From Tychonema litorale BBK16 (GTDB lineage: Bacteria > Cyanobacteriota > Cyanobacteriia > Cyanobacteriales > Microcoleaceae): a stretch of 64,000 bases of DNA. Below are positions 1-64,000 of this stretch, in pieces. The notes under the pieces were generated by a model. The model had not been told where the DNA came from. It did not search any database and saw nothing but the letters and a program-made list of their open reading frames with translations. Within the stretch, counting starts at the first letter, position 1, and each line of letters begins with the position of its first letter. Made by a program: the position numbers and the translations under genes. Where the stretch lies: contig NZ_JAKJHX010000012.1 of assembly GCF_021648855.1 (NCBI RefSeq), positions 1-64,000 on the forward strand. Direction: 5' to 3'.

Positions 1-42
1 GAATTGGGAATTGGGAATTGGGAATTGGGAATTGGGAATTGG
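1..42. repeat. Heptanucleotide tandem repeat (GAATTGG)6
   Basis: Six exact head-to-tail copies of a 7-base unit, followed by an AT-rich TTATTAG-type tandem stretch to about position 75. Units of the same length recur in many other intergenic regions of this window. Confidence 0.9.
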
Positions 43-143
43 TTATTAGTTATTAATTATTAGTTATTAGTTATTTGGCATCAAGGATTGGTTAACACCA
101 ATGCCCTAGGCCCTAGGCCCAATGCCCTATGCCCAATTTCCAA

Positions 144-470
144 TTATGTATCCATCGGTAATCTGCCAGCAGCGCCGCGCTGCATTGTAGTAAGTCGCTG
201 GGAGTTAGGGAAGATTCCTTGACCTTGAAGTTCAGGAATCGGAGGTTTTATTTCCACTTTCACCAATCTGGAAGTACAGATAAAAACGGTTTGATCGTTT
301 AAATGAAAAGTCAACCAAGGTTGGTTTAATAAATTCAGCACTTCCTCTTGAAATTCTCGTGCAGGCATGGGAATAGTAAACGTTTCTGTGTGACCTTCTA
401 CATAGTGAAATGTCACTTGCGTTGTATTCTCTCTATCAGGGATTAACTTGCTAAAAGAACCTGCGCGCAT
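144..470 (-). CDS. Hypothetical protein, 108 aa
   Basis: I do not recognise a family. The ATG at 470 has a GGAG about 8 bases upstream, which supports this start. The protein is soluble-looking, without signal peptide or membrane segment. It has a central beta-rich stretch and a basic, low-complexity C-terminus (residues about 85-108) that may be poorly conserved. It is transcribed in the same direction as the aspartase gene that follows on the map, but lies downstream of it across a palindrome, so it is probably a separate unit. Real coding potential is likely from length and ribosome site, but function is unknown. Confidence 0.55.
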   Translation of the reverse strand: MRAGSFSKLIPDRENTTQVTFHYVEGHTETFTIPMPAREFQEEVLNLLNQPWLTFHLNDQTVFICTSRLVKVEIKPPIPELQGQGIFPNSQRLTTMQRGAAGRLPMDT

Positions 471-537
471 AAATGTTGCTCCTAAACTTCAGACTACCAA
501 AGGATAACGTAAGATGTGATATCTGTATCTGTTAAAC

Positions 538-562
538 CCCCGATTTTTTGAAGAAGTCGGGG
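538..562. repeat. Palindromic repeat CCCCGA...TCGGGG
   Basis: An imperfect hairpin just past the stop codon of the aspartase gene. It is a degenerate copy of the perfect palindrome at 27772-27804 (arms ending CCCCGACTTCT / AGAAGTCGGGG). It could act as a terminator, but lacks a clean T-run. Confidence 0.5.
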
Positions 563-591
563 ATTTGTCCATTCGATGTTTTAAGTTGAGC

Positions 592-2013
592 TTACTCAGC
601 AGAAGATGTCGGCATCAAACTCATTTTCTCTAAGTCTAGGACTTTTGCCAAGTCTTCTACACTCATTAAACCGCGTTCTAGGACAATTTGTCGCAAAGAT
701 TTGCCTGTTTCTAGGGATTCTTTGGCGACGGCGGCGGCGTTGAGATAGCCGATGTGGGTATTGAGGGCGGTAACTAGGGCGAGACTACCTTCAGCATAAG
801 CGAGACATCGATCGCCCTTAGCTTCAATTTTTTCGAGGCATTTGGTGGTAAGGGCGCTAATGGTATTGCCCAAAATTTCGATGCTGTGAATCAGGTTGTA
901 GGCGATCAGGGGCATCATCACGTTCAACTCCAATTGTCCTGCTTGGGCCGCCAGGGCGATCGCACTATCGTAACCCATGACTTGAAAACAAACCATCGAA
1001 GTCATTTCCGCCATCACAGGATTGTATTTCCCAGGCATAATTGACGAACCAGGTTGCACCGGAGGCAGTTGAATTTCTTTCAAACCCGTTTTCGGCCCGG
1101 AGTCCATCAAACGCAAGTCATGGGAGATTTTAACGCAATCCTGAGCGAGATTTCGCAGTGAACCAGACACATTTACAAACGGTGCCATACTCTGCATAGC
1201 TGCCATTAAATTTGGTGCTGGCTTCAGAGGTTTGTCGATCAATTTAGAGAGAATTTGAGCAACTTTTTGACAATATTCAGGATGAGTATTTAAGCCAGTT
1301 CCCACCGCACTACCGCCCAATCCCAAGGATGTCAAATCTCCCGATGCAGTTTCAATTCTGACTGTATGTTCTCTGAGAATTTGGGCCCAAGCGCGGAAGG
1401 TTTCACCGAGTCGCACCGGCACTGCATCTTGCATATGAGTGCGACCGGATTTTACAATATCTTGGAATTCTGTGGCTTTGCTTTCTAGGGCGGCTATGGC
1501 ATCCGACAAAGCCGGAAACAAAGTTTTTTCCAGCGCCAACAATCCGCCGATGCGAATCGCAGTCGGAATCACATCATTTGTCGATTGTCCATAGTTTACA
1601 TGATCGTTCGGACTAACGCGCTTGTAGTTGCCTTTTTCATCTCCCAAAATTTCCAAAGCGCGATTGGAAAGAACTTCATTAACGTTCATGTGGTGAGAAG
1701 TTCCGGCCCCAGCTTGGTAGACATCAACTACAAATTGATCGCGCAATTGACCGGCTAGGATTTCGTCTGCGGCTTCGACAATGGCTTGACTGATGTCTTG
1801 GGGAATGCAGTCGAGTGCACCATTTGCGATCGCGGTAGCTTTCTTAATTAAAACACAAGCATCAACATAAGTTGATAAAGGCTTGATCCCGCTAATCGGG
1901 AAATTTTCTAGGGCGCGCAGAGTTTGGATGCCATAATAGACATTAGATGGGATTTGTTTATCTCCCATTGAGTCACTTTCAGTGCGGTAGTTTGCGGTTT
2001 GCTGTTCAGTCAT
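592..2013 (-). CDS. aspA: Aspartate ammonia-lyase (fumarase/aspartase superfamily)
   Basis: Predicted to interconvert L-aspartate with fumarate and ammonia in the cytoplasm. At 473 aa it has the usual length. The fumarate-lyase signature GSSIMPGKYNP is at residues 322-332, carrying the catalytic loop serine; the upstream block GRTHMQDAVPV and the STND motif of the active site are present. The start AYYG-like segment (VYYGIQTLRALENF) matches aspartases better than fumarases, which favours AspA, although FumC cannot be fully excluded by eye. ATG at 2013 lacks an obvious ribosome site; an internal ATG at residue 16 is the alternative. It is monocistronic and divergent from the lipoprotein gene at 2167. 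Confidence 0.9.
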   Translation of the reverse strand: MTEQQTANYRTESDSMGDKQIPSNVYYGIQTLRALENFPISGIKPLSTYVDACVLIKKATAIANGALDCIPQDISQAIVEAADEILAGQLRDQFVVDVYQAGAGTSHHMNVNEVLSNRALEILGDEKGNYKRVSPNDHVNYGQSTNDVIPTAIRIGGLLALEKTLFPALSDAIAALESKATEFQDIVKSGRTHMQDAVPVRLGETFRAWAQILREHTVRIETASGDLTSLGLGGSAVGTGLNTHPEYCQKVAQILSKLIDKPLKPAPNLMAAMQSMAPFVNVSGSLRNLAQDCVKISHDLRLMDSGPKTGLKEIQLPPVQPGSSIMPGKYNPVMAEMTSMVCFQVMGYDSAIALAAQAGQLELNVMMPLIAYNLIHSIEILGNTISALTTKCLEKIEAKGDRCLAYAEGSLALVTALNTHIGYLNAAAVAKESLETGKSLRQIVLERGLMSVEDLAKVLDLEKMSLMPTSSAE

Positions 2014-2166
2014 ATTAGGGAGTTGGTGATAAGATCAAATTATCGCACGTTTCCAGGTAATTTCATTGATTGCTGATGTTGAGACAGATGAGTTGATTTT
2101 TTTTGACCGATCGGCTTTTCTTTGTGACACAATAGACTCTAGTATCCATCTATGTGAGGATTTTTC

Positions 2167-2595
2167 ATGGCTCGTTTAAATCAAATCCTTGTCTTTAGCG
2201 CCATCAGCCTGATAACCTTGGCTGGTTGCGACAGTGCTCAGGAAGCTTCCACTCCCAAAACTTCATCCTCAGCAGTTCCTGCGGCTACGGCAAAAACTGA
2301 CAAAGCAGCAACTCCTTTATACTATCCAGAGTTAAGTGGTATCGCGTTCAATACTAAAAAAGCGGTTGAAGCTGGCAACTTTGCCAAAGCTAAAACGGAG
2401 TTTGGTAAATTCGAGAATTCCTGGAAGAAGTTTAAAGATCCCATCAAAGCAAAAGCTCCCAAAGGCTATGATGAACTTGAAGAGGGTGCGGGAAAAGTGA
2501 CGAATGAATTAAAAAAATCTCAGCCAAGTAAAGACAAATTAATTGCTGATTTGGAATCATTAGACAAGACTATTAAGACTTTTCCTAAGTCCTAA
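2167..2595 (+). CDS. Small lipoprotein, 142 aa, unknown function
   Basis: A lipoprotein signal peptide ends in the lipobox LAGC, with the lipidated Cys at residue 21, so the mature protein should be membrane-anchored. The rest is a Ser/Ala/Thr-rich linker followed by a Lys-rich, amphipathic, probably all-helical domain of about 95 residues. A GAGGAT ribosome site precedes ATG 2167. The helical domain superficially resembles small periplasmic four-helix proteins, but I cannot assign a family. Confidence 0.75.
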   Translation: MARLNQILVFSAISLITLAGCDSAQEASTPKTSSSAVPAATAKTDKAATPLYYPELSGIAFNTKKAVEAGNFAKAKTEFGKFENSWKKFKDPIKAKAPKGYDELEEGAGKVTNELKKSQPSKDKLIADLESLDKTIKTFPKS

Positions 2596-2609
2596 GATTA
2601 GATACACAG

Positions 2610-2653
2610 TGCTTGTTTCTTGTTCTGAACTTAAATTTGATCGGAAACAAGCA
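2610..2653 (+). terminator. Possible hairpin terminator after the lipoprotein gene
   Basis: TGCTTGTTTC at 2610-2619 is exactly complementary to GAAACAAGCA at 2644-2653, with a 24-base loop, 15 bases past the stop codon at 2595. There is no strong U-tract after it. Confidence 0.35.
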
Positions 2654-2681
2654 TTCCACAAAATATTGTAAAATACAGAAT

Positions 2682-2945
2682 TCAACAAATCTCAAAACTA
2701 TATTCATCCTCAAAAACTTCGGACCAGGCAAGTGAGGTTAATGGACATTTTTTACCCATTTCATCCTCGGCATCTTTCACCGCAACTTGAAAAGATTTCT
2801 CCCAGATAGACTCAATAAAATCACGATTTAAACTCGGCATTTCTTCTTGACTTTCTTCAATCTCTCGCCGGGCCGAACGAATGCTAATAGCCCAGCTAGC
2901 AGTTGGTTTTTGAGGTTGAGATTTCCATTTAATAATATGAAGCAT
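2682..2945 (-). pseudogene. Partial DUF29 copy (C-terminal half), tandem duplicate
   Basis: 87 codons that repeat the C-terminal half of the DUF29 gene immediately upstream: both share the KWKSQPQKPT block, the PSLNRDFI block and the WSEVFEDEY end. It lacks the N-terminal half of the family. Its ATG overlaps the stop of the upstream copy (TAATG), so it could be translated by coupling, but that ATG corresponds to an internal Met of the full copy. Most likely a by-product of an unequal tandem duplication. Confidence 0.75.
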
Positions 2946-3394
2946 TAAACGAAATCAGATAAAGTATATTCATCCTCAAAAACTTCAGACCAAGAAAGCA
3001 AAGTCAAGTTACATTCAATTTTCCTCATTTCGGTGTTAGCTTCTTTCACGGCTGATTGAAAACATTTATCCCAAATAGATAGAATAAAGTCACGATTCAA
3101 ACTAGGAACTTCTTCTTGAATATCTTCTATTTCTCGGCGGGAAGATAGAATGCTAATAGCCCAGCTAGTAGTTGGTTTTTGAGGTTGAGATTTCCATTTA
3201 ATAATATGAAGCATTAAACGAATTAACTGGCTTTTTAATGCTCGTTTTTCGGTTCTTCCCATTGCTTCAATTAAAGATTCTAAACCTGCCGTTGCTTCCA
3301 TAGATTTTCCTTCTTTGAGAAGTGTTTGGACTGTGACAGCCGTTTGATAATGAGAACACACTGCTAACCAGTCCCAATCTTGTTTAGTCAGCAT
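2945..3394 (-). CDS. DUF29 family protein
   Basis: DUF29 is a small helical family greatly expanded in cyanobacteria; its function is not established. Start chosen at ATG 3394 (MLTKQDWDW), which has AAGGAT about 8 bases upstream and matches the usual N-terminus; the frame stays open to 3472, but those extra residues look non-conserved. The product is about 149 aa, normal for the family. The typical elements are visible: an N-terminal LTKQDWDWLA helix, a central basic LMLHIIKWK helix and an acidic end. It is followed at once by a partial second copy. Confidence 0.8.
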   Translation of the reverse strand: MLTKQDWDWLAVCSHYQTAVTVQTLLKEGKSMEATAGLESLIEAMGRTEKRALKSQLIRLMLHIIKWKSQPQKPTTSWAISILSSRREIEDIQEEVPSLNRDFILSIWDKCFQSAVKEANTEMRKIECNLTLLSWSEVFEDEYTLSDFV

Positions 3395-3585
3395 TGCCCT
3401 ATCCTTTAAATTGCCTATATTCCTAAATTTATTATACCGATCGCCCTTCAAATCCCCTTTCCCATCTTCCAACCCCGCACAATACTTAACAAAAACTTGA
3501 GAAAACCGCGACCGTTGCCAAAGCCTTGTTAGAGTTATCGTAGAAGTCCACTAATTCCACAACTCGTCACTACGCTCCCAGCTCA

Positions 3586-4767
3586 ATGACTCAAACCTCT
3601 ACCTCAACCAAAACCGACACATCACTATTATCCTTGACAATTGCCCCCGCTTGTGTATTGCGCGGTCAAAATGCTCTAGCCCGATCGGGAGATGCCCTAA
3701 TCCGTCTCGGAAAACGCCCCCTAATCGTCGGCGGTAGCAACTCCCTAGCCACCGCCCAACCTTTCCTGCAACCAATCCTCCAAGGCGCTGGGGCGGGCAC
3801 GGGGACACGGGCGGGCACGGGGGCACCGCCCCTACAGTTTGCTGAGATAGCCTACGGCAACGATTGCAGCGAAGTTAGTCTCGAACATCTGCGCGAAGCC
3901 GCTAGCAACCATGAAGCCGATTTCATCATCGGAATTGGCGGCGGCAAAGCCCTAGATGCAGCCAAACTCCTCGCCCATCAGTGCCAAATTGCGATCGTCA
4001 CAATTCCCACATCAGCAGCCACCTGCGCCGCTTGGACAGCCCTTTCTAATATCTATTCAGAACAAGGTGCGTTCCAATACGATGTCACATTAGCCCGATG
4101 TCCAGACTTGCTAATCCTCGACTACGGCTTAATTCAAACCGCACCACAGCGGACATTAGTAGCAGGAATTGGAGATGCGATCGCCAAATGGTACGAAGCA
4201 TCAGTCAGCAGCGGACATTCTGAACAAACCATGATCATTTCCGCCGTCCAGCAAGCTAGAATATTGCGAGATATCTTATTTCAAAAATCTGCGATCGCAC
4301 TCAAAGAACCCGGTAGCGAAACCTGGCAAGAAGTCACAGATGCCGTCGTATTGCTAGCAGGAGTAATCGGCGGAATTGGCGGGGCCCAATGTCGTACCGT
4401 CGCCGCCCACGCAGTCCACAATGGTCTAACTCATCTATTAGCAAGTCACGGAACATTGCACGGCGAAAAAGTTGCCTACGGCATTTTAGTCCAACTGCGA
4501 CTAGAAGAAATGCTGCAAAACAATCAACTCGCAGCCAGCGCCAGACAGCAACTATTAAAATTCTACGGTGAGATTGGATTACCCCAAACTTTAGACAGTT
4601 TAGGACTCGGAGACATTACTCTAAAAGAATTGCAGCGCGCAGCCGAAATAGCTTGCAATCCCAATTCTGACATCCACAGACTGCCATTCAAAGTAGTTCC
4701 CGAACAATTAATGGCGGCGATGGTTTCAACGACCGCACCTGTGGGAGAATTGAGAGTCAAGAATTAA
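3586..4767 (+). CDS. Iron-containing alcohol dehydrogenase, glycerol-dehydrogenase-like
   Basis: 393-aa NAD(P)-dependent, metal-dependent dehydrogenase of the GldA-like branch. The nucleotide-binding GIGGGKALDAAK motif is near residues 117-128. Likely metal ligands are the Asp of GIGDAIAKWYE and the two His of VHNGLTH and LHGEKVAYG. The substrate is unknown; cyanobacterial members are usually left unassigned. Residues about 67-84 (Gly/Ala/Thr-rich, ending APPLQ) look like translated intergenic repeat inserted in frame between the first strands of the Rossmann domain. The next gene (aminotransferase) starts 99 bases downstream on the same strand, so they may be cotranscribed. Confidence 0.85.
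   Translation: MTQTSTSTKTDTSLLSLTIAPACVLRGQNALARSGDALIRLGKRPLIVGGSNSLATAQPFLQPILQGAGAGTGTRAGTGAPPLQFAEIAYGNDCSEVSLEHLREAASNHEADFIIGIGGGKALDAAKLLAHQCQIAIVTIPTSAATCAAWTALSNIYSEQGAFQYDVTLARCPDLLILDYGLIQTAPQRTLVAGIGDAIAKWYEASVSSGHSEQTMIISAVQQARILRDILFQKSAIALKEPGSETWQEVTDAVVLLAGVIGGIGGAQCRTVAAHAVHNGLTHLLASHGTLHGEKVAYGILVQLRLEEMLQNNQLAASARQQLLKFYGEIGLPQTLDSLGLGDITLKELQRAAEIACNPNSDIHRLPFKVVPEQLMAAMVSTTAPVGELRVKN
3784..3837. repeat. GC-rich repeat absorbed in frame into the dehydrogenase gene
   Basis: About 54 bases made of two GGGCGGGCACGGGG-like units and a GCACCGCCCCTAC end. This composition belongs to the GGGGCGGG-type intergenic repeats, not to the surrounding coding sequence. The length is a multiple of three, so the reading frame is kept. 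Confidence 0.6.
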
Positions 4768-4866
4768 TACTGTTCGTAGTAATGATTTTATTCCTTGATT
4801 AGTAAATTTTTAAGGAGTAAAGTTTTTACTACTAACAACTAACAACTAACAACTGATAACAAACTA

Positions 4867-6048
4867 ATGACCCTGGATTGGATTACCACTGCTGACAGGT
4901 TGCAAACACTACCACCCTATGTATTTGCCCGTCTCGATGAACTCAAAGCCCGTGCCCGTGAACAAGGATTAGACCTGATAGACTTGGGAATGGGAAACCC
5001 AGACGGTGCCACTCCACAACCAGTAGTAGAAGCCGCCATCGCAGCCATCCAAAATCCAGCAAATCATGGCTATCCACCATTTGAAGGAACAACAAGTTTT
5101 CGTCGCACCATTACTAAATGGTATAGCCGTCGCTACAACGTTGAATTAGATCCAGAAAGCGAAGCATTGCCTTTGTTGGGTTCTAAAGAAGGTTTGGCGC
5201 ATTTTGCGATGACTTACATCAATCCAGGGGATGTAATATTAGTACCAAGTCCAGCTTATCCAGTATTATTTCGCGGCCCAATTATCGCCGGTGCAAAAGT
5301 TCATAACATCATCCTCAAACCAGAAAATGACTGGGTAATTGATTTAGCCGATATTCCCGATCGCGTAGCCGAACAAGCCAAAATACTCTATTTCAATTAT
5401 CCCAGTAATCCGACTGGGGCGACTGCGCCCCGTGAATTTTTTAAAGATATTGTGGCTTTTGCACACAAACATCAAATTTTGTTAGTTCATGACTTGTGTT
5501 ATGCCGAATTAGCCTTTGATGGCTATCAACCAACAAGTTTATTAGAAATTCCCGGTGGTAAAGAAATCGGTGTCGAATTTCATACCATGTCAAAGACTTA
5601 TAATATGGCTGGATGGAGAGTCGGTTTTGTGGTAGGAAATAGCAAGATTATCCAAGGTTTGCGGACATTAAAAACTAACCTAGATTATGGTATATTTTCG
5701 GCATTGCAGACAGCAGCAGAAACAGCATTGCAATTACCTGATAGTTATCTGAAAGAAGTGCAAAATCGCTATAGCACTCGTCGGGACTTTATGGTTGCAG
5801 GATTAGCAGAATTAGGGTGGAATATTCCTAAGCCTTTGGCTGCTATGTATCTCTGGGTTCCCTGTACTCGCGGCATGAGTTCGACTGATTTTGCGTTGAA
5901 TGTTTTGCAGAAAACTGGTGTTGTGGTGACTCCTGGTAATGCTTTCGGGCCTGGTGGTGAAGGATATGTGAGGATTAGTTTGATTGCAGATTGCGATCGC
6001 CTGGGAGAAGCCTTGCGCCGCATGAAGCAAGCTAACATTAGATATTAG
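4867..6048 (+). CDS. Class I/II PLP aminotransferase (aspartate or LL-diaminopimelate type)
   Basis: 393 aa, the normal length for fold-type I aminotransferases. The pyridoxal-phosphate lysine is K243 in SKTYNMAGWRVGF; other family landmarks are NYPSNPTGA (cofactor and substrate binding), HDLCYAEL with the PLP-contacting Asp/Tyr, and the C-terminal RISL arginine that binds the substrate carboxylate. Cyanobacterial relatives are annotated as aspartate aminotransferase or LL-diaminopimelate aminotransferase; the sequence alone does not decide. dapF lies 1.7 kb away, which makes a role in lysine/peptidoglycan precursor synthesis possible but is not proof. Confidence 0.88.
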   Translation: MTLDWITTADRLQTLPPYVFARLDELKARAREQGLDLIDLGMGNPDGATPQPVVEAAIAAIQNPANHGYPPFEGTTSFRRTITKWYSRRYNVELDPESEALPLLGSKEGLAHFAMTYINPGDVILVPSPAYPVLFRGPIIAGAKVHNIILKPENDWVIDLADIPDRVAEQAKILYFNYPSNPTGATAPREFFKDIVAFAHKHQILLVHDLCYAELAFDGYQPTSLLEIPGGKEIGVEFHTMSKTYNMAGWRVGFVVGNSKIIQGLRTLKTNLDYGIFSALQTAAETALQLPDSYLKEVQNRYSTRRDFMVAGLAELGWNIPKPLAAMYLWVPCTRGMSSTDFALNVLQKTGVVVTPGNAFGPGGEGYVRISLIADCDRLGEALRRMKQANIRY

Positions 6049-6084
6049 TTATTGGGAGTTGGGAATTGGGAATTGGGAATAGGG

Positions 6085-6311
6085 AATTGGTGTCAACTTA
6101 ACATCAAACCGATAGTCCGGCAGGGGTTTAAACCCCTGCCTCAAAGCTAAAGTCCTCTCAAAGAGGACTGAAGAACTCCTGCCGTCCTCTTTGAGAGGAC
6201 TTTAGCTATTAGACATAGACAGGGAATTGATTCCCGGTTGGACTGACGGGTGGGCGGACTGACGAGTGGACGGGAGGACTCGTGGACCAAAAGCTTAAGT
6301 TGACACCAATG
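6085..6311. mobile_element. Miniature inverted-repeat element, family GGTGTCAACTTAA, copy C
   Basis: About 227 bases bounded by GGTGTCAACTTAA and its exact inverse TTAAGTTGACACC. It is non-coding. The interior holds a perfect 22-base palindrome (6119-6140) and a perfect 24-base inverted repeat (6145-6168 with 6184-6207, 15-base loop), whose arms are themselves near-palindromic around AGTCCTCT. The first bases inside the left end (CAAACC.. TAGTC) match the copies at 27869 and 32198, but the central cargo differs. Both flanks are heptanucleotide repeats; no clear target duplication is visible. Confidence 0.75.
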
Positions 6312-6361
6312 CCCAATGCCCTATTCCCAATGCCCTATTCCCAATGCCCTATTCCCAATAA

Positions 6362-7507
6362 CTACGCTCTTTTAATTTCCTTAATCAGCCAATCAAAAGT
6401 TTCCATAACTTGGTTTTTAGCAGATTCATCCTGCAAAGTAAACAAAGCCAGACTTGGCGACCTTCTCTCCCCAGGTTCCGTAGGTAGCGACAGCCCGATC
6501 GAACTTAACTTGTTTCTCAATTCCAGCCAATTTTCCTCCGAACTAAACGGAGGCTGCGAACCGTAATTGTGAGCAGAAATCTCTATTCTGCCAGCAATAT
6601 CAACGGTGAATAACTGATAGGGTTTTCTGCCCTTTTGAGGCAATTGAACGGCAAAACCGCCGTAGATATCCCCAGTTCCCCAGTGGATTTGAACTTCGGG
6701 TTCTTGATTATTTGCCCAAAGGTAAATTTCTCTTGCCATTTGCGCCTCTTCTGCGCCCCGTCTAGTATTAATTTCGACAAAAAACGAAGATTCATCCCAA
6801 CGTCTTCTTTCGCGCATGGCACTAGATTTTTTCTGCTGTGCTTCTGCTGTCTGACCGATGACTCTGGGAACCAAAGTTCTGAGGCCATCTTCACTAACAT
6901 ATTGCTTAATTTCCAAGGCGAAAACTTCAACCGGATCCATCTGTTGGTTGAGAAATTCTACTACCCGGCGTAGTTCAGCAGAAATCTCGTCAGCGACAAA
7001 AACTAAACGAATTTTACCAGCTTGCAAATTAGTTTTTACCTTCTGCCAAAACTCATCTTCATTTGCATCTTCACCAAGAAAATCTTCAAAGATTTGTTCT
7101 GGATCACGGCCCCGATCGCGACAATTAGCTTCAAACAACGCAATAATTGAATCAATCGACCAGTAAACCACCACATTAGCAGCATAGTCGATCGACTGAC
7201 CTACAACTTTTTGCCGGATATTAGCATTAGGAGTGCGCCTGACATCCACCAAAGTAGGAATCGCATCTTGGTCGAGAAATAAATGATCCAACGACCACTG
7301 TACAGGTGTTTCTTCATCACTGGGCGTTGCAACTTCCCGCGAAATTAACAGCCACTTCCGCGCTGTAGCCCGATCGATCTGATCTCCGGCGATCAGGTTA
7401 GGATAAGTTACAAGCAAGTCTTGTAACTGATCTTCCGAGTCGTAGGGCTGTTCCATCATTTCCACCAGCCTGTCGTCATCCTGAATCAGATAAATACCTC
7501 CAGCCAT
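6362..7507 (-). CDS. PD-(D/E)XK nuclease-like protein, 381 aa
   Basis: Start chosen at ATG 7507 because AGGTGG sits 6 bases upstream of it; the ATG at 7513 would leave no spacing. Residues about 75-120 (IPTLVDVRRTPN, then VVGQSIDYAAN) match the core of a widespread family with a DUF91/NucS-like nuclease fold, where the usual motif reads VEVKR. Here Glu and Lys are replaced by Asp and Arg (VDVRR). The rest continues the same family (NLQAGKIRLVFVADEI, VVEFLNQQMDPVEV), followed by a C-terminal domain of about 150 residues that I do not recognise. A role in DNA metabolism or defence is possible; nothing adjacent supports it. Confidence 0.6.
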   Translation of the reverse strand: MAGGIYLIQDDDRLVEMMEQPYDSEDQLQDLLVTYPNLIAGDQIDRATARKWLLISREVATPSDEETPVQWSLDHLFLDQDAIPTLVDVRRTPNANIRQKVVGQSIDYAANVVVYWSIDSIIALFEANCRDRGRDPEQIFEDFLGEDANEDEFWQKVKTNLQAGKIRLVFVADEISAELRRVVEFLNQQMDPVEVFALEIKQYVSEDGLRTLVPRVIGQTAEAQQKKSSAMRERRRWDESSFFVEINTRRGAEEAQMAREIYLWANNQEPEVQIHWGTGDIYGGFAVQLPQKGRKPYQLFTVDIAGRIEISAHNYGSQPPFSSEENWLELRNKLSSIGLSLPTEPGERRSPSLALFTLQDESAKNQVMETFDWLIKEIKRA

Positions 7508-7525
7508 GCACATCCACCTAGTTAA

Positions 7526-7730
7526 TTTTAGATTTTAGATTTTAGATTTTAGATTTTAGAACAGTTAAGTATTAACTTTTGCAGTACCCTGAGCGTAGTC
7601 GAAGGGTCAGTTATCTATTGACTGTTCACTGTTCACTGTTCACTGTTCACTGTTGATCAATTCCCCATGCCCAATTCCCCATGCCCAATTCCCAATTCCC
7701 AATTCCCAATTCCCAATTCCCAATTCCCAA
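7526..7730. repeat. Cluster of heptanucleotide tandem repeats
   Basis: Three separate 7-base tandem arrays in one gene gap: TTTTAGA five times (7526-7560), ACTGTTC about five times (7621-7654) and CCCAATT six times (7684-7730). Between the first two lies CCCTGAGCGTAGTCGAAGGG (about 7588-7607), a repeat also seen near 39108. Confidence 0.9.
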
Positions 7731-7733
7731 TGA

Positions 7734-8660
7734 CTAATGACTAATTAAGCCAGTAAATACTCGTTGTGCTGGGCCTGTCATGTAAATCCGCTGGGAGACT
7801 TCTGACCATTCGATTTCCAAAACTCCACCGGGGAGTTCAACCGAAGTTGTCCGATCGCACTTACCAGTCAAAACCCCAGCCACCACAGTAGCACAAGCAC
7901 CAGTCCCACAAGCTAGAGTAATACCTGCGCCTCTTTCCCACACGCGCATTTTTACATAGTCCGATCGCATTACTTGAACAAATTCCGTGTTTGTACGCTG
8001 TGGAAACGCTTGATGGTGTTCAAATTGAGGCCCGACAGTTTCTAAAGCAACAGCCGAAACATCCTCCACAAAAGTAATGCAGTGAGGATTACCCATACTG
8101 ACGCAGGTAACAGACCAAGATTTGTCGGCTACTGCGATCGATACATCTATAACTTTCGCATCCGGTGCCGCCAAAGTCGTCGGAATTTCCGCAGCCAGCA
8201 GTCGAGGAACCCCCATATCGACCTTAACCTGACCGTCCGATCGCAATTCAGTGATAATAACACCCGCACCGGTATGAATCCGGTACTCAGTTTGAGATTC
8301 AGTCCCACCTTTAGCAACCGGGGATTGAGTTTCCTGCGACTTACTCCCCCCCTTAGCAAGGGGGGGTTGGGGGGGGTGAATTTCCGATCCTTCCAAATCC
8401 GCGATAAACTTAGCCAAACAGCGAATCCCATTACCACACATTTCCGGTTCCGAACCATCGGAATTAAAAATCCGCATCGTATAATCAGTAGCATTTTGCC
8501 CTGGAAGAGCAAAGATTACACCATCTGCACCGATGCCAAAATGTCGATCGCACAATACCACAGCTTGTTCTGGTGTTACCAAAGGTTCCGACGATTGTCG
8601 GTTGTCAACCAGAATAAAATCGTTACCCAGTCCATGATACTTTGTAAACTCGATCGGCAT
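7734..8660 (-). CDS. dapF: Diaminopimelate epimerase
   Basis: Converts LL- to meso-diaminopimelate, the precursor of lysine and of peptidoglycan cross-links; cytoplasmic, cofactor-free. Both catalytic cysteines are visible, in MCGNGIRC (first half) and ACGTGAC (second half). The product has 308 residues, about 30 more than usual for the family. The excess is residues about 95-125, containing PPLAKGG and VAKGG units, between the conserved [11 protein letters not shown] and YRIHTGAG segments; this is a translated intergenic repeat (see 8285-8378). The gene is divergent from hfq, an arrangement I recall from other cyanobacteria. Confidence 0.95.
8285..8378. repeat. CCCCCCTT-type palindromic repeat absorbed in frame into dapF
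   Basis: A C/G-run palindrome (CCCCCCCTTAGCAAGGGGGGG and flanks) inside the dapF reading frame. The same kind of sequence forms the cores of the intergenic elements at 27869-28065 and 32198-32394. The frame is maintained and the translated segment is Pro/Gly/Lys/Ser-rich. Confidence 0.75.
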
Positions 8661-8726
8661 AAAAACAAACCTCTTTTGGTTAAAACTGATTAGATAGCAC
8701 GATTACCAAATTACCCATTTCCTAGT

Positions 8727-8939
8727 ATGTCTGAATTTGAGACCGGATTGCCCAGCGTTCGCCTAATACAAAGCTACATCAAAGACAAACAACAGATAGA
8801 ACTAAAACTCATTACCGGGGATTTGTTAGTTGGCAGAGTTTTTTGGCTAGATAATAGCTGCATTTGCCTCCTCGATGCCTCAGAAAAACAAATTCTCGTT
8901 TCGCGACCAGCCATCGCTTATATCAAAGCCAACGCTTGA
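8727..8939 (+). CDS. hfq: Hfq homologue (cyanobacterial type)
   Basis: 70 aa, the length of cyanobacterial Hfq. The N-terminus SEFETGLPSVRLIQSYIKD and the Sm1 strand pattern (IELKLITGDLLVGRVFWLD) followed by Sm2-like VSRPAIAYI match the Sm fold as found in cyanobacteria, which lacks the classic YKHAI motif of proteobacterial Hfq. Cyanobacterial Hfq is known from Synechocystis to matter for motility and to bind the pilus motor PilB rather than to act as a general RNA chaperone. The gene lies 66 bases from the divergent dapF, a conserved neighbourhood from memory. Confidence 0.88.
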   Translation: MSEFETGLPSVRLIQSYIKDKQQIELKLITGDLLVGRVFWLDNSCICLLDASEKQILVSRPAIAYIKANA

Positions 8940-9022
8940 GGGGAATTGGGAATTGGGCATGGGGCATGAGGCATGGGGCATAGGAATCGGTAGCCAATTC
9001 CCAATTCCCAATTCCCAATTCC
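8940..9022. repeat. Heptanucleotide repeats GGAATTG / GGGCATG and inverse
   Basis: The gap between convergent hfq and the antiporter gene is filled by TTGGGAATTGGGCAT-type units at its left and CCAATTC units at its right, so the transcript could fold into a long imperfect hairpin. Confidence 0.8.
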
Positions 9023-11338
9023 CTAATCACTAAACAGCTTTTCGCTGACTTGCACACTGACGAAAGGCAAATTCACAACAGGTGGCTGAACCACAGGTGC
9101 AGCAGTCCGCTGCATTAAACCGATTTCATAGAAGCCACCGCATAGTAACAAACGATCGCCCTCTTGCAAATCCGTGCTTCCCTCTGGCCAGCGAGTAAAC
9201 TTCCCTTCTCGCCGGATAGCCCGTACCTCCACCGCGTACTGAGTCAGCAACTCCACCTCCGAGAGTTTTTGACCAACCCAAGGACTGTTTTCTGGCAATC
9301 TCAGCCACTGACAAGAACTGTCGCCTTCGGGCACAGCAACTTCCCCCTTCGCCAGCAACTCAAAACTCACAAGTTCTTCCGGTTCGCCGACTACCAAAAT
9401 GCGATCGCCAGACTCCAAAGCCGTCTTACCATTGGGATAGTCAATTTCTTCGCCCTCTTGACGGACAATCGCCATCACACTGACCCCTGTCAACTGTCGC
9501 AAGTTAGTTTCTTCCAGAGTCATGCTAGCGATAGGAGAACCCTCCGGTAGGTTGTACCACTCGCTATTCATATCCTGAACAGCCACTTGTAAATCCCGCG
9601 AAATAGCAGCATTTTCTCGCGCCGGCCGCAATTCCAGATAGCGACTGCTGCGAATTTGCTGAACTTCCCGTCCAATGGCAATAGCTGACAAACCCATACC
9701 CGCCAACAAGTGGGCAGAAAGTTCTAAACTAGCCTCAAACTCCGGCTGTACAACTTCCCAAGCCCCCAGTTGATAAAGCAATTCGATATCTTTATCTTGG
9801 TTCGCCCGCACAATAATATCTAAATCTGGGACTAATTCTAAAGCTCGTTTCAGACACAAACGAGTGCTCATCGGATCTGGAAGCGTCACCGCCATTGCTT
9901 TTGCCCGTTCCACACCCGCAGCTTCCAATACGTGCAAGCTAGCAGCATTACCATAAACGTAAGGAATTCCCTGCACTCTACACTCTTGAATTCTGCTTTC
10001 CGATTCATCAATTACCACAACTGCACAATTGCGACTTAGCAACATTTTGACTAAATTTCTACCGACTCGCCCGTAGCCACAAACCACAATATGATTTTGA
10101 TCTGGCAAAGTTTCAGCTATTGCCACAGGTTGAGATGTTGTGTCAAAATAGCGCCGCAAAGGCCCGAAGTTTTCCGCCCACTTCAATAACTGTGGCACAC
10201 TTCTTAATACAAATGGTGTCAACACTAGGGTAACTGCTGTCGTTCCCAAAATTAATAGATAAACATTTCGCGAAACCAGTCCCAATGCTTGGCCGGAACT
10301 GGCGAGAACAAAGGAGAATTCTCCAATTTGAGCTAAGCCCAAACCTGCGATTAATGCTGTTTTTAGTGGATAGCCGAACAATCGGACGATCGGGGTTATG
10401 ATCAAAAACTTACCGACAAATACTAAAAATACCAGTCCCAGGATTAATTCTAGATGGTTCCACAGAAACAACGGGTCAATTAACATTCCGATGGTGACAA
10501 AAAATAGGGATGCAAAAATATCTCGCAAAGGCTCTACATAAGTTAGAGTTTGGTCAGCATATTCCACCTCAGAAATCATCAAACCCGCCACAAATGCTCC
10601 CATCTCGATCGAGAAACCCAAATATTCAGTCAGCAGCGCAATCCCCAAAGCCAAAACCACAACTCCCAGCAAAAACAGTTCCCGACTCTCTGTTCTAGCC
10701 AAGTAGCGCAGCAAACGAGGAATCACCCAAATGCCCGCAACTACAGCACCCGCAGCAAATAAACTAATTCGCAGCAGCGCAAAGGCTACTGTGATCCCAA
10801 TGGTTTCTATGGGCTGGTTGAGGGCGGGCAAAACGGCCAGCATTAGTCCCAATGCTAAATCTTGAACTACCAATATTCCCAGCATCACTTGACCGTGGGA
10901 AGTACCAGCTTCATTGCGTTCCATCAAGCACTTCAGTACCACTGCTGTGGAGGAGAGTGACAGAATTGCTCCCAGAAACACGCCTTGGGCTGGTGATTCT
11001 ACCCAGCCTACAGCTAAGGAGGTGAAAGTAGTAATCGCGATCGTCAGGACAATTTGCAAACTCCCGCCACCCAGACTAATGGCTTTAACTTTCTGGAGTT
11101 CGGCGAAAGAAAATTCCACTCCTAGGGCAAATAACAGAAAAGCAACACCGAATTCAGCCAGCGTGTCTACCTGAATTAATTGTTTAATCAGCCCCAAACC
11201 TGCGGGCCCAACTACCATCCCTCCCAGGAGATAGCCCAGAATTACCGGCTGTCGCAACAGCGAGGCAAACAGTCCTCCTGCTGCGGCAGCAGCGAGAACT
11301 AGAACTAAGTCAACGATCAGTCGGAAGTCTTCTTGCAC
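9023..11338 (-). CDS. KefB-type cation:proton antiporter with RCK domains
   Basis: 771 aa inner-membrane monovalent cation/proton antiporter of the CPA2 family. Residues about 1-380 form the Na/H-exchanger domain with about 12-13 membrane segments. A TrkA-N (RCK) nucleotide-binding domain begins with the Rossmann motif VVCGYGRVGRN near residue 420. Two TrkA-C ligand-binding domains follow (about 550-635 and 660-735; note the two LxSGDRILV/LQEGDRLLL ends). The start is a GTG at 11338 without a clear ribosome site. Likely role: potassium or sodium efflux regulated by NAD(H) or another ligand; the ion cannot be fixed from sequence. It is divergent from the peptidase gene at 11621. Confidence 0.88.
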   Translation of the reverse strand: MQEDFRLIVDLVLVLAAAAAGGLFASLLRQPVILGYLLGGMVVGPAGLGLIKQLIQVDTLAEFGVAFLLFALGVEFSFAELQKVKAISLGGGSLQIVLTIAITTFTSLAVGWVESPAQGVFLGAILSLSSTAVVLKCLMERNEAGTSHGQVMLGILVVQDLALGLMLAVLPALNQPIETIGITVAFALLRISLFAAGAVVAGIWVIPRLLRYLARTESRELFLLGVVVLALGIALLTEYLGFSIEMGAFVAGLMISEVEYADQTLTYVEPLRDIFASLFFVTIGMLIDPLFLWNHLELILGLVFLVFVGKFLIITPIVRLFGYPLKTALIAGLGLAQIGEFSFVLASSGQALGLVSRNVYLLILGTTAVTLVLTPFVLRSVPQLLKWAENFGPLRRYFDTTSQPVAIAETLPDQNHIVVCGYGRVGRNLVKMLLSRNCAVVVIDESESRIQECRVQGIPYVYGNAASLHVLEAAGVERAKAMAVTLPDPMSTRLCLKRALELVPDLDIIVRANQDKDIELLYQLGAWEVVQPEFEASLELSAHLLAGMGLSAIAIGREVQQIRSSRYLELRPARENAAISRDLQVAVQDMNSEWYNLPEGSPIASMTLEETNLRQLTGVSVMAIVRQEGEEIDYPNGKTALESGDRILVVGEPEELVSFELLAKGEVAVPEGDSSCQWLRLPENSPWVGQKLSEVELLTQYAVEVRAIRREGKFTRWPEGSTDLQEGDRLLLCGGFYEIGLMQRTAAPVVQPPVVNLPFVSVQVSEKLFSD

Positions 11339-11509
11339 AACTTATATGAAAAAAGTGTAAAGTTATATTATAGTGTTTATAGTGGTGACTATGTTGAAGG
11401 AGTTGAGTATGCTTTTGATGCTGGGTAAAATACATTCTTTGATTCATGTATAGTGACATTAACTATGGTCTTTACAGGCTATATATTGTACTTTTTCATT
11501 AAAAAAGCA

Positions 11510-11538
11510 TTGACATTTTGTGTGAGTAAAAATACAGT
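11510..11538 (+). promoter_or_regulatory. Candidate sigma-70-type promoter of the M23 peptidase gene
   Basis: TTGACA (11510-11515), 17-base spacer, TACAGT (11533-11538), in an AT-rich gap, about 80 bases before the ATG at 11621. The -35 box is perfect; the -10 box matches TATAAT at four of six positions. Confidence 0.45.
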
Positions 11539-11620
11539 AAAAAACAGTTATCCCTCAAAACAGGTTGAGCTGTATTTTTAATAAAAATATCTGCCCTCTC
11601 AAAATTAAAGATACTTAACT

Positions 11621-12559
11621 ATGGTCGCGACTGTAAATCAAGCCAACTGCGGGCAAAATGTCAAAACAATTTTGGCGGCTATTAGATGGTGGCGAGGGTT
11701 GAAGGCAAACGGACTCACTATGAGTGTGAGTGGGGGAATTTTTGCCAGCATTCTGAGTCTGGTATCGCCTGTGCAAGCTTTGCAGGTGCAGGTGACACCA
11801 ACAAATCCTGAATTGGGAGATACGCTGTCAGTAATGATTCAGGTAGATGGTAGCGGTGAAACTCCAACGGTTTCTGTACAGCAAAAAAAATACCCAGCGT
11901 TTCCAATGGGGAACAACCGCTTTCGGGCTCTGCTACCGACAACCCCGCTAGAAAAACCTGGTACTCGCCTTCTGCAAGTTACTGGTGATGGACAAGTACA
12001 GAATTTGAGTGTACAAGTCCGATCGCGCAATTTTCCCACTCAATCAATCACGCTACCACCAGGGAAAGATAATGTGGGTAGTGATGCGGAGTTCGATCGC
12101 GTAGACGCATTTAAAGCACTGGTAACACCCCAAAAGTTTTGGAATGGCCCCCTTTTACGACCCAACTCCGGCGAAATTACCACCATTTACGGCGTGCGAC
12201 GATACTATAATGGGGTGTTTGCCCAAGATTACTACCACCGTGGCGTTGATTACGCCGGTGCTTACGGTTCCCCTGTCATCGCACCGGCTGCTGGTCGAGT
12301 CTCTCTCGTCGGACGGGAATCCCAAGGGTTTAAAATTCACGGTAATGTCGTTGGTATCGACCACGGTCAAGGAGTAGCAAGTATTTTGATGCACTTGAGC
12401 CGGATTGATGTCAAGGAGGGGGATTTAGTTCAAGCTGGTCAAGTAATTGGGGCTCTGGGATCGACGGGGGCTTCGACAGGCCCTCACCTGCACTGGGGAC
12501 TTTATGTGAATGGGCAGTCGGTAGATCCAGTACCTTGGAGAATTCAGGGAATTGAGTAG
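11621..12559 (+). CDS. M23 family (LytM) metallopeptidase, secreted or membrane-anchored
   Basis: 312 aa. A hydrophobic segment near residues 33-52 (ending VQALQ) should be a signal peptide or anchor, after a long cationic N-terminal region. The M23 domain fills residues about 180-310: zinc-site HRGVDYAG (H-x3-D), and the HLHWGLY motif near the C-terminus carrying the catalytic and zinc-binding His. A beta-rich domain of about 110 residues separates anchor and catalytic domain. Likely a periplasmic peptidoglycan endopeptidase or an activator of amidases. It is monocistronic, with a hairpin 14 bases past the stop. Confidence 0.9.
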   Translation: MVATVNQANCGQNVKTILAAIRWWRGLKANGLTMSVSGGIFASILSLVSPVQALQVQVTPTNPELGDTLSVMIQVDGSGETPTVSVQQKKYPAFPMGNNRFRALLPTTPLEKPGTRLLQVTGDGQVQNLSVQVRSRNFPTQSITLPPGKDNVGSDAEFDRVDAFKALVTPQKFWNGPLLRPNSGEITTIYGVRRYYNGVFAQDYYHRGVDYAGAYGSPVIAPAAGRVSLVGRESQGFKIHGNVVGIDHGQGVASILMHLSRIDVKEGDLVQAGQVIGALGSTGASTGPHLHWGLYVNGQSVDPVPWRIQGIE

Positions 12560-12573
12560 TATTTTGAGGAATT

Positions 12574-12593
12574 TTGACGAATTTATTCGTCAA
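12574..12593 (+). terminator. Hairpin terminator after the M23 peptidase gene
   Basis: Perfect 8-base stem TTGACGAA / TTCGTCAA with a TTTA loop. It is AT-rich and only weakly followed by T residues, so efficiency is uncertain. Confidence 0.45.
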
Positions 12594-12766
12594 TTATGGG
12601 GTAAGTTTGTGGCTGGGGCGTGCAGATAACTGATATTAGTTGTCGCTATTGAGTTAGGATGGGCGTTAAAATTCTTAACTCCAATTTCCAAACTCCAATC
12701 TCAAGACGCTAGCAATCGTGTCTTCAAAAAAACTCTATTAATGATGCCGTTGAGTGGGAAGTATAT

Positions 12767-13306
12767 ATGAGTATTGAAAAAATTGTTGAACAAGCTTTGC
12801 AAGACGGCTATTTAACGCCGTCTATGGAAGCTGAGGTGGGGCGAATCTGTAATACGGCTTCAGAATTGTCGATCGAAGAGTATATGGCTCTAGATCGCCT
12901 GATGGGAGCTTTATTGACTGGGGAAGTTGTGGTTTTGCCCCGCAAACAGTTTATCAACGTGATGGAAGAGTTGGTTCTTAGCGATGCGATCGCCAGGGTT
13001 GCAGAGATTGAGGCTACTAGCGATCAGAGCCTGGACGTGGGAGATATTGCGGCTTATGCTCTAAATAGACTGCCCCCTCTCTACGCTACGACTGAGGAAG
13101 GAGCTCACTTTCAAAGGGCTAGGGCGAAAGAGCAACTTTATGATTTGATTGCCAAAGAAGTCAAAGCTGCGATCGACCGAAACCTGGATAGACCAGATCC
13201 GGTCAACCCGACTGCTTTGGGTAAGCCGTCTTCTGGAACCGAAGTTCTCTCGAATTTAAGCAATTGGTTGCAAGCTAACGCCGCTAATTTTGAGCAACAC
13301 CCTTAG
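12767..13306 (+). CDS. ComFB family protein (possible cyclic dinucleotide receptor)
   Basis: 179 aa. The C-terminal two-thirds match the late-competence ComFB family of cyanobacteria: NVMEELVL, then a conserved AYALNRLPPLYATTEEG block at about residues 104-122 and a Lys/Arg-rich helix. Cyanobacterial ComFB-domain proteins (CdgR in Anabaena, Slr1970-like proteins) have been reported to bind c-di-GMP or c-di-AMP and to influence cell size and natural competence; I transfer this only as a hypothesis. The N-terminal 60 residues form a helical extension. It is monocistronic and convergent with thf1. Confidence 0.78.
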   Translation: MSIEKIVEQALQDGYLTPSMEAEVGRICNTASELSIEEYMALDRLMGALLTGEVVVLPRKQFINVMEELVLSDAIARVAEIEATSDQSLDVGDIAAYALNRLPPLYATTEEGAHFQRARAKEQLYDLIAKEVKAAIDRNLDRPDPVNPTALGKPSSGTEVLSNLSNWLQANAANFEQHP

Positions 13307-13337
13307 TCAAAAAAACCTACAGATATCTTGCAGATAG

Positions 13338-13366
13338 GTAGGGACACGGCAATGCCGTGTCCCTAC
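13338..13366. repeat. Palindromic repeat R1 (GTAGGGACACGGCA/TGCCGTGTCCCTAC)
   Basis: A perfect or near-perfect 29-base palindrome between the convergent comFB and thf1 genes. Related copies lie at 15063, about 17995-18146, 46676, 49117 and around the elements at 27869 and 32198. It may serve as a bidirectional terminator here. Confidence 0.85.
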
Positions 13367-13396
13367 TAATTTTGAGCAACATCCAACCTCAAGTAA

Positions 13397-14116
13397 TTAA
13401 TTCGTACTTTCAGTGGAGTCTACCGCAGAGCTAGCACTAGCTTGATTAGCTAGATCGCGCTTTTCGCGTTTTTTCCGTTCCGCTTGGATCACATCTTCGA
13501 GCACGATTCGTGCTTGAGCCATTTTTTCCAAGTTACTGCGGTACAAGTCCAAATCTTTGCTAACTTTGTCTTCCGGTAGATGCAATGCTGCACTTACTGT
13601 TTTGAGCGTGTTGTTTAGCGTTTCTTGGTCTTTTACCAAACTGGGGTCAGCTTTTTCTAACAGGGAGAATAAGCCGATCGCAAATAAGCGACTGTACTTG
13701 AATTGAGGGTTATTGGCGATCGCCTCTAAAGACCCTTGCAAATCTCCTGTATCATCAAAACTGGTCGAGCGATCGAGCCACGACAGCAACTCCGTACCGG
13801 AAAGTCTGTCCGCCAAAGCTTCCAATCTGTGGGCATCTTGCTTATAGCGATCGGGGTCACTTTCTATGGATTTGCACAAACCATTAAAAATCGAATCCTG
13901 GTCTTTTTCTGGGAGGTATCCCAACATGAATCGATTGAATGCTGTCACCACACCTAAAGCATAGACAGAGTCGTATTGAAAATCGGCATTCGCCGAAAGC
14001 AAGTGCATTTCTACCATCAACTCTTCTACCACTCGTCGGTAAATTGAGTTGATCGGCCGAGTATGAATCGTATAGAAACTTCGCTTAGTATCTGAAACAG
14101 TACGGTTCTTGTTCAC
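13397..14116 (-). CDS. thf1: Photosystem II biogenesis protein Thf1/Psp29
   Basis: 239 aa. The N-terminus RTVSDTKRSFYTIHTRPIN and the segment YRRVVEELMVEMHLLS followed by YDSVYALGVVTAFNRFM are diagnostic of Thf1 (THYLAKOID FORMATION 1, Psp29/Psb29). The protein is known to copurify with photosystem II, and in Synechocystis it interacts with FtsH proteases and stabilises them during PSII repair. The start is GTG at 14116. The C-terminal third is a charged coiled-coil ending in a Ser/Ala-rich tail. Confidence 0.93.
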   Translation of the reverse strand: MNKNRTVSDTKRSFYTIHTRPINSIYRRVVEELMVEMHLLSANADFQYDSVYALGVVTAFNRFMLGYLPEKDQDSIFNGLCKSIESDPDRYKQDAHRLEALADRLSGTELLSWLDRSTSFDDTGDLQGSLEAIANNPQFKYSRLFAIGLFSLLEKADPSLVKDQETLNNTLKTVSAALHLPEDKVSKDLDLYRSNLEKMAQARIVLEDVIQAERKKREKRDLANQASASSAVDSTESTN

Positions 14117-14404
14117 TGAGTCTTATATGTAAATAATTTTGCCGTAGCGATTGTGCTGGGCGGCATGATTGACACTCCCCATTTTCTTAGGGACTTTTGT
14201 ACAATTATATCTTAGCTGGAATCGTTAACAAACTTAATATTATGATTAGATCAAATTGACATTTGCATTGCACAATCAAGTTTTATTGTCAAGCTACAAG
14301 GTCTAATATGTGTATCGCGATCGGTATCAAGCAATTTTATCCCCAGACACTTGATTAATCTGCGGAAGCAAATATTCAATCCAAAATCTCAAACCTCAAA
14401 TCCC

Positions 14405-15025
14405 ATGACACTCTCTCCAGAATTAATCGCTTTAGCCCAGTACATGGCAGGCGATTTTGACAACCGCGAACAAGCACTTGCCGAGCCGGTATGGTACGTG
14501 CATCTTCGCTTTTGGCAAAGACCACTGCCCGTTTCTCTATTTTCAGAACCCAGCATCGCCCTGTTTGCAGAACAAGCCAACATTCTCGAATTAGACAAAC
14601 CATACCGTCCCCGCATCGTGCAACTGAGGCAATCACAGACAGCGCCGGGACTTCTAGAAGCTCAGTATTATATGTTCAAGGATATTGAAGCCGTCAAAGG
14701 AGCAGGTCGCAACCCCGACTTGCTCTTAAAGCTAAATCGGGAGCAAATCCAACTCCTTCCAGGCTGCACCCTGTCGGTGGCGGTGCAAAACCTAGACCCC
14801 AACCGCTATCGGTTTCGGGCATCATTGCCCGTGGGTACTCCATGCTGCTTTACCTACGGAGGTCAAAATTTCCAAGTAGACTTGGGATTTGAAGCAGCGG
14901 CCGAAGAATTTTTCAGCTATGACAAGGGAATAGACCCCAAAACAGGCAAGGCTATTTGGGGAGCTCTAATGGGCCCTTTTAGATTTGTCAAGCGTCAGGA
15001 TTTCGCTTCTGAGATATGGATTTGA
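14405..15025 (+). CDS. cpcT: CpcT/CpeT family phycobiliprotein lyase
   Basis: Predicted to attach phycocyanobilin to a Cys of the phycocyanin (or phycoerythrocyanin) beta subunit. Start set at ATG 14405 (MTLSPELIALAQYMAGDFDN), the usual beginning of the family; the frame is open upstream without conserved residues. At 206 aa it has the family length. Conserved features: the FDN(R)EQA segment, WYVHLRFWQRPLP, YRPRIVQL, the basic AQYYMFKD strand of the beta-barrel and the C-terminal GPFRFVKR. The choice CpcT over CpeT or another paralogue is uncertain. It is convergent with the STAS gene, with an R1 palindrome between. Confidence 0.85.
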   Translation: MTLSPELIALAQYMAGDFDNREQALAEPVWYVHLRFWQRPLPVSLFSEPSIALFAEQANILELDKPYRPRIVQLRQSQTAPGLLEAQYYMFKDIEAVKGAGRNPDLLLKLNREQIQLLPGCTLSVAVQNLDPNRYRFRASLPVGTPCCFTYGGQNFQVDLGFEAAAEEFFSYDKGIDPKTGKAIWGALMGPFRFVKRQDFASEIWI

Positions 15026-15062
15026 AGGAAGAAGGGTATACACCGCATATCGGTCAATCCGC

Positions 15063-15091
15063 GTAGGGACACGGCATTGCCATGTCCCTAC
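15063..15091. repeat. Palindromic repeat R1
   Basis: GTAGGGACACGGCATTGCCATGTCCCTAC, one mismatch from a perfect palindrome, between the convergent cpcT and STAS genes. Confidence 0.85.
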
Positions 15092-15162
15092 TGCTGTATT
15101 CCTGGGAGTCTGGGACTCTCAATCTTCAGATTCCCTTACACCGCAGACGATGCAAGATGTCC

Positions 15163-15525
15163 TCAACTGGCGCGAGGAACTCCCTCCAAAGCTTCTTCTT
15201 CAGTCTCAAAAATTTCAAACACAGAATCCATCATGGTGACTTCAAACACCAGTTTGGCTTCTGGATGAACATTGCAAATCCGAAAACTCCCCTTGACTTT
15301 ATCTGCATCTCTCATACCTGCCACAAGTGAGGTCAGTCCAGAACTATCAATAAAGTTAACCTGACCAAGATTCACTACGACATGACGGCTAAGTTTGGAA
15401 ATACACTCTTGCAACTTGAGGCGGAATTGCCAAGCTGTTGTGATGTCCAGCCGTCCAGTCGGTGCTAAGACGATAACTGTTGTACCGTCTTGAAGCGTGT
15501 GGGTTTTTTGATCAATATGAATCAC
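15163..15525 (-). CDS. STAS-domain anti-sigma-factor antagonist
   Basis: A single STAS domain of about 120 aa. The phospho-acceptor region NFIDSSGLTSLV is intact, with Ser61 or Ser62 after the Asp in the numbering used here. Start chosen at GTG 15525 (MIHIDQKT) because AGGGAAGGG lies just upstream; a TTG at 15540 is the alternative. Such proteins act in partner-switching with an anti-sigma kinase and a PP2C phosphatase, but neither partner is encoded nearby. It is upstream of no obvious operon mate. Confidence 0.88.
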   Translation of the reverse strand: MIHIDQKTHTLQDGTTVIVLAPTGRLDITTAWQFRLKLQECISKLSRHVVVNLGQVNFIDSSGLTSLVAGMRDADKVKGSFRICNVHPEAKLVFEVTMMDSVFEIFETEEEALEGVPRAS

Positions 15526-15605
15526 TGACCCTTCCCTCAAAATATTATCTATCGCGGTGGTTACTTTTCCAGTAGTTTAACTCAGGTCGGTAACTACAGA
15601 GGCAT

Positions 15606-16625
15606 CTAATTTGCCCAATCTTGTGGTTTTAAGAATTTCGAGTACAGTTCAGCTTCTGGAGAGTTGGGTTCTGGCTCAAAACAGTATTCCCAGCGTACCA
15701 AAGGCGGCAGGGACATCAGAATCGATTCTGTACGTCCATTTGTCTGCAAACCAAAAGTTGTGCCCCGATCGTACACTAAGTTAAATTCGACATAGCGACC
15801 GCGACGGTAAAGTTGGAAATTACGTTCACGTTCGCCGTATTCTGTCGATCGACGTTTTTCAATAATTGGCACATAGGCCGGTAAAAATGCCTTACCACAT
15901 TCTTGCACAAAAGCAAACACCGAATCCCAACTGCGATCTTCCGGCTTCCCGATTTCATTACTATACGCAGCAGCCTTCCCTTTGACATTCTGGTCACGAT
16001 AAAGCGGGCCTTTACCATTTTGGTAGTCAAAAAAGATGCCACCGACACCGCGAGTTTCTTGGCGGTGAGGCAAGTAGAAATATTCATCGCACCAGAGTTT
16101 AAAAGCCGGATAATATCCAGGATGGTGCTTATCGCAAGCTGTTTTCAGAGTGTTGTGAAAATGAGTAGCATCCTCAGCAAAGGGGTAATAGGGAGTCAAA
16201 TCGATACCACCGCCAAACCACCAAATGGGGCCAGCTTCAAAATAGCGATAATTCAGGTGAACCGTCGGCAAATAGGGATTGCGAGGGTGCAGCACTATCG
16301 AAATACCAGTGGCATAAAAATCGTGACCCGCCGCTTCTGGGTGCTTGGTCAAAATCAAAGCAGGCAAACTTTCGCCCCACACTTGGGAAAAATTCACCCC
16401 ACCCTGTTCAAACACATCCCCTTCGCGCATGACGCGAGAACGTCCACCGCCACCTTCGGAACGTTCCCAAGCATCCTCTTTAAATTTCCCGCTGCCATCT
16501 AGTTGTTCTAGGCCTTGACAAATTTCATCTTGTAAGCCTTTCATAAATTGACTGACTTTAGCTCTAGAGTCAGTCGGTGGCAAAAACGGGGAAGTCGCTG
16601 TTTTAAGTGTTGTAGAAACTGTCAT
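15606..16625 (-). CDS. hemF: Oxygen-dependent coproporphyrinogen III oxidase
   Basis: 339 aa, full length. It catalyses the O2-dependent oxidative decarboxylation of coproporphyrinogen III to protoporphyrinogen IX on the haem/chlorophyll route. Family blocks visible: [62 protein letters not shown], and [15 protein letters not shown]. The ATG at 16625 is followed by the usual short variable N-terminus. Monocistronic; the STAS gene lies downstream on the same strand across a 65-base gap. Confidence 0.96.
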
Positions 16626-16907
16626 CCGATTTTAGATTTTAGATTTTAGATTGGAGAATTGAAGAATTGCGACCACGGCTCAATTCGGAGATTTTGACCA
16701 AATTGCTTTCAGTCGTAGAAATTCTTAGCCATCGGATATGAGTTTGAGATGTACGATAGTGCCCAAATCCTGTCGGCACTGTAATTATGCCACCCCAAAG
16801 TCTGAAAAAGATCTCTATGAAGTTACATTAAAAAATAGCAATAAAAATATACTGAAAGATTGATCGCATATTACAGACCAAATTGCAGAGCTATGGTGGA
16901 GAACACA

Positions 16908-17978
16908 ATGCCCAATACACTCGATGTTAGTTCAGTCCTAGAAATCCTGCGACCCGTCCAAGACCCCGAACTACAAAAGAGTTTGGTCGAATTGAACATG
17001 ATCCGCAACATCAAAATCGACGGCGGAGTCGTCAGCTTCACCTTAGTGCTGACCACGCCAGCTTGTCCGCTGCGAGAATTTATTGTCGATGATTGCAAAA
17101 GAGCGGTCAAACAGTTGCCAGGAGTCGAAACAGTGGCTGTGGAGGTGACAGCAGAAACACCGCAGCAGAAAGGAATGGTCGATCGCCAAGGCATAGAAGG
17201 CGTTAAAAATATTATCGCAATTTCCAGCGGCAAAGGTGGTGTCGGCAAAAGTACAGTGGCGGTAAACGTGGCTGTAGCCCTGGCTCAAACCGGCGCTAAG
17301 GTGGGTTTACTGGATGCCGATATCTATGGGCCCAACGACCCGACGATGTTGGGGCTAGCGGACGCTAAAGTCATGGTTAAGGACGGCAAAAGCGGGGAAA
17401 GTCTGGAACCAGCTTTCAATTACGGTGTCAAATTGGTATCGATGGCATTTTTAATTGAGAAAGACCAGCCTGTAATTTGGCGAGGCCCAATGTTGAACGG
17501 AATCATCCGGCAGTTTCTCTACCAAGTGAATTGGGGCGATTTGGACTATCTGATTGTGGATATGCCTCCGGGTACTGGAGACGCGCAGTTGACTATGGCG
17601 CAGGCGGTGCCGATGGCCGGTGTGGTGATTGTGACGACTCCGCAGACTGTCTCGCTGTTGGATTCCCGCAAAGGGTTGAAGATGTTCCAGCAGTTGGGTG
17701 TGTCGGTGTTGGGAATTGTGGAAAATATGAGCTATTTTGTGCCACCGGATATGCCGGATAAGCAATACGATATTTTCGGTTCTGGTGGTGGGGAAAGGAC
17801 GGCTGCGGAGTTGGGAGTGCCACTGTTAGGGCGGATTCCGCTGGAAATTCCGTTGCGGGAAGGTGGCGATTCGGGTGTACCGATTGTGGTGGGACAACCG
17901 GGTTGTGCTTCGGCGAGGGAGTTGCGCGCGATCGCGGGTAGGATTGCGGGTAAAGTTTCTGTAGCAGCTTTAGCCTAA
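16908..17978 (+). CDS. mrp: Mrp/NBP35 (ApbC-type) P-loop ATPase, Fe-S carrier
   Basis: Start chosen at ATG 16908 (MPNTLDVSSVLEILRPV), with GGAG 7 bases upstream; ATG 16893 and a TTG at 16860 are weaker. An N-terminal MIP18/DUF59 domain covers residues about 1-85. The deviant Walker A GKGGVGKST is at residues 108-116, followed by switch motifs DADIYGPNDP and DMPPGTGDAQLT. The family loads or transfers Fe-S clusters. The CPxC cluster motif found in many relatives after VENMSYF is absent (it reads VPPDMPDKQYD), which I believe is usual for cyanobacterial members. Monocistronic. Confidence 0.92.
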   Translation: MPNTLDVSSVLEILRPVQDPELQKSLVELNMIRNIKIDGGVVSFTLVLTTPACPLREFIVDDCKRAVKQLPGVETVAVEVTAETPQQKGMVDRQGIEGVKNIIAISSGKGGVGKSTVAVNVAVALAQTGAKVGLLDADIYGPNDPTMLGLADAKVMVKDGKSGESLEPAFNYGVKLVSMAFLIEKDQPVIWRGPMLNGIIRQFLYQVNWGDLDYLIVDMPPGTGDAQLTMAQAVPMAGVVIVTTPQTVSLLDSRKGLKMFQQLGVSVLGIVENMSYFVPPDMPDKQYDIFGSGGGERTAAELGVPLLGRIPLEIPLREGGDSGVPIVVGQPGCASARELRAIAGRIAGKVSVAALA

Positions 17979-17994
17979 ATTACATCGGAATTAA

Positions 17995-18146
17995 CATGAC
18001 CCGGAATGAGGAGACGGCAGTGCCGTGTCCCTACAGATGATTTTGGGGTAGCCGTGTCCTCATTCACATGACCCGAAATCAGGAGACGGCAATGCCGTGT
18101 CCCTACCTGATGATTTCGGGGTAGGGACACGGCATTGCCATCTCCG
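17995..18146. repeat. Three R1-type repeats, two direct and one inverted
   Basis: Two direct copies of ACATGACCCGnAAT-nn-GGAGACGGCA(G/A)TGCCGTGTCCCTAC (17995-18034 and 18066-18106) and an inverted copy (18110-18146). A partial R1 remnant (GTAGCCGTGTCC) lies between them. Confidence 0.85.
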
Positions 18147-18203
18147 AACTCGATCGCCAAAAAACGATAAGCTATAGACAGCAAACACAACATTCAAAAA
18201 ATT

Positions 18204-18395
18204 ATGATTTTTCCAGGTTCAGCAGTTCGAGTTAAAGATACCACCGAGATTTACTACGGCTTTCAAGGACTTGTTCAGCGAGTCACCGACGGAAAAGTCG
18301 CGGTACTATTTGAAGGTGGCAATTGGGACAAACTGATTTCATTTCGGCTGTCGCAATTAGAACTTGTGGATGCTACCGCAGGCCGAATTAAATAA
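18204..18395 (+). CDS. ndhS: NAD(P)H dehydrogenase subunit NdhS
   Basis: 63 aa, SH3-like. The segments [21 protein letters not shown] and [20 protein letters not shown] match NdhS (Ssl0352 in Synechocystis, CRR31 in plants), the subunit that forms part of the ferredoxin-docking site of the photosynthetic NDH-1 complex and so takes part in cyclic electron flow. It is a stand-alone small gene, as usual for ndhS. Confidence 0.88.
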
Positions 18396-18558
18396 TCATC
18401 GGGAATTGGGCATGGGGCATGGGGCATCGGGAATTGGGCATTGTTGAGTGTTGACTGTTAACCAACAACAAATAACCAATAACCAATAACCAACAACAAC
18501 TCACAAAATTCCAATTCCCAATTTCCCAATTCCCAATTCCCAATTCCCAATTCCCAAT
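18396..18558. repeat. Heptanucleotide repeats between ndhS and the HAS-barrel gene
   Basis: GGGCATG/GGGAATTG units at the left, AACCAAC and AATAACC arrays in the middle, and TTCCCAA units running up to the ATG at 18559. The downstream ribosome-binding region is therefore made of repeat sequence and has no Shine-Dalgarno motif. Confidence 0.85.
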
Positions 18559-19227
18559 ATGCGTATAAACCTCCCCCAATTTCCAGAGAAAGAGCGTCTG
18601 AACGACCATATTGGCGAAATTATTGAAACTACAACTACAGAATTTCTAGCCCAATGTTTAGATCCAGAAGACCTGAGTTTTCCGGCGATGCCACCTTTCG
18701 GGAGTTGGGTGAAAGCAACAGATGAACAGTCAGGAAATCTGGTGATAGCAGTAGTTTACCATGCGACAACTAGCCCGATCGACACAGTGCACAGAGCGCG
18801 GGCATTGGGGATGTCGCTACAAGAGTTGCGGGAGGAACAACCCCAGATTTTTGCGATGTTAAAGACCGAGTTTCGATCGGCAATTGTGGGTTTTGAAACT
18901 GCTGGTGAAAGCTTGAACGGTTTTGCGCCACAACGGGGAACTATTTATCAGTATATTCCGCCACGGCCGCCACAAATTCACCAGGCGGTGTATCGGTGTG
19001 AACCGGATGAGGTGATTAATTTTAGTGTTCAGTTGGATTTTTTGAGGACTTTGCTGGGGGTGGCGAATGCGCCGGTGGAGGCGCTGACGGCGGCGGCGAT
19101 TCGGGAGATTTATCAGTTGCGAAAGCGCGATCGATCTTGGTTGGTGGAAGCGGGGAGGAGTTTGAGTGTTTTGTTGAAGGATGATTACGATCGGTTGCGG
19201 GTGATTTTGAGTCAGATTCATCCTTAA
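18559..19227 (+). CDS. HAS-barrel-type conserved cyanobacterial protein
   Basis: 222 aa. It matches a cyanobacterial family I recall as HAS-barrel domain proteins, resembling the N-terminal barrel of HerA-type ATPases: VIETTTTEFLAQCL, MPPFGSWVKA, VYHATTSPIDTVHRARALGMSLQELREEQPQI, and the C-terminal SVLLKDDYDRLRVILSQIHP. Function is unknown; HAS barrels mediate assembly of ATPase complexes elsewhere, but no ATPase gene is adjacent. Codon use drifts to very GC-rich in the last third (19040-19210), compared with the AT-rich genes that follow. Confidence 0.75.
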   Translation: MRINLPQFPEKERLNDHIGEIIETTTTEFLAQCLDPEDLSFPAMPPFGSWVKATDEQSGNLVIAVVYHATTSPIDTVHRARALGMSLQELREEQPQIFAMLKTEFRSAIVGFETAGESLNGFAPQRGTIYQYIPPRPPQIHQAVYRCEPDEVINFSVQLDFLRTLLGVANAPVEALTAAAIREIYQLRKRDRSWLVEAGRSLSVLLKDDYDRLRVILSQIHP

Positions 19228-19248
19228 TCATCGCCATTACTCCAACCA

Positions 19249-19489
19249 TGCGTCTAAGTCTAAGCAACCGTCAGCTTAGGAGTCACAAGCTCAAAAACCA
19301 GCAGGATCGCGGTAACTGAGTGTGATCGCTAACAGAGATCGCTCAAACGTTAGCCGTTGGGTGAGTGAAGAGCGAGATCCGTCTGCCGAGGCGGTATTTG
19401 CGATTAAGCAAGCGTTGCAGACATTCAATCGGGAAGCGGCTAATGAATTCGTTAGGTTGTACCTGGGAAATGGCGAGGAAAATGGTTAA
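19249..19489 (+). pseudogene. Frameshifted small helix-turn-helix regulator
   Basis: A frame starting at ATG 19249 (MRLSLSNRQLRSHKLKNQQ) stops at about 19319, and the adjacent frame, open from 19316, continues as LSVIANRDRSNVSRWVSEERDPSAEAV and ends at TAA 19487-19489. The second part is an XRE-type HTH (recognition helix RSNVSRW, then ERDPSAEAV) followed by a helical tail. Joined by a one-base shift near 19310-19316 they would give a plausible 80-aa protein. Translation from GTG 19322 would give a 55-aa fragment. It precedes a toxin-antitoxin pair on the same strand. Confidence 0.5.
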
Positions 19490-19524
19490 GTTCTGAATAA
19501 ATTTATTGAGGCAGTTGTCAGATT

Positions 19525-19857
19525 ATGGTGACAGTATCAATCAAAGATGAATATGTTGAAGTATTGAGTGCTTTGGGTGATTTGCAGGCGGCTATGGATT
19601 TGGCAATCCAACGCTATACCATCGAGCAGATTACCGCAAAAGTTGCTGAACTTCGACAAAGAAATGCTCAGTATCAAGCTAAATATGGGATGGATTATCT
19701 CACTTTTAACCAGCGACTTTCTGAAGATGAAGTTTTTATCGTCAATCTAGAATCGAAGGTTAGTAATTTGTGGGAGATTGACTTGGCAGATTGGGAATTT
19801 TGCTATAAGGGGATAGGAGATTGGACGCGAAAATTACAGAATATTTTGCTGATGTAA
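19525..19857 (+). CDS. Probable antitoxin of a TumE-type pair (TumA position)
   Basis: 110 aa, helical at the N-terminus (residues 10-60, EYVEVLSALGDLQAAMDLAIQRY then a Lys/Arg/Gln-rich helix) and acidic in the middle. I recognise no named domain. The assignment comes from position: its end overlaps by 37 bases the start of a TumE/DUF6516-like gene, as expected for an antitoxin-first operon. The C-terminal WEFCYKGIGDW segment is unusual for DNA-binding antitoxins, so repression of its own promoter is not evident. Confidence 0.5.
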   Translation: MVTVSIKDEYVEVLSALGDLQAAMDLAIQRYTIEQITAKVAELRQRNAQYQAKYGMDYLTFNQRLSEDEVFIVNLESKVSNLWEIDLADWEFCYKGIGDWTRKLQNILLM

Positions 19858-20216
19858 TTGCCCTTGCTCAAGCTACTTTTGAAGGGGTAAAGTACGTTAA
19901 TGATGTGACACCATTAAGGGCTATTTTGCGGCTAGAGGCTAAATATGGGATTTATCGGGTGTTGATTACAGAATTGTTTAGCGATGAAGTACGAAAATAT
20001 CGGTATTATGTTTTAGAGGGCGATCGCGTAGAAGCTGGTTTTGACAATAGCCCTGACCCCCGTGCTATTCGGCTCAAGTATGGTAGGATTGGGGCAGAAT
20101 ATGCGGGTGAAAATGTTCCTCACTTGCATTTAGAAAATAAAAGGGAGTTAGTGTTAACGGAAGAGATGACATTTGCTGATTTTGTGGATTGGTTGAAAAC
20201 AAATATTTCAAATTGA
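19821..20216 (+). CDS. TumE (DUF6516) family toxin-like protein
   Basis: 131 aa. The pattern RAILRLEAKYGIYRVLITE, YRYYVLEGDRVEAGFDN, NVPHLHLE and a C-terminal acidic helix (EEMTFADFVDWLKTN) fits the TumE/DUF6516 family, a toxin in small two-gene modules. There is no in-frame ATG before the conserved region; the likely start is TTG 19821 with GGAG directly before it and AAGGGG further up. This, with the 37-base overlap, suggests translational coupling to the upstream gene and low, balanced expression. Confidence 0.6.
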   Translation: MDAKITEYFADVIALAQATFEGVKYVNDVTPLRAILRLEAKYGIYRVLITELFSDEVRKYRYYVLEGDRVEAGFDNSPDPRAIRLKYGRIGAEYAGENVPHLHLENKRELVLTEEMTFADFVDWLKTNISN

Positions 20217-20239
20217 AGGTAATCACTAGGCAATTATTT

Positions 20240-20461
20240 ATGAACCCCCAATCTGGAACCAAATCACCCTTGGATCGTAAACCGCAAATTACCCTAACAG
20301 AACTCCATCAAAAAATTGATGCTGGAGTTAAAATTGCTATTGCTAAAGCCATAGAAAAACACCGCAAATTAGGGGAATCAATTAGCATTTGGCAAGATGG
20401 CAAAGTAATTACTTTAACTGCCGATCAAATTCCTCCACTGAAATTAGATAATGATAGTTAA
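20240..20461 (+). CDS. Small hypothetical protein, 73 aa
   Basis: Start at ATG 20240, 23 bases after the TumE-like stop, so it may be the third gene of that operon. The sequence has a helical centre (LTELHQKIDAGVKIAIAKAIEKHRKLGES) and a short beta C-terminus (ISIWQDGKVITLTADQIPP). That layout is common in small cyanobacterial proteins linked to toxin-antitoxin or transposon loci, but I cannot name a family. Confidence 0.5.
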   Translation: MNPQSGTKSPLDRKPQITLTELHQKIDAGVKIAIAKAIEKHRKLGESISIWQDGKVITLTADQIPPLKLDNDS

Positions 20462-20520
20462 TCCTTATTTTGCCATCAAATGAGGAACAGATATTGTAGT
20501 CAAAAAATTTGGACAATTAT

Positions 20521-20724
20521 TTAGGATTCGGCTACTTTTTCTGGTACTCGCCTATATTTGCCATCTAAACGTTCCTGTCGCTGACGGCGGTTGTCAGCTT
20601 CTAACATTGCCAGCACTTCATCTAATTTTAGCGTCCAAGCATCAAGCAGGCGACAAGATTCTCGCATCCTAGCAACATTTTGTTGTCTTGTCTCTAAATC
20701 CGGTATTCTTGGCTGTTGAGTCAT
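20521..20724 (-). CDS. Small hypothetical protein, 67 aa
   Basis: Start set at ATG 20724, which overlaps the TGA of the upstream gene (ATGA), showing a translationally coupled pair. The protein is almost entirely helical and charged (LETRQQNVARMRESCRLLDAW, then a coiled-coil-like LDEVLAMLEADNRRQRQERLDG). No homology recognised. Confidence 0.55.
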   Translation of the reverse strand: MTQQPRIPDLETRQQNVARMRESCRLLDAWTLKLDEVLAMLEADNRRQRQERLDGKYRRVPEKVAES

Positions 20725-21065
20725 GGCAGATTCCAACTCCTTTTGATTTCTTGAATACTAGCTTCGGAGGCATCAGCGATTGCCTCTCCCTGGTCTATTG
20801 TCCTATACAAAAAGTCTAGCACATCGGCCGTTGCTGCTGGTTGAGATTCTGCCACCTGTTGCAAGATTCTGTGCAAGCGGTTGTAGGGAATTCTCAGGCG
20901 TTCCTTAACATTATCAATCGCTTCTAACTCAGGCATTGTTTCCTGGGTTTCGCCAAATTGCTGTAAGAGGGAATATTCTGCTGCTGTTGCTATATCTAGA
21001 AGTGCGGCTAACCGCTGTTGTAATCTGAAAATAGTGCTGATAGTTTGGTCGGGTAATTTTGCCAT
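20721..21065 (-). CDS. Hypothetical protein, 114 aa
   Basis: All-helical, soluble protein of unknown function. It is the first gene of a two-gene unit: its stop overlaps the ATG of the 67-aa gene by four bases. The amphipathic helices (RLQQRLAALLDIATAAEYSLL; RIPYNRLHRILQQVAE) suggest oligomerisation. The strict coupling with a second small helical protein suggests a two-protein module, possibly toxin-antitoxin, but this is only inferred from architecture. Confidence 0.55.
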   Translation of the reverse strand: MAKLPDQTISTIFRLQQRLAALLDIATAAEYSLLQQFGETQETMPELEAIDNVKERLRIPYNRLHRILQQVAESQPAATADVLDFLYRTIDQGEAIADASEASIQEIKRSWNLP

Positions 21066-21156
21066 GAATTTGAATTTGGAGTGACAAATTATCAGTATAA
21101 TAGCACTTCAGGATCGCCAATCAGTCGGTCATCATTTATTTAAACCAAGAAATCAT

Positions 21157-21456
21157 ATGTGGGTAGAAATAACAACGCTAAATCAGATTCCTGAATCGGA
21201 TATTCTAAGGGCTAAAGTTGAGGGCATTTCGCTAATTTTGAACCGTCAAGGTAGGAATGTGACTTGTTACCGCAATGCTTGCACTCATTTGGAATATCCG
21301 ATTGATATGGGTAAGGTAAGTGACGGTATCATTACCTGTCCGTTTCACAAATTTCGGTACAAGTTAGATACGGGTAAATGTTTGAATGCACCCGATTCTC
21401 TGGAATCTTATCCGGTGAAGATTGAAGGCGATCGCGTTTTTGTAGAAATAGATTAA
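21157..21456 (+). CDS. Rieske [2Fe-2S] domain protein
   Basis: 99 aa with one Rieske domain: Cys42 and His44 in CTHLEYP, Cys61 and His64 in CPFHKFRY, the correct C-x-H...C-x2-H spacing of bacterial ferredoxin-type Rieske proteins. There is no membrane anchor or signal peptide, so it is a soluble electron carrier or regulatory subunit. The 28-base palindrome-rich gap downstream separates it from the convergent membrane-protein gene. The redox partner is not in the window. Confidence 0.88.
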   Translation: MWVEITTLNQIPESDILRAKVEGISLILNRQGRNVTCYRNACTHLEYPIDMGKVSDGIITCPFHKFRYKLDTGKCLNAPDSLESYPVKIEGDRVFVEID

Positions 21457-21480
21457 TCAGGGTTTACGCACTCCGACAAA

Positions 21481-21544
21481 GAAACCGGGTTTTTCACGAA
21501 ATAGTTCGTTACACACCCTAAATTGGGTGAAAAACCCGGTTTCT
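21481..21544. repeat. Palindromic element P (GAAACCGGGTTTTT...AAAAACCCGGTTTC)
   Basis: Inverted repeat with 14-base arms between the convergent Rieske and VIT/vWA genes. Further copies lie at 56952, 58665, 60257, 61701 and 62199. Confidence 0.85.
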
Positions 21545-21555
21545 GAGCCCATGCG

Positions 21556-24435
21556 TTACACCATTTTTTCGCGCCGCTGACGGAGGAAAATCGCCAAAAG
21601 CCCGATCGCGCCAACCCCCAAAAGCAGCCATTCCGCCGGTTCAGGAACCCCAGAAACATTCAGAGGATTTCCCGGTTTAGTCAACTCCTCCTTACCAGAT
21701 TCCACCTCGCGTTCAAATCGATCTTTCTTCGCTTCAGCTTGTTTTAGCTGCTGCCTTTGGGCATCATTAACTAACACAATCATCGAAGAATAGGGCGTCA
21801 CCACTTTAAAGGATTTTGCGATTGAGTGCATCGCATCTAATTGACTTAATTGATTGGAACTTTTCTCTTTGCTAAGCGCCATAATTAACTGTCGCGCAGC
21901 TATAGGTTTAAAACCTTCATTTTTGTCATCTTTTAACTCTGTAGCAGCCACAGATTGCAGAGCTTTTTCCGATTTCGGCTTTTTGACATAACTCCAAGCA
22001 TAGCCATCAACCACGCTAACTATAGAATTGCCCGATGCTGCTGTCGTCGCCACTCGCTGCATCGCCTCTTTAATATCTGTCGCAACCCCGCCACCGCTAT
22101 CTTGAATCACCTTTAAGGTAGCGTCGTCATAACCTGGTGGCAAACCCCCCAAATGCACTGTCCACAGGGGTGAGGGCATGGAAAGGGTGTTTTTGCGATC
22201 GTCTGATAATTCGTAACTATGGCGATCGCTCACCAGAAATACACTATCATAAGTGCGATCGGCGCGCAACTGTGCAAACTGTTGCAATATATCCTTCAAT
22301 TGGAGCGTACCATAAAACGTTAACTTTCCCACATCAAAACTGCGTAAATCTTTCACCAACTTCGGTGGCATCCCCGCAGCACTAGCCACATACAAATCCA
22401 CAGTATTTCCTGCTAAAACATTCCCTTTCAACCATTGAAAACTCTCTTTTATATCCTTACTTTCCGTCGCCATACTGCGAGAAGTATCCAGCACAACAGC
22501 AAACTTTTTGCCTTGTGGCAATAAGTAACTTGCATCAACCAACGGCTTAGCCGAAATGGTATTTTCTCCCGGCAAAGTTGCGAGACGTGGTATTATTTGT
22601 GGCGGTGCAACTGCGTTCACAAATGCTGGAAGCCAAATTTCTTTAGCCTCTTTGCTGCTGTATTTTACCTGTTTCCCTGCAATAGTGCGGCGAGTATTTT
22701 TGTCCCAAAAAATGTTGCGTTTCTCAGCTAAATTCGGCATAGCCCAACCCTGTGCTTGTCGCATGACTTTGTAAGTCATCCACAGGTGCATTTCTTTTGG
22801 CCCATCCGTTTGTGTTGTGAATTCTCGTTTAGCAGGGATTGGAAAAGCCCGCAAGCGATATTGTTTAGGGCCAATTTGTTCTAGCAAAGCCGGATCTACA
22901 TTTTCTCTCACTTGCTGATTGTAGACTTGCTGTGCGGCACCTCTGGGCGATACGGTAAATGCAAAACGTTTTTTCAAATCCCCAGTATCTCCCAGCCAAA
23001 TCCCTGTAACGGCAGCACTTTCTGGTAACGAGAAGTAATAGAATACTTCTTGTAAGTTCGGCGTTTGATTTTTGTAAACTTCGTAGAGTTGAACATCAGC
23101 CCAATCGCCATTTTCTGTGACTGTCACTGCTTGGGATTCTAGCCATACTTTTTCCTGATTGACATTCAGCAAACCTGCTTTAGCTTCTTCCCGGTTCGAG
23201 GTTGACTGTACCGCGTATTGTACTGCTTCTCGATCGCCTTTTTGCAATTCCGTGTCAAAAAATTCACCGTAGAGTTTTTCGGCTTTTTTAGTATCCGCGC
23301 TAGAACCTTGATACAAAAACGAAGACATTAAGAAATTATAGCTGTTCTGCACAGTCTTAGCCGCAGCTTCATTCAAATTCAAAGTATTTTTGTACATCTC
23401 AGAAATGTGGTTATTTTCTTCCACCGTGCTGAGGTAGCGGTAAGGATGCAAATAAGCGTTGACTAAGCCCGATCGCACTATATCAGATTTCGCTAACAAA
23501 GTTTGCCGGCTGCTCTCATCTTTGGGCGGAGTCGCCAGCATTTTCAGTGCTTGAATTTGCGGCTGTTGCTGCAAAGCTGCAAAAATAGCCACCCAAGCTG
23601 CGATGACTCCTAAGCTTCCGATCATCGCCTGGTTTTTTCCATACTGGGAAGCAAAACTGCGAAATATTTTGCGCCCTGATTGGATATAAAGAAAGCCGTA
23701 AAGCGAAGGCATTACCACGAATAAGCTGGAGGTGAAACCAAACATGATTAGAGATAATGGCAGCCACCAAATGATCGAGAATGAACTGTATTGCAAAGAC
23801 TCGATCAGTGGTTTTACCCAAGCAAAGCTAAAAAATCCAACGATAGTGACAATTGCGACAGGTAAAGCGTAAAACATCAGTAATGTTGCCGCCCAAGCAC
23901 CAACCACTAGCATCAGACTGTGAAATGCTAATTGGATCGATGCAGTGTTTTTCTGTCCAATTAACCTAGTTAAGAAAAACTGCTTTTGCTGGGATTTTTC
24001 TGGGACTAATTCAGATTCGCTATTTTCTATTTTTCCCAGATATCCGTACAGGATTTCAACTAAAAATGCTCCTATACATAAAGCTATGGTAGCGATGATT
24101 TGAGAACTCGCTGGAGTAAGTTGCCGCAGTAGGAATAAGCGGATTAAGCAGAGCAAAAATAGCGGTGCTTCAACTCCGTAAAACAGACGCATTAGCTGCA
24201 ATGGCTGCTTCCTAAAATACCTGGCTCCGATTATGGTAGACACTGTAGGTACTGCGATAAGTGCTGTTAGGGTTAAGGCAAATTCCAGGGGGATAATTCC
24301 ATCAATGGTGGCTTGAAATAATGGTATTGCCAGATAGGGTAAAATTCCGAGATAGACAATTGATAGAAATGTGAGATTCCATAGCCAAAAGATTGACTGA
24401 AATATGATATTTAGTGCAAGTTTAAATCTTTTCAT
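21556..24435 (-). CDS. Multi-pass membrane protein with VIT and vWA domains and PEP-CTERM tail
   Basis: 959 aa. The first ~320 residues hold about eight membrane helices. A VIT-like beta domain follows (about 430-560, e.g. GDWADVQLYEVYKNQ and YRLRAFPIPA). A vWA domain has the MIDAS DTSRS at residues 650-654. The C-terminus is a sorting signal, VPEPAEW at about 930, a hydrophobic helix and RQRR. This layout fits the PEP-CTERM integral membrane protein family TIGR02921. Start ATG 24435 has AGGATG upstream. It lies 4 bases after the exosortase stop, so the two are cotranscribed. The exosortase should cleave near the VPEP motif and possibly transfer the protein to a new anchor. Vault-like VIT/vWA proteins bind ligands or partners through metal; the partner here is unknown. 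Confidence 0.85.
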   Translation of the reverse strand: MKRFKLALNIIFQSIFWLWNLTFLSIVYLGILPYLAIPLFQATIDGIIPLEFALTLTALIAVPTVSTIIGARYFRKQPLQLMRLFYGVEAPLFLLCLIRLFLLRQLTPASSQIIATIALCIGAFLVEILYGYLGKIENSESELVPEKSQQKQFFLTRLIGQKNTASIQLAFHSLMLVVGAWAATLLMFYALPVAIVTIVGFFSFAWVKPLIESLQYSSFSIIWWLPLSLIMFGFTSSLFVVMPSLYGFLYIQSGRKIFRSFASQYGKNQAMIGSLGVIAAWVAIFAALQQQPQIQALKMLATPPKDESSRQTLLAKSDIVRSGLVNAYLHPYRYLSTVEENNHISEMYKNTLNLNEAAAKTVQNSYNFLMSSFLYQGSSADTKKAEKLYGEFFDTELQKGDREAVQYAVQSTSNREEAKAGLLNVNQEKVWLESQAVTVTENGDWADVQLYEVYKNQTPNLQEVFYYFSLPESAAVTGIWLGDTGDLKKRFAFTVSPRGAAQQVYNQQVRENVDPALLEQIGPKQYRLRAFPIPAKREFTTQTDGPKEMHLWMTYKVMRQAQGWAMPNLAEKRNIFWDKNTRRTIAGKQVKYSSKEAKEIWLPAFVNAVAPPQIIPRLATLPGENTISAKPLVDASYLLPQGKKFAVVLDTSRSMATESKDIKESFQWLKGNVLAGNTVDLYVASAAGMPPKLVKDLRSFDVGKLTFYGTLQLKDILQQFAQLRADRTYDSVFLVSDRHSYELSDDRKNTLSMPSPLWTVHLGGLPPGYDDATLKVIQDSGGGVATDIKEAMQRVATTAASGNSIVSVVDGYAWSYVKKPKSEKALQSVAATELKDDKNEGFKPIAARQLIMALSKEKSSNQLSQLDAMHSIAKSFKVVTPYSSMIVLVNDAQRQQLKQAEAKKDRFEREVESGKEELTKPGNPLNVSGVPEPAEWLLLGVGAIGLLAIFLRQRREKMV

Positions 24436-24439
24436 TGTT

Positions 24440-25978
24440 TCATCCTTTTAAGCTAAGATTGACTGCATTATGGATAGAGGTAACGAAGTCTTGTATTTCA
24501 GAACTTTCGGGGTTTAAAGAACTGTCAAAGAGAATAGAAACTAGCACCCAAGTTTGATTTTTATGACGAATATCGCTGCTGATGCGTGACAAGAAGTTAT
24601 CTGTTGTTCCCTGGGTGGATTGAAGCCAGTAGGTAGCGGATAATTGGTTGTTTTTGAGAGATAGCCAGCGGGCTAATATATCTGATGTTAGCTGTTTTCT
24701 TTCGATGCGATTGACTGGAATGCCACTCACAATAAAACATAACTCTGGTGCGTGATATGTCTGCCAAGATGTGCTAGCGACTGTGAGCATGGAACCGCGC
24801 AAATTACCTGAGACAAATCTGATTTTTTCTGTCTTTGTTCCGGGGTAATTACCAAAGAATGTCTGTTCGCTGGGGTTGAGTGCGATCGACTCGGATACAA
24901 TTTGTGGTGGGATGTTCATGGGCGCGATCGCCACTTTCGCACTTTCTACATGATACAATTGAGAAATAATCGCCAAAACCCCGACTACTGCAATTACTCC
25001 TAGTTTTGCAAAAGGCTGATTGATGAATATTTCTGAGTTGTCTTCTGCTCCAAGGTTACTTGCTGGGAATTCTGAAAATTTAGGGATTTTCTGCAACATC
25101 AACCAAGTTAAAAAACAAGTAGATACTAATCCCACAATTCCCAAAGGTACGTGCAGAATTTCAGCATACATTGGCTGTTGGAAAACTTGGGCAACTAACA
25201 CTAGCACTGCAACCCGCGCCGCATTAGCAGAAACTAACATTAAAAAGTTGGCGACGCATAATGCCAGCCATTTTAAACCCAATTTGCGACTTTCGATCCA
25301 AGTCGCAGCCAATAAAAAAAGTGTCCCAACAAATAGGGTTTTGATGCCGCTACAAGGTACGTCAACGTGGGCAATGCCATTTTCCAAGACGATGATATCG
25401 TAGGAAGAAATAGCCCCAATTTGTAAAACAGATAATAATTGTTCTACGACTTGAGCAGTTAGCACTCGTGCTGGTAAACCTAAACCGCTATTTAACTGAC
25501 TGTTGAATGGTAAAATACAAGCCAATAAGCCTGCAACTGGCAAGTTTTTTTGCCAAAAGTAGGCATCACAGAACAAGCCATATAATCCGTAAGTTCCTAG
25601 GATAAACAGCAGTACGGTGATATGTTTGATATCAATTATGCACTGAAGCGCGATCGAGCAAATACCCGCACTCAGCATCAGCAGCACCGGATAGCGCCTC
25701 ACAATCAATTTTGGGATCGATCGGTGCGATCGCCCAGAACTCCCAATCGATCGCACTACCAATGCTACAATCAGTAAACTAATTAGTATCTTGTACAGAG
25801 TGGGTATCTCGACAAACGAGGATAACAGCCACTTAACTGCCTCCAGGTTGGCGAAAAACCAAGTGAGTGGGAGCAAAAAAGGAGCTAGCCCAACCAAATT
25901 AACCGCCCTATGGGGACTGACAGAATCTGAGATACCAGAATCAGGAATTTTGGTGCGCTGCATGATACCGCTTGACAT
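24440..25978 (-). CDS. xrtO: Exosortase (XrtO-like) with C-terminal EpsI-like domain
   Basis: 512 aa polytopic membrane transpeptidase/protease that processes PEP-CTERM proteins. Catalytic candidates are Cys209 in VDVPCSGIKTL, Arg255 in SANAARVAVLV and His276 in ILHVPLG, all within membrane helices as in exosortases. After the ~330-residue membrane part comes a soluble EpsI/DUF3485-like domain with the typical SWQTYHAPELCF motif. The subtype name XrtO is from memory of cyanobacterial exosortases that sit beside TIGR02921 proteins, and is less sure than the family. First gene of a two-gene operon with its apparent substrate. Confidence 0.85.
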   Translation of the reverse strand: MSSGIMQRTKIPDSGISDSVSPHRAVNLVGLAPFLLPLTWFFANLEAVKWLLSSFVEIPTLYKILISLLIVALVVRSIGSSGRSHRSIPKLIVRRYPVLLMLSAGICSIALQCIIDIKHITVLLFILGTYGLYGLFCDAYFWQKNLPVAGLLACILPFNSQLNSGLGLPARVLTAQVVEQLLSVLQIGAISSYDIIVLENGIAHVDVPCSGIKTLFVGTLFLLAATWIESRKLGLKWLALCVANFLMLVSANAARVAVLVLVAQVFQQPMYAEILHVPLGIVGLVSTCFLTWLMLQKIPKFSEFPASNLGAEDNSEIFINQPFAKLGVIAVVGVLAIISQLYHVESAKVAIAPMNIPPQIVSESIALNPSEQTFFGNYPGTKTEKIRFVSGNLRGSMLTVASTSWQTYHAPELCFIVSGIPVNRIERKQLTSDILARWLSLKNNQLSATYWLQSTQGTTDNFLSRISSDIRHKNQTWVLVSILFDSSLNPESSEIQDFVTSIHNAVNLSLKG

Positions 25979-26112
25979 TCAGGTTGCTGACATCTTAGCT
26001 CAGCAAAATTGGTAATGCCTAGAGCTGTAATTTAAGTTTTGTCAAGCTCCTGTCTTTTATACTGTGAAGCTAGGGTTATAATAATTTTAAGGGAGATAAA
26101 GGGGAGATCAAA

Positions 26113-26580
26113 ATGAGCGAAAAAAGCCCAGGATATAAAATTCTTAGTGACAACCGACTAGCGCGACATCTCTATGAAATTACAGACACATATCAAGTCG
26201 GAGTCGAGTTGAAGGGAACGGAAGTCAAATCGATTCGGGAAGGAAAAGCCAACTTGCGGGACGGATACGCCTTAGTTCGGAGTGGTGAATTGTGGCTAAT
26301 TAATGTGCATATTTCCCCTTGGAGAAGTGCTAGCAATTATTTTAATCACGAGCCACGTCGCACCCGCAAGTTGCTGATGCACAAGCAGGAAATTCGTAAA
26401 TTAATCGGCAAAGTGGAAGAAAAAGGCTTGACTTTAGTACCTTTGAAGATGTACTTAAAAGGCGGCTGGGTAAAACTGGATATCGGTTTAGGGAAAGGGA
26501 AGAAACTCTATGACAAGCGCGAAGATATGAAAAAACGTGATGATAACCGGGATATGGAACGGGCGATGAAGCAGTTTTAA
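26113..26580 (+). CDS. smpB: SsrA-binding protein SmpB
   Basis: 155 aa, full length. It binds tmRNA and delivers it to stalled ribosomes in trans-translation. Visible landmarks: the N-terminal [42 protein letters not shown], the core ERKLLMHKxEI-like [42 protein letters not shown] and the basic tail. GGGGAG lies before ATG 26113, and a TATAAT (26077-26082) is placed as a -10 box. Confidence 0.97.
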
Positions 26581-26709
26581 TGATACAAGCTATTATCCGG
26601 ATAGCGGGTGAGAGCCAATGAAGTATTGATTTATGGTCAAATACATATACGTGGTGCAAACATTACGGAATGTCATAAATTAAATTTTTCTCAACTCTGA
26701 AGCTAAAAT

Positions 26710-27435
26710 ATGCTAAACATGAAACCATTAGCTAATGCTCCTAATACTGGAAAACAGCCACCTCAAAAGCCTCATAACTCAAAATGGGCTGCATTACTGT
26801 TGATGCTGGCGGTAGGGTTTGGTGGTTGGCAAATAGGATTACCGGAACTCGCATCGCTTTTTAATAATAGGGGTTTTGAAAACTACAAGGCGAATAAATT
26901 GGCGGAAACTCAAGAATCCTATCAATTAGCCCTCTCTCTAGATTCCAAAAACCGAACTGCTCTTTATAATTTAGGATGGCTTTGCGAAGAGGTACAGGAT
27001 TTGGCTTGTGCGCGAGGAAAATATCGGGAGGCGGCCAAACTTGGTCTCCCTGCTGCTTACAGCAACTTGGCAAGGTTATATATTCTTCACGATAAAAACT
27101 ATCCTGCTGCTGTTCATTTGCTGTTGCAAGGTTTAAAATTAGCTAAGGACGATCCAGTAAAGTATTCTTTGTTTAAAAATTTGGGTTGGGCTCGTCTGAA
27201 ACAGGGTCGATATCCAGAAGCCATGCAACAGTTGAATGCAGCGATTAAGATAGATAGCGAAAGGGCTGCGACTAGCTGTTTAAAAGCGCAGGTTCTGGAA
27301 GGGATGAAAAAGACGAAAGAAGCTCAACCATTATGGAAAATTTGTCTTAAGTATGCGGATTCTCAAGAATTGGACGAGGATATATGGATAGGAATGGCAC
27401 GTCAAAGCTTAAAAGAGGAAAAAACAAAGAAATGA
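26710..27435 (+). CDS. TPR-repeat protein with N-terminal membrane anchor
   Basis: 241 aa. A single membrane helix spans about residues 26-45, after a short cytoplasmic Pro/Lys-rich start. It is followed by about five tetratricopeptide-like repeats, for example NNRGFENYKANKLAETQESYQ and LGWARLKQGRYPEAMQQLNAAI, which form a protein-binding solenoid presumably on the periplasmic side. Its stop overlaps the ATG of the next small secreted protein gene (ATGA), so the two products are made in a fixed ratio and may work together. Confidence 0.8.
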   Translation: MLNMKPLANAPNTGKQPPQKPHNSKWAALLLMLAVGFGGWQIGLPELASLFNNRGFENYKANKLAETQESYQLALSLDSKNRTALYNLGWLCEEVQDLACARGKYREAAKLGLPAAYSNLARLYILHDKNYPAAVHLLLQGLKLAKDDPVKYSLFKNLGWARLKQGRYPEAMQQLNAAIKIDSERAATSCLKAQVLEGMKKTKEAQPLWKICLKYADSQELDEDIWIGMARQSLKEEKTKK

Positions 27436-27659
27436 AACCCACTGTTTTGATTTCATCAACAATACTGGCTATTATCACTGTTCTGGAGCTAAGTCAAGCT
27501 TCTCAAGCGCTCATAACTCCTGTGAGTGTTAAATCAACAGTTAATAATGAAGTCTCAATTCTGTTTACCTCAGATGTTTCGATGCGACAGTGTAGAGATA
27601 CCAATGGTGGACGATATGCGTGTCCTAGATTTGTGCTCCCCCTGGATGGTGCAGAATAA
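27432..27659 (+). CDS. Small secreted protein, 75 aa, coupled to the TPR protein
   Basis: Start ATG 27432 overlaps the TGA of the TPR gene. A signal peptide (KPTVLISSTILAIITVLEL, cleavage likely after SQA near residue 26) precedes about 48 mature residues with two cysteines (RQCRDTNGGRYACPRF) that could form a disulfide. No family recognised. The overlap and secretion suggest a ligand or partner of the TPR protein. Confidence 0.6.
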   Translation: MKPTVLISSTILAIITVLELSQASQALITPVSVKSTVNNEVSILFTSDVSMRQCRDTNGGRYACPRFVLPLDGAE

Positions 27660-27771
27660 AAGTTAGTTTCAAACAGTTTTTTTAAGGTGTGAACTTTATC
27701 TCAACAGGTATGTAGTATGTCATTTAGGCTGTCGGTACCTTACTGAATAAGCTAAAAAAAACCTAACACCC

Positions 27772-27804
27772 AGAACCCCGACTTCTCAAAGAAGTCGGGG
27801 TTCT
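27772..27804. repeat. Perfect palindrome with 15-base arms (AGAACCCCGACTTCT)
   Basis: Left arm 27772-27786, loop CAA, right arm 27790-27804, exact inverse. It lies 112 bases after the small secreted protein gene and could terminate that operon. A degenerate relative is at 538-562. Confidence 0.9.
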
Positions 27805-27853
27805 AGTATTAAATCAAATCCAACGTCATCAGAATTATTATTAGCCGAAATTA

Positions 27854-28120
27854 GGAGACGGCAGTGCCCATTGGTGTCAACTTAAGGTCAAACCTAGTCA
27901 GAGACTGTTGCTTGACTATTAAATCTAGATCCCCCCTAGCCCCCCTTAAGAAGGGGGGAACAGGAGTCTTTTCAAAGTCCCCCTTCTTAAGGGGGATTTA
28001 GGGGGATCTAGACTTAGCTAAAAGCGAGAGATACCAAGCATTGCAGGCTTAAGTTGACACCTATGGGCAGTGCCGTGTCCCTACCGCGATTAATTGTAGG
28101 GAAACGGCACTGCGGTCTCC
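27854..28120. repeat. Interrupted R1-type inverted element (host of MITE copy A)
   Basis: GGAGACGG... at 27854 and ...GGTCTCC at 28120 bound an imperfect hairpin that contains GTAGGGAAACGGC. It is split by the 197-base element at 27869-28065, which duplicates GGCAGTGCC on both sides. With adjoining bases it matches, inverted, the region 32181-32500. Confidence 0.75.
27869..28065. mobile_element. Miniature inverted-repeat element, copy A (197 bases)
   Basis: Ends are CAT(T/A)GGTGTCAACTTAA, 17 bases with one mismatch. It is flanked by direct repeats GGCAGTGCC (27860-27868 and 28066-28074), consistent with a 9-base target duplication. The interior carries a long inverted repeat: GATCCCCCCTA / TTAGGGGGATC outside, CCCCCCTTAAGAAGGGGGG and CCCCCTTCTTAAGGGGG inside. 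No reading frame of note; transposition would need an enzyme in trans. Confidence 0.8.
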
Positions 28121-28137
28121 TCTATATTATTCCGGTG

Positions 28138-29574
28138 TCAATCCTCGGTAGTCAAGGCTGATTCTGGCTGCGGGGAATTAGTGTAAAAACTGGCAATAAT
28201 TGCTACCATCAACCACCAAAGCATATTGACTTCGGGGCGATACCAGACTGTATCGACAAAGCCGTGGGCCATCATGCCGATTAAGGTTGCGATCGCGCCT
28301 ATCAACCAAAACGCCTCTTTTGATTTAGAATTTGGGGATGCTTCCTGGGAATTCAGGCTGTTAAATTGTGCATCCCGCAGATTTTTGATCTCCAACAAAC
28401 CTTGATTTATTGTTACTGTCAGCAGCCACAGGAAGCAAGTCAGACCGAGAAAACCCGTTTCTACCAAAATTTCTAAGAGTACAGAATAGGCACTCAAAGC
28501 GGTATATTTCGGCTTCATATAAAGCGGATAAACTTTATTAAAAGCTGTATTACCGGGGCCAATACCGAGAATTGGTCGATCGCGAATCATCTTAATCACC
28601 GCAGTCCAAACATTGATCCGAAAATTGTTACTGCTGTCACCACGGCCGATAAACATACTCGAAACTCGATCGCGCAGAGGTGCAATTAAAACTACTCCTA
28701 AAATTAACGCCCCAACTAAACCTCCTAAGCCTAACGGTAGTGCCCAAGTCCGCCAGAACCGAGGCATCAAAGGACTATACCAGTACCATAGCAACACTAA
28801 AAACACCATAATTAAAGCGACAAAACCGATCCAAGCGCCACGGCTATCGGTGTAGCGCAAACACGCTAAATTCACCACCAACATCGTCAGCGCTAAAGCT
28901 CTAGTTGCCCATCCTTTCCAGACAAAAAGTGCGGCGGCACTCAATGCAATTGCTGGTAGCAGATAGGAACCAAGCAAGTTGGGATTGCCTAAAAAACTGT
29001 AAACCCGCGTGACATTGGCTTGACTAGAAGTTGGATCATTCCAAGTAGCTAAGGGTGGTACTTTATCTATCCATTGCCGCACGCCGTAGAAACTGACGAT
29101 GAGAGAGATATTCAAAAATACAGCGATTAACCACGATCGCCAACGGGGCGATCGCAATATCCTAGCCATTAGCGCAAAAAATAGCAAATACAGTGTTATC
29201 TTATTCCAGCCTGCAAAAGCTGCGACTTTCACGGGGGACATGGCGGTGGCTACGGTGGTAATGCCCCAGTAGAGGAATACGAGTAGGTGAATGGGTGTGA
29301 GGGCGATCGCGCGATCGTCGGAAATAGTCAACAACACCCAAAAAGCAGCACCAGCACCCATCAACACTCCCACCAGGGCGTTGTTAACAAAAGGGCCTAG
29401 GCCAAACGTCAAAGCAAGCAAAACAAAACCCAGCGGTTCAGCCCATTGCATCAGCCAGCTACTCTGTCGCCAACTTCGCGCATTGCCGATCGCAATATTC
29501 AATAAATAACTGCCATTTTGCCACTGAGAGAGCGGCAAATTTGTCAGAGTTAACTGTTGCCAAACTGAATTCAT
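28138..29574 (-). CDS. ictB: IctB family membrane protein (O-antigen ligase/Wzy-like fold)
   Basis: 478 aa with 10-11 membrane helices. The N-terminus (SVWQQLTLTNLPLSQW, then SSYL/GSYL and LLALTFGLGPF) and the O-antigen-ligase-type segment GIGPGNTAFNKVYPLYM match IctB, once proposed as a bicarbonate transporter from a Synechococcus mutant with high CO2 demand. Later work and the fold leave its direct transport role doubtful; a polysaccharide-ligase-like activity is an alternative. The next gene upstream on the same strand (29647) lies behind a heptanucleotide array. Confidence 0.88.
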   Translation of the reverse strand: MNSVWQQLTLTNLPLSQWQNGSYLLNIAIGNARSWRQSSWLMQWAEPLGFVLLALTFGLGPFVNNALVGVLMGAGAAFWVLLTISDDRAIALTPIHLLVFLYWGITTVATAMSPVKVAAFAGWNKITLYLLFFALMARILRSPRWRSWLIAVFLNISLIVSFYGVRQWIDKVPPLATWNDPTSSQANVTRVYSFLGNPNLLGSYLLPAIALSAAALFVWKGWATRALALTMLVVNLACLRYTDSRGAWIGFVALIMVFLVLLWYWYSPLMPRFWRTWALPLGLGGLVGALILGVVLIAPLRDRVSSMFIGRGDSSNNFRINVWTAVIKMIRDRPILGIGPGNTAFNKVYPLYMKPKYTALSAYSVLLEILVETGFLGLTCFLWLLTVTINQGLLEIKNLRDAQFNSLNSQEASPNSKSKEAFWLIGAIATLIGMMAHGFVDTVWYRPEVNMLWWLMVAIIASFYTNSPQPESALTTED

Positions 29575-29579
29575 TTCTT

Positions 29580-29642
29580 TAAATTGGTTATTGGTTATTG
29601 GTTATTGGTTATTGGGAATTGGTCAACAGTCAACAGTCAACT
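29580..29642. repeat. TTGGTTA heptanucleotide array
   Basis: Several TTGGTTA units in a row followed by CAACAGT units, directly upstream of ictB. The ictB ribosome-binding region adjoins this array. Confidence 0.85.
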
Positions 29643-29646
29643 AACT

Positions 29647-30537
29647 TCATCTTTCCAACAAATCAGTAGCATTGACGCAAGGAAGCGAGAGCACGTAACG
29701 ATACCCAGATTCCGGCGCTCCTTGAATCGAGAGTTGACCACCTTGAATTTCCACCAACTGGCAGCATAGCAACAATCCCAGGCGTTCCCTCTCGCCATAG
29801 CCAGCTAACAGCGGTGCGCTATCGGCCACATTCTCGGCCACCAAAGCGGCCAATTCAGAGAAAGAAAGCTTGAATCTATGGGAAGCTTGTACTGCTTGTG
29901 GCATTTGCGGTTCGATCCCCAATTCTCTACTGTTGGAGTTCGATTGGGAGCTGGAATCCGATTCAACTTTTAACAAGTAGTCGGAGTAGAGTTTAGCATG
30001 GGGCAAACTTTCTCCCAACCAAGGATGAAACACCCAAACTCCGATGTTGATGCCGTCGTCTTTGCGAAAAACGTGTACTCGAATCACGCTACCTGCCCCA
30101 GCAGATTGAATCACGCTAAAAATTAGGTGGTGCAGCATTTGCTGAACTTTCTCTTTGTCTGCCAGCCAAATACGAGGGCCTGGGCTGATAGAAAGGTTAA
30201 TTTCTTGCTCTCTTTTTGACGCGGGCTGTGACAGGTTATTGACAACCTGCTGGCACAAACTTTCTATATCGACTGCGGTTCGTTTGATGGTGAAAGTGGA
30301 GTCATCAATGTCTGCTAGTCCTAAAATTTCTTCAACTAGCGATCGCAAAGACCGGCTACTGTCTTGGATCACGTCGATATATTCTTTTTGCTTGCTAGTC
30401 AGCGGGCCGTAAATTTCCTGGCTCAACACACTTGCCATGCCAATAACTGAAGTCAGCGGAGTAAGTAATTCCTGGGTTAAATAATTCAGCAGTTTTATCT
30501 TTATTGAATTACTACACAAATCGATAGGTTTGTTCAT
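29647..30537 (-). CDS. Degenerate sensor-histidine-kinase-like protein
   Basis: 296 aa, soluble, no sensor domain. The HisKA-like dimerisation helix is recognisable (YLTQELLTPLTSVIGMASVL), but the phospho-acceptor His of the SHELRTPL motif is Gln. In the ATPase part, the N-box (KVQQMLHHLIFSVIQ) lacks its Asn, and no DxGxG box is seen. A Ser/Asn-rich loop interrupts the domain (about residues 200-215). It is therefore probably a pseudokinase that could act as a dimerisation or scaffold partner of another regulator. Similar proteins may be conserved in cyanobacteria, which would argue for a function. Confidence 0.65.
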   Translation of the reverse strand: MNKPIDLCSNSIKIKLLNYLTQELLTPLTSVIGMASVLSQEIYGPLTSKQKEYIDVIQDSSRSLRSLVEEILGLADIDDSTFTIKRTAVDIESLCQQVVNNLSQPASKREQEINLSISPGPRIWLADKEKVQQMLHHLIFSVIQSAGAGSVIRVHVFRKDDGINIGVWVFHPWLGESLPHAKLYSDYLLKVESDSSSQSNSNSRELGIEPQMPQAVQASHRFKLSFSELAALVAENVADSAPLLAGYGERERLGLLLCCQLVEIQGGQLSIQGAPESGYRYVLSLPCVNATDLLER

Positions 30538-30540
30538 CGG

Positions 30541-30662
30541 TTATTTTTCTTGATTGACTATTGTTGACTGTTTACTGTTGGCTGTTGACCAATTCCCTAT
30601 TCCCCATTCCCTATTCCCAATTCCCAATTCCCCATTCCCAATTCCCTATTCCCCATTCCCAA
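30541..30662. repeat. Heptanucleotide arrays (TTGACTG, ATTCCCC/ATTCCCA)
   Basis: Mixed 7-base units, CCCATTC, CCTATTC and CCCAATT, fill the gap upstream of the acyltransferase stop. No gene fits. Confidence 0.85.
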
Positions 30663-30665
30663 TGA

Positions 30666-32105
30666 CTATTTAATCATTCCTTCCAAAGCTAATTGTAAGT
30701 CTTGAGTGAGTTCGGCAACTGCTATTCTGCGATTGGTTTGATATCCTTCCCAGCGATCGCTCACTGATATGGGTTCGCCCACGGTCATTTGTACTCGCTG
30801 TTTGCCCAAACTCGGTCGCCCGAAAGGATTTCCCCCTTTGATGCGAGTCAATACGTCGGACAGTAGTAAAGTTGTTTCTGCTAGGCGTTCTGCGGTTAGC
30901 TTTTCTTGGACATATTTGCCGGTGACGGAGACAAAGCTTTCGACGAGTCTCATGTGCCACATTCGGAGACTGGCTTCTTCGGCGAGGCGATCGGCTAATC
31001 CTCTTTCTAAGGGACAAAGTGCTGCAATATCTTTGATGTCTTCTCGATAAATATAGTCCCAGCCTGCTTGTTCTAAGCGACGGCAGCGGTCGATTAGAGT
31101 GCCTTTTGGTTTTAAGTTAAAATACTGTTCTGCTACTTGCAAAGCAACATCTAATAGTGCTTTTAGTCTAGACATCATCTCTGCATTTTCTAAATCATTT
31201 TTGGTTATTTCTGTGATTAATAAAGAACTTAAATCAGCTTTTATGGGCAGAATATTTTGATGATAAAAACGCCGATAAAATTCTTCCATGACTACTAGCA
31301 AATGGCTACCAAGTCGAATCAGTCGGAGATATTGAAATTTGTGACTTTTGTTTTCTGGATTTGAATTTTCTGTGTTTAAATTGGGGATATTTCTACTGTC
31401 TAAAGCTGGCAATCCGCAATCTGTTTCTAATTGAGTTAAAAGTTTTTCTAGAGATTCCCAAGGTGGCTGGACATAGCGGTACTGAATGCCGATCGGCACA
31501 ATCACCACTTTTTCTGCCCGATCGCCTTTACGCATATCTTCAACACACCAGAACCCCATTTGAGCAATACCCGGTTCGAGGGGGCTGACTATTTCATTGT
31601 GACCGTTGGTGGCGCCTTCGGGTGCAGCAGCAATGGGAAATTGGCTGTTGGCAAATAAATCGCGAGCCGATCGCAATCCAGCGCGATCGATTTTACCGCG
31701 AACAATGGGAGTTCCACCAAGTTGGGAGTATAGCCAACCGACACGCGCGCCAGCCCAGAGAGGAATTCCGCGATCGTAAATAAAGTGCGAGTGTACCGGA
31801 AATTTCAGGGGAATGCCTTTTTGGCGGGCCACTTGGGGAACCAGTTTCCAAACCAGTTGTCCCAAACAGTAGGGATCATTTGAGTTGGGGTGGCGGAATG
31901 CTAGCAAGAAGCGAACTTTCTGATTTTGAAATTGGTGAAATAGTGTGGCGAGAGTTTCGACATTTTCAGCTTGAATATCGCTGATATTGGTCTTAAATCG
32001 CAGCCACCAGGGAAGTATTTGTTGGCAGCCCTGGACGATTAGAGGGTTGTAGGCTGGAGGTATGAATTCCAGCGGCGGCTGAACTTGGCTAATTGAATTG
32101 GGCAT
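30666..32105 (-). CDS. PlsC-type glycerolipid acyltransferase family protein
   Basis: 479 aa. The acyltransferase H-x4-D box is HPNSND in LLAFRHPNSND, and the second block is APEGATNGHNEIVSPLEPG, together typical of the 1-acylglycerol-3-phosphate acyltransferase superfamily. The domain occupies about residues 60-260, with a C-terminal helical extension of ~200 residues that is particular to a long cyanobacterial subgroup. No clear signal peptide; peripheral membrane association is likely. Acceptor and acyl donor cannot be decided; a main PlsC is usually much shorter (about 220 aa). Confidence 0.78.
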   Translation of the reverse strand: MPNSISQVQPPLEFIPPAYNPLIVQGCQQILPWWLRFKTNISDIQAENVETLATLFHQFQNQKVRFLLAFRHPNSNDPYCLGQLVWKLVPQVARQKGIPLKFPVHSHFIYDRGIPLWAGARVGWLYSQLGGTPIVRGKIDRAGLRSARDLFANSQFPIAAAPEGATNGHNEIVSPLEPGIAQMGFWCVEDMRKGDRAEKVVIVPIGIQYRYVQPPWESLEKLLTQLETDCGLPALDSRNIPNLNTENSNPENKSHKFQYLRLIRLGSHLLVVMEEFYRRFYHQNILPIKADLSSLLITEITKNDLENAEMMSRLKALLDVALQVAEQYFNLKPKGTLIDRCRRLEQAGWDYIYREDIKDIAALCPLERGLADRLAEEASLRMWHMRLVESFVSVTGKYVQEKLTAERLAETTLLLSDVLTRIKGGNPFGRPSLGKQRVQMTVGEPISVSDRWEGYQTNRRIAVAELTQDLQLALEGMIK

Positions 32106-32182
32106 TTGGCGATTTGAGATTTGAGATTTATTGGCTGCGGGAAGGAATGATCACAAATCCGTTAGCATCGGAATGATATAGA

Positions 32183-32456
32183 GGAGACGGCATTGCCCAT
32201 AGGTGTCAACTTAACGGCAAACCCAGTCAGAGACTACTGTTTGACTATTAAATCTAGATCCCCCCTAACCCCCCTTAAGAAGGGGGGGATAAGAGTCCGA
32301 TCAAAGTCCCCCTTCTTAAGGGGGATTTAGGGGGATCTAGACTTGGCTATGAAAAAGAGATACAAAAGCTTTCAGGCTTAAGTTGACACCAATGGGCATT
32401 GCCGTGTCCCTACCGAAAATAATATTGTAGGGACTAAGGTCAAGCCGTCTCCTAAT
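32183..32456. repeat. Interrupted R1-type inverted element (host of MITE copy B)
   Basis: GGAGACGGCATTGCC on the left, ...AAGCCGTCTCC on the right, split by the 197-base element. Flanking sequence beyond both ends matches the surroundings of 27854-28120 in the opposite orientation. Confidence 0.75.
32198..32394. mobile_element. Miniature inverted-repeat element, copy B (197 bases)
   Basis: Same length, ends and interior palindromes as copy A, about 80-85% identical by eye, flanked by direct GGCATTGCC (32189-32197 and 32395-32403). Relative to its flanks the interior is inverted compared with copy A. Non-coding. Confidence 0.8.
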
Positions 32457-32587
32457 TTCGGCTATTAATAATTCCGATGCCACCGGATTTGATATAACTT
32501 CCCACTCTATCAGCACTTACGTCGAAGGACTAAAGAAAACAGGTTATTTTATCAGTTTCACAGCACCAAAATCCAAAATCTAAAATC

Positions 32588-34594
32588 CTATTCCGCTGCT
32601 TGTAGAACTACTTCTTGGAAGTTAATCACATCCGATCGCGGATCGCAGTGAGTCACTTTGACTTCAAACCGATCGCCTACTTCGACCGATCGACCAAACC
32701 GCATTGCCAATTCTAAACCCAACTCTTCCAACAAAATCAATCCCAGATTGCTATCTTCCCGCAACCAGCGCAACATCAAAGCCTCCCAGACTTCCTCCGG
32801 GTTTCGCCGCAAATATTCCAATCCCCAATAGCGATTGGTTTGGCGTTCCACACTAGAAGCCTCTCTGACTGCTGTACCCAAACACATCACAATGTCCTGC
32901 ATTTCTTCAGGAGAAAAAGGCTGCGGTTCATCACGCAAATGAGCTTTGATTTGAAAATGAGTCAGCAAATCGGTATAACGACGGATCGGAGAAGTGACTT
33001 GAGTGTACGCTTCCAAACCCAAACTAGAGTGCCTTCCAGGAGTCAAATTCATCTCACTACGAGGCATACAGCGACGCACAGCGCAAGCACGGGCGGGGCC
33101 TGCGGGGACAGCTAACAGTTCTTCCTCTGGTGGGAGTTCCGGTTGGGGCTGATGGCGGTAGGGTATGGCTAGGCTGTGTGTTTGACCGTAGCGGGCTGCG
33201 ACTTCGCCGGCGAGGATCATCATTTCAGCGACTAACAATCGGGCTGTGGAGTCATCAATGACGTGAATTTTGATTTCCTCGCCGTTGACTTTGATCACAG
33301 ATTCTGGCATGAAAATGCTGATTGCGCCTTGAGTTTCCCGCCATTTTTGTCGTAGTTTGGCCAGTGTGGCGATCGCACTTATTTCCGGTTCTGCTTCAAT
33401 TCCCAACTCCAACATCTCATCTACATCATCGTAGGTTAAGCGATAGGTAGGTTTCACCGTGCTGATGTGAATGCTGTAATCTTGGACTGCACCAGTTTCA
33501 TCTAAGATCACACTAAAACTGAGAGCACTGCACTCTTTACCTTGAATTAAACTCATCGGCCCAGTTGCTAATTCTGGGGGAAACATTGGGATCATCCCTG
33601 TGGGGAGGTAAACCGTAGTAGTGCGTTTCCGGGCTTCCATGTCGAGTTCGTCTCCGGGGGAAAGCAAGCGTGTGGGATCTGCTATATGTATCCACAGGCG
33701 TTGCTGGCCGTTTTCGAGAAATTCTAAGCTGAGTCCGTCGTCTATCTCGGTAGTGCTTTCATCGTCGATCGTGTAAACCTTTAAGTGGGTTAAATCGAGA
33801 CGATTTGTATCATAGTCGCTTGACAGATTTTCTAAGCAACGTTGAACTCCTTCTAATACCTTGGCAGGTAATTGTAGGGGAATTTGGCTGCGTCGCAAGA
33901 ACAAGTTTTCGTGGAGACTCCACAAGCCGAGATCGACTAATAGTTGAAAGGCTGCTTCGGGATTTTCGGGACGTTCTAAGCTGGCTAAGGTTTCTAGGGC
34001 TGGGGTGCGGTGTGTTGCTTCTTCTCCCAAGGTGGCAAATCTTTCTAAGGCATCGAGGCGAGTGCGATCGCTACTTGCCCAGTCTACATTTTCCCCGGCC
34101 AGTCGCTGCTTGACTCGATCCCAAAATCCTTGGGATTCTTGGTGTCGCTGTTGTTCTACTTCTTGCTGGTGTTTGATTTCGGCTACTTGGGCGGCCGATC
34201 GCGGTTCGTAACGATCGCCCTTTTGTTTGAAATATAATTTGTCTGTTGATAGTAAACAATAGGCTGCGTAACACTGGGCCGCAGTGCGATCGGAAAATAG
34301 GAGCACTGCTAAGGATTCGGGATCGGCGGTTTCTCCACCATCTACTAGCAATTCCCAAGCGACTTCTAGACTCGATGGATCTGAGTAAACTTCTACTTCT
34401 TTGAGAAATTTTGGAATATCGGAGGGTTTGTAGGTTTCTCCGGCAATTTCATAGGTGATTTGTTTAGGCGGTATGCTGTGCGGTTGACTGTTTTCGTCTA
34501 CCAATACCCAATTTTTTTTGCCGTCGGGGCGATCGGCAACAGCTAGACGGCGGTCGCCGTGCAGTCTAAATTCTACTAAGGTTCCCTTGTCCAC
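32588..34594 (-). CDS. rnr: RNase II/R family 3'-5' exoribonuclease
   Basis: 668 aa. The RNB catalytic domain is centred on TIDDESTTEIDDGLSLE, with the acidic metal-binding cluster, and continues LWIHIADPTRLL...EARKRTTTVYLPTGMIPMFPPEL; the C-terminal SPIRRYTDLLTHFQI is also typical. The N-terminus has a small SH3-like region instead of full cold-shock domains, and a short S1-like end follows, the cyanobacterial RNase II type (sometimes named vacB/zam). Start is GTG 34594. It follows rpmG and rpsR on the same strand, a cluster I recall from other cyanobacteria. rnr versus rnb is uncertain. Confidence 0.85.
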   Translation of the reverse strand: MDKGTLVEFRLHGDRRLAVADRPDGKKNWVLVDENSQPHSIPPKQITYEIAGETYKPSDIPKFLKEVEVYSDPSSLEVAWELLVDGGETADPESLAVLLFSDRTAAQCYAAYCLLSTDKLYFKQKGDRYEPRSAAQVAEIKHQQEVEQQRHQESQGFWDRVKQRLAGENVDWASSDRTRLDALERFATLGEEATHRTPALETLASLERPENPEAAFQLLVDLGLWSLHENLFLRRSQIPLQLPAKVLEGVQRCLENLSSDYDTNRLDLTHLKVYTIDDESTTEIDDGLSLEFLENGQQRLWIHIADPTRLLSPGDELDMEARKRTTTVYLPTGMIPMFPPELATGPMSLIQGKECSALSFSVILDETGAVQDYSIHISTVKPTYRLTYDDVDEMLELGIEAEPEISAIATLAKLRQKWRETQGAISIFMPESVIKVNGEEIKIHVIDDSTARLLVAEMMILAGEVAARYGQTHSLAIPYRHQPQPELPPEEELLAVPAGPARACAVRRCMPRSEMNLTPGRHSSLGLEAYTQVTSPIRRYTDLLTHFQIKAHLRDEPQPFSPEEMQDIVMCLGTAVREASSVERQTNRYWGLEYLRRNPEEVWEALMLRWLREDSNLGLILLEELGLELAMRFGRSVEVGDRFEVKVTHCDPRSDVINFQEVVLQAAE

Positions 34595-34769
34595 TTGCCA
34601 GTTATATAATTAATATTTTAGACTTTTACATTTGCCATTTGTCAAATTTTGACTTGGGGATTTTAGATTTTGGAGACTTGTATTTTTTCTGGTTAAATGA
34701 CGTAAAAACGTTACTTTTGCCTAGCTTCTATCCCAGTCCAAAATCTAAAATCTAAAATCCAAAATCCGA

Positions 34770-34985
34770 TTAACCTTCTTGGTTTACGAAAGGCATCAAA
34801 GCGACAATTCTTGCTCTTTTGATGCTTCTGGTCAGGTCTCGTTGCTGTTTTGCTGTCAAGCCTGTAATCCGGCGGGGCAGGATTTTACCCCGTTCAGTGA
34901 CGTATTTTTTGAGCAAATCGACGTCTTTATAGTCGATCGGGTCTCCTGGTTTGATTGGCGATACGCGCCGGCGAAAGTAAGTCAT
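34770..34985 (-). CDS. rpsR: 30S ribosomal protein S18
   Basis: 71 aa from ATG 34985 ([21 protein letters not shown]). The frame is open 33 bases upstream but into repeat sequence. Conserved S18 core: [43 protein letters not shown]. It lies between rpmG and the RNase gene. Confidence 0.97.
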
Positions 34986-35003
34986 TTTTGGGAGAATTGG
35001 TAA

Positions 35004-35165
35004 TTGGGCATTGGGCATTGGGCATTAGGCATTGGGCATTGGGCATTGGGCATTGGGCATTGGGCATTGGGCATTGGTTACTGGTAGTTCATCACAAATA
35101 ACTAAGGACTAATGACTAAGGACTAATGACTAATGACTACTGACTAATGACTAATGACTAATGAC
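35004..35165. repeat. Heptanucleotide arrays (TTGGGCA)10 and (ACTAATG)n between rpmG and rpsR
   Basis: Ten TTGGGCA copies with one variant (35004-35077), a short spacer, then about nine GACTAAT-type units to 35165. The second array runs into the rpmG stop codon. A ribosomal-protein operon is thus interrupted by about 160 bases of tandem repeats. Confidence 0.9.
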
Positions 35166-35353
35166 TACTTGATCTCTTTGTGATTCGTGTGCTTGTTGCA
35201 ATGGGGGCAGAACTTTTGCAGTTCTAGCCGGGCCGTCGTGTTGCGACGGTTTTTGGTAGTAGTGTACCGAGATACGCCTTTGGAGCGTTTGCTCGCGTTA
35301 GTTCGGCACTCAGTACACTCTAGGGTAATTATGATGCGGACGCCTTTAGCCAT
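35165..35353 (-). CDS. rpmG: 50S ribosomal protein L33
   Basis: 62 aa. [16 protein letters not shown] start, two CxxC zinc-type motifs (CTEC; CPHC), and the basic core [20 protein letters not shown] are typical of the zinc-binding form of L33. First gene of the rpmG-rpsR group. Confidence 0.96.
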
Positions 35354-35391
35354 AATTCTAAATAAATTTCGACTAATTTAAACACAATTTA

Positions 35392-35925
35392 TTATCTTCT
35401 CACATTACTCTGCACTTGGTCAAGCAATCTTCTGACTTTGATGTCCAGGGAGTAGCCGCGCCGAGTGCCGACGACGATCGTACCACTGATGCGATCGTGG
35501 AAAGCCTGGGGAAACCGGGTGGTGTCGGTGAAGGCAACGCTACAGTCGATCGCCAGGGGCAACATGAGCAACACAACGCCCGCATTAGCGGATGTGAGTC
35601 CCCCCAGGGCTAGGAAGGCTAAGGCAGCGCAACCGCCCAGTAAAGCCTCGCGTTTGGAGAGTTCTTGGAGGCCGGGAGTGCGATCGAGTCTAGGATCAAC
35701 AATTTTGATATCTACAGCCCAGCGGCCCAGACTTTGACCTTTATTTTTTCTGACGATGGCTACGCGCATGATCAGCCAGAGTAGGACAAAAAAGATGATT
35801 TGGGCGATCGGATTAGTCCCAAGAAGCAAACTAGGCAACCAAACGGCGAAGCCATCGATGCAGAAAGCAGCGGCGCGACGGCCGATCGATACTTTGGGAA
35901 GGAGAGGAACTAGCTCGGAACTCAT
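35392..35925 (-). CDS. RDD family membrane protein
   Basis: 177 aa from ATG 35925 (MSSELVPLLPKVSIGRRAAAFCIDG). The signature pair is the RRAAAFCIDGFAVWL first helix and KGQSLGRWAVDIKIVD after the second helix. Three or more membrane segments. RDD proteins are of largely unknown function; some act in ion homeostasis. GC-rich coding compared with neighbours. Confidence 0.82.
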   Translation of the reverse strand: MSSELVPLLPKVSIGRRAAAFCIDGFAVWLPSLLLGTNPIAQIIFFVLLWLIMRVAIVRKNKGQSLGRWAVDIKIVDPRLDRTPGLQELSKREALLGGCAALAFLALGGLTSANAGVVLLMLPLAIDCSVAFTDTTRFPQAFHDRISGTIVVGTRRGYSLDIKVRRLLDQVQSNVRR

Positions 35926-36030
35926 GGGCAAAAAAGAATTACTTTAAAATGCGTAAGTCCTGTTTCTATCATAGCTGAAACTCCAGAAGATATTTTACCA
36001 TTTAATAAACTTCATCACCGATTAAATCCA

Positions 36031-36261
36031 CTACTCCAGACAACTTCCATCATCATCTCCGAATAAATCTGCGATCAAATCATCAACGCTTCCCCTCTTT
36101 GCTGTCCCATTCTTAAAAGCTTGCATCACTTCCTGAGCATTCGCCAAAATTTCAGCCCGTCGATTTTCAATCCGTTGCTTAGCGATCAACTCAAACAACT
36201 GATCTTGATCTTCTATTGATAAACTTTGAACCTGATCGATAATTTCTTGTATACTCATCAT
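36031..36261 (-). CDS. Small antitoxin-like protein, orphan
   Basis: 76 aa. The N-terminal SIQEIIDQVQSLSIEDQDQLFELIAKQRIENRRAEI helix pair and acidic tail are typical of small cyanobacterial antitoxin-like proteins that precede a toxin gene. Start ATG 36261 has an excellent AAAGGAGGTTGT upstream. No toxin frame follows before the RDD gene, so it is an orphan. Immediately upstream the same strand encodes a 22-codon tail (IKDRVLAEAKSLVDFTLKEVV) whose stop overlaps this ATG, perhaps the remnant of a lost first gene. Confidence 0.6.
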   Translation of the reverse strand: MMSIQEIIDQVQSLSIEDQDQLFELIAKQRIENRRAEILANAQEVMQAFKNGTAKRGSVDDLIADLFGDDDGSCLE

Positions 36262-36355
36262 ACAACCTCCTTTAAAGTAAAATCAACTAAAGATTTAGCC
36301 TCCGCCAAAACCCGATCTTTAATCAATTAGTTTACCAGCCTTGCTCATACAACGT

Positions 36356-37072
36356 ATGTATAAACGACTATTTTCACAAGCCCAACTCGATCGCACTCTG
36401 CTAACTAAAGCATACGCGATCGCCAAAAAAGCAGGAAATCACAATTTGGCAAAACTAATGACTTTTGCGATCATATTACTGCCTACAAACCTCGCTTTTT
36501 CTGCTCCTAATTACTTGGGTAGCGAACCTCATTCTGAGACTGACAGCGCTAAATTCACCAAAAAGGTTAACATCATCTTAGCTCAAGAGAACACCCAGTT
36601 GCCACTGAGAATTCGGTCTGGTGGCACAGAACCTATAAAAGGCTTTGTTCTCCTGGAAATTATTTCACCCAATCGAGATACAACTCAACCAATTCAAGGT
36701 AGCAGGCTTCGTCTCTACGATGTTCATGTTGCCAAAATGTTTGAGACTACCCATTTTTTCTGCCAAAAATCCAGAGGCATTTCCGGTTATGAATGGGTTT
36801 ATTCAGCAGGTAATGGAAGTATTCGCATGGGGAACTTTAAAATTACCTGTAGTTTAGCTAGCGAAATGGCTTCAACCTACGGCTTAGGTAAGCCAGAACG
36901 CACAAGCATTGGCATAGATACCGAGGGAGGCCCTCCTGAATCAGATGTCTATTCTATTCCGATTTTAGACATCACCGGTTCTAAGGTTCAGCGATGGATG
37001 AATTTTGTACAAAATTTTAAACCAACGATCAGGGGTCTTCAGCGACATACAATACTAAATTATCTGCAATAA
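36356..37072 (+). CDS. Exported hypothetical protein, 238 aa
   Basis: Start placed at ATG 36356 rather than the TTG at 36341. A long basic N-terminal region is followed by a hydrophobic stretch (LMTFAIILLPTNLAFSAP, cleavage likely near residue 50), so the protein is probably secreted. The mature part is beta-rich with two Cys (FFCQKS, KITCSL). I recognise no family. A GDSL hydrolase gene follows 20 bases downstream on the same strand, so they may form an operon. Confidence 0.6.
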   Translation: MYKRLFSQAQLDRTLLTKAYAIAKKAGNHNLAKLMTFAIILLPTNLAFSAPNYLGSEPHSETDSAKFTKKVNIILAQENTQLPLRIRSGGTEPIKGFVLLEIISPNRDTTQPIQGSRLRLYDVHVAKMFETTHFFCQKSRGISGYEWVYSAGNGSIRMGNFKITCSLASEMASTYGLGKPERTSIGIDTEGGPPESDVYSIPILDITGSKVQRWMNFVQNFKPTIRGLQRHTILNYLQ

Positions 37073-37092
37073 GCCGTTCTTCTTTTTTCCTT

Positions 37093-37947
37093 ATGTCTTC
37101 AAAAGTGCGATCGCCTTACCTCAAATATCCATTAAAGCAAATAGTAATCAGATTTGCCACCGCAGTAATTGCTACTTTGATTTTCATCAACATCCCTCAC
37201 TCCTTAATTCCGATGTTTCAAGAATCCCCATCCCAGGCTAGTCTACCCCCAGAAATCGAGAACATACTCGCCGGCAAACGCAGAATTGTCACCATTGGCG
37301 ATAGCATCACCGAAGCTGGCAAATACCCCGGAGGTTACGTTTGGCTGCTACAACGCTATCTAAATGCTCTTTATCCCGATCGCAAAATCGAAATCATCAA
37401 CGTCGGCATCTCCGGCAACAAAGCCACTGATATGCAAGCCCGTTTCCAGCAAGATGTGATTGACAAACAACCAGATTTAGTCATGATTAATGTCGGAGTA
37501 AACGACGTTTGGCACGCATTCTTTGACTTTCAAAACCGTCAATTTCATCCCCAAGGAAACTTAACCACAGGAGTAGCTTTAGCAGAATATAAACAAAAAT
37601 TAACTCAAATGGTAGAAGCAGCAAAAGCAGCCGGAATTCGAGTTGCCCTACTTTCTCCTACTCCCATTCGTGAAGTTCTCGACGGCCCGGAAAATCAGCG
37701 CTTACAAGAATATATTGTCGCCATGCGAGAAATTGCCTTACAGTATCAATGCTTATTTATTGATTTAAATAAACCGTTTCGCGAAGTTATCACCACCTTT
37801 CAAAGACACGCTGGAAAAACTCTAAACTTGTTAGCAGCAGACGGAGTACACCCAAATCTATCCGGCTATCGAATTATGGCTTTTAGTATTTTGCGAGGCT
37901 TAGGAATACCGACCAAAGATATTGAAAATTTGGAAGTCAAAAATTGA
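37093..37947 (+). CDS. SGNH/GDSL family hydrolase, membrane-anchored or secreted
   Basis: 284 aa. N-terminal hydrophobic helix (about residues 16-36) then a flavodoxin-like SGNH domain: block I IGDSITEAG with Ser71, block II NVGISGNKATDM, block III INVGVNDVW, block V DGVHPNLSGY with Asp250 and His253. Substrate unknown (acyl or acetyl esters of sugars or lipids are typical). It lies 20 bases after an exported protein gene. Confidence 0.87.
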   Translation: MSSKVRSPYLKYPLKQIVIRFATAVIATLIFINIPHSLIPMFQESPSQASLPPEIENILAGKRRIVTIGDSITEAGKYPGGYVWLLQRYLNALYPDRKIEIINVGISGNKATDMQARFQQDVIDKQPDLVMINVGVNDVWHAFFDFQNRQFHPQGNLTTGVALAEYKQKLTQMVEAAKAAGIRVALLSPTPIREVLDGPENQRLQEYIVAMREIALQYQCLFIDLNKPFREVITTFQRHAGKTLNLLAADGVHPNLSGYRIMAFSILRGLGIPTKDIENLEVKN

Positions 37948-37982
37948 ATTGCCGATCTTCGCCGCGTCAGTAAACATAAATT

Positions 37983-38145
37983 TTGTAGGGGCGGGTTCAC
38001 CAACATATATAACAAGAACCAACAATCTTAATAAACCCGCCCGCCCCCAACAATAAATCGCTACCTCTTTTAAGATACAAGGGGCGGGTTTTACAAACAA
38101 TAATTGCCTAAAACTCATAATCTCGTAAACCCGCCCGCCCCCAAC
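37983..38145. repeat. GGGGCGGGTTT / AAACCCGCCCC repeats
   Basis: Two head-to-head inverted pairs: GTAGGGGCGGGTTCACCAACA...AAACCCGCCCGCCCCC and AGGGGCGGGTTTTACAAACAAT...AAACCCGCCCGCCCCC, between the convergent GDSL and DUF4436 genes. Related copies are near 39174-39299, 46829 and 54256. Confidence 0.85.
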
Positions 38146-38149
38146 TTGA

Positions 38150-39049
38150 TTATTCAACTGGTGGATGATAGCGCTTTAACCAACAACTACCAATAATCAC
38201 CAAAGCCACCACCACAATAATTTCTGTCCAAAAAAACGACAGAAAATCACTCGCAGTACCCACCGGAGGAACTCCAGGCTGAGCATTACGAATTGCCGGA
38301 AAAGCGAACAACATCACCGCCGTCCAACTCAGCATTCCAACTTCCGGCAACTTACCCGATTTCATCACTTTTAATGCCAGTAGCAATGCCATAATTGACA
38401 GTACCCACATGATCACAATAATCACTAAAGCGAAAAATTTCACTGAGAGCGATCGCGTTGTGCAAACATCGATATAAATAAAAATAGAAGAATTTTCTTC
38501 CAGAGGCTTGTAAGTGATGTCAAAGCCTGGAACATCTGCATGAAACTTAAATTCTAATGGTACAGGCTTTAGTTCAAAAGGAGCAAACTTTTTCCGAATA
38601 GAAGGCAGTGGATCTATAGAAATAGCTACTCTGGCAATGTGTCTATCAAAAGGATAATTATTAGTTTTCCCCTTAACTAAATTGAACTTTAAAGCAGGAA
38701 ACATCATCGGTTTGCCTTCTTTAAAAGTAATTTCCGAATCTTCTATATTTGCACCATTAACCGTCATCAACAAATCTTGAGCTGGGTATGTCGGCCCTTT
38801 TTTGTAAATACCTTTAAGTTCAAATTCTAAGCGCGTTTCTAATTCATTTTTAAGTGGATCTATTCCGATCGCAGTCATCTTCACTTCAACCAAGCCTTGG
38901 GGAGCCTGAGAGCCACCTGGAGAAGGGCTGTAAGGCTCTTGGGCATTGGCTACTTCAGGGAAAATAGATAAGGTAATTGCAAAAATCAGGCTCAGATTGC
39001 AAATTAAAATAAGTATTTTTTTGAGATTCTTTCTGTTAACAATTTGCAT
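38150..39049 (-). CDS. DUF4436 family membrane protein
   Basis: 299 aa. Signal peptide (cleavage after VANA, about residue 36), an extracytoplasmic beta domain of ~160 residues (YPFDRHIARVAIS resembles the F-P-F-D motif of Cys-loop-like beta domains), and three or four C-terminal helices. The conserved FPAIRNAQPGVPPVGTASDFLSFFW block identifies DUF4436. Function unknown. Confidence 0.8.
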   Translation of the reverse strand: MQIVNRKNLKKILILICNLSLIFAITLSIFPEVANAQEPYSPSPGGSQAPQGLVEVKMTAIGIDPLKNELETRLEFELKGIYKKGPTYPAQDLLMTVNGANIEDSEITFKEGKPMMFPALKFNLVKGKTNNYPFDRHIARVAISIDPLPSIRKKFAPFELKPVPLEFKFHADVPGFDITYKPLEENSSIFIYIDVCTTRSLSVKFFALVIIVIMWVLSIMALLLALKVMKSGKLPEVGMLSWTAVMLFAFPAIRNAQPGVPPVGTASDFLSFFWTEIIVVVALVIIGSCWLKRYHPPVE

Positions 39050-39079
39050 TAATTATGATCATAAAATATTCTGTAATGG

Positions 39080-39300
39080 CAGGCGATGCCTTGAGCAGAG
39101 CGTCGCCCTGAGCGTAGTCGAAGGGTCGAAGGATTCACCAACAATATTAGCCAATAATTGACAATCTGAGTAAACCCGCCCACACCACACAAAAATCCTG
39201 TAGATTCGGAAAATGTAAATGATGATTTATGGTTCGGTTCGGGCGGGTTTTCGAGATTATTTGTTTCAAGGAATTATTGTTTGTGAACCCGCCCGCTTGT
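39080..39300. repeat. Repeat-filled gap with CCCTGAGCGTAGTCGAAGGG and GGCGGGTTT units
   Basis: Contains one copy of the GAGCGTAGTCGAAGGGTC repeat (also at about 7590) and a pair of inverted AAACCCGCCC / GGGCGGGTTT units (about 39174-39182 and 39241-39250, 39289-39295). No gene fits. Confidence 0.75.
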
Positions 39301-39312
39301 ATCTACAGGAAC

Positions 39313-39483
39313 TTAACCGCGATCGTGTTTAGCAATCACCCAAATGGCATGGACAATGCCGGGAATAAAACCCAAAAAGGTGAGAACCAGGTTAATCCAA
39401 AAATCAGTACCAATTCCGACCGTCAGAAATACGCCCAAGGGGGGAAGAAAAATGGCGGCGACTATGCGAATTAAATTATTCAT
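39313..39483 (-). CDS. YqaE/Pmp3 family small membrane protein
   Basis: A 56-aa gene on the minus strand (ATG at 39483, TAA at 39313-39315). The product MNNLIRIVAAIFLPPLGVF... has two membrane helices and the family motif FLPPLGVFLTVG followed by DFWINLVLTFLGFIPGIVHA. Pmp3/YqaE proteins are small stress-related membrane proteins that affect membrane potential in yeast and plants. Its stop lies close to repeats on the left; speE follows on its right in the same direction, 40 bases away (transcribed before it), so they may share a transcript. Confidence 0.88.
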   Translation of the reverse strand: MNNLIRIVAAIFLPPLGVFLTVGIGTDFWINLVLTFLGFIPGIVHAIWVIAKHDRG

Positions 39484-39522
39484 CTGAGTTGATCCAAACG
39501 ACTTTTATCTTTCAATTTAGCT

Positions 39523-40467
39523 TCACTGACCGACAGAACCTTTCCCGAAAAACTTAGGCGGTGCGGCCATAGTGTAAACTTCGGTTTCAGCGGCGATGAC
39601 TTGTCGCAAGTGACCAGGAACTTGCATCAATCCCAACAGCGTAATGCCGTCGAACATTCGGAATCCACCGATGGTTTGATCGGCTAGTAATTTGTCTGTA
39701 ACTTCTGGTTCGGGGCGGGTGTTGATTTCTTGATTTGAAGCTACAGCAAAACCCCAAGGAGCTCCGTAGGTAGAAATAAAGCTGGTGCAAGATTGAACGT
39801 TGGGGAAAACTGATTTCAGGGTATTTACAATGCGGGCGTGCATTTTCATTTCGGCTGGAGAAACTGGCCCAGCTTGCACTACAAAATATCCTGTAGGCGA
39901 CATGATGCGGCGTACTTTCTCGAAGTATTCTTTTGTAAATAACTGGAAAGAAGGGCCTTCTTCAATGGGATCTGATAAGTCGGAAATGACGATATCCCAA
40001 TCGGTGTCACTGTTATCCAAATAGTCTAAAGCATCGCCGATTACGACTTCGCAACGAGGGTCATCAAAGGCATTTTGGTGCATTTCTGGAAGGTGTTCGC
40101 GGCAAGCATCTACGACTTCGCCGTCGATATCAATCATCACTACTTTTTCAACACTTTTCCAGCGGAGAACTTCTCTAATTGTCGCGCCTTCGCCGCCACC
40201 AAGAACCAGGACTTTTTTGGGTGAACCGTGCAAAGTCATGGCTGGGTGAACCAGTGGTTCGTGGTACAGAAACTCGTCGCCTGTACAAGATTGCCATTTG
40301 CCATCCAAAACTAAGCCTTTGCCGTAAGTACCGGTTTCAACCACGTACATTTCTTGAAAGGCTGTTTTTTTGTAAGCAAGCACCCGCGTGATACCGTGAA
40401 CGTAGATATCCCAAGGGGTAATGTACTCGCTCATCCAAAAATCTGCACGAACTTCGCTACCTGACAT
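39523..40467 (-). CDS. speE: Spermidine synthase (polyamine aminopropyltransferase)
   Basis: 314 aa. The Rossmann fold carries VLVLGGGEGATIREVLRW (decarboxylated-AdoMet binding), DIDGEVVDACREHLPEMH, GDALDYL and the catalytic-loop segment ISDLSDPIEEGPSFQLFTKEYF. It transfers aminopropyl groups to putrescine or a related amine. The N-terminus (WMSEYITPWDIYVHGITRVL) is of the longer cyanobacterial type. Triamine/tetramine specificity cannot be read. Confidence 0.92.
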   Translation of the reverse strand: MSGSEVRADFWMSEYITPWDIYVHGITRVLAYKKTAFQEMYVVETGTYGKGLVLDGKWQSCTGDEFLYHEPLVHPAMTLHGSPKKVLVLGGGEGATIREVLRWKSVEKVVMIDIDGEVVDACREHLPEMHQNAFDDPRCEVVIGDALDYLDNSDTDWDIVISDLSDPIEEGPSFQLFTKEYFEKVRRIMSPTGYFVVQAGPVSPAEMKMHARIVNTLKSVFPNVQSCTSFISTYGAPWGFAVASNQEINTRPEPEVTDKLLADQTIGGFRMFDGITLLGLMQVPGHLRQVIAAETEVYTMAAPPKFFGKGSVGQ

Positions 40468-40547
40468 TCAATACTCTCCCAATCTAAGTTGCTCAACTAA
40501 TAATTCATAGCACAGAATGGTGTTGGTGTGTAAGTGCGATCGATACC

Positions 40548-40577
40548 TTGGGCTAAAATGAACCTCCTACCTATAAT
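40548..40577 (+). promoter_or_regulatory. Candidate promoter of the binding-protein gene
   Basis: TTGGGC (40548-40553), 18-base spacer, TATAAT (40572-40577), 39 bases before ATG 40617. The -10 box is perfect, the -35 box matches TTGACA at four of six positions. Confidence 0.4.
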
Positions 40578-40616
40578 ATAATTGACTAAGGAATCACTGG
40601 AAGCATAGCTAAGTAT

Positions 40617-41639
40617 ATGTTAAGAAATCATCTGATGTTCGATCTGAAGTTTTTTAGAAAATTCTGCGGTAAACTCCAAAAAAGCTTTACCTTTAGCATT
40701 GTGGCAGTCGCCCTCTGTACGGCTATATTAGCTAGTTGTACCAAAGCCGAAGCCCCTTTACGAGTCGGTGCTAATGTATGGCCAGGCTATGAGACTTTGT
40801 ATTTGGCTCGCAGTTTAGGTTATTACGATAATACACCCATTCGATTAGTAGATTATCCTTCAGGTACAGAAGAGGTACGAGCCTATCGAAATGGAGACAT
40901 TGAAGCGGCCGGCATATCGATCGATCAAGCTTTAGTATTGGCAGCCAACAATCCTGATGTAAAAATTGTAGTGGTGATGGATTTCTCTAACGGTGGAGAT
41001 GTGATTCTCGGAAAACCAGCAATTCAAAATGTGCAAGGTTTAAAAGGGAAACCAGTAGGTGTCGAAGCTAATGCACTAGGAGCATTCATAATTACTCGTG
41101 CTTTAGAACAAAAAGGTATGTCTCCTCAAGATATAAAAATTGTCTCTTTAGGAGTATCTGAACATGAACGAGCCTTTAAACAGGGAACTGTAGATGCTGT
41201 CGTTACCTTTGGTTCAGCTAGGATAAAGCTGCTAGAAGCGGGTGCAAAGCTACTGTTTGATAGTTCGCAAATTCCTGGTGAAATTGTGGGTGTTCTCATA
41301 GTACGCGATGAAGTTATTAAGAAGCAGCCCAAGGCTTTGCAAGCTCTAATTGACGGTCGGTTTCGCGCCCTAGATTATTTGACGAAAAATCCCCAGGATG
41401 CTGCGATTAAGATTGCTCCCCGTACAGGAATTACTCCAGAGCAATTCTTAGAATCTTTAAAAGGGCTGCGTAGTCCAGATTTGCAAGAAAACCAAAAATT
41501 ACTAGGAAAAACAGACCCCTCATTGCTGAAGGGGGTAAAGCGACTGTCTGAAGTGATGTTAGACAATAAATTACTGCCAAAAGCTGTAGATACTGCTCCT
41601 TTGTTGGACGATAGACTGGTCAAAAATGTAAAATTATGA
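40617..41639 (+). CDS. ABC-type substrate-binding lipoprotein (NrtA/SsuA/TauA-like)
   Basis: 340 aa. Lipobox ILASC with Cys41 as lipidation site (start could also be Met7). Periplasmic type II binding fold of the nitrate/sulfonate/thiamine-precursor group: LRVGANVWPGYETLYLARSLGYY, GDIEAAGISIDQALVLA, LKGKPVGVEANALGAFI, and VDAVVTFGSAR. There is no permease or ATPase gene nearby. Instead a sensor kinase gene follows 145 bases downstream on the same strand, suggesting that the protein feeds a signalling pathway rather than transport. Ligand unknown. Confidence 0.82.
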   Translation: MLRNHLMFDLKFFRKFCGKLQKSFTFSIVAVALCTAILASCTKAEAPLRVGANVWPGYETLYLARSLGYYDNTPIRLVDYPSGTEEVRAYRNGDIEAAGISIDQALVLAANNPDVKIVVVMDFSNGGDVILGKPAIQNVQGLKGKPVGVEANALGAFIITRALEQKGMSPQDIKIVSLGVSEHERAFKQGTVDAVVTFGSARIKLLEAGAKLLFDSSQIPGEIVGVLIVRDEVIKKQPKALQALIDGRFRALDYLTKNPQDAAIKIAPRTGITPEQFLESLKGLRSPDLQENQKLLGKTDPSLLKGVKRLSEVMLDNKLLPKAVDTAPLLDDRLVKNVKL

Positions 41640-41784
41640 CTTAAGAAGTGAGCTGGTTTATCATTGATAAATAGGAATTTTATGGTGGAATATCCGCGTT
41701 GTTTTGTGGTTATTGCAACATTTTTTACTGGGCAATTATTCGGCACTATCTAGGAACTATAATTTTACCTAATTCCTACTAACT

Positions 41785-43887
41785 ATGAAACGCTTTCCTT
41801 TTCCTCTACGTTTTTCAATTCCTGTCATTATGATGATTTTCAGTAGTTTACTAGGTTTATTTTCTTTTCAACGAGAGGTAGCTCAGTCTTTCCGCAGACA
41901 AGAAGAAGAAGGAATGAACAATTTGAAGTTTTCCACAAATCAAATATCGGGAATGCTGGAATATTTTTACCGCAGAGGAGATGTTGAGCAAGTGGAAATC
42001 GCCATTAGCAAGTTGGGAGGCGAGCGTAATATCCGCCTTGTCTTACTTTGTGATGAAAATAACACCATAATTTTGGCAACCCGTTATGAATTGCGGAATC
42101 AACCTATTAGCAACAGCTCATTACCTAACTACTTGCTAGCCGAATTTTCCCAAGTTCGGGAAAGGATGTCAGGAAAAATCCAGCTTGCTCAAAATAGAGA
42201 GAGCACCTGGGCAATTTATCCGCTTGTGTTGGGCGCTAAACCGGGAGAAGTTCGCCCTTCGAGAGTTGGCATTCTTTTGGTAAAATATGATATTTTGTCG
42301 CTCAAACAGCAAGCTTATGCAGATTCTTTGTACCGATCGACTCAAAACAGCATTGGATTAGCTTTATTTTGCGTAATTATCTGGTTATTTTTTGATAAAA
42401 CATTGACTGGGCGGGCGGCGAGGTTGGTAGCAGTGAGCAACAGCTTCAGCAAAGGCAAATTAGACGATCGCGCTCAACTCGGAGGATCTGACGAACTTGC
42501 TCAGATTGCGGCTGCTTTTAACCAAATGGCCGAACATATTCAGTCTGATACGGAGGTGCTACAGGAGAGGGAGGAACGTTTCAGAACTCTGGTTTCTAAT
42601 ATTCCTGGTGCTGTTTATCGATGGGTATTTGATTCTGAATGGAAAATCCAGTTTATCAGTGATGCGATCGCGGAAATTTCTGGCTATCCCGCCACTGATT
42701 TTATTGACAATCAAGTTTTGGTTTTTGAGAGCATCATCCATCCTGAAGATACTGAAATGGTAGAAAAAGTTATTAAAAAAAGAATTATCAAAAAACGAGA
42801 TTATATAATAGAATATCGGATCATTAGACTGGATAAAACTATCAGGTGGGTGTTAGATAAAGGTCAATGTATATTCAATGAAAATGGCGATATTCTATGG
42901 CTAGATGGAGTAATCTTTGATATCACCAAGCGCAAATTCGCTGAAGTAGAACTGCATAAAACTTTGCAAATTAAGAACCAACTTGCGGCCACAGCCACGG
43001 CTCAATCTCAACAACTAGAACAAACTCTCAAAAATTTACAGCAAACCCAGGCGCAACTAATTCAAACAGAGAAAATGTCTTCTCTGGGTCAAATGACTGC
43101 TGGTGTGGCCCACGAGATTAATAACCCAGTTAATTTTATTCATGCCAATATCGCCTACGTTAATAAGTATAGTCAAGAGTTATTAAAGATTACTAATATG
43201 TATCAGGAGGAATACCCTAATCCTTACCCTAAACTTGCCGAGTTAATGGAGGAGTATGACCTAGATTTTATTAAGGAAGATTTGCCGAAAATTTTATCTT
43301 CAATGAAAGTTGGTACTGATCGTATTCGTGAAATTGTATTAAGTTTACGAAATTTCTCTCGTCTGGATGAATCTGATGTAAAAGCTGTGAATATTCATGA
43401 GGGGATTGACAGCACTCTGTTGATTTTACAGAGCGATCTCAAAGCCAAAGCTAATTTTAATGAAATTGAAATCATTAAAATTTATGGAGATCTGCCACTG
43501 GTTGAATGTTATGCGGGACAGCTAAATCAAGTATTTATGAATGTTTTGAGTAATGCTATATATGCTTTGCACAATCCCCAAGAACATGATTCAAACAAAC
43601 AGAAAACTAACTCTGCTAATCAGATTATAATTAGTACATCTATTCAAAAATCAGATTGGGTAAAAATTAGTATTAAGGATAATGGGCCGGGCATAGATGA
43701 GGCAGTGAAATCAAAAATTTTTGACCCTTTCTTTACGACGAAACCAATAGGTCAAGGTACTGGATTGGGATTATCTGTTAGTTATCAGATTGTTGTGGAT
43801 AAACACGGTGGGGATTTGCAGTGTATATCCACAGTTGGAGAAGGGACTGAATTTGCGATCGCTTTGCCGATCGCCAAAACCAAATAG
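41785..43887 (+). CDS. Membrane sensor histidine kinase (HAMP-PAS-HisKA-HATPase)
   Basis: 700 aa. Two membrane helices (about residues 8-27 and 188-205) bracket a ~160-residue periplasmic sensor domain with no name I recognise. A HAMP domain follows (RAARLVAVSNSFSKGKLDDR), a PAS-PAC domain (about 260-390), a coiled-coil, and the kinase core with phospho-acceptor His443 in AHEINNPVNF; N-box NVLSNAIYAL, G1 DNGPGID, F/G2 TTKPIGQGTGLGLS. HWE/Asn-rich HEINNP type. No response regulator is adjacent. Gene order suggests it senses the state of the upstream binding lipoprotein. Confidence 0.88.
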   Translation: MKRFPFPLRFSIPVIMMIFSSLLGLFSFQREVAQSFRRQEEEGMNNLKFSTNQISGMLEYFYRRGDVEQVEIAISKLGGERNIRLVLLCDENNTIILATRYELRNQPISNSSLPNYLLAEFSQVRERMSGKIQLAQNRESTWAIYPLVLGAKPGEVRPSRVGILLVKYDILSLKQQAYADSLYRSTQNSIGLALFCVIIWLFFDKTLTGRAARLVAVSNSFSKGKLDDRAQLGGSDELAQIAAAFNQMAEHIQSDTEVLQEREERFRTLVSNIPGAVYRWVFDSEWKIQFISDAIAEISGYPATDFIDNQVLVFESIIHPEDTEMVEKVIKKRIIKKRDYIIEYRIIRLDKTIRWVLDKGQCIFNENGDILWLDGVIFDITKRKFAEVELHKTLQIKNQLAATATAQSQQLEQTLKNLQQTQAQLIQTEKMSSLGQMTAGVAHEINNPVNFIHANIAYVNKYSQELLKITNMYQEEYPNPYPKLAELMEEYDLDFIKEDLPKILSSMKVGTDRIREIVLSLRNFSRLDESDVKAVNIHEGIDSTLLILQSDLKAKANFNEIEIIKIYGDLPLVECYAGQLNQVFMNVLSNAIYALHNPQEHDSNKQKTNSANQIIISTSIQKSDWVKISIKDNGPGIDEAVKSKIFDPFFTTKPIGQGTGLGLSVSYQIVVDKHGGDLQCISTVGEGTEFAIALPIAKTK

Positions 43888-44052
43888 GGAATGGGGAATC
43901 GGGAATATAGTTTTAAGTTGACTAAATGACAAATATCGGTTAAAGGGAGGAGTGTACCAAAAAAGTTAGAGATTTTAATCTCAATCAGCTAAACTGAGCG
44001 ATAATGAAAACTCCCTTTGACTGCGGCTGTTTCTAGTTTGGTGTTCAACGCT

Positions 44053-46614
44053 ATGTCTACTGTCACTTTTGCTTTATCAACGCCTGTAGCTGCTGAGCCT
44101 GGGGCATTTTATGACAGCAATCAACTGCCGAGTCGCCCCACCGTGTCGGCACAGTGGATTGAAGTTTTAGTAGACTCTCCTTTCAGGGGTGCGGGGGACT
44201 CGCCAGGGGAGCAAAATAAGTTATTTACCTATCGCTTGCCACCGGAACTGACTGTGCAACCAGGAGATATTCTGAGTGTACCATTTGGTAGTCAGCAAGT
44301 GGGTGCGATCGCAATTCGTTTCATTTCTCAGTTACCACCAGACTTAGAACCCGCGCGGGTTAAAGATGTTGAAGATATTGTCAGCAGTGGATTTTTTGCT
44401 CCTACTTACTGGGAATTGCTCGATCGCACTTCTAGCTATTACTGTACTCCTTTAATTCAAGTGATTAGAGCCTCATTACCACCGGGCTTGCTAAGTCGTT
44501 CCGTGCGCCGAATCCGGTTAATTAAAGATGCTATCTCTCCAAATGCCGAAGTATTTCTAAATCCCGCAGCTAGTCAAATTTTACAATTATTGCAATCTCA
44601 AAAAAATGGCGATTATACTTGGCAATACCTCCAGCGACAAGTTAAGGGTGCTTATAGAGGATTGCGAGATTTATTAACACGGGGTTGGGTAGAAAGTTAT
44701 TTGGAACCTCCCCATCCTCCCAAACCAAAATTGAAGCCGGCAGTTACATTAATTGTCAATGCTTTTGTCACAGATTTAACCCAGCGACAACAAGAAGTAT
44801 TGGAAGTTTTGCGGCGTGGCGGCGGTGAAATGTGGCTGAATGATTTGTTGAGAATTTGCAGCGCGAGTTCTTCTGTTGTCAAAAATTTGGAACAAAAAGG
44901 TAGTGTTGTAATTGACCAAAGGGAAGTGCTCAGGGGCGATCGCGGAATTGCTCAAATTCCCGATTCACCCAAAACTTTAACTGATTCTCAGGCCGAAGCT
45001 TTAGGATTCATTAACAGTTTTTCTGAGTTTCGTCAAGTGCTGCTGCATGGCGTTACAGGTTCTGGGAAAACTGAAGTGTACTTACAGGCGATCGCACCCA
45101 TATTAGCAAGTGGCAAATCCGCGATCGTACTCGTCCCCGAAATCGGCCTGACACCCCAGCTTACAGACAGATTTCGTGCCCGTTTTGGGGAGCAAATTTG
45201 CGTGTATCACAGCGCCCTATCCGACGGCGAACGTTACGATACATGGCGACAGATGCTGACTGGAACCCCGCAAATTGTCATCGGCACGCGATCGGCCATT
45301 TTTGCACCTTTACCTCACCTCGGCTTAATTATCCTCGATGAAGAACACGACAGCAGTTTCAAACAAGAACAACCAGCCCCTTGCTACCACGCCCGCACCG
45401 TAGCCAAATGGCGCGCTGAATTAGAAAATTGTCCCCTAATTTTAGGTTCAGCTACCCCAGCTTTAGAGACTTTTGTGGATACGCGAATCAATAATTACTC
45501 ATTACCAACTATTCATTACTTATCATTGCCAGAACGCATTTATTCGCGTCCGATGCCACCGATTGAAATAGTCGATATGCGTCAAGAATTGCGGCAAGGA
45601 AACCGTTCGATTTTTAGTGTTGCGCTGCAAAATGCCCTGGAACAATTGCAAGCCAGACAACAGCAAGGTATTCTATTTATTCACAGAAGAGGACATAGTA
45701 CCTTTGTCTCTTGTAGGAGTTGTGGCTATGTGATGGAATGCCCTAATTGTGATGTTTCGCTGTCTTATCACAACATCGGCGAAGGTACAGCAGAAATGTT
45801 GCGCTGTCACTACTGCAATCATACGGAACGACATCCTCAAAACTGTCCTGAATGTGGTTCTCCTTATTTCAAAAACTTTGGTAGTGGTACTCAGCGAGTC
45901 GAACAGGAATTAACCAGATTGTTTCCTGAATTGCGGGCAATTCGATTTGATAGCGATACGACTCGAAATAAAGGCGACCACCGCCGATTGTTAACTCAAT
46001 TTGCCAATGGGGAAGCTGACATTTTGTTGGGTACGCAAATGCTGACTAAAGGATTAGATTTAGCTGGAGTAACATTAGTGGGAGTTGTCTCTGCTGATGG
46101 GTTGCTAAACTTATCCGATTATCGGGCCAGCGAACGAGCTTTTCAAACATTAACTCAAGTCGCGGGCCGTGCGGGTAGAGGGGATGATCCGGGGCGGGTA
46201 ATTATGCAAACTTACACTCCTGAACATCGGGTAATTCAAGCAGTTAGGCAACACGAATATACAAGTTTTGTAGAGACAGAATTAGCCGAAAGAGCTGCGC
46301 TGAATTATCCTCCTTCGGGGCGGCTTGTTCTGTTGCGGTTAAGCAGTTTGGATGCGGCAGAAGTTGCGGTGACGGCGGTACAATTAGCCTCTGCTTGTCA
46401 TGAGTATATTCAGCGATTGTCTTTGCCGGGATGTGAGTTGTTGGGGCCGGCACCTGCGGCGATTATGCGGGTGGCAAATCGGTATCGATGGCAGATTTTG
46501 CTGAAGTTGCCTTTGGATGAGTCGGTGGATTTGTCGGATTTGATCGGTTTGCGCGATCGCACCCCGCGTTCTGTTAGTTTAACTATTGATGTCGATCCGT
46601 TGAATTTTGGTTGA
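44053..46614 (+). CDS. priA: Primosomal protein N' (PriA helicase)
   Basis: 853 aa from ATG 44053 (TTG 44017 would add 12 residues). It restarts stalled replication forks. N-terminal DNA-binding domain (IEVLVDSP...FTYRLPPEL...VPFGSQQVGAI), Walker A LHGVTGSGKTEVY, DEEHDSSFKQEQ, and two zinc-binding clusters: CRSCGYVMECPNC and CHYCN...CPECGS. Helicase motifs GTQMLTKGLDLAGVTLVGV and QVAGRAGRG close the core. Complete and monocistronic. Confidence 0.96.
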   Translation: MSTVTFALSTPVAAEPGAFYDSNQLPSRPTVSAQWIEVLVDSPFRGAGDSPGEQNKLFTYRLPPELTVQPGDILSVPFGSQQVGAIAIRFISQLPPDLEPARVKDVEDIVSSGFFAPTYWELLDRTSSYYCTPLIQVIRASLPPGLLSRSVRRIRLIKDAISPNAEVFLNPAASQILQLLQSQKNGDYTWQYLQRQVKGAYRGLRDLLTRGWVESYLEPPHPPKPKLKPAVTLIVNAFVTDLTQRQQEVLEVLRRGGGEMWLNDLLRICSASSSVVKNLEQKGSVVIDQREVLRGDRGIAQIPDSPKTLTDSQAEALGFINSFSEFRQVLLHGVTGSGKTEVYLQAIAPILASGKSAIVLVPEIGLTPQLTDRFRARFGEQICVYHSALSDGERYDTWRQMLTGTPQIVIGTRSAIFAPLPHLGLIILDEEHDSSFKQEQPAPCYHARTVAKWRAELENCPLILGSATPALETFVDTRINNYSLPTIHYLSLPERIYSRPMPPIEIVDMRQELRQGNRSIFSVALQNALEQLQARQQQGILFIHRRGHSTFVSCRSCGYVMECPNCDVSLSYHNIGEGTAEMLRCHYCNHTERHPQNCPECGSPYFKNFGSGTQRVEQELTRLFPELRAIRFDSDTTRNKGDHRRLLTQFANGEADILLGTQMLTKGLDLAGVTLVGVVSADGLLNLSDYRASERAFQTLTQVAGRAGRGDDPGRVIMQTYTPEHRVIQAVRQHEYTSFVETELAERAALNYPPSGRLVLLRLSSLDAAEVAVTAVQLASACHEYIQRLSLPGCELLGPAPAAIMRVANRYRWQILLKLPLDESVDLSDLIGLRDRTPRSVSLTIDVDPLNFG

Positions 46615-46675
46615 TTGGTGGCAACCTGAACAATGTATCAAATTTAAGTTGTGTAGGTACTTCTATTTTAGTAGG

Positions 46676-46757
46676 GACACGGCATTGCCGTGTCCTTTTA
46701 TTTTAGACACGGCATTGCCGTGTCCTTTTATTTTAGATACGGTATTGCCGTGTCTTC
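46676..46757. repeat. R1 core in three tandem 30-base units
   Basis: GACACGGCATTGCCGTGTC followed by CTTTTATTTTA, period exactly 30, first two copies identical, third with three changes. Each unit holds a palindrome. It follows the priA stop and may act as a multiple terminator. Confidence 0.9.
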
Positions 46758-46850
46758 TATCATGTCTGAGTGCAACCACAATTAATCTAATTTAATAGAT
46801 TGTTTGTGAACCTCAAATATTGTTTGTAAAACCCGCCTTTACCAGTCAAA

Positions 46851-47330
46851 TTAAAAATTTGCTGCGTAAGTTAATTCAAATTGGCGGCATAAGGTGACGC
46901 AACAATAGTTGGGTTTATCGAATACTAAGTTGTAATTCATCTCCCCATCTACTTTAGTTATCGGTTGCTTTAATGGAATGCCGTGGATGTCGTATTGTCG
47001 GCGTTCTAAGGCACTCCAGTCGATAATTTTGATATCAATTTGGTTCTGCAACTCAGCTACTAGCAAAAACAATTCCATCTTGTTTTGGACTTTCCCAGTC
47101 AGCGGAAATTTCATCAAAACTAACTGCGTGACAAGGGGTTTTTGGTCGTTAGGAAGCTTATGGGTATGGCAATTGCTGAGTTCTATATCGTAAGCTTCTA
47201 GCTTGAATTTTTCTCCATTGGCAATCACAGATGAGTGTAAGTCTTTGAGGCACTTATCTAGATGGGGTATCAGCCCCAAATCTGGATCGCACAGGAGTTT
47301 GCGAATATTGGAGGTTTCAGTGATTGTCAT
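46851..47330 (-). CDS. Hypothetical protein, 159 aa
   Basis: Soluble protein without recognised domain. It has a C-terminal beta region with the pattern MNYNLVFDKPNYCCVTLCRQFELTYAA. ATG 47330. Five cysteines and a His-rich NCHTHKLPND segment are noticeable, but no metal-site pattern is clear. Transcribed in the same direction as the glycosyltransferase whose coding region ends 68 bases before it, perhaps an operon. Confidence 0.55.
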   Translation of the reverse strand: MTITETSNIRKLLCDPDLGLIPHLDKCLKDLHSSVIANGEKFKLEAYDIELSNCHTHKLPNDQKPLVTQLVLMKFPLTGKVQNKMELFLLVAELQNQIDIKIIDWSALERRQYDIHGIPLKQPITKVDGEMNYNLVFDKPNYCCVTLCRQFELTYAANF

Positions 47331-47398
47331 TTGAGATTTTTATGTTATTTTTTGATTCTTATCTCTATTTTACTTCTAAAAGTACCTCGGTTTGAAAT

Positions 47399-49042
47399 CT
47401 ATTTTTTGGTGAGTTTCCAGAGATTGAGCTGAACAGTACCAAGAATGGGGTCTATTTGATAATTTTGTTTCTGGATTTGCGATCGTAATACTGAAGATGG
47501 TCTGTATAAAAACACGTGATCAAAGCCGTTGGGAATTTTAGGACTTTTTGGCTTTTCAACTGCCAACTCTTGATTTTGGTAGCAAGAAGTGTAGCAGCGG
47601 GGTGCGATTAGGAGTTCGACTTTTGGTTGGAGGCGATGACTTAAAGGCATGATATATGCAATATTGGCATCGCTGACAATCACGGAATTAGTAGCTTCAT
47701 TGACTATCGTTGCTACTTCCAATTCGCCTCGCAACCAACCACTGCCTTTATTCCACCACATATCAGCTTGGGAACTAACTCCGGCGGATATAATGCCAGC
47801 AGAAAAGAGTGATACTATACCTATTTTCCACAATTTCTGCTGCTTAAAATTATCCAGGTTGCTACTAATTTTGGTAGACAACAGGTAAGCAACAGCTAGC
47901 TGAATTCCCACATAACAAGGAACTAAATATCGAGGATTTGTCGATCGCCTACCACCTTGGATTATATCAGGTATTGCTAAAAACAGAGCTGTTGTGGCAA
48001 TTAGTAAGAATACCAGCAACCATACTCGTCTTGGTGTTTGCTTGTACAGAAAATAAATTGCGTATCCAACTAAAGCTATAATAATTAGACTAAGGGGAAT
48101 GAGCAAGGTTAATTGTATGGGATCGGCACTACCATCAATACCTATATCAAAAAATGCGATGGTGACAGAACCAATCCATCTAGTAACTAATCTTAAGAGA
48201 TTTTTTTGTTCTGCCCATACTGTTGTGCTTCTAATTTGATCGAAGTTTTCTAAAGCATTTAATAGAAAAGGGATGGAGACTATAAATGCTAGTAAAGTTG
48301 CTGTATAATAAGCAATAAATGTTTTAATGTCGCGCCAGTTGGCAATGATGGTGATGTAGATTGCATGGGCTGCGGCAACACAGACAAATAACAAGTGGGT
48401 GGAAAGTCCCATTATTGTCATGAGTGCGTATATTGTCCAGTGATAAACAAGTCTAGTTGGCTTTTGATTTTCTTCAGTAGCGCGGGTTGCTCGTAACAGG
48501 GCGGCTGTTGATATAATAGTAACCACAGTCCACAAACTGTACTGTCTGGCTTCTTGGGCGAACAGGATATGGTAGGGAGAAATGGCAAAAAGTGCGATCG
48601 CCATCCCAGCCACAGCAGAGGATTCAAATAACTCCCAAGCTAGCCAATAAATAGCCGGGAATACTAACAAGCTAATCACAGCAGCTAAGCTTCTCATTGC
48701 TGTCACAGAACTACCGAACCATTGCCCCCAATATCGCGCTAGTATGTAATACATGGGCGGGTGTTGGGGATCTTCTGCTGTTAAAGAGTGTAGGGTGTCA
48801 GTTAAATCGCGATCGGGATTTATCTGCTGATATTTTTGTAAATCTGAGGGCGAGATTGTTTGCTGGGACGAAATTTCTTGGAGCATTTTGGCTTCGGTGT
48901 AGCCAGAAACTCTCAGAGAGGTATAAGTTTCGTCGATCCAGTAGAATTTGCGATCGAGATTTGCGAACCGAAAGAAAATACCGATTACTAATAAAATAAT
49001 AAGTGGGAAAATCAACTTATTTTGGAAAAGTTTAAAATTCAT
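47399..49042 (-). CDS. GT-C (GT39/ArnT-like) membrane glycosyltransferase
   Basis: 547 aa with 10-12 membrane helices. The first loop carries the acidic pair Asp37-Glu38 in FYWIDETYTSLR, the expected catalytic/metal-binding position of polyprenyl-phosphate-dependent GT-C enzymes. A conserved HPPMYYILARYW segment follows. The C-terminal soluble part (VNEATNSVIVSDANIAYIMP) is extracytoplasmic. Role: transfer of a sugar from a lipid carrier to lipid or protein; donor and acceptor unknown. Confidence 0.78.
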   Translation of the reverse strand: MNFKLFQNKLIFPLIILLVIGIFFRFANLDRKFYWIDETYTSLRVSGYTEAKMLQEISSQQTISPSDLQKYQQINPDRDLTDTLHSLTAEDPQHPPMYYILARYWGQWFGSSVTAMRSLAAVISLLVFPAIYWLAWELFESSAVAGMAIALFAISPYHILFAQEARQYSLWTVVTIISTAALLRATRATEENQKPTRLVYHWTIYALMTIMGLSTHLLFVCVAAAHAIYITIIANWRDIKTFIAYYTATLLAFIVSIPFLLNALENFDQIRSTTVWAEQKNLLRLVTRWIGSVTIAFFDIGIDGSADPIQLTLLIPLSLIIIALVGYAIYFLYKQTPRRVWLLVFLLIATTALFLAIPDIIQGGRRSTNPRYLVPCYVGIQLAVAYLLSTKISSNLDNFKQQKLWKIGIVSLFSAGIISAGVSSQADMWWNKGSGWLRGELEVATIVNEATNSVIVSDANIAYIMPLSHRLQPKVELLIAPRCYTSCYQNQELAVEKPKSPKIPNGFDHVFLYRPSSVLRSQIQKQNYQIDPILGTVQLNLWKLTKK

Positions 49043-49116
49043 TTTTGATCAATCTTTTCTATTAAAATACTTCCTGGTTTCACGTCACATCATTTCCCGT
49101 TGTTGAGTAATGATAA

Positions 49117-49181
49117 GAGGAGACGGCAGTGCCGTTTCCCTACCGCAATTAGTTGTAGGGACACGGTACTACCGTGTCCTC
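49117..49181. repeat. R1-type inverted element, uninterrupted
   Basis: GAGGAGACGGCAGTGCCGTTTCCCTACCG ... GTAGGGACACGGTACTACCGTGTCCTC, an imperfect hairpin of about 65 bases. It shows the undisturbed form of the elements that host MITE copies A and B. Confidence 0.8.
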
Positions 49182-49212
49182 TACGAAGTCCTCACTACGA
49201 ACCTAAGAATGA

Positions 49213-52188
49213 TTAATCATCTACCCCTTCAATCGGCGCAAAACCTTGACGCTGAATATTTTCAGTAATCGTGCGAGGTTCCAGGAATTGTAGCAAATAA
49301 TCGGGGCCGCCAGCCTTGGAACCAACTCCCGAAAGCTTGAATCCTCCGAAGGGTTGGCGGGATACGACAGCGCCTGTGGTGCCGCGATTGATGTACAGAT
49401 TTCCGACTTCAAAATCGGCTTTGGCGCGATCGATATGCGAAGGTGTGCGAGAATACAATCCACCAGTTAAGGCAAAATTTGTATCGTTAGCGATGTCAAT
49501 TGCTTCATTAAAATTCTTTGCCCGAATCACTGACAAAACCGGGCCAAAAATTTCTTCTTGGGCGAGAGTTGCTGTCGGTGATACTTCCGTGACAATGACG
49601 GGGCCGACAAAATAGCCAGTTTCCGGTGCCGACATTTCTAAAGCAATTTTAGCTTCGGCGCGACCCTTTTCAATGTATTCACGGATGCGGGATTGGGCGG
49701 TGATATCAATGACTGGGCCGACTTGAGTACCGGGATTTTCAGCGATACCAACATTGAGCGATCGCGTGGCTTCTACCAATCTTTCCACAAACACATCATA
49801 CACCGATTCGACGACAATTACTCGCGAACAAGCAGAACATTTTTGACCGCTATATCCAAATGCCGAATACACAACACCGGCCACAGCTTGGTCTAAATCT
49901 GAACTTTCATCGACGATAATCCCATTCTTGCCACCCATTTCGGCAATCACTCGTTTCAAGTGTTTTTGTCCTGGTTGTAAAATTGCAGCATCGGCGTAAA
50001 TTTTGCAACCAACTTCTTGAGAACCGGTGAAAGTAATCATGTGGACATCGGGATGTTTCACCATGTAAGCGCCCACAGTTGAACCTTTGCATGGCACGTA
50101 TTGAAATACGCCCTTGGGAATGCCTGCTGCAACCAGAATTTCTGTAATCTTAGCGGCAATTACTGAGGAAAATTCGGCAGGTTTGAGTAAGGTACAATTT
50201 CCAGCAACTAGGGATGCAACGGTCATACCCACTGGAATTGCTAGGGGGAAATTCCAAGGAGAAATAATTAAGGAAATGCCGCGCGGCTGATAGCTGTAGC
50301 GGTTGTTTTCGCCTGCTATGTCATAATTTTGTCCTTGTTCCAACCGTTCCATTTCATCGGCGTAGTAGCGACAAAAATCGATGGCTTCGGAAACTTCGGC
50401 ATCGCATTCTCTGACTGGTTTGCCAACTTCAAATACCATCCAAGCAGAAAGTTCGTGCCGTCTTTGTTCCATCAATTCTGCGGCTTTTCGTAATATGCCA
50501 GCCCGCTGTCTGACGGGGGTTTTCCGCCAACCGAGAGAGGCATCTTTGGCTGCTTGGAGGGCTTGTTTGGCTTGCTCTTCGGAAAGCAATCCGATTTTTC
50601 CGACTACTTCTGTCGGGTTGCAAGGATTGAGAGAATTGACGCTGGTTTCAGTGTTTTGATATTCACCGTTAATTAAGGGTAAATAGGTTTGTCCGAGGAT
50701 TCCCCGCACTGATTTGATCGCCGTTTCTGCTTGTTTGCGGAGTTCGGTATTGGCGTAGTCTGTATCGGGAACATTGGGAAATACTTTGGTGTAAACTAGC
50801 TGGTCATTGCCATTGGCGACTGGGGCGGCTAACAATTGCTCGATCGGCATTTCTTCGGAACTTTGCCGAATGAAGGAACTGTTGGCGGTATTTTCCAGCA
50901 ATCGGCGGATTAAATAGGCCATGCCTGGGAGCAAATCGCCGTAGGGACAGTAGACTCGGACGCGATAACCCCGATCGACCAAAAGCTTAGCAAATTTGTC
51001 GCCCATGCCGTACAACACTTGCATCTCAAAGCGGCGGCGTGGTATATTGAGACTTTCAGCAATGGCGATCGCTCTGGCTTGCGATCGGACGTTATGACTA
51101 GCAATTGCAGCATACAAATATTCGTGATTTTCCAGCAGCAACTGGGTCATTTCTTCAAAGTTGGCATCCGTAGCTGCTTTATCGTTGTAGACTGGCTGCG
51201 GCCAATCTTTCTGCATCGCTTTAATCGTTTCCTGATCCCAGTAAGCGCCTTTTACCAAACGCACCGTTAGCGGATTTCCACGCTTTTTTGCCCAGACAAT
51301 AATGTCTTGCAAATCTTGTTTGCTGTCGCGCAAATATGCTTGCATGGTAATACCGACATCCGTGCGATCGCGAAACTCATCCTCTAACAATAACTCTTTG
51401 AGAATACTGAGAGTTAAACTCTTATAGGCATACTGTTCCATGTCAAAGTGAACTGCCGCCCCCAACTCTGCGGCGCGACGCAGTAATAGGCGAATTTTGT
51501 CGCCTACCTTAACCTCGCTACCTTTAGGATCCAGCGGATCAAACTGAGAATAAAACGCCGTTAACTTGACGGATACTTGTACTCGTGGTAAAGTTTCATC
51601 ATCTGCTTTATCGATCGCATCTACCTGAGACCAATTTTTAGCAGCGATGCTCAATTCCTGCATTAGTTCCAAATAGCGATCGAGATAAACTTGTGCCTCA
51701 GTTTCAGTGATGACAGCCTCCCCCAAAAGGTCAACTGTAAAGCCCATTTTATCCTTGCGAAGTCGTTCTAAAGTTTTAACTACTTGCTTGATATTTTCCC
51801 CAGAAATATACTTATGCGCCAAAGTTTCCACCGCCGGCGCAACTGTTGTCGCAGCCAATTGTCCAGGAATCGAATCAGCGTTAGTAAAACTGAGCAATTT
51901 TTTCAAGGCTTCCGGCAATTCTACCTCTTCCACAGTCAGGTATTCTTGCAGGTGGCGGGCAATTTCCGGCTTGCTGCGGAGGGCCGGCAAACAGTCAATA
52001 AATCGAAACAATTGCACGCGCAATCCGGGGCTAGCCATCGCCCAATCCATTAGTTTATCATCCCAACGCATTTGATCTTGCAGTTGACCGAAAAAGGAGC
52101 GTTTTTTGTCTTGAGTGGCCTTAAGAATTTCTTTAGCAATTTCCTGAGTCTTTGCTTCGTAGATGCTTGGAGATACTTGTGCGATCAT
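49213..52188 (-). CDS. putA: Bifunctional proline dehydrogenase / 1-pyrroline-5-carboxylate dehydrogenase
   Basis: 991 aa. The N-terminal PRODH domain (about residues 100-460; LDRYLELMQELSIAAKNW, VSVKLTAFYSQFDPLDP, RLVKGAYWDQE, SHNVRSQARA) oxidises proline with FAD. The C-terminal ALDH domain (about 510-980; IISPWNFPLAIPVGM, TFTGSQEVG, EMGGKNGIIVDE, SGQKCSACSRV with the catalytic Cys, EEIFGPVLSV) oxidises glutamate semialdehyde to glutamate. There is no N-terminal DNA-binding RHH domain, so it is the non-regulatory PutA form. Cyanobacterial copies are often labelled pruA. A proline-catabolic transporter is not adjacent. Confidence 0.95.
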   Translation of the reverse strand: MIAQVSPSIYEAKTQEIAKEILKATQDKKRSFFGQLQDQMRWDDKLMDWAMASPGLRVQLFRFIDCLPALRSKPEIARHLQEYLTVEEVELPEALKKLLSFTNADSIPGQLAATTVAPAVETLAHKYISGENIKQVVKTLERLRKDKMGFTVDLLGEAVITETEAQVYLDRYLELMQELSIAAKNWSQVDAIDKADDETLPRVQVSVKLTAFYSQFDPLDPKGSEVKVGDKIRLLLRRAAELGAAVHFDMEQYAYKSLTLSILKELLLEDEFRDRTDVGITMQAYLRDSKQDLQDIIVWAKKRGNPLTVRLVKGAYWDQETIKAMQKDWPQPVYNDKAATDANFEEMTQLLLENHEYLYAAIASHNVRSQARAIAIAESLNIPRRRFEMQVLYGMGDKFAKLLVDRGYRVRVYCPYGDLLPGMAYLIRRLLENTANSSFIRQSSEEMPIEQLLAAPVANGNDQLVYTKVFPNVPDTDYANTELRKQAETAIKSVRGILGQTYLPLINGEYQNTETSVNSLNPCNPTEVVGKIGLLSEEQAKQALQAAKDASLGWRKTPVRQRAGILRKAAELMEQRRHELSAWMVFEVGKPVRECDAEVSEAIDFCRYYADEMERLEQGQNYDIAGENNRYSYQPRGISLIISPWNFPLAIPVGMTVASLVAGNCTLLKPAEFSSVIAAKITEILVAAGIPKGVFQYVPCKGSTVGAYMVKHPDVHMITFTGSQEVGCKIYADAAILQPGQKHLKRVIAEMGGKNGIIVDESSDLDQAVAGVVYSAFGYSGQKCSACSRVIVVESVYDVFVERLVEATRSLNVGIAENPGTQVGPVIDITAQSRIREYIEKGRAEAKIALEMSAPETGYFVGPVIVTEVSPTATLAQEEIFGPVLSVIRAKNFNEAIDIANDTNFALTGGLYSRTPSHIDRAKADFEVGNLYINRGTTGAVVSRQPFGGFKLSGVGSKAGGPDYLLQFLEPRTITENIQRQGFAPIEGVDD

Positions 52189-52235
52189 TGGTGATTGATA
52201 ATTGATAAGATTGATAAGAACGAGTGACTGAGTTA

Positions 52236-53327
52236 CTATTTTACTTCAATTTTAACTCCATAGTTGGCTTTATTGTCACCAGAAATTTCAATAGTATAGT
52301 CGCCGCTACTAGGAAGTTGACCTTGCCACGGAGTTGTACTATTCACAGTAGCAATTTTTTCGCCATTAGGAGCAATAATTGCAGCACTAACAGTGCCTTC
52401 TTGAACATTCAAAGTCATGCTTTGGCCACTATTGCATTCAAGTAAGTAGCGCTTGGATTTGTTATCTGGCAGAGTATTAGTGAGAGTAACTCCGATCGCA
52501 CCTGGTTCAAAAGTAACTCGTTCAGTAACAGCGGTTTCAGCAGCAGGGGAAGCAGCAGGAGAAGGAGATGGCGATGGTGATGGTGATGGTGATGCTAGTT
52601 GCGGCACTCCAGACAGGGATGGTATTTGTGTAGGATTGGGCGACGGTAGGCTGGCAGGTGGCTGGAGAGTGCCGGGGGCCGGGGGAATCGTGGGAAGTCG
52701 ATTAGCGGGCGGGATTGGAACAGGAGAAGGACTTTCGGGAAGTGGTACATCAGAGGGCAATTTGATTTGTAGATTAACTCTTTCCTGATACATTCTCCAC
52801 GCTACTAAAGTGCCGAGACTGAATACAGAACCAACTAGAATTCCACTAAAAAATACCGCTAAAATTCGCCAAACTCCTGTTTTATTCGGTTCGGGATTTA
52901 CTGTCTGATTTAGTTGAGTTGGGTGATTTTCATAATCAATAGTTGCTGGTGGAATTTCCGCTGCTATTGGAAAAGTTTCTGGTTCGCTTCTTGCAGCTAT
53001 AATATCTTCTCTGACGGCAATTTCAGTCGGAATCTCTGCTAGTTCAGAATTAGCAGTTAAAGTGTTTTCTGTGTGGGGGATTTCGGTAGAAGTTTCTGGC
53101 GAGATTTCTGGTGAAATTTCTATCATTGGTTCATCATATCTACTTGAAGAATGTTCACCTGTGGCAATTGACATCCAAGTTTCTATTGATTCTGAATAGG
53201 TAGTTAAAGTAGGTTCGGCTGGGGCAACTTCAGCCGGAATTTCTGCTGATTCGGAATCGGCATCGACACTGGCAATGGTTTCCGGTTGCTGAGTCAAAAT
53301 TTGATTATTTTCCGGTTGGTCACTCAT
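52236..53327 (-). CDS. Single-pass membrane protein with Pro-rich linker and PPC-like C-terminal domain
   Basis: 363 aa. An acidic cytoplasmic region of ~150 residues with repeated SE/EI/PA-rich phrases (SAEIPAEV, LAEIPTEI) precedes one membrane helix (about 152-178). A Pro/Ser linker with (SP)n runs follows, encoded by a GGTGAT-type microsatellite near 52560-52590. The last ~95 residues form a beta-sandwich like a pre-peptidase C-terminal (PPC) domain: SKRYLLECNSGQSMTLNV and SGDYTIEISGDNKANYGVKIEV. Its stop is 47 bases before the putA start, same strand, so cotranscription is possible. Confidence 0.7.
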   Translation of the reverse strand: MSDQPENNQILTQQPETIASVDADSESAEIPAEVAPAEPTLTTYSESIETWMSIATGEHSSSRYDEPMIEISPEISPETSTEIPHTENTLTANSELAEIPTEIAVREDIIAARSEPETFPIAAEIPPATIDYENHPTQLNQTVNPEPNKTGVWRILAVFFSGILVGSVFSLGTLVAWRMYQERVNLQIKLPSDVPLPESPSPVPIPPANRLPTIPPAPGTLQPPASLPSPNPTQIPSLSGVPQLASPSPSPSPSPSPAASPAAETAVTERVTFEPGAIGVTLTNTLPDNKSKRYLLECNSGQSMTLNVQEGTVSAAIIAPNGEKIATVNSTTPWQGQLPSSGDYTIEISGDNKANYGVKIEVK

Positions 53328-53453
53328 GGGGATAAAATTGTAGTATAAAGATTGCTTTTGAGTATTTTACGTTATTTGTGCGATCGCTGGCACTGAAAAG
53401 ATACCGACCTTTTTACTGGTAACAATAAAAAAGCGAATTAATTACCGATAAAG

Positions 53454-53912
53454 CTAAGAATAAGACAGTGGCGGTACATCGAAATCGTTAAACGATCGAA
53501 CATCATAAGATGTGTCTGCTAAAGCTCTGACTAGCTTTTGATCTAGAGTTAGCAAAGGCGCGCCAACTTGTTCGGAAAGAGCAACGTAACTGCCATCATA
53601 AGCAGAGATTCCATAATTTAAGGCGATATTTGTTGCATCTAAAATCAGTTCAGCAGTAGATACTGCACGCAAGGATAAACCTTTAAGATTAGCTAAATCT
53701 GTTGGGAGATCAGCAGCAGCATAAAGTCCAGCACGGACATACTTCCAGATAATATTTGCACACTCAATATAAAACAGATCCGGTACAAATATTTCTGTCT
53801 GTGGAATTTCAAGATAGGTAAATAATTGAACGACTTTAGATGACAGTGGATCGGGGATAAACTGCTTAATCGCCACGCTAGCATCGACTACGCACCTCAT
53901 AGGATTGGTCAT
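53454..53912 (-). CDS. vapC: VapC-type PIN-domain toxin
   Basis: 152 aa. PIN-domain acidic residues: Asp10 in CVVDASVAIKQF, Glu in FYIECANI, Asp in ISAYDGSYVAL and Asp in LLTLDQKLV. It is a predicted metal-dependent ribonuclease. ATG overlaps the antitoxin stop (ATGA), the usual vapBC layout. Confidence 0.88.
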   Translation of the reverse strand: MTNPMRCVVDASVAIKQFIPDPLSSKVVQLFTYLEIPQTEIFVPDLFYIECANIIWKYVRAGLYAAADLPTDLANLKGLSLRAVSTAELILDATNIALNYGISAYDGSYVALSEQVGAPLLTLDQKLVRALADTSYDVRSFNDFDVPPLSYS

Positions 53913-54178
53913 CTGTCGCGATCCTCTCTTATTAAAGTGGTACTATCTAATATCATTCCCATATTTGCGGGACGAGACTCGCGACGACGGCTGATTTCTG
54001 CCAATAATTCTCTTACAGACTTTTTATTTTGTCCTGAGAGGGGTTTTATCTTTGTTGACAACTCAGCTTCTAAAATGGCGATCGCAAATGCACTAACCGA
54101 GCGGTTTTGAGCATCGGCTAACTCTTGCAGCCTCGTATACAATTCCTCTGGTATATTTTCTATTTGCAGGGTAGCCAT
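53909..54178 (-). CDS. vapB: VapB/FitA-type ribbon-helix-helix antitoxin
   Basis: 89 aa. N-terminal RHH segment (ATLQIENIPEELYTRLQELADAQNRSVSAFAIAILEAEL) of the FitA-like type, which binds DNA; the C-terminal basic region (about residues 50-89) should wrap and inhibit the PIN toxin encoded just after. First gene of the pair. Confidence 0.85.
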   Translation of the reverse strand: MATLQIENIPEELYTRLQELADAQNRSVSAFAIAILEAELSTKIKPLSGQNKKSVRELLAEISRRRESRPANMGMILDSTTLIREDRDR

Positions 54179-54255
54179 CTCTTAAACTCCTAGCATAGTT
54201 TCCCTAAATATTAGCATAGGGAGGCGAGTTTAGGAGATATCTTGAGATTTACGGT

Positions 54256-54318
54256 TGGGTGGGGGCGGGTTTAGGAGATTGTTGGTTACAGGCGAGTATT
54301 GTTGGTGAACCCGCCCCT
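54256..54318. repeat. GGGGGCGGGTTT ... AACCCGCCCCTAC inverted repeat
   Basis: Same family as the repeats at 37983-38145; the interior reads AGGAGATTGTTGGTTACAGG and ATTGTTGGTGAA. A short TTCCCAA array follows to 54360. Confidence 0.8.
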
Positions 54319-54361
54319 ACAAATTCCTGATTCACGATTCCCAATGCCCGATTCCCAATTA

Positions 54362-56866
54362 CTAATTATTAGGCAAAGACTGCCAAAAAGGTCGTTCCTC
54401 TCCCTTCCTCACAGTATTTGTCGCCGACTGCACATTCCCCCTAAGTTCTTGATAATACCTATCGTCAAGGAAACTAATATTGACACCAAAAGGTAGCAGC
54501 AATTCGCGCAATCTTTCCTGAGTGTAATCCTTGCCACCAATCAGCGCCCCACGGGGATTAGAAACTAATAAATTGCCATTTACCGGCACGGAATTGACCA
54601 TGTTCGGCCACCAAGCATAACCGCTGTAGCCAAACATCGCTGGAACTTGAATGATTTGGTCATCTGTCAGTGAAAACTCTCTTTTCAACTTCTCAATAAT
54701 TGGATTAAGTTTCTGCTTTTGCAAATTGAGATTGTGTTGAATTAAAGCTGGATTTCTCAAAGCAGCGCTGACTGTGATTTCATTACTCAAACCGCGATTT
54801 ATCGTCACATCACCGTAACCTTTTCCTGCCAACTCCTCCAATAGCTTGACTCCGGCTTCTGGACTGGCGATCGCCATTATATACTTTCCGGGAGTTGTAC
54901 TGGGAATAAAATTGATAATTTCATCCACTTGGCGAGTCAATAGCCAAGAAGTATCAATATCCACTGGTTGGCCTTGAATTCTCTGGGCTTGAATGAAGTC
55001 CAGCACTTCTGGATTAAAACTAGCATTCCCCGGATTACCGTAATAAACTCGACCCATTGGGTATGCGGGAAGTGGCGGCGTTACTTGCAAATTTCCGTAG
55101 CCATCAGCCCACTGATTCGCCGATTCTTCGTTGCGAGGTTTGCCGATTTTAAATACGGTCAAATCCGGATCTGAATTTGATTTATCTGGGTTATTGCCTA
55201 GGGGATTACTATTGCTTTTGACAGCGACATTAAAATTGCGGAGTTTGAGTTTTTCGGGAAATTGAACGTAGCCGTTTTTCTGAGTATCTTGCATCCAAGC
55301 CCGATCGCCCTGGATGACTTTTACCAGAGCACCAGTGGGCTCTACCGCTTGTTTGAGTTGGGAGATGAATTCACTATTTGCCGAGCCTCTGTCGCTGACT
55401 TGCACCTCTGTAACTGGTGCGATATTGGATGGCATGATCCAAGGTGTAACTCCCAATTGGATGGTATTTGAGGCGATTTCTGTACCATTACTTATGGCAG
55501 TTGCTTTGAGATTGATGAGACCGTTCCAATTGCGATCGGCAAATTGTTTTGCTTCTACACCTAACACAATATCAGTGCTAAAAACTAGCTGTTTAGTACC
55601 AGATATATCCACAGCTTGCCAGCCGTCGCCTATCTTTTGAAAAACGCTAATGTGAGGTGCAGCTAGGCTATCAGCAGTGATAAATACTTGAGAATCTTTG
55701 AAATTCTCAGATAGTTTTAAATGAACTTGAGAAAGCATAGCTGGGCGGCGAGGAGCGCTAATTTTTGCTTCTTGCCAAACTGGTATTTTGCGCTGATCAC
55801 CTAATTTGTCATTAAATAGAACTAGCGGGCCACTAGACAAAGACCATTGTTGTTTACCAGGTTCGTCTTGCTGATTAATTTCGCCGTCTCTGTTGGTATC
55901 TCCAGCAAAAAAGAAGTCTGATGAAGATGTGGGCAATAAAAATGGGATTGAACTTGGTTTTGTAGTTGGTTGAATTGTTGGTTGATTGAGTTCTAGTGCT
56001 TGTCTCTCTAATTCTTTGCGGGCGAGTTCTTGTCTCTCTAATTCTTTGCGGGCGAGTTCTTGTTTTTCTCGTTCTGCATTCTCTAATTCTTGGCGGGCAA
56101 GTTCTTGTTTTTCTCGTTCTTTTCTGACAATCTCGTTTTTCTCAAACTCTTGTCTTTCTAACTCTTTACGAACAAGTTCTTGCTTTTCAAATTCTTGTCT
56201 TTCCAGTTCTTTGCGGGCTTGTTCTTTTTTCTCAAATGCTTGTCTTTCTAACTCTTTTTTCTGTTGTTCTTCTTCTAAAAATTTTTGTACATTTCGTGCA
56301 ACTTGCAGTTCATAGGTAGCGACTGTGAGATTGCCTTGATATTCGATGGTTTTGTCGATCGCACCACTAGCCAAAAAAGAACCATGGGGAATTTGGCGGA
56401 GTGTGTTGATAGCGGACTGCCACAGGCGTTTTGACTGTTCCCAACTAGCTGGAGAACTTTTTGCGGTGCGTCCGATTACGACAGCTTCACGAGCTATTTT
56501 AGCTGAGTCATTCCAAGTATTTTTGGCTGTTTCTTCGATTTGAATGCGACTTTTGAGATTTTCGAGTTGCTGTACGATATTTTCTGATTTTTGGCGCTGG
56601 GTTTGGGGCTTCCAGGGTTCTAAGAAAAATGAGGTATTGTCGGGAGTTTTGGCAAGTTGGTCTAATTCTAGTTTAAGGCGATCGCGCAATTTGTAGAGTT
56701 CGGGGAGGGATTGCGGAGATTCGCCGTCTAGCTGTCGCGCAGAGATGGCGAGTTGGTAGTTGAGGGAAGGTTGGGCCAGCGTTTGGGGGACTGCTACCCA
56801 GATGATACCGATGACGACACCGAAAGTATTGACAATCGCGATCGCAATATATTTAACCAAGCGCAT
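54362..56866 (-). CDS. Secreted protein-arginine-deiminase homologue, predicted inactive
   Basis: 834 aa. Signal peptide or anchor at residues 1-31 (cleavage after TLAQ). Residues about 195-293 are a highly charged coiled coil of KELERQ/KQELAR units. A PAD_M-like domain (about 315-465) includes an intact calcium-type loop DTNRDGEINQQDE. The PAD_C domain (about 470-830) starts VTPWIMPSNIAPVTEVQV and keeps WMQD with Asp527 and VDE with Asp648. The catalytic His before VDE is Gln646 (LTRQVDE instead of GHVDE). The catalytic Cys of the final HCGTN loop is Ser814 (VQSATN). Substrate-binding Arg of the SPRNRG loop are not seen. Active cyanobacterial deiminases are known and have been proposed as the source of animal PADI genes; this copy looks like a secreted pseudoenzyme. 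Confidence 0.85.
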   Translation of the reverse strand: MRLVKYIAIAIVNTFGVVIGIIWVAVPQTLAQPSLNYQLAISARQLDGESPQSLPELYKLRDRLKLELDQLAKTPDNTSFFLEPWKPQTQRQKSENIVQQLENLKSRIQIEETAKNTWNDSAKIAREAVVIGRTAKSSPASWEQSKRLWQSAINTLRQIPHGSFLASGAIDKTIEYQGNLTVATYELQVARNVQKFLEEEQQKKELERQAFEKKEQARKELERQEFEKQELVRKELERQEFEKNEIVRKEREKQELARQELENAEREKQELARKELERQELARKELERQALELNQPTIQPTTKPSSIPFLLPTSSSDFFFAGDTNRDGEINQQDEPGKQQWSLSSGPLVLFNDKLGDQRKIPVWQEAKISAPRRPAMLSQVHLKLSENFKDSQVFITADSLAAPHISVFQKIGDGWQAVDISGTKQLVFSTDIVLGVEAKQFADRNWNGLINLKATAISNGTEIASNTIQLGVTPWIMPSNIAPVTEVQVSDRGSANSEFISQLKQAVEPTGALVKVIQGDRAWMQDTQKNGYVQFPEKLKLRNFNVAVKSNSNPLGNNPDKSNSDPDLTVFKIGKPRNEESANQWADGYGNLQVTPPLPAYPMGRVYYGNPGNASFNPEVLDFIQAQRIQGQPVDIDTSWLLTRQVDEIINFIPSTTPGKYIMAIASPEAGVKLLEELAGKGYGDVTINRGLSNEITVSAALRNPALIQHNLNLQKQKLNPIIEKLKREFSLTDDQIIQVPAMFGYSGYAWWPNMVNSVPVNGNLLVSNPRGALIGGKDYTQERLRELLLPFGVNISFLDDRYYQELRGNVQSATNTVRKGEERPFWQSLPNN

Positions 56867-56951
56867 ATAGTTTTTCCTCAGACACCCAAATGATTTTACA
56901 TAATATTGGGTTCAATGGGAAATTTAATTATAGGGTTTTTGGATAGGGGCC

Positions 56952-57017
56952 AGAAACCGGGTTTTTTACCTAATCTGTCGGTAGCAACGAAGTATTGTTA
57001 TAAAAAACCCGGTTTCT
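56952..57017. repeat. Palindromic element P
   Basis: AGAAACCGGGTTTTTTACC...TAAAAAACCCGGTTTCT with inner TAATCTGTCGGTAGCAACGA. Just upstream of the deiminase-like gene, where promoter elements would be expected. Confidence 0.85.
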
Positions 57018-57069
57018 TTGTGGGAGTCCATAGATTTTGAATTGGAAAAATTTTATATGGTTGGCTTTT

Positions 57070-57411
57070 TCACCTCGGTGGACGTATTACCCTAATCAAT
57101 TTGCCTGTCAATGTTTCGACCGCAGAAATAGCTTCATTAATCAGTGTAGCTTGTCTCTCTGTATTCAAATCTTCTTTGCAAATAATGATACCGTTATGGT
57201 CTGGTTGCAAACGATGCAGGTGTCTAAAATCATCCCAATTGCGCGTCAAAACGGCTCGATTGTGGCTAATAGCAAAAGCTAACACATCTTCATCAGGAAT
57301 CCCCAGTCCACCATTTCCAGCTTCTTGCACTGTCAAAACATCGTGACCAAAAGTTCGCAGTAATTCCACGATAACCAGTGGAAAATTTTCATCTGCATAA
57401 AGACGCACCAT
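57070..57411 (-). CDS. DUF5615 PIN-like toxin (copy A)
   Basis: 113 aa. The DUF5615/Mut7-C-like PIN fold shows acidic residues in LYADENFP, IPDEDVL and NWDDF. These proteins pair with DUF433 antitoxin-like proteins and are predicted toxins. ATG 57411 follows the DUF433 stop with zero spacing (TAAATG). About 70% identical to copy B at 57920 by eye, which indicates a segmental duplication. Confidence 0.8.
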   Translation of the reverse strand: MVRLYADENFPLVIVELLRTFGHDVLTVQEAGNGGLGIPDEDVLAFAISHNRAVLTRNWDDFRHLHRLQPDHNGIIICKEDLNTERQATLINEAISAVETLTGKLIRVIRPPR

Positions 57412-57741
57412 TTATTGATCTTCCTCATTTCTAGCGATTGCTGCTTCAATTTCCTCTGGGTGTGCCTCAGCATAAGCCCAAGCATTCGCCAAATCCGCTG
57501 CACTCAAATGAGGAAAGTCTTGCAAAATCCGCACATCATTTGCACCCAGAAGGCGATAATTTACCATCGACCAAATGGGTATGCGAGTGTTGGCAATTCT
57601 AGCATCGCCGCCGCACACGCCAGGAGTTTTTTCGATTCCTTGCCAAGTATTGCTTAAACTTTGGACTAATAGCTGTATTGCTTGAGTTTTTTCACTAGGA
57701 GTTAAGGCAAGGAGTTGTTTTTCTAATTCTTTCAGTGCCAT
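57412..57741 (-). CDS. DUF433 antitoxin-like protein (copy A)
   Basis: 109 aa. DUF433 core: TPGVCGGDARIANTRIPIWSMVNYRLLG, then FPHLSAADLANAWAYAEAHPEEIE. The conserved RIPIW segment resembles a winged-helix DNA-binding region. First gene of the DUF433-DUF5615 pair. Confidence 0.82.
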   Translation of the reverse strand: MALKELEKQLLALTPSEKTQAIQLLVQSLSNTWQGIEKTPGVCGGDARIANTRIPIWSMVNYRLLGANDVRILQDFPHLSAADLANAWAYAEAHPEEIEAAIARNEEDQ

Positions 57742-57752
57742 TTTTTACAATC

Positions 57753-57900
57753 TCAATCATTTTTTATAATTGTTTGTTCAATTTCGTCTGGGGAAGCATT
57801 GTCATCAGCCCAGGCATCTATCAAGTGAGTGGCGGTGCGATCGGGGAATGATTCTAGGATTATAGCATCGGAAGCACCTAAACGGTGACGGCATCCCGCC
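57753..57900 (-). pseudogene. Third DUF433 fragment (C-terminal half)
   Basis: The minus strand reads GCRHRLGASDAIILESFP, then AWADDNASPDEIEQTII and a TGA at 57753-57755. This lines up with the C-terminal half of both neighbouring DUF433 genes (YRRLGCSDAELFKCYP; AWAYADAYPEEIEQAI). The N-terminal half and a start codon are missing; a GGGGGGC-rich stretch marks the break. It lies between DUF5615 copy B and DUF433 copy A. Confidence 0.75.
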
Positions 57901-57919
57901 CCCCAAGCTACGGCTTTTT

Positions 57920-58261
57920 TTACCTTGAAGGACGGTTAACTCGAATCAATTTACCGCTCAACGATTCTTCAGCAGAAATAGCATCATTAATTCGGATCGC
58001 CTGTCTTTCCCAGTTGCTATCTTGAGTACAAATAATAATACCAGCATGGTCTGGTTGTGAGCGATGCAGTCGAATAAAATCCCCTCGATTGAGAGTCAAA
58101 ACTGCTCGCTCATTACTCACTGCAAAAGCCAATACATCCTCATCAGGAATTCCTAATCCTGCGTTTCCGGCTTCTTGAACTGTTAAAACATCGTGACCTA
58201 AAGGTCGAAGAAACTCAACTACTGGCAACGGATACTGTTCGTCTGCATAAAGTCGCGCCAT
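57920..58261 (-). CDS. DUF5615 PIN-like toxin (copy B)
   Basis: 113 aa, same length and layout as copy A: LYADEQYP, IPDEDVLAFAVS, LNRGDF. The first Asp of the last site is Gly (copy A: WDD), the other acidic positions remain. ATG 58261 follows the DUF433 stop by 3 bases. Confidence 0.8.
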   Translation of the reverse strand: MARLYADEQYPLPVVEFLRPLGHDVLTVQEAGNAGLGIPDEDVLAFAVSNERAVLTLNRGDFIRLHRSQPDHAGIIICTQDSNWERQAIRINDAISAEESLSGKLIRVNRPSR

Positions 58262-58264
58262 GTT

Positions 58265-58591
58265 TTAGGCTTCCTCATTTTCTTTGATTGCTTGTTCAAT
58301 TTCTTCTGGGTAAGCATCAGCATAAGCCCAAGCATTGACTAAATCAGCCGCAGTCAAATGGGGATAGCACTTAAAAAGTTCCGCATCGCTGCATCCGAGA
58401 CGGCGATAACCCACAAGTACCCAAACTTGTATGCGAGTATTGCCAACACAAGCATCACCGCCACACACGCCGGGAGTCTTTTTAATGCCTATAGCACCAG
58501 TGCTTAAGGTTTGAAGTAAAATTTCTATAGCCGCTGCTTTGTCGGCTGAATTTAAGGATGCTAGATCGATTTTTAATTCGGTGAGTGTCAT
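58265..58591 (-). CDS. DUF433 antitoxin-like protein (copy B)
   Basis: 108 aa with the core TPGVCGGDACVGNTRIQVWVLVGYRRLG and FxxYPHLTAADLVNAWAYADAYPEEIEQAI. First gene of the second pair. Upstream lies a copy of palindromic element P. Confidence 0.82.
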   Translation of the reverse strand: MTLTELKIDLASLNSADKAAAIEILLQTLSTGAIGIKKTPGVCGGDACVGNTRIQVWVLVGYRRLGCSDAELFKCYPHLTAADLVNAWAYADAYPEEIEQAIKENEEA

Positions 58592-58645
58592 AATTTACTA
58601 TCCCATTTTTACAGATAGAATATCCTAGCTAAATTATAACGGAAT

Positions 58646-58750
58646 AGGACTTAGTATGGGGCCCAGAAACCGGGTTTTTTACGAAAATACTTGGTTCTTG
58701 TCCACAGATTCGGTAAAAACCCGGTTTCTTCGTCGGAGTCCGTAAGTCCT
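58646..58750. mobile_element. Palindromic element P, complete with TAGGACTTA ends
   Basis: About 105 bases: outer ends TAGGACTTA / TAAGTCCTA, then GGGGCCCAGAAACCGGGTTTTTTACG...GTAAAAACCCGGTTTCTTCG and GTCGGAGTCC. This copy shows that the AAACCGGGTTT palindromes are the cores of a longer miniature inverted-repeat element. Copies at 60257 and 61701 also retain parts of these ends. Confidence 0.7.
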
Positions 58751-58915
58751 AAATCTTAACTTGTCACCTCCGATCGCTCCCATCTCCTTACCTGTAGCTA
58801 CCATGACAAAAAAATGGTATACTTTCATGTTAATCTCCTACCTAGAAAACAACAGATCACTGTTGTATAAATTATTCATTTACTGCCTTATTCCCTAAAA
58901 CTATCAGCAAAATCT

Positions 58916-60220
58916 ATGAAATCCCGCTCTTGCTGGCTAATTTTTACCCTCATCGGACTGTCCTTAACAAGCTGCGGACAGCAGAAGTCATCTCAAGAAA
59001 TTGCCGAAACAGTTAAAAATAGTATCGTCTTGATTTCCTACCAGAATGAAGGCGGACACGGTACGGGCTTTATTGTGCCGGGGGAAACGGGTGTTTGCAC
59101 GGTTCTCACGGCACGTCATGTGGTTGAAGGGCGTAGCTTGAACCTGCTAACTAACGACCAAAAACTTTATCAAACTGACAGCATCCAAACAAGTTCCAAT
59201 TTGGATTTAGCGGTAGTAACGTTTCCGTCAGCCGGGGATAAATGTTCTTATCCAAGTCTCAATTTTGGGGATTCCGATAGTGTGAAACAAACAGACCAAA
59301 TCTACATTTCTGGGTTTCCAGACAGGGCTGGTGGTGGCAAATTAGTGAGACAATTTGTGCGTGGTTATGTATCGGAGTTGAATGTGTTGGATCAGGGTTA
59401 TGGAATTTCCTATGATGCTAATACTTTTAGCGGGATGAGTGGCGGGCCTGTTTTAGATACTAGCGGGAAAGTCGTTGCTGTTCATGGGAAGACAGACGCT
59501 CAAATTATTGCGGATTTGCAGAGTCAGCAAGCAAGTTTGTCTGATCAACAGAAAGCCACGCTGCAACAAGCGGCAGCAAGAGTTGCTGGAGGGGTACAAA
59601 TTAACACTTTTAAGTGGGGAATTCCGATTAAAAATTATCTAGTAAATCAGTCTAATTTGGTAAGTCAACCCATTGTGGCAAAGCCACCTGATGCAGGAAA
59701 TAAATCTATTGTGACAAAGTTACCTGATTCGGGAGAGCCACCCATTACTAAAGCAGACTATAGTAAGCTAAGCAAGTTATTGGAGGATGGAAAGTGGAAA
59801 GAAGCAGATGAGGAAACTGGCAACAAAATGTTAGAAGTGGCAGGTAAACAAAAAGAACGTTACTTAACAACAGAAGATATCGAAAATTTTTCGTGTCCTG
59901 ATTTACTAGCGATTGATAAACTTTGGGTAAAATATAGTGATGGACGCTTTGGCTTTTCTGTACAAAAACGAATTTATAAAAGTCTTGGTGGCGCTAAAGA
60001 GTATGATCAAAAAATTTGGTCAAACTTTGGTGAAGCAATTGGCTGGAAAAAGAAAGAAGGAGATTGGCTTCGGGACGATCTCCTTACTTGGAATAAGGAT
60101 CAACCAGAGGCTTATCTTCCAATGAGTACCAATGTAGCTAGTAATTTGAATGACGGTGATAATACTCTTCGTCACCGTGGGGGGATATTTTTCTCACACG
60201 CAGAGACTTGTAAATTGTAA
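58916..60220 (+). CDS. Lipoprotein serine protease fused to a GUN4 domain
   Basis: 434 aa. Lipobox LTSC with Cys20. Residues about 25-240 are a trypsin-like (S1C) protease with an intact triad: His68 in TARHVVEG, Asp97 in NLDLAVV, Ser175 in GMSGGPVL. A linker rich in Pro/Lys with a repeated PxxGxK phrase (about 250-275) leads to a GUN4-like domain (about 278-434): DYSKLSKLLEDGKWKEADEET, FSCPDLLAIDKLWVKYSDGRFGFSVQ and the porphyrin-pocket-type WxxFGEAIGWKK. GUN4 proteins bind Mg-porphyrins, but domain copies in lipoproteins are probably sensors of something else. A COP23 gene lies convergent downstream. Confidence 0.85.
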   Translation: MKSRSCWLIFTLIGLSLTSCGQQKSSQEIAETVKNSIVLISYQNEGGHGTGFIVPGETGVCTVLTARHVVEGRSLNLLTNDQKLYQTDSIQTSSNLDLAVVTFPSAGDKCSYPSLNFGDSDSVKQTDQIYISGFPDRAGGGKLVRQFVRGYVSELNVLDQGYGISYDANTFSGMSGGPVLDTSGKVVAVHGKTDAQIIADLQSQQASLSDQQKATLQQAAARVAGGVQINTFKWGIPIKNYLVNQSNLVSQPIVAKPPDAGNKSIVTKLPDSGEPPITKADYSKLSKLLEDGKWKEADEETGNKMLEVAGKQKERYLTTEDIENFSCPDLLAIDKLWVKYSDGRFGFSVQKRIYKSLGGAKEYDQKIWSNFGEAIGWKKKEGDWLRDDLLTWNKDQPEAYLPMSTNVASNLNDGDNTLRHRGGIFFSHAETCKL

Positions 60221-60256
60221 CCGATAAAGACTTGAACAGGACTTATATACGTGGGC

Positions 60257-60325
60257 AAAAACCCGGTTTCTTGGCAAATATTTATCGAAAAAATCGACTA
60301 TTTTTGGAATAAATCCGGTTTTTTG
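60257..60325. repeat. Palindromic element P, degenerate
   Basis: AAAACCCGGTTTCTTGG...AAATCCGGTTTTTTGCG between the convergent GUN4-protease and COP23 genes. ACAGGACTTA at about 60237 is its left end. Confidence 0.7.
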
Positions 60326-60348
60326 CGTGAATTCTATGCAGTTTAATA

Positions 60349-60960
60349 TCACTTAGTAGAATTAGATCCACCAAGGCGATCCGTCTCTGTCAAAAAAGGA
60401 GTTAAATCAATCACTGGCGAAGCAGGAGAAAAATTAGGATTCACCAACTTACCTCCGCTATTTTGATAAACACCAGTACCATTTTGCAAATCCTCAGTCA
60501 TCTCTTTTAATGTTTTATAAGCATCTGTGTCGCTACCAGAATTCAATGTCACCAATAGCGGACAATTATCACCACTTAATTTGGTTTTAGCACAAATCAC
60601 ATATTGCTTTGGCGTATTAGGATCGGCTCTATAATCTAACTTAGTCAAACCATCTTTACGATAAGTTTCTAAGCGATCGACAATTTTTTCGCAGCGCACT
60701 TGCGGTGTATAACTACCGCCTAAAGTTGTCACCATTTTTAGCCAAGGTTGTGCACCTCTTTCGTGACGGTACATGACAGTCCAAATATTACCTCCTCGCT
60801 TAGTGTCTGGGCGAAGTTCGCAGAAAAAATGGTCTTCTTTTCCTCCAAATAAAAACGAATTGATAGGCCCACCTTGAATAAAAGTAATTCCTGCCACTAA
60901 CATGCTTACTACAGCCACACTTAGATTTGCGGTGTTAAAAATTTTTTCACTATTACTCAT
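60349..60960 (-). CDS. COP23-domain exported protein
   Basis: 203 aa. N-terminal hydrophobic helix (about 10-32) as anchor or signal. The middle fits the COP23 family (named after a circadian oscillating protein of Cyanothece): HFFCELRPDTKRGGNIWTVMYRH, PQVRCEKIVDRLETYRKDGLTKLDY, YVICAKTK, CPLLVTLNSG, with four conserved Cys. Function unknown. It is often found near trypsin-like protease genes in cyanobacteria from memory, as here. Confidence 0.78.
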   Translation of the reverse strand: MSNSEKIFNTANLSVAVVSMLVAGITFIQGGPINSFLFGGKEDHFFCELRPDTKRGGNIWTVMYRHERGAQPWLKMVTTLGGSYTPQVRCEKIVDRLETYRKDGLTKLDYRADPNTPKQYVICAKTKLSGDNCPLLVTLNSGSDTDAYKTLKEMTEDLQNGTGVYQNSGGKLVNPNFSPASPVIDLTPFLTETDRLGGSNSTK

Positions 60961-61154
60961 GGTACAGAATCCTCGATCAGATTTTGATAGACTACAAGAA
61001 GAATAAGTTAAAACATTATCAATCAGCCAAGTAACACGTCTCCGAGAAACTCACCGACTGTCATATAATCTTATCATATTATTTTGAAATCCACACAAAA
61101 AGTTACCATAACTATTAAATAAACTAGAAGGTGATGGATATAGATCCATTTCTG

Positions 61155-61634
61155 CTAGCTGTATACTCTAGTCTTATGCAATTCGTCTTCTTGGCTAAAC
61201 TCAGCTAATTCCTTGAGAATTTCACGGCGCTTAACAGTACGCTGCTGTTTATAGCCGATCGCACCTGCCAAACTTATCCGCCGCTGGTTTCCTACTTTTC
61301 CATAGGGAATTTCCCCATCATCGAGTAATTTGACCACAAATTCTGGCGACACATTGAGCAAACTCGCAGCTTCTTCCACAGTCATATCTTGCTCAATTGG
61401 CACTAAAGATACTGCTTTACCAGCCGCCATTAAATGTGCAGCTTGACACAACAATTGATAGAGAGATTCAGGAAGTGCGATTTCTTCCCCGCCAATTTCC
61501 ACCAATTTTACTTTTAATGTCTCAAAATCATCATTTTCTGTCTTGAGACATAGCATTTTATCCAACAATTTGATAGCTATGGTTTCTTCTTCTGTCGGTA
61601 AAACTGGATCTAGGAGTATTTTTTGCCTGTTCAT
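61155..61634 (-). CDS. Excisionase-type HTH protein, orphan antitoxin-like
   Basis: 159 aa. The C-terminal half is a MerR/excisionase-like DNA-binding domain (MTVEEAASLLNVSPEFVVKLLDDGEIPYGKVGNQRRIS). The N-terminal half (about 1-80) is helical. In many bacteria this type is followed by a PIN toxin gene; here nothing follows before the convergent COP23 gene, so the toxin is missing. Confidence 0.75.
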   Translation of the reverse strand: MNRQKILLDPVLPTEEETIAIKLLDKMLCLKTENDDFETLKVKLVEIGGEEIALPESLYQLLCQAAHLMAAGKAVSLVPIEQDMTVEEAASLLNVSPEFVVKLLDDGEIPYGKVGNQRRISLAGAIGYKQQRTVKRREILKELAEFSQEDELHKTRVYS

Positions 61635-61700
61635 GGAAATGTTTCCTGAATTGGTTTAATGCTATTATAGTAGATAAAATAGTCCTGGATATGGGGCATA

Positions 61701-61767
61701 GAAACCGGGTTTTTTACGAAAATACTTCGTTGCTACCGACAGATTAGGTAAAAAACCCGGTTTCTTT
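61701..61767. repeat. Palindromic element P
   Basis: GAAACCGGGTTTTTTACGA...GTAAAAAACCCGGTTTC, with outer AGTCCTGGATATGGGGC and GCATAAGTCCT ends, between the HTH and HicB genes. Confidence 0.85.
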
Positions 61768-61854
61768 GTCGGAGCGCATAAGTCCTGTAAAGATATGATA
61801 TAATCTCAAGTAAAACTATAATTGTTTGAGCTTGGCAGTCCGCCACTTCAAATT

Positions 61855-62055
61855 ATGAAGTCAACACAACAGTTTACAGCAATTATTGAACGAGAAGGCG
61901 ACGGATATATATCCCTTTGCCCAGAACTCGATATTGCCAGTCAAGGTGACAATATAGAAGAAGCGCGACAGAATTTGATCGAGGCGCTGGAACTATTTTT
62001 TGAAACAGCAGATCCTTCTGAAGTCAAGAATCGGCTTATAAGATTCGGCGATTGA
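61855..62055 (+). CDS. hicB: HicB-type antitoxin, C-terminus cut by a repeat element
   Basis: 66 aa from ATG 61855 (MKSTQQFTAIIEREGDGYIS). HicB core: FTAIIEREGDGYISLCPELDIASQGDNIEEARQNLIEALELFFETAD. The last codons and the stop TGA at 62053-62055 lie within, or at the edge of, a miniature inverted-repeat element starting at about 62050, so the usual C-terminus (about 8-10 more residues in relatives) is gone. No HicA gene follows. The pair is probably destroyed. Confidence 0.7.
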   Translation: MKSTQQFTAIIEREGDGYISLCPELDIASQGDNIEEARQNLIEALELFFETADPSEVKNRLIRFGD

Positions 62056-62186
62056 AATCGCTTCTACACAAACGAAGTCGGCCTCCGCCGACTGAAGAAT
62101 ATTCATATCAAATCAGACTTAAATACCCGGTAATTTTCTTAGTCCGCGCAGGCGGACATTGTTTGTGTAGACGCGGTTTCAACCGC
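62050..62186. mobile_element. Miniature inverted-repeat element with TTGAAA-CGC-TCTACACAAAC ends
   Basis: Left end 62050-62073 and right end 62161-62184 are inverse of each other apart from two or three changes (TTGAAATCGCTTCTACACAAAC versus TTGAAACCGCGTCTACACAAAC). Inner palindromes AGTCGGCCTCCGCCGACT and AGTCCGCGCAGGCGGAC. About 137 bases, non-coding, and not seen elsewhere in the window. Confidence 0.75.
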
Positions 62187-62198
62187 CGGGTTTCTCCA

Positions 62199-62265
62199 AA
62201 GAAACCGGGTTTTTCATCAAATCTATCGACTACAACGAAATATTGTCGTAAAAAACCCGGTTTCT
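62199..62265. repeat. Palindromic element P
   Basis: AAAGAAACCGGGTTTTTCATC...GTAAAAAACCCGGTTTCTCGG, directly behind the preceding element and before the pntB stop. Confidence 0.85.
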
Positions 62266-62278
62266 CGGCCTCGCAATC

Positions 62279-63685
62279 CTACAACTGTTTCACCTCAGCA
62301 ACCAACTTCGCAACCACATCCTTCGCGCTACCAAACAACATCATCGTCTTATCCTTATAAAACAACTCGTTGTCAACACCCGAAAAACCAGCACTCATTC
62401 CGCGCTTAATTACGATCGTATGTTTGGCCTTATCAACCTCCAAAATCGGCATCCCATAAATCGGGCTCGCCGTATCGTGACGCGCCGCCGGATTCACTAC
62501 ATCATTCGCACCGATTACCAACGCCACATCCGTCTCTTCAAACTGCGGGTTGATATCGTCCATATCATACAACTGCGGATAAGGCACATTTGCTTCTGCT
62601 AGCAGCACATTCATGTGCCCCGGCATCCGCCCAGCCACCGGGTGAATCGCGTATTTCACGTCAACACCCATTTTTTCCAAACCGTCGGCTAACTCGCGCA
62701 CGGCGTGTTGTGCTTGCGCTACAGCCATCCCGTAACCGGGAATAATTACTACCGATCGCGCATAGCCTAACATCATCGCACTTTCTTCGAGATTGATGCT
62801 GCGAACAGTTTTGTCAGTAGCACCCGCAGCGCCCCCAGCAGCAGCAGTCTTGCCACCGCTACCAAAGGCGCTAAACAGTACACTACCAAGCGATCGATTC
62901 ATCGCCTTACACATGATTTGCGTCAAAATAATCCCCGACGCGCCCACCAATGCACCAGCGATAATCAGCATATTGTTCATCAAAATGAACCCAGCCACAC
63001 TCGCCGCAATCCCCGAATAGGAGTTAAGCAGCGACACCACGACGGGCATATCGCCACCCCCAATCGGGAGCACAAACATGATTCCCAGAATATTGGAAAT
63101 CGCCACCAAACCGAGGAATACCGGCACATTTTCGGGATTCGTCAGCATATAACCGCTGCCGGCTAAAAGTGCGATCGCCAGCATGGCATTAAACGGCTGT
63201 TGCAGCGGAAACGTCATCGGTGCACCCGGTAGCAATTCTTGCAGCTTCGCAAACGCTACAAGGCTACCAGTGAAAGTGATTCCGCCAATCAACACGCCCA
63301 AAAGGATCGTGATTGTCGCGTCGGGTGCCGGCGATTCCGGGATGCTGAGATAGCGCCAGAATTCCCCCACAGCAACGAGTGCAGAAGCCGCGCCCCCAAA
63401 ACCGTTAAGCAAACCCACCATCTGCGGCATATCCGTCATCGCGACGGTATTCGCCATGATTGTCCCCAAAATGGAACCGATGATGATGCCGACTGCAATC
63501 AATTCGTAGCTAATGACTTGTTTTTCGAGTAAAGTACCAACGATCGCAATTAACATCCCGATCGCAGCTAACACGTTTCCTTGACGCGCAGTTGCAGGAG
63601 ATCCCAACTGTTTCAAACCGACAATAAACAAAGATGCGGCAACTAAATAACCTAGTTGAATGGCACTTGGCAGAAAATCACTCAC
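62279..63685 (-). CDS. pntB: NAD(P) transhydrogenase subunit beta
   Basis: 468 aa. About nine membrane helices (residues 1-270) and the NADP(H)-binding domain III at the C-terminus: IIPGYGMAVAQAQHAVREL, IHPVAGRMPGHMNVLLAEA, GANDVVNPAAR, and IKRGMSAGFSGVDNELFY. It couples proton movement across the membrane to hydride transfer from NADH to NADP+. ATG 63685 overlaps the stop of pntA2 by four bases. Confidence 0.96.
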   Translation of the reverse strand: MSDFLPSAIQLGYLVAASLFIVGLKQLGSPATARQGNVLAAIGMLIAIVGTLLEKQVISYELIAVGIIIGSILGTIMANTVAMTDMPQMVGLLNGFGGAASALVAVGEFWRYLSIPESPAPDATITILLGVLIGGITFTGSLVAFAKLQELLPGAPMTFPLQQPFNAMLAIALLAGSGYMLTNPENVPVFLGLVAISNILGIMFVLPIGGGDMPVVVSLLNSYSGIAASVAGFILMNNMLIIAGALVGASGIILTQIMCKAMNRSLGSVLFSAFGSGGKTAAAGGAAGATDKTVRSINLEESAMMLGYARSVVIIPGYGMAVAQAQHAVRELADGLEKMGVDVKYAIHPVAGRMPGHMNVLLAEANVPYPQLYDMDDINPQFEETDVALVIGANDVVNPAARHDTASPIYGMPILEVDKAKHTIVIKRGMSAGFSGVDNELFYKDKTMMLFGSAKDVVAKLVAEVKQL

Positions 63686-63975
63686 GCTTTAACCTCCTTT
63701 TTCTTAAACATTTGTAGCATTCGATCGGTGACTAAGAAACCAGCAACAACGTTAATTGTCGCAAGGGCGATCGCGATCGTCCCCAAAATAGAAGTAACAG
63801 TCACATTACCTTGGCCCGAAATCAGAATTGCGCCTAAAACCGCAATTCCAGAAATCGCATTGGAACCCGACATCAAAGGTGTATGTAGCGTCGGGGGGAC
63901 TTTGTTAATAACTTCAAATCCCACAAACGATGCTAGAGTAAACACCACTAAACCTGCAATCAATCCTTCTGCCAT
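63682..63975 (-). CDS. pntA2: NAD(P) transhydrogenase subunit alpha part 2 (membrane part)
   Basis: 97 aa with three membrane helices (GLIAGLVVFTLASFVGFEVI; GIAVLGAILISGQ; TIAIALATINVVAGFLV), the family's HTPLMSGSNAISGI loop and a charged end (MFKKKEVKA). In cyanobacteria the alpha subunit is split; the nucleotide-binding part (pntA1) should lie upstream beyond the window. Confidence 0.95.
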   Translation of the reverse strand: MAEGLIAGLVVFTLASFVGFEVINKVPPTLHTPLMSGSNAISGIAVLGAILISGQGNVTVTSILGTIAIALATINVVAGFLVTDRMLQMFKKKEVKA

Positions 63976-64000
63976 AACAATTGGTAATTGGTAATTGGAA

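Follow-up and report, generated by a model that had tools for sequence, protein, structure and literature searches.

A probable pseudo-deiminase conserved in a family of filamentous cyanobacteria

What does a protein-arginine deiminase (PAD) do once the residues of its chemistry have gone? The question is raised by a gene of Tychonema litorale BBK16, within the stretch of 64,000 nucleotides analysed here (the window), whose product a preliminary description had presented as a secreted PAD homologue with both key catalytic residues replaced. Below we set out the reading that it is a pseudo-deiminase of long standing which is probably exported and serves in binding or as a scaffold; to this reading we assign a probability of about 0.8. 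That the window protein is not a deiminase is, as far as its sequence can tell, very nearly certain, and a selected non-catalytic role is likely; scaffolding or protein binding, as opposed to binding of a small ligand, is an even bet.

Domain layout and the former active site

The Pfam PAD match covers residues 464–828 of the 834-residue protein with an e-value of 1e-55, and this significant PAD_C match, along with the fold, places the protein in the PAD superfamily (the PF03068 fold family). PAD_M by itself scored 14.3 bits, below the Pfam cut-off of 24.8, and PAD_N was absent from the Pfam hits up to E 1. The PAD_M/PAD_C arrangement proposed earlier is borne out by a profile built from the window protein and 49 relatives, which reached PADI4 (E 4e-76) in a match spanning both domains, and by a Foldseek search of solved structures, in which all 50 matches listed were to PADI1–4 (TM 0.71–0.78 with respect to the query). 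Searches with phmmer against solved structures recovered PADI2 (E 2e-43) and, more weakly, PADI6 (E 2e-19). Five AlphaFold2 models computed on the alignment of the window protein and its 49 relatives had mean pLDDT values of 70.2–81.6, the best of them (81.6) with a pTM of 0.78. Confidence was low in residues 338–362, the second acidic part of PAD_M, and 554–568, the former Arg loop (pLDDT below 50). Among the catalytic blocks, those of Gln646 and Ser814 averaged 89 and 83, and that of Asp527 averaged 54, so the geometry of the pocket in the model is not secured.

Table 1. Coordinates of the predicted gene and its features in the window
Feature	Residues	Position	Strand	Basis
Predicted pseudo-deiminase gene, 834 aa		54362..56866	minus	ORF without internal stop, PAD homology
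Signal-peptide-like N-terminus (charged start, hydrophobic core, TLA-Q)	1-31	56774..56866	minus	by eye, window protein and relatives
N-domain, with related segments in other own-genome proteins	53-194	56285..56710	minus	sequence searches
Charged linker, 5-residue (15-nt) repeats	196-290	55997..56281	minus	periodicity and length comparison
PAD_M domain	320-456	55499..55909	minus	sub-threshold Pfam, PADI4 profile alignment, model, Foldseek
EF-hand-like loop in PAD_M (D323, N325, D327, D334)	323-334	55865..55900	minus	alignment
PAD_C domain	464-828	54383..55477	minus	Pfam, PADI4 profile alignment, Foldseek
Asp527 (PADI4 D350), kept	527	55286..55288	minus	alignment
Former substrate-Arg loop, R372 equivalent Ser	550-568	55163..55219	minus	alignment, model
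Gln646 instead of catalytic His (PADI4 H471)	646	54929..54931	minus	alignment
Asp648 (PADI4 D473), kept	648	54923..54925	minus	alignment
Ser814 instead of nucleophile Cys (PADI4 C645)	814	54425..54427	minus	alignment

Residue equivalences were taken from the alignment of the above profile with PADI4. The pairs D527/D350, Q646/H471, D648/D473 and S814/C645 agree with the preliminary description, which had proposed both Asp to be kept and Gln and Ser to stand for the His and the Cys; in addition, H644 of PADI4 is replaced by Gln813. Of these residues, D350 and C645 are named for PADI4 in PMC11402830, and H471 and D473 for PAD2 in PMC11067741. Thus, of the four residues of an active deiminase the window protein has the two Asp and lacks the Cys and the His. 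Its chain contains no Cys at all, which rules out a relocated nucleophile cysteine, and its four His (161, 382, 405, 711) lie at neither catalytic His position. A lone Cys occurs in 16 other family members, situated in the signal region or the N-domain or, in 5 sequences, at query position 759, and never at the former nucleophile site in sequence. An error of sequencing at the catalytic codons has a negligible probability and is ruled out as a candidate, since Gln646, Gln813 and Ser814 are common to all 26 sequences of the window's genus; the same set has Asp648 in 26 and Asp527 in 23. The substrate Arg loop, which had been described as missing, indeed has Ser at the R372 position, where Arg is found in 2/26 genus sequences, the alignment of this loop being gapped. 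The same gapped region has no Arg at the R374 position in the intact divergent relatives listed (15 of 21 sequences), so the loss of R374 looks older.

Distribution and pattern of loss across the family

A PAD match was found in 57 of the 61 genomes of the window's family, and in 50 of the 52 with completeness of 90% or more and contamination of 5% or less; the four without a match are 87, 96, 55 and 92% complete. Sampled genomes of the order gave 104/388 and those of the phylum 24/386. The relatives include Microcoleus/Tychonema (the nearest, with up to 95% identity), Planktothrix, Okeania, Trichodesmium/Hydrocoleum, Kamptonema, Arthrospira and Lyngbya aestuarii, and a search of plasmids gave four Streptomyces/Embleya matches at 22–25% identity. 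The window's own genome has one PAD_C match and every positive family genome one PAD match, with the sole exception of G429, where it lies in two adjoining pieces. This bears on the possibility that the protein regulates an active deiminase within the cell that makes it, as is described for PADI6 and PADI1 in a review passage on PAD6 (PMC12732937). With one PAD match per genome, an own genome in which PF04371 gave no match, and hence no active partner found in searches of the own genome for both types and of the family genomes for PAD, we consider such regulation extremely improbable.

We compared 107 proteins, comprising 57 from the family, 23 of the nearest divergent groups (f9, f20, f5 and f46), 4 long ones of group f14 and 23 of PADI type. 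Site counts refer to 55 family sequences, excluding one with a diverged tail (L031) and a frameshifted piece (L128). The latter, with Ala at the Cys position, belongs to an Arthrospira gene copy that lies in two frames (L128, also L215). Four PAD proteins (L144, L145, L146 and L147) are long (994–1061 aa) and very divergent and have D-H-D-C; a gene of PADI type is present as well in two of the four genomes concerned.

A survey of orthologues for loss of Cys and His had been proposed at the outset. Not one of the 55 family sequences has Cys at the nucleophile position, which is occupied by Ser in 38, Asp in 13, Thr in 2 and Met and Ala in one each; the His is kept in 25/55, the first Asp in 38/55 and the second in 54/55. 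Among the 23 nearest sequences outside the family Cys is present in 22 and replaced by Ser in one (L130), and Cys is found in 4/4 long f14 sequences and in every PADI-type sequence with a readable site (22/23). In a tree of 78 of the 107 sequences (41 of the 57 family members), from which five trait columns were left out, the family forms one clade (support 99/97) with f20 as its sister (90/94). The clade was recovered with 100/98 in both rebuilt trees, the first without the flagged long branches and the second also without the PADI outgroup, with the same numbers of changes. The fewest changes on the tree are two for presence of the Cys, seven for the residue at its position, two for the His and four for the first Asp. 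Given a single clade without Cys amidst relatives of which 22/23 have it, the nucleophile was lost once on the stem of the family, and once in another lineage. The His and the first Asp were eroded later than the Cys, repeatedly. Outside the family, L130 (= L200) shows an independent change of Cys to Ser, and its E353 and E411 positions are occupied by Lys and Gln, as in the window's genus.

Selection was gauged by a pairwise counting method on PAD_C, using pairs with dS of 0.1–1.2. Over these non-independent pairs the median dN/dS comes to 0.182 for the window's genus (318 pairs), 0.083 for Planktothrix (44) and 0.111 for the Okeania/Trichodesmium type (65), as against 0.099 (6 pairs) and 0.138 (20) in the intact groups, the intact f20 sample being small, and 0.123 (26) in the PADI type; the value in the window's genus is thus higher than in the other groups. 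In 28 of the 67 PAD_C columns that show no variation in the intact group, fewer than 90% of the 55 family sequences keep the residue; these columns include 526, 527, 530, 553, 646, 813 and 814. Variable catalytic columns together with low dN/dS show that the pocket relaxed while the domain remained constrained, and PAD_C stayed under purifying selection in the family. The preliminary description had left the choice between a conserved and a recent pseudo-deiminase; conservation is upheld by the 57/61 genomes and the low dN/dS, and recency is contradicted by the family-wide loss of the Cys. A recent pseudogene is likewise ruled out by the residues shared by 26/26 genus sequences and by dN/dS. 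The idea of a gene decaying on its way to loss could draw on the copy in two frames, the diverged tail of L031 and the four family genomes without a match; however, no stop lies inside any family match listed (that of G429 being in two pieces) and dN/dS is well below 1, which makes decay very improbable. By its sequence, the protein would answer to the description of a pseudoenzyme, as an enzyme homologue that has lost its catalytic residues and is kept by selection.

The losses are graded among genera, and it is here that two other functional readings find their evidence. All 13 sequences of the Okeania/Trichodesmium type (for example L034, L032 and L153) have Asp at the nucleophile position and retain the equivalents of D350, H471, D473, H644, Q349, E411 and R372 (13/13 each) and of E353 (12/13), which points to a pocket more tuned than a plain scaffold would call for, possibly an arginine or metal site. 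One could accordingly imagine a re-purposed enzyme whose pocket has taken up a different reaction, carried by Ser814, say, or by the Asp of these sequences among D-H-D-H. Yet the window's genus is devoid of His471, His644, E353 and E411 (26/26) and has lost R372 in 24/26 sequences, and five different residues stand for the Cys within one family, so that we regard this as unlikely. The positions of Asp527 and Asp648 are those of the two Asp that bind the guanidine group. As both are kept in the window protein, and Asp648 in 54/55 and Asp527 in 38/55 of the family, the dead pocket could instead serve as a receptor for arginine or peptidyl-arginine, best so in the Okeania/Trichodesmium type. This is a minority possibility, given that Asp527 is replaced by Gly in 10/10 Planktothrix sequences and that R372 has gone from most of the genus.

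Calcium ligands, charged linker and N-terminal region

We take the Ca1 ligands to be Q349, E353 and E411 and the Ca2 ligands to be E351, D369, S370 and N373 (PADI4 numbering). In the window protein E351 is changed to T, E353 to K, E411 to Q and D369 to K, with the Q349 and S370 positions kept. Throughout the 26 genus sequences E353 is Lys, E411 is Gln and Q349 is retained (26/26 each), and E351 is never Glu and D369 never Asp. The E351 position is already Thr in 21/21 intact divergent sequences; this change thus predates the loss of the Cys, and a change in Ca2 alone is no mark of a dead enzyme. Nevertheless, the calcium ligands of the catalytic domain appear, on this alignment, to be mostly lost in the window protein. 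Calcium dependence, as suggested in the preliminary description, fits the EF-hand-like loop of PAD_M, whose D323, N325, D327 and D334 are kept in 54/54 family sequences having it, but not the changes at E353/E411 (Ca1) and E351/D369 (Ca2) in all 26 genus sequences. The next acidic positions after this loop (354 and 355) are lost in the genus.

The segment between the N-domain and PAD_M had been described as a charged coiled coil. It is charged, but its periodicity, computed for the window protein, has a power of 17.9 at period 5.0 against 0.6 at 3.5. The absence of a heptad signal and the 5-residue repeat speak against a canonical coiled coil at about 196–290, and the segment reads rather as an expandable charged spacer. 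Its length is 113–197 residues in 26 of 27 genus sequences, the remaining one (82 residues, L015) being from a gene that starts at a contig end, and 24–41 residues in other family members, two fragments aside. The long charged linker is thus specific to the window's genus and was expanded there.

Export had been proposed, and the signal-peptide-like start, read by eye, agrees with it. The N-domain that follows is probably helical. Among 20 sequences tested it was present in 10/10 from the family, 2/5 of f9 and 1/1 of f5, and was not found in three of f20 (including L130), the three other f9 sequences and that of f46. The window's own genome has eight further N-domain matches. One, in the beta-lactamase-like L218, spans the whole domain; the others are partial or weak and include a Ser/Thr kinase (L224, E 5e-5) and a DUF1574 protein (L223). 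Several of these proteins have a signal-like or membrane segment, as judged by eye.

No neighbour is common to all 58 loci, a set that includes loci truncated by the end of a contig, and on this count an operon partner is not supported. The cluster of the downstream gene for a 363-aa protein occurs in 22/58 loci and PutA in 16/58. In many loci of the genus these two, the former without a Pfam match (52236-53327, minus) and the latter at 49213-52188 (minus), are found downstream. A portion of the 363-aa protein is similar to a portion of a kinase encoded downstream of four f20 PAD genes (30–37% identity), three of them intact and one (L200, = L130) Cys-less; we treat this similarity as a lead only. 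Toxin-antitoxin-like pairs flank the gene on the minus strand, with PIN and a FitA-like RHH at 53454-54178 and, on the other side (57070-58591), DUF5615 and DUF433 as the nearer pair and a look-alike second pair beyond (57920-58591). A trypsin-like peptidase fused to GUN4 lies at 58916-60220 (plus).

Relation to known deiminases and the preferred reading

Mammalian PADI6 is an inactive PAD which, according to PMC11067741 and PMC11402830, has Ala676 at the position of C645, binds no calcium and has lost many calcium ligands, and for which a non-enzymatic role in oocyte cytoplasmic lattices is proposed. The window protein, which matches it in sequence, is similar in having a PAD fold without nucleophile and with calcium ligands lost. 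However, PADI6 as described there keeps both Asp and the His and has cysteines near the site, whereas the window protein lacks the catalytic His and any Cys and is therefore further eroded. It also differs from a cytoplasmic-lattice protein, as PADI6 is there portrayed, by its signal-peptide-like start and N-domain. The two losses of Cys were probably independent; the nearest sequences in the tree, which held no PADI6, are cyanobacterial.

The three-domain cyanobacterial PADI (cyanoPADI) is active and calcium-dependent (PMC8826395), and its PAD_M and PAD_C are homologous to those of the window protein. In contrast to the latter, PADI-type sequences keep D-H-D-C wherever the site is readable, and the window protein, without a PAD_N Pfam hit, belongs to a divergent group across a branch with 100/99 support. 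The nearest relatives are the intact divergent cyanobacterial PADs (f9, f20, f5 and f46), with Thr at E351, H-[VI]-D and mostly HCATN, several of which have signal-like N-termini (by eye) as does the window protein; unlike the family they keep the Cys in 22/23 sequences. Among open-licence papers, searched mostly by title, we found none on their activity. PPAD is exported in P. gingivalis. The PPAD type (PF04371) shares with the window protein the likeness of a pentein-fold deiminase, but is treated as a phyletically distinct type in PMC8826395, and was not found in the own genome.

Behind the long-standing pseudo-deiminase that we prefer, the sequences show loss of the nucleophile Cys on the family stem, followed by erosion of the His, the first Asp, the Arg loop and the Ca1 ligands to different degrees among genera, with the remainder of the domain conserved meanwhile. 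The protein would be at work beyond the cytoplasm, binding other molecules or providing a scaffold by means of the PAD fold, the EF-hand-like calcium loop of PAD_M and the N-terminal domain, with the genus-specific charged spacer between. Several points run counter to it, namely the want of a neighbour common to all loci, the raised dN/dS in the genus, the tuned look of the pocket in the Okeania/Trichodesmium type, the four family genomes without a match, the Arthrospira copy in two frames and the poorly modelled Asp527 block. A bolder version, which we offer as speculation that is more probably wrong than right, is that an exported citrullinating enzyme became a calcium-linked arginine reader, holding the Arg side chains of outside proteins or peptides without modifying them. 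The nucleophile would have gone first with the guanidinium-binding Asp kept, the Asp of the Okeania/Trichodesmium type would add a third acid, and in the Microcoleus branch the shell would then have become a scaffold, carried by a charged spacer of variable length.

We found no bacterial pseudo-deiminase described in the open-licence papers, searched mostly by title; PMC8826395 also assessed its hits for catalytic residues, and dead members may thus have been set aside. Citrullination should not be read from a PAD annotation in these genomes. In a bacterial clade with Microcoleus, Planktothrix, Trichodesmium, Okeania, Arthrospira and Lyngbya among its relatives, catalytic residues have gone and the protein has been kept. 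This clade provides a second case beside PADI6, one with graded intermediates, and it raises the question of what the PAD fold does without its chemistry.
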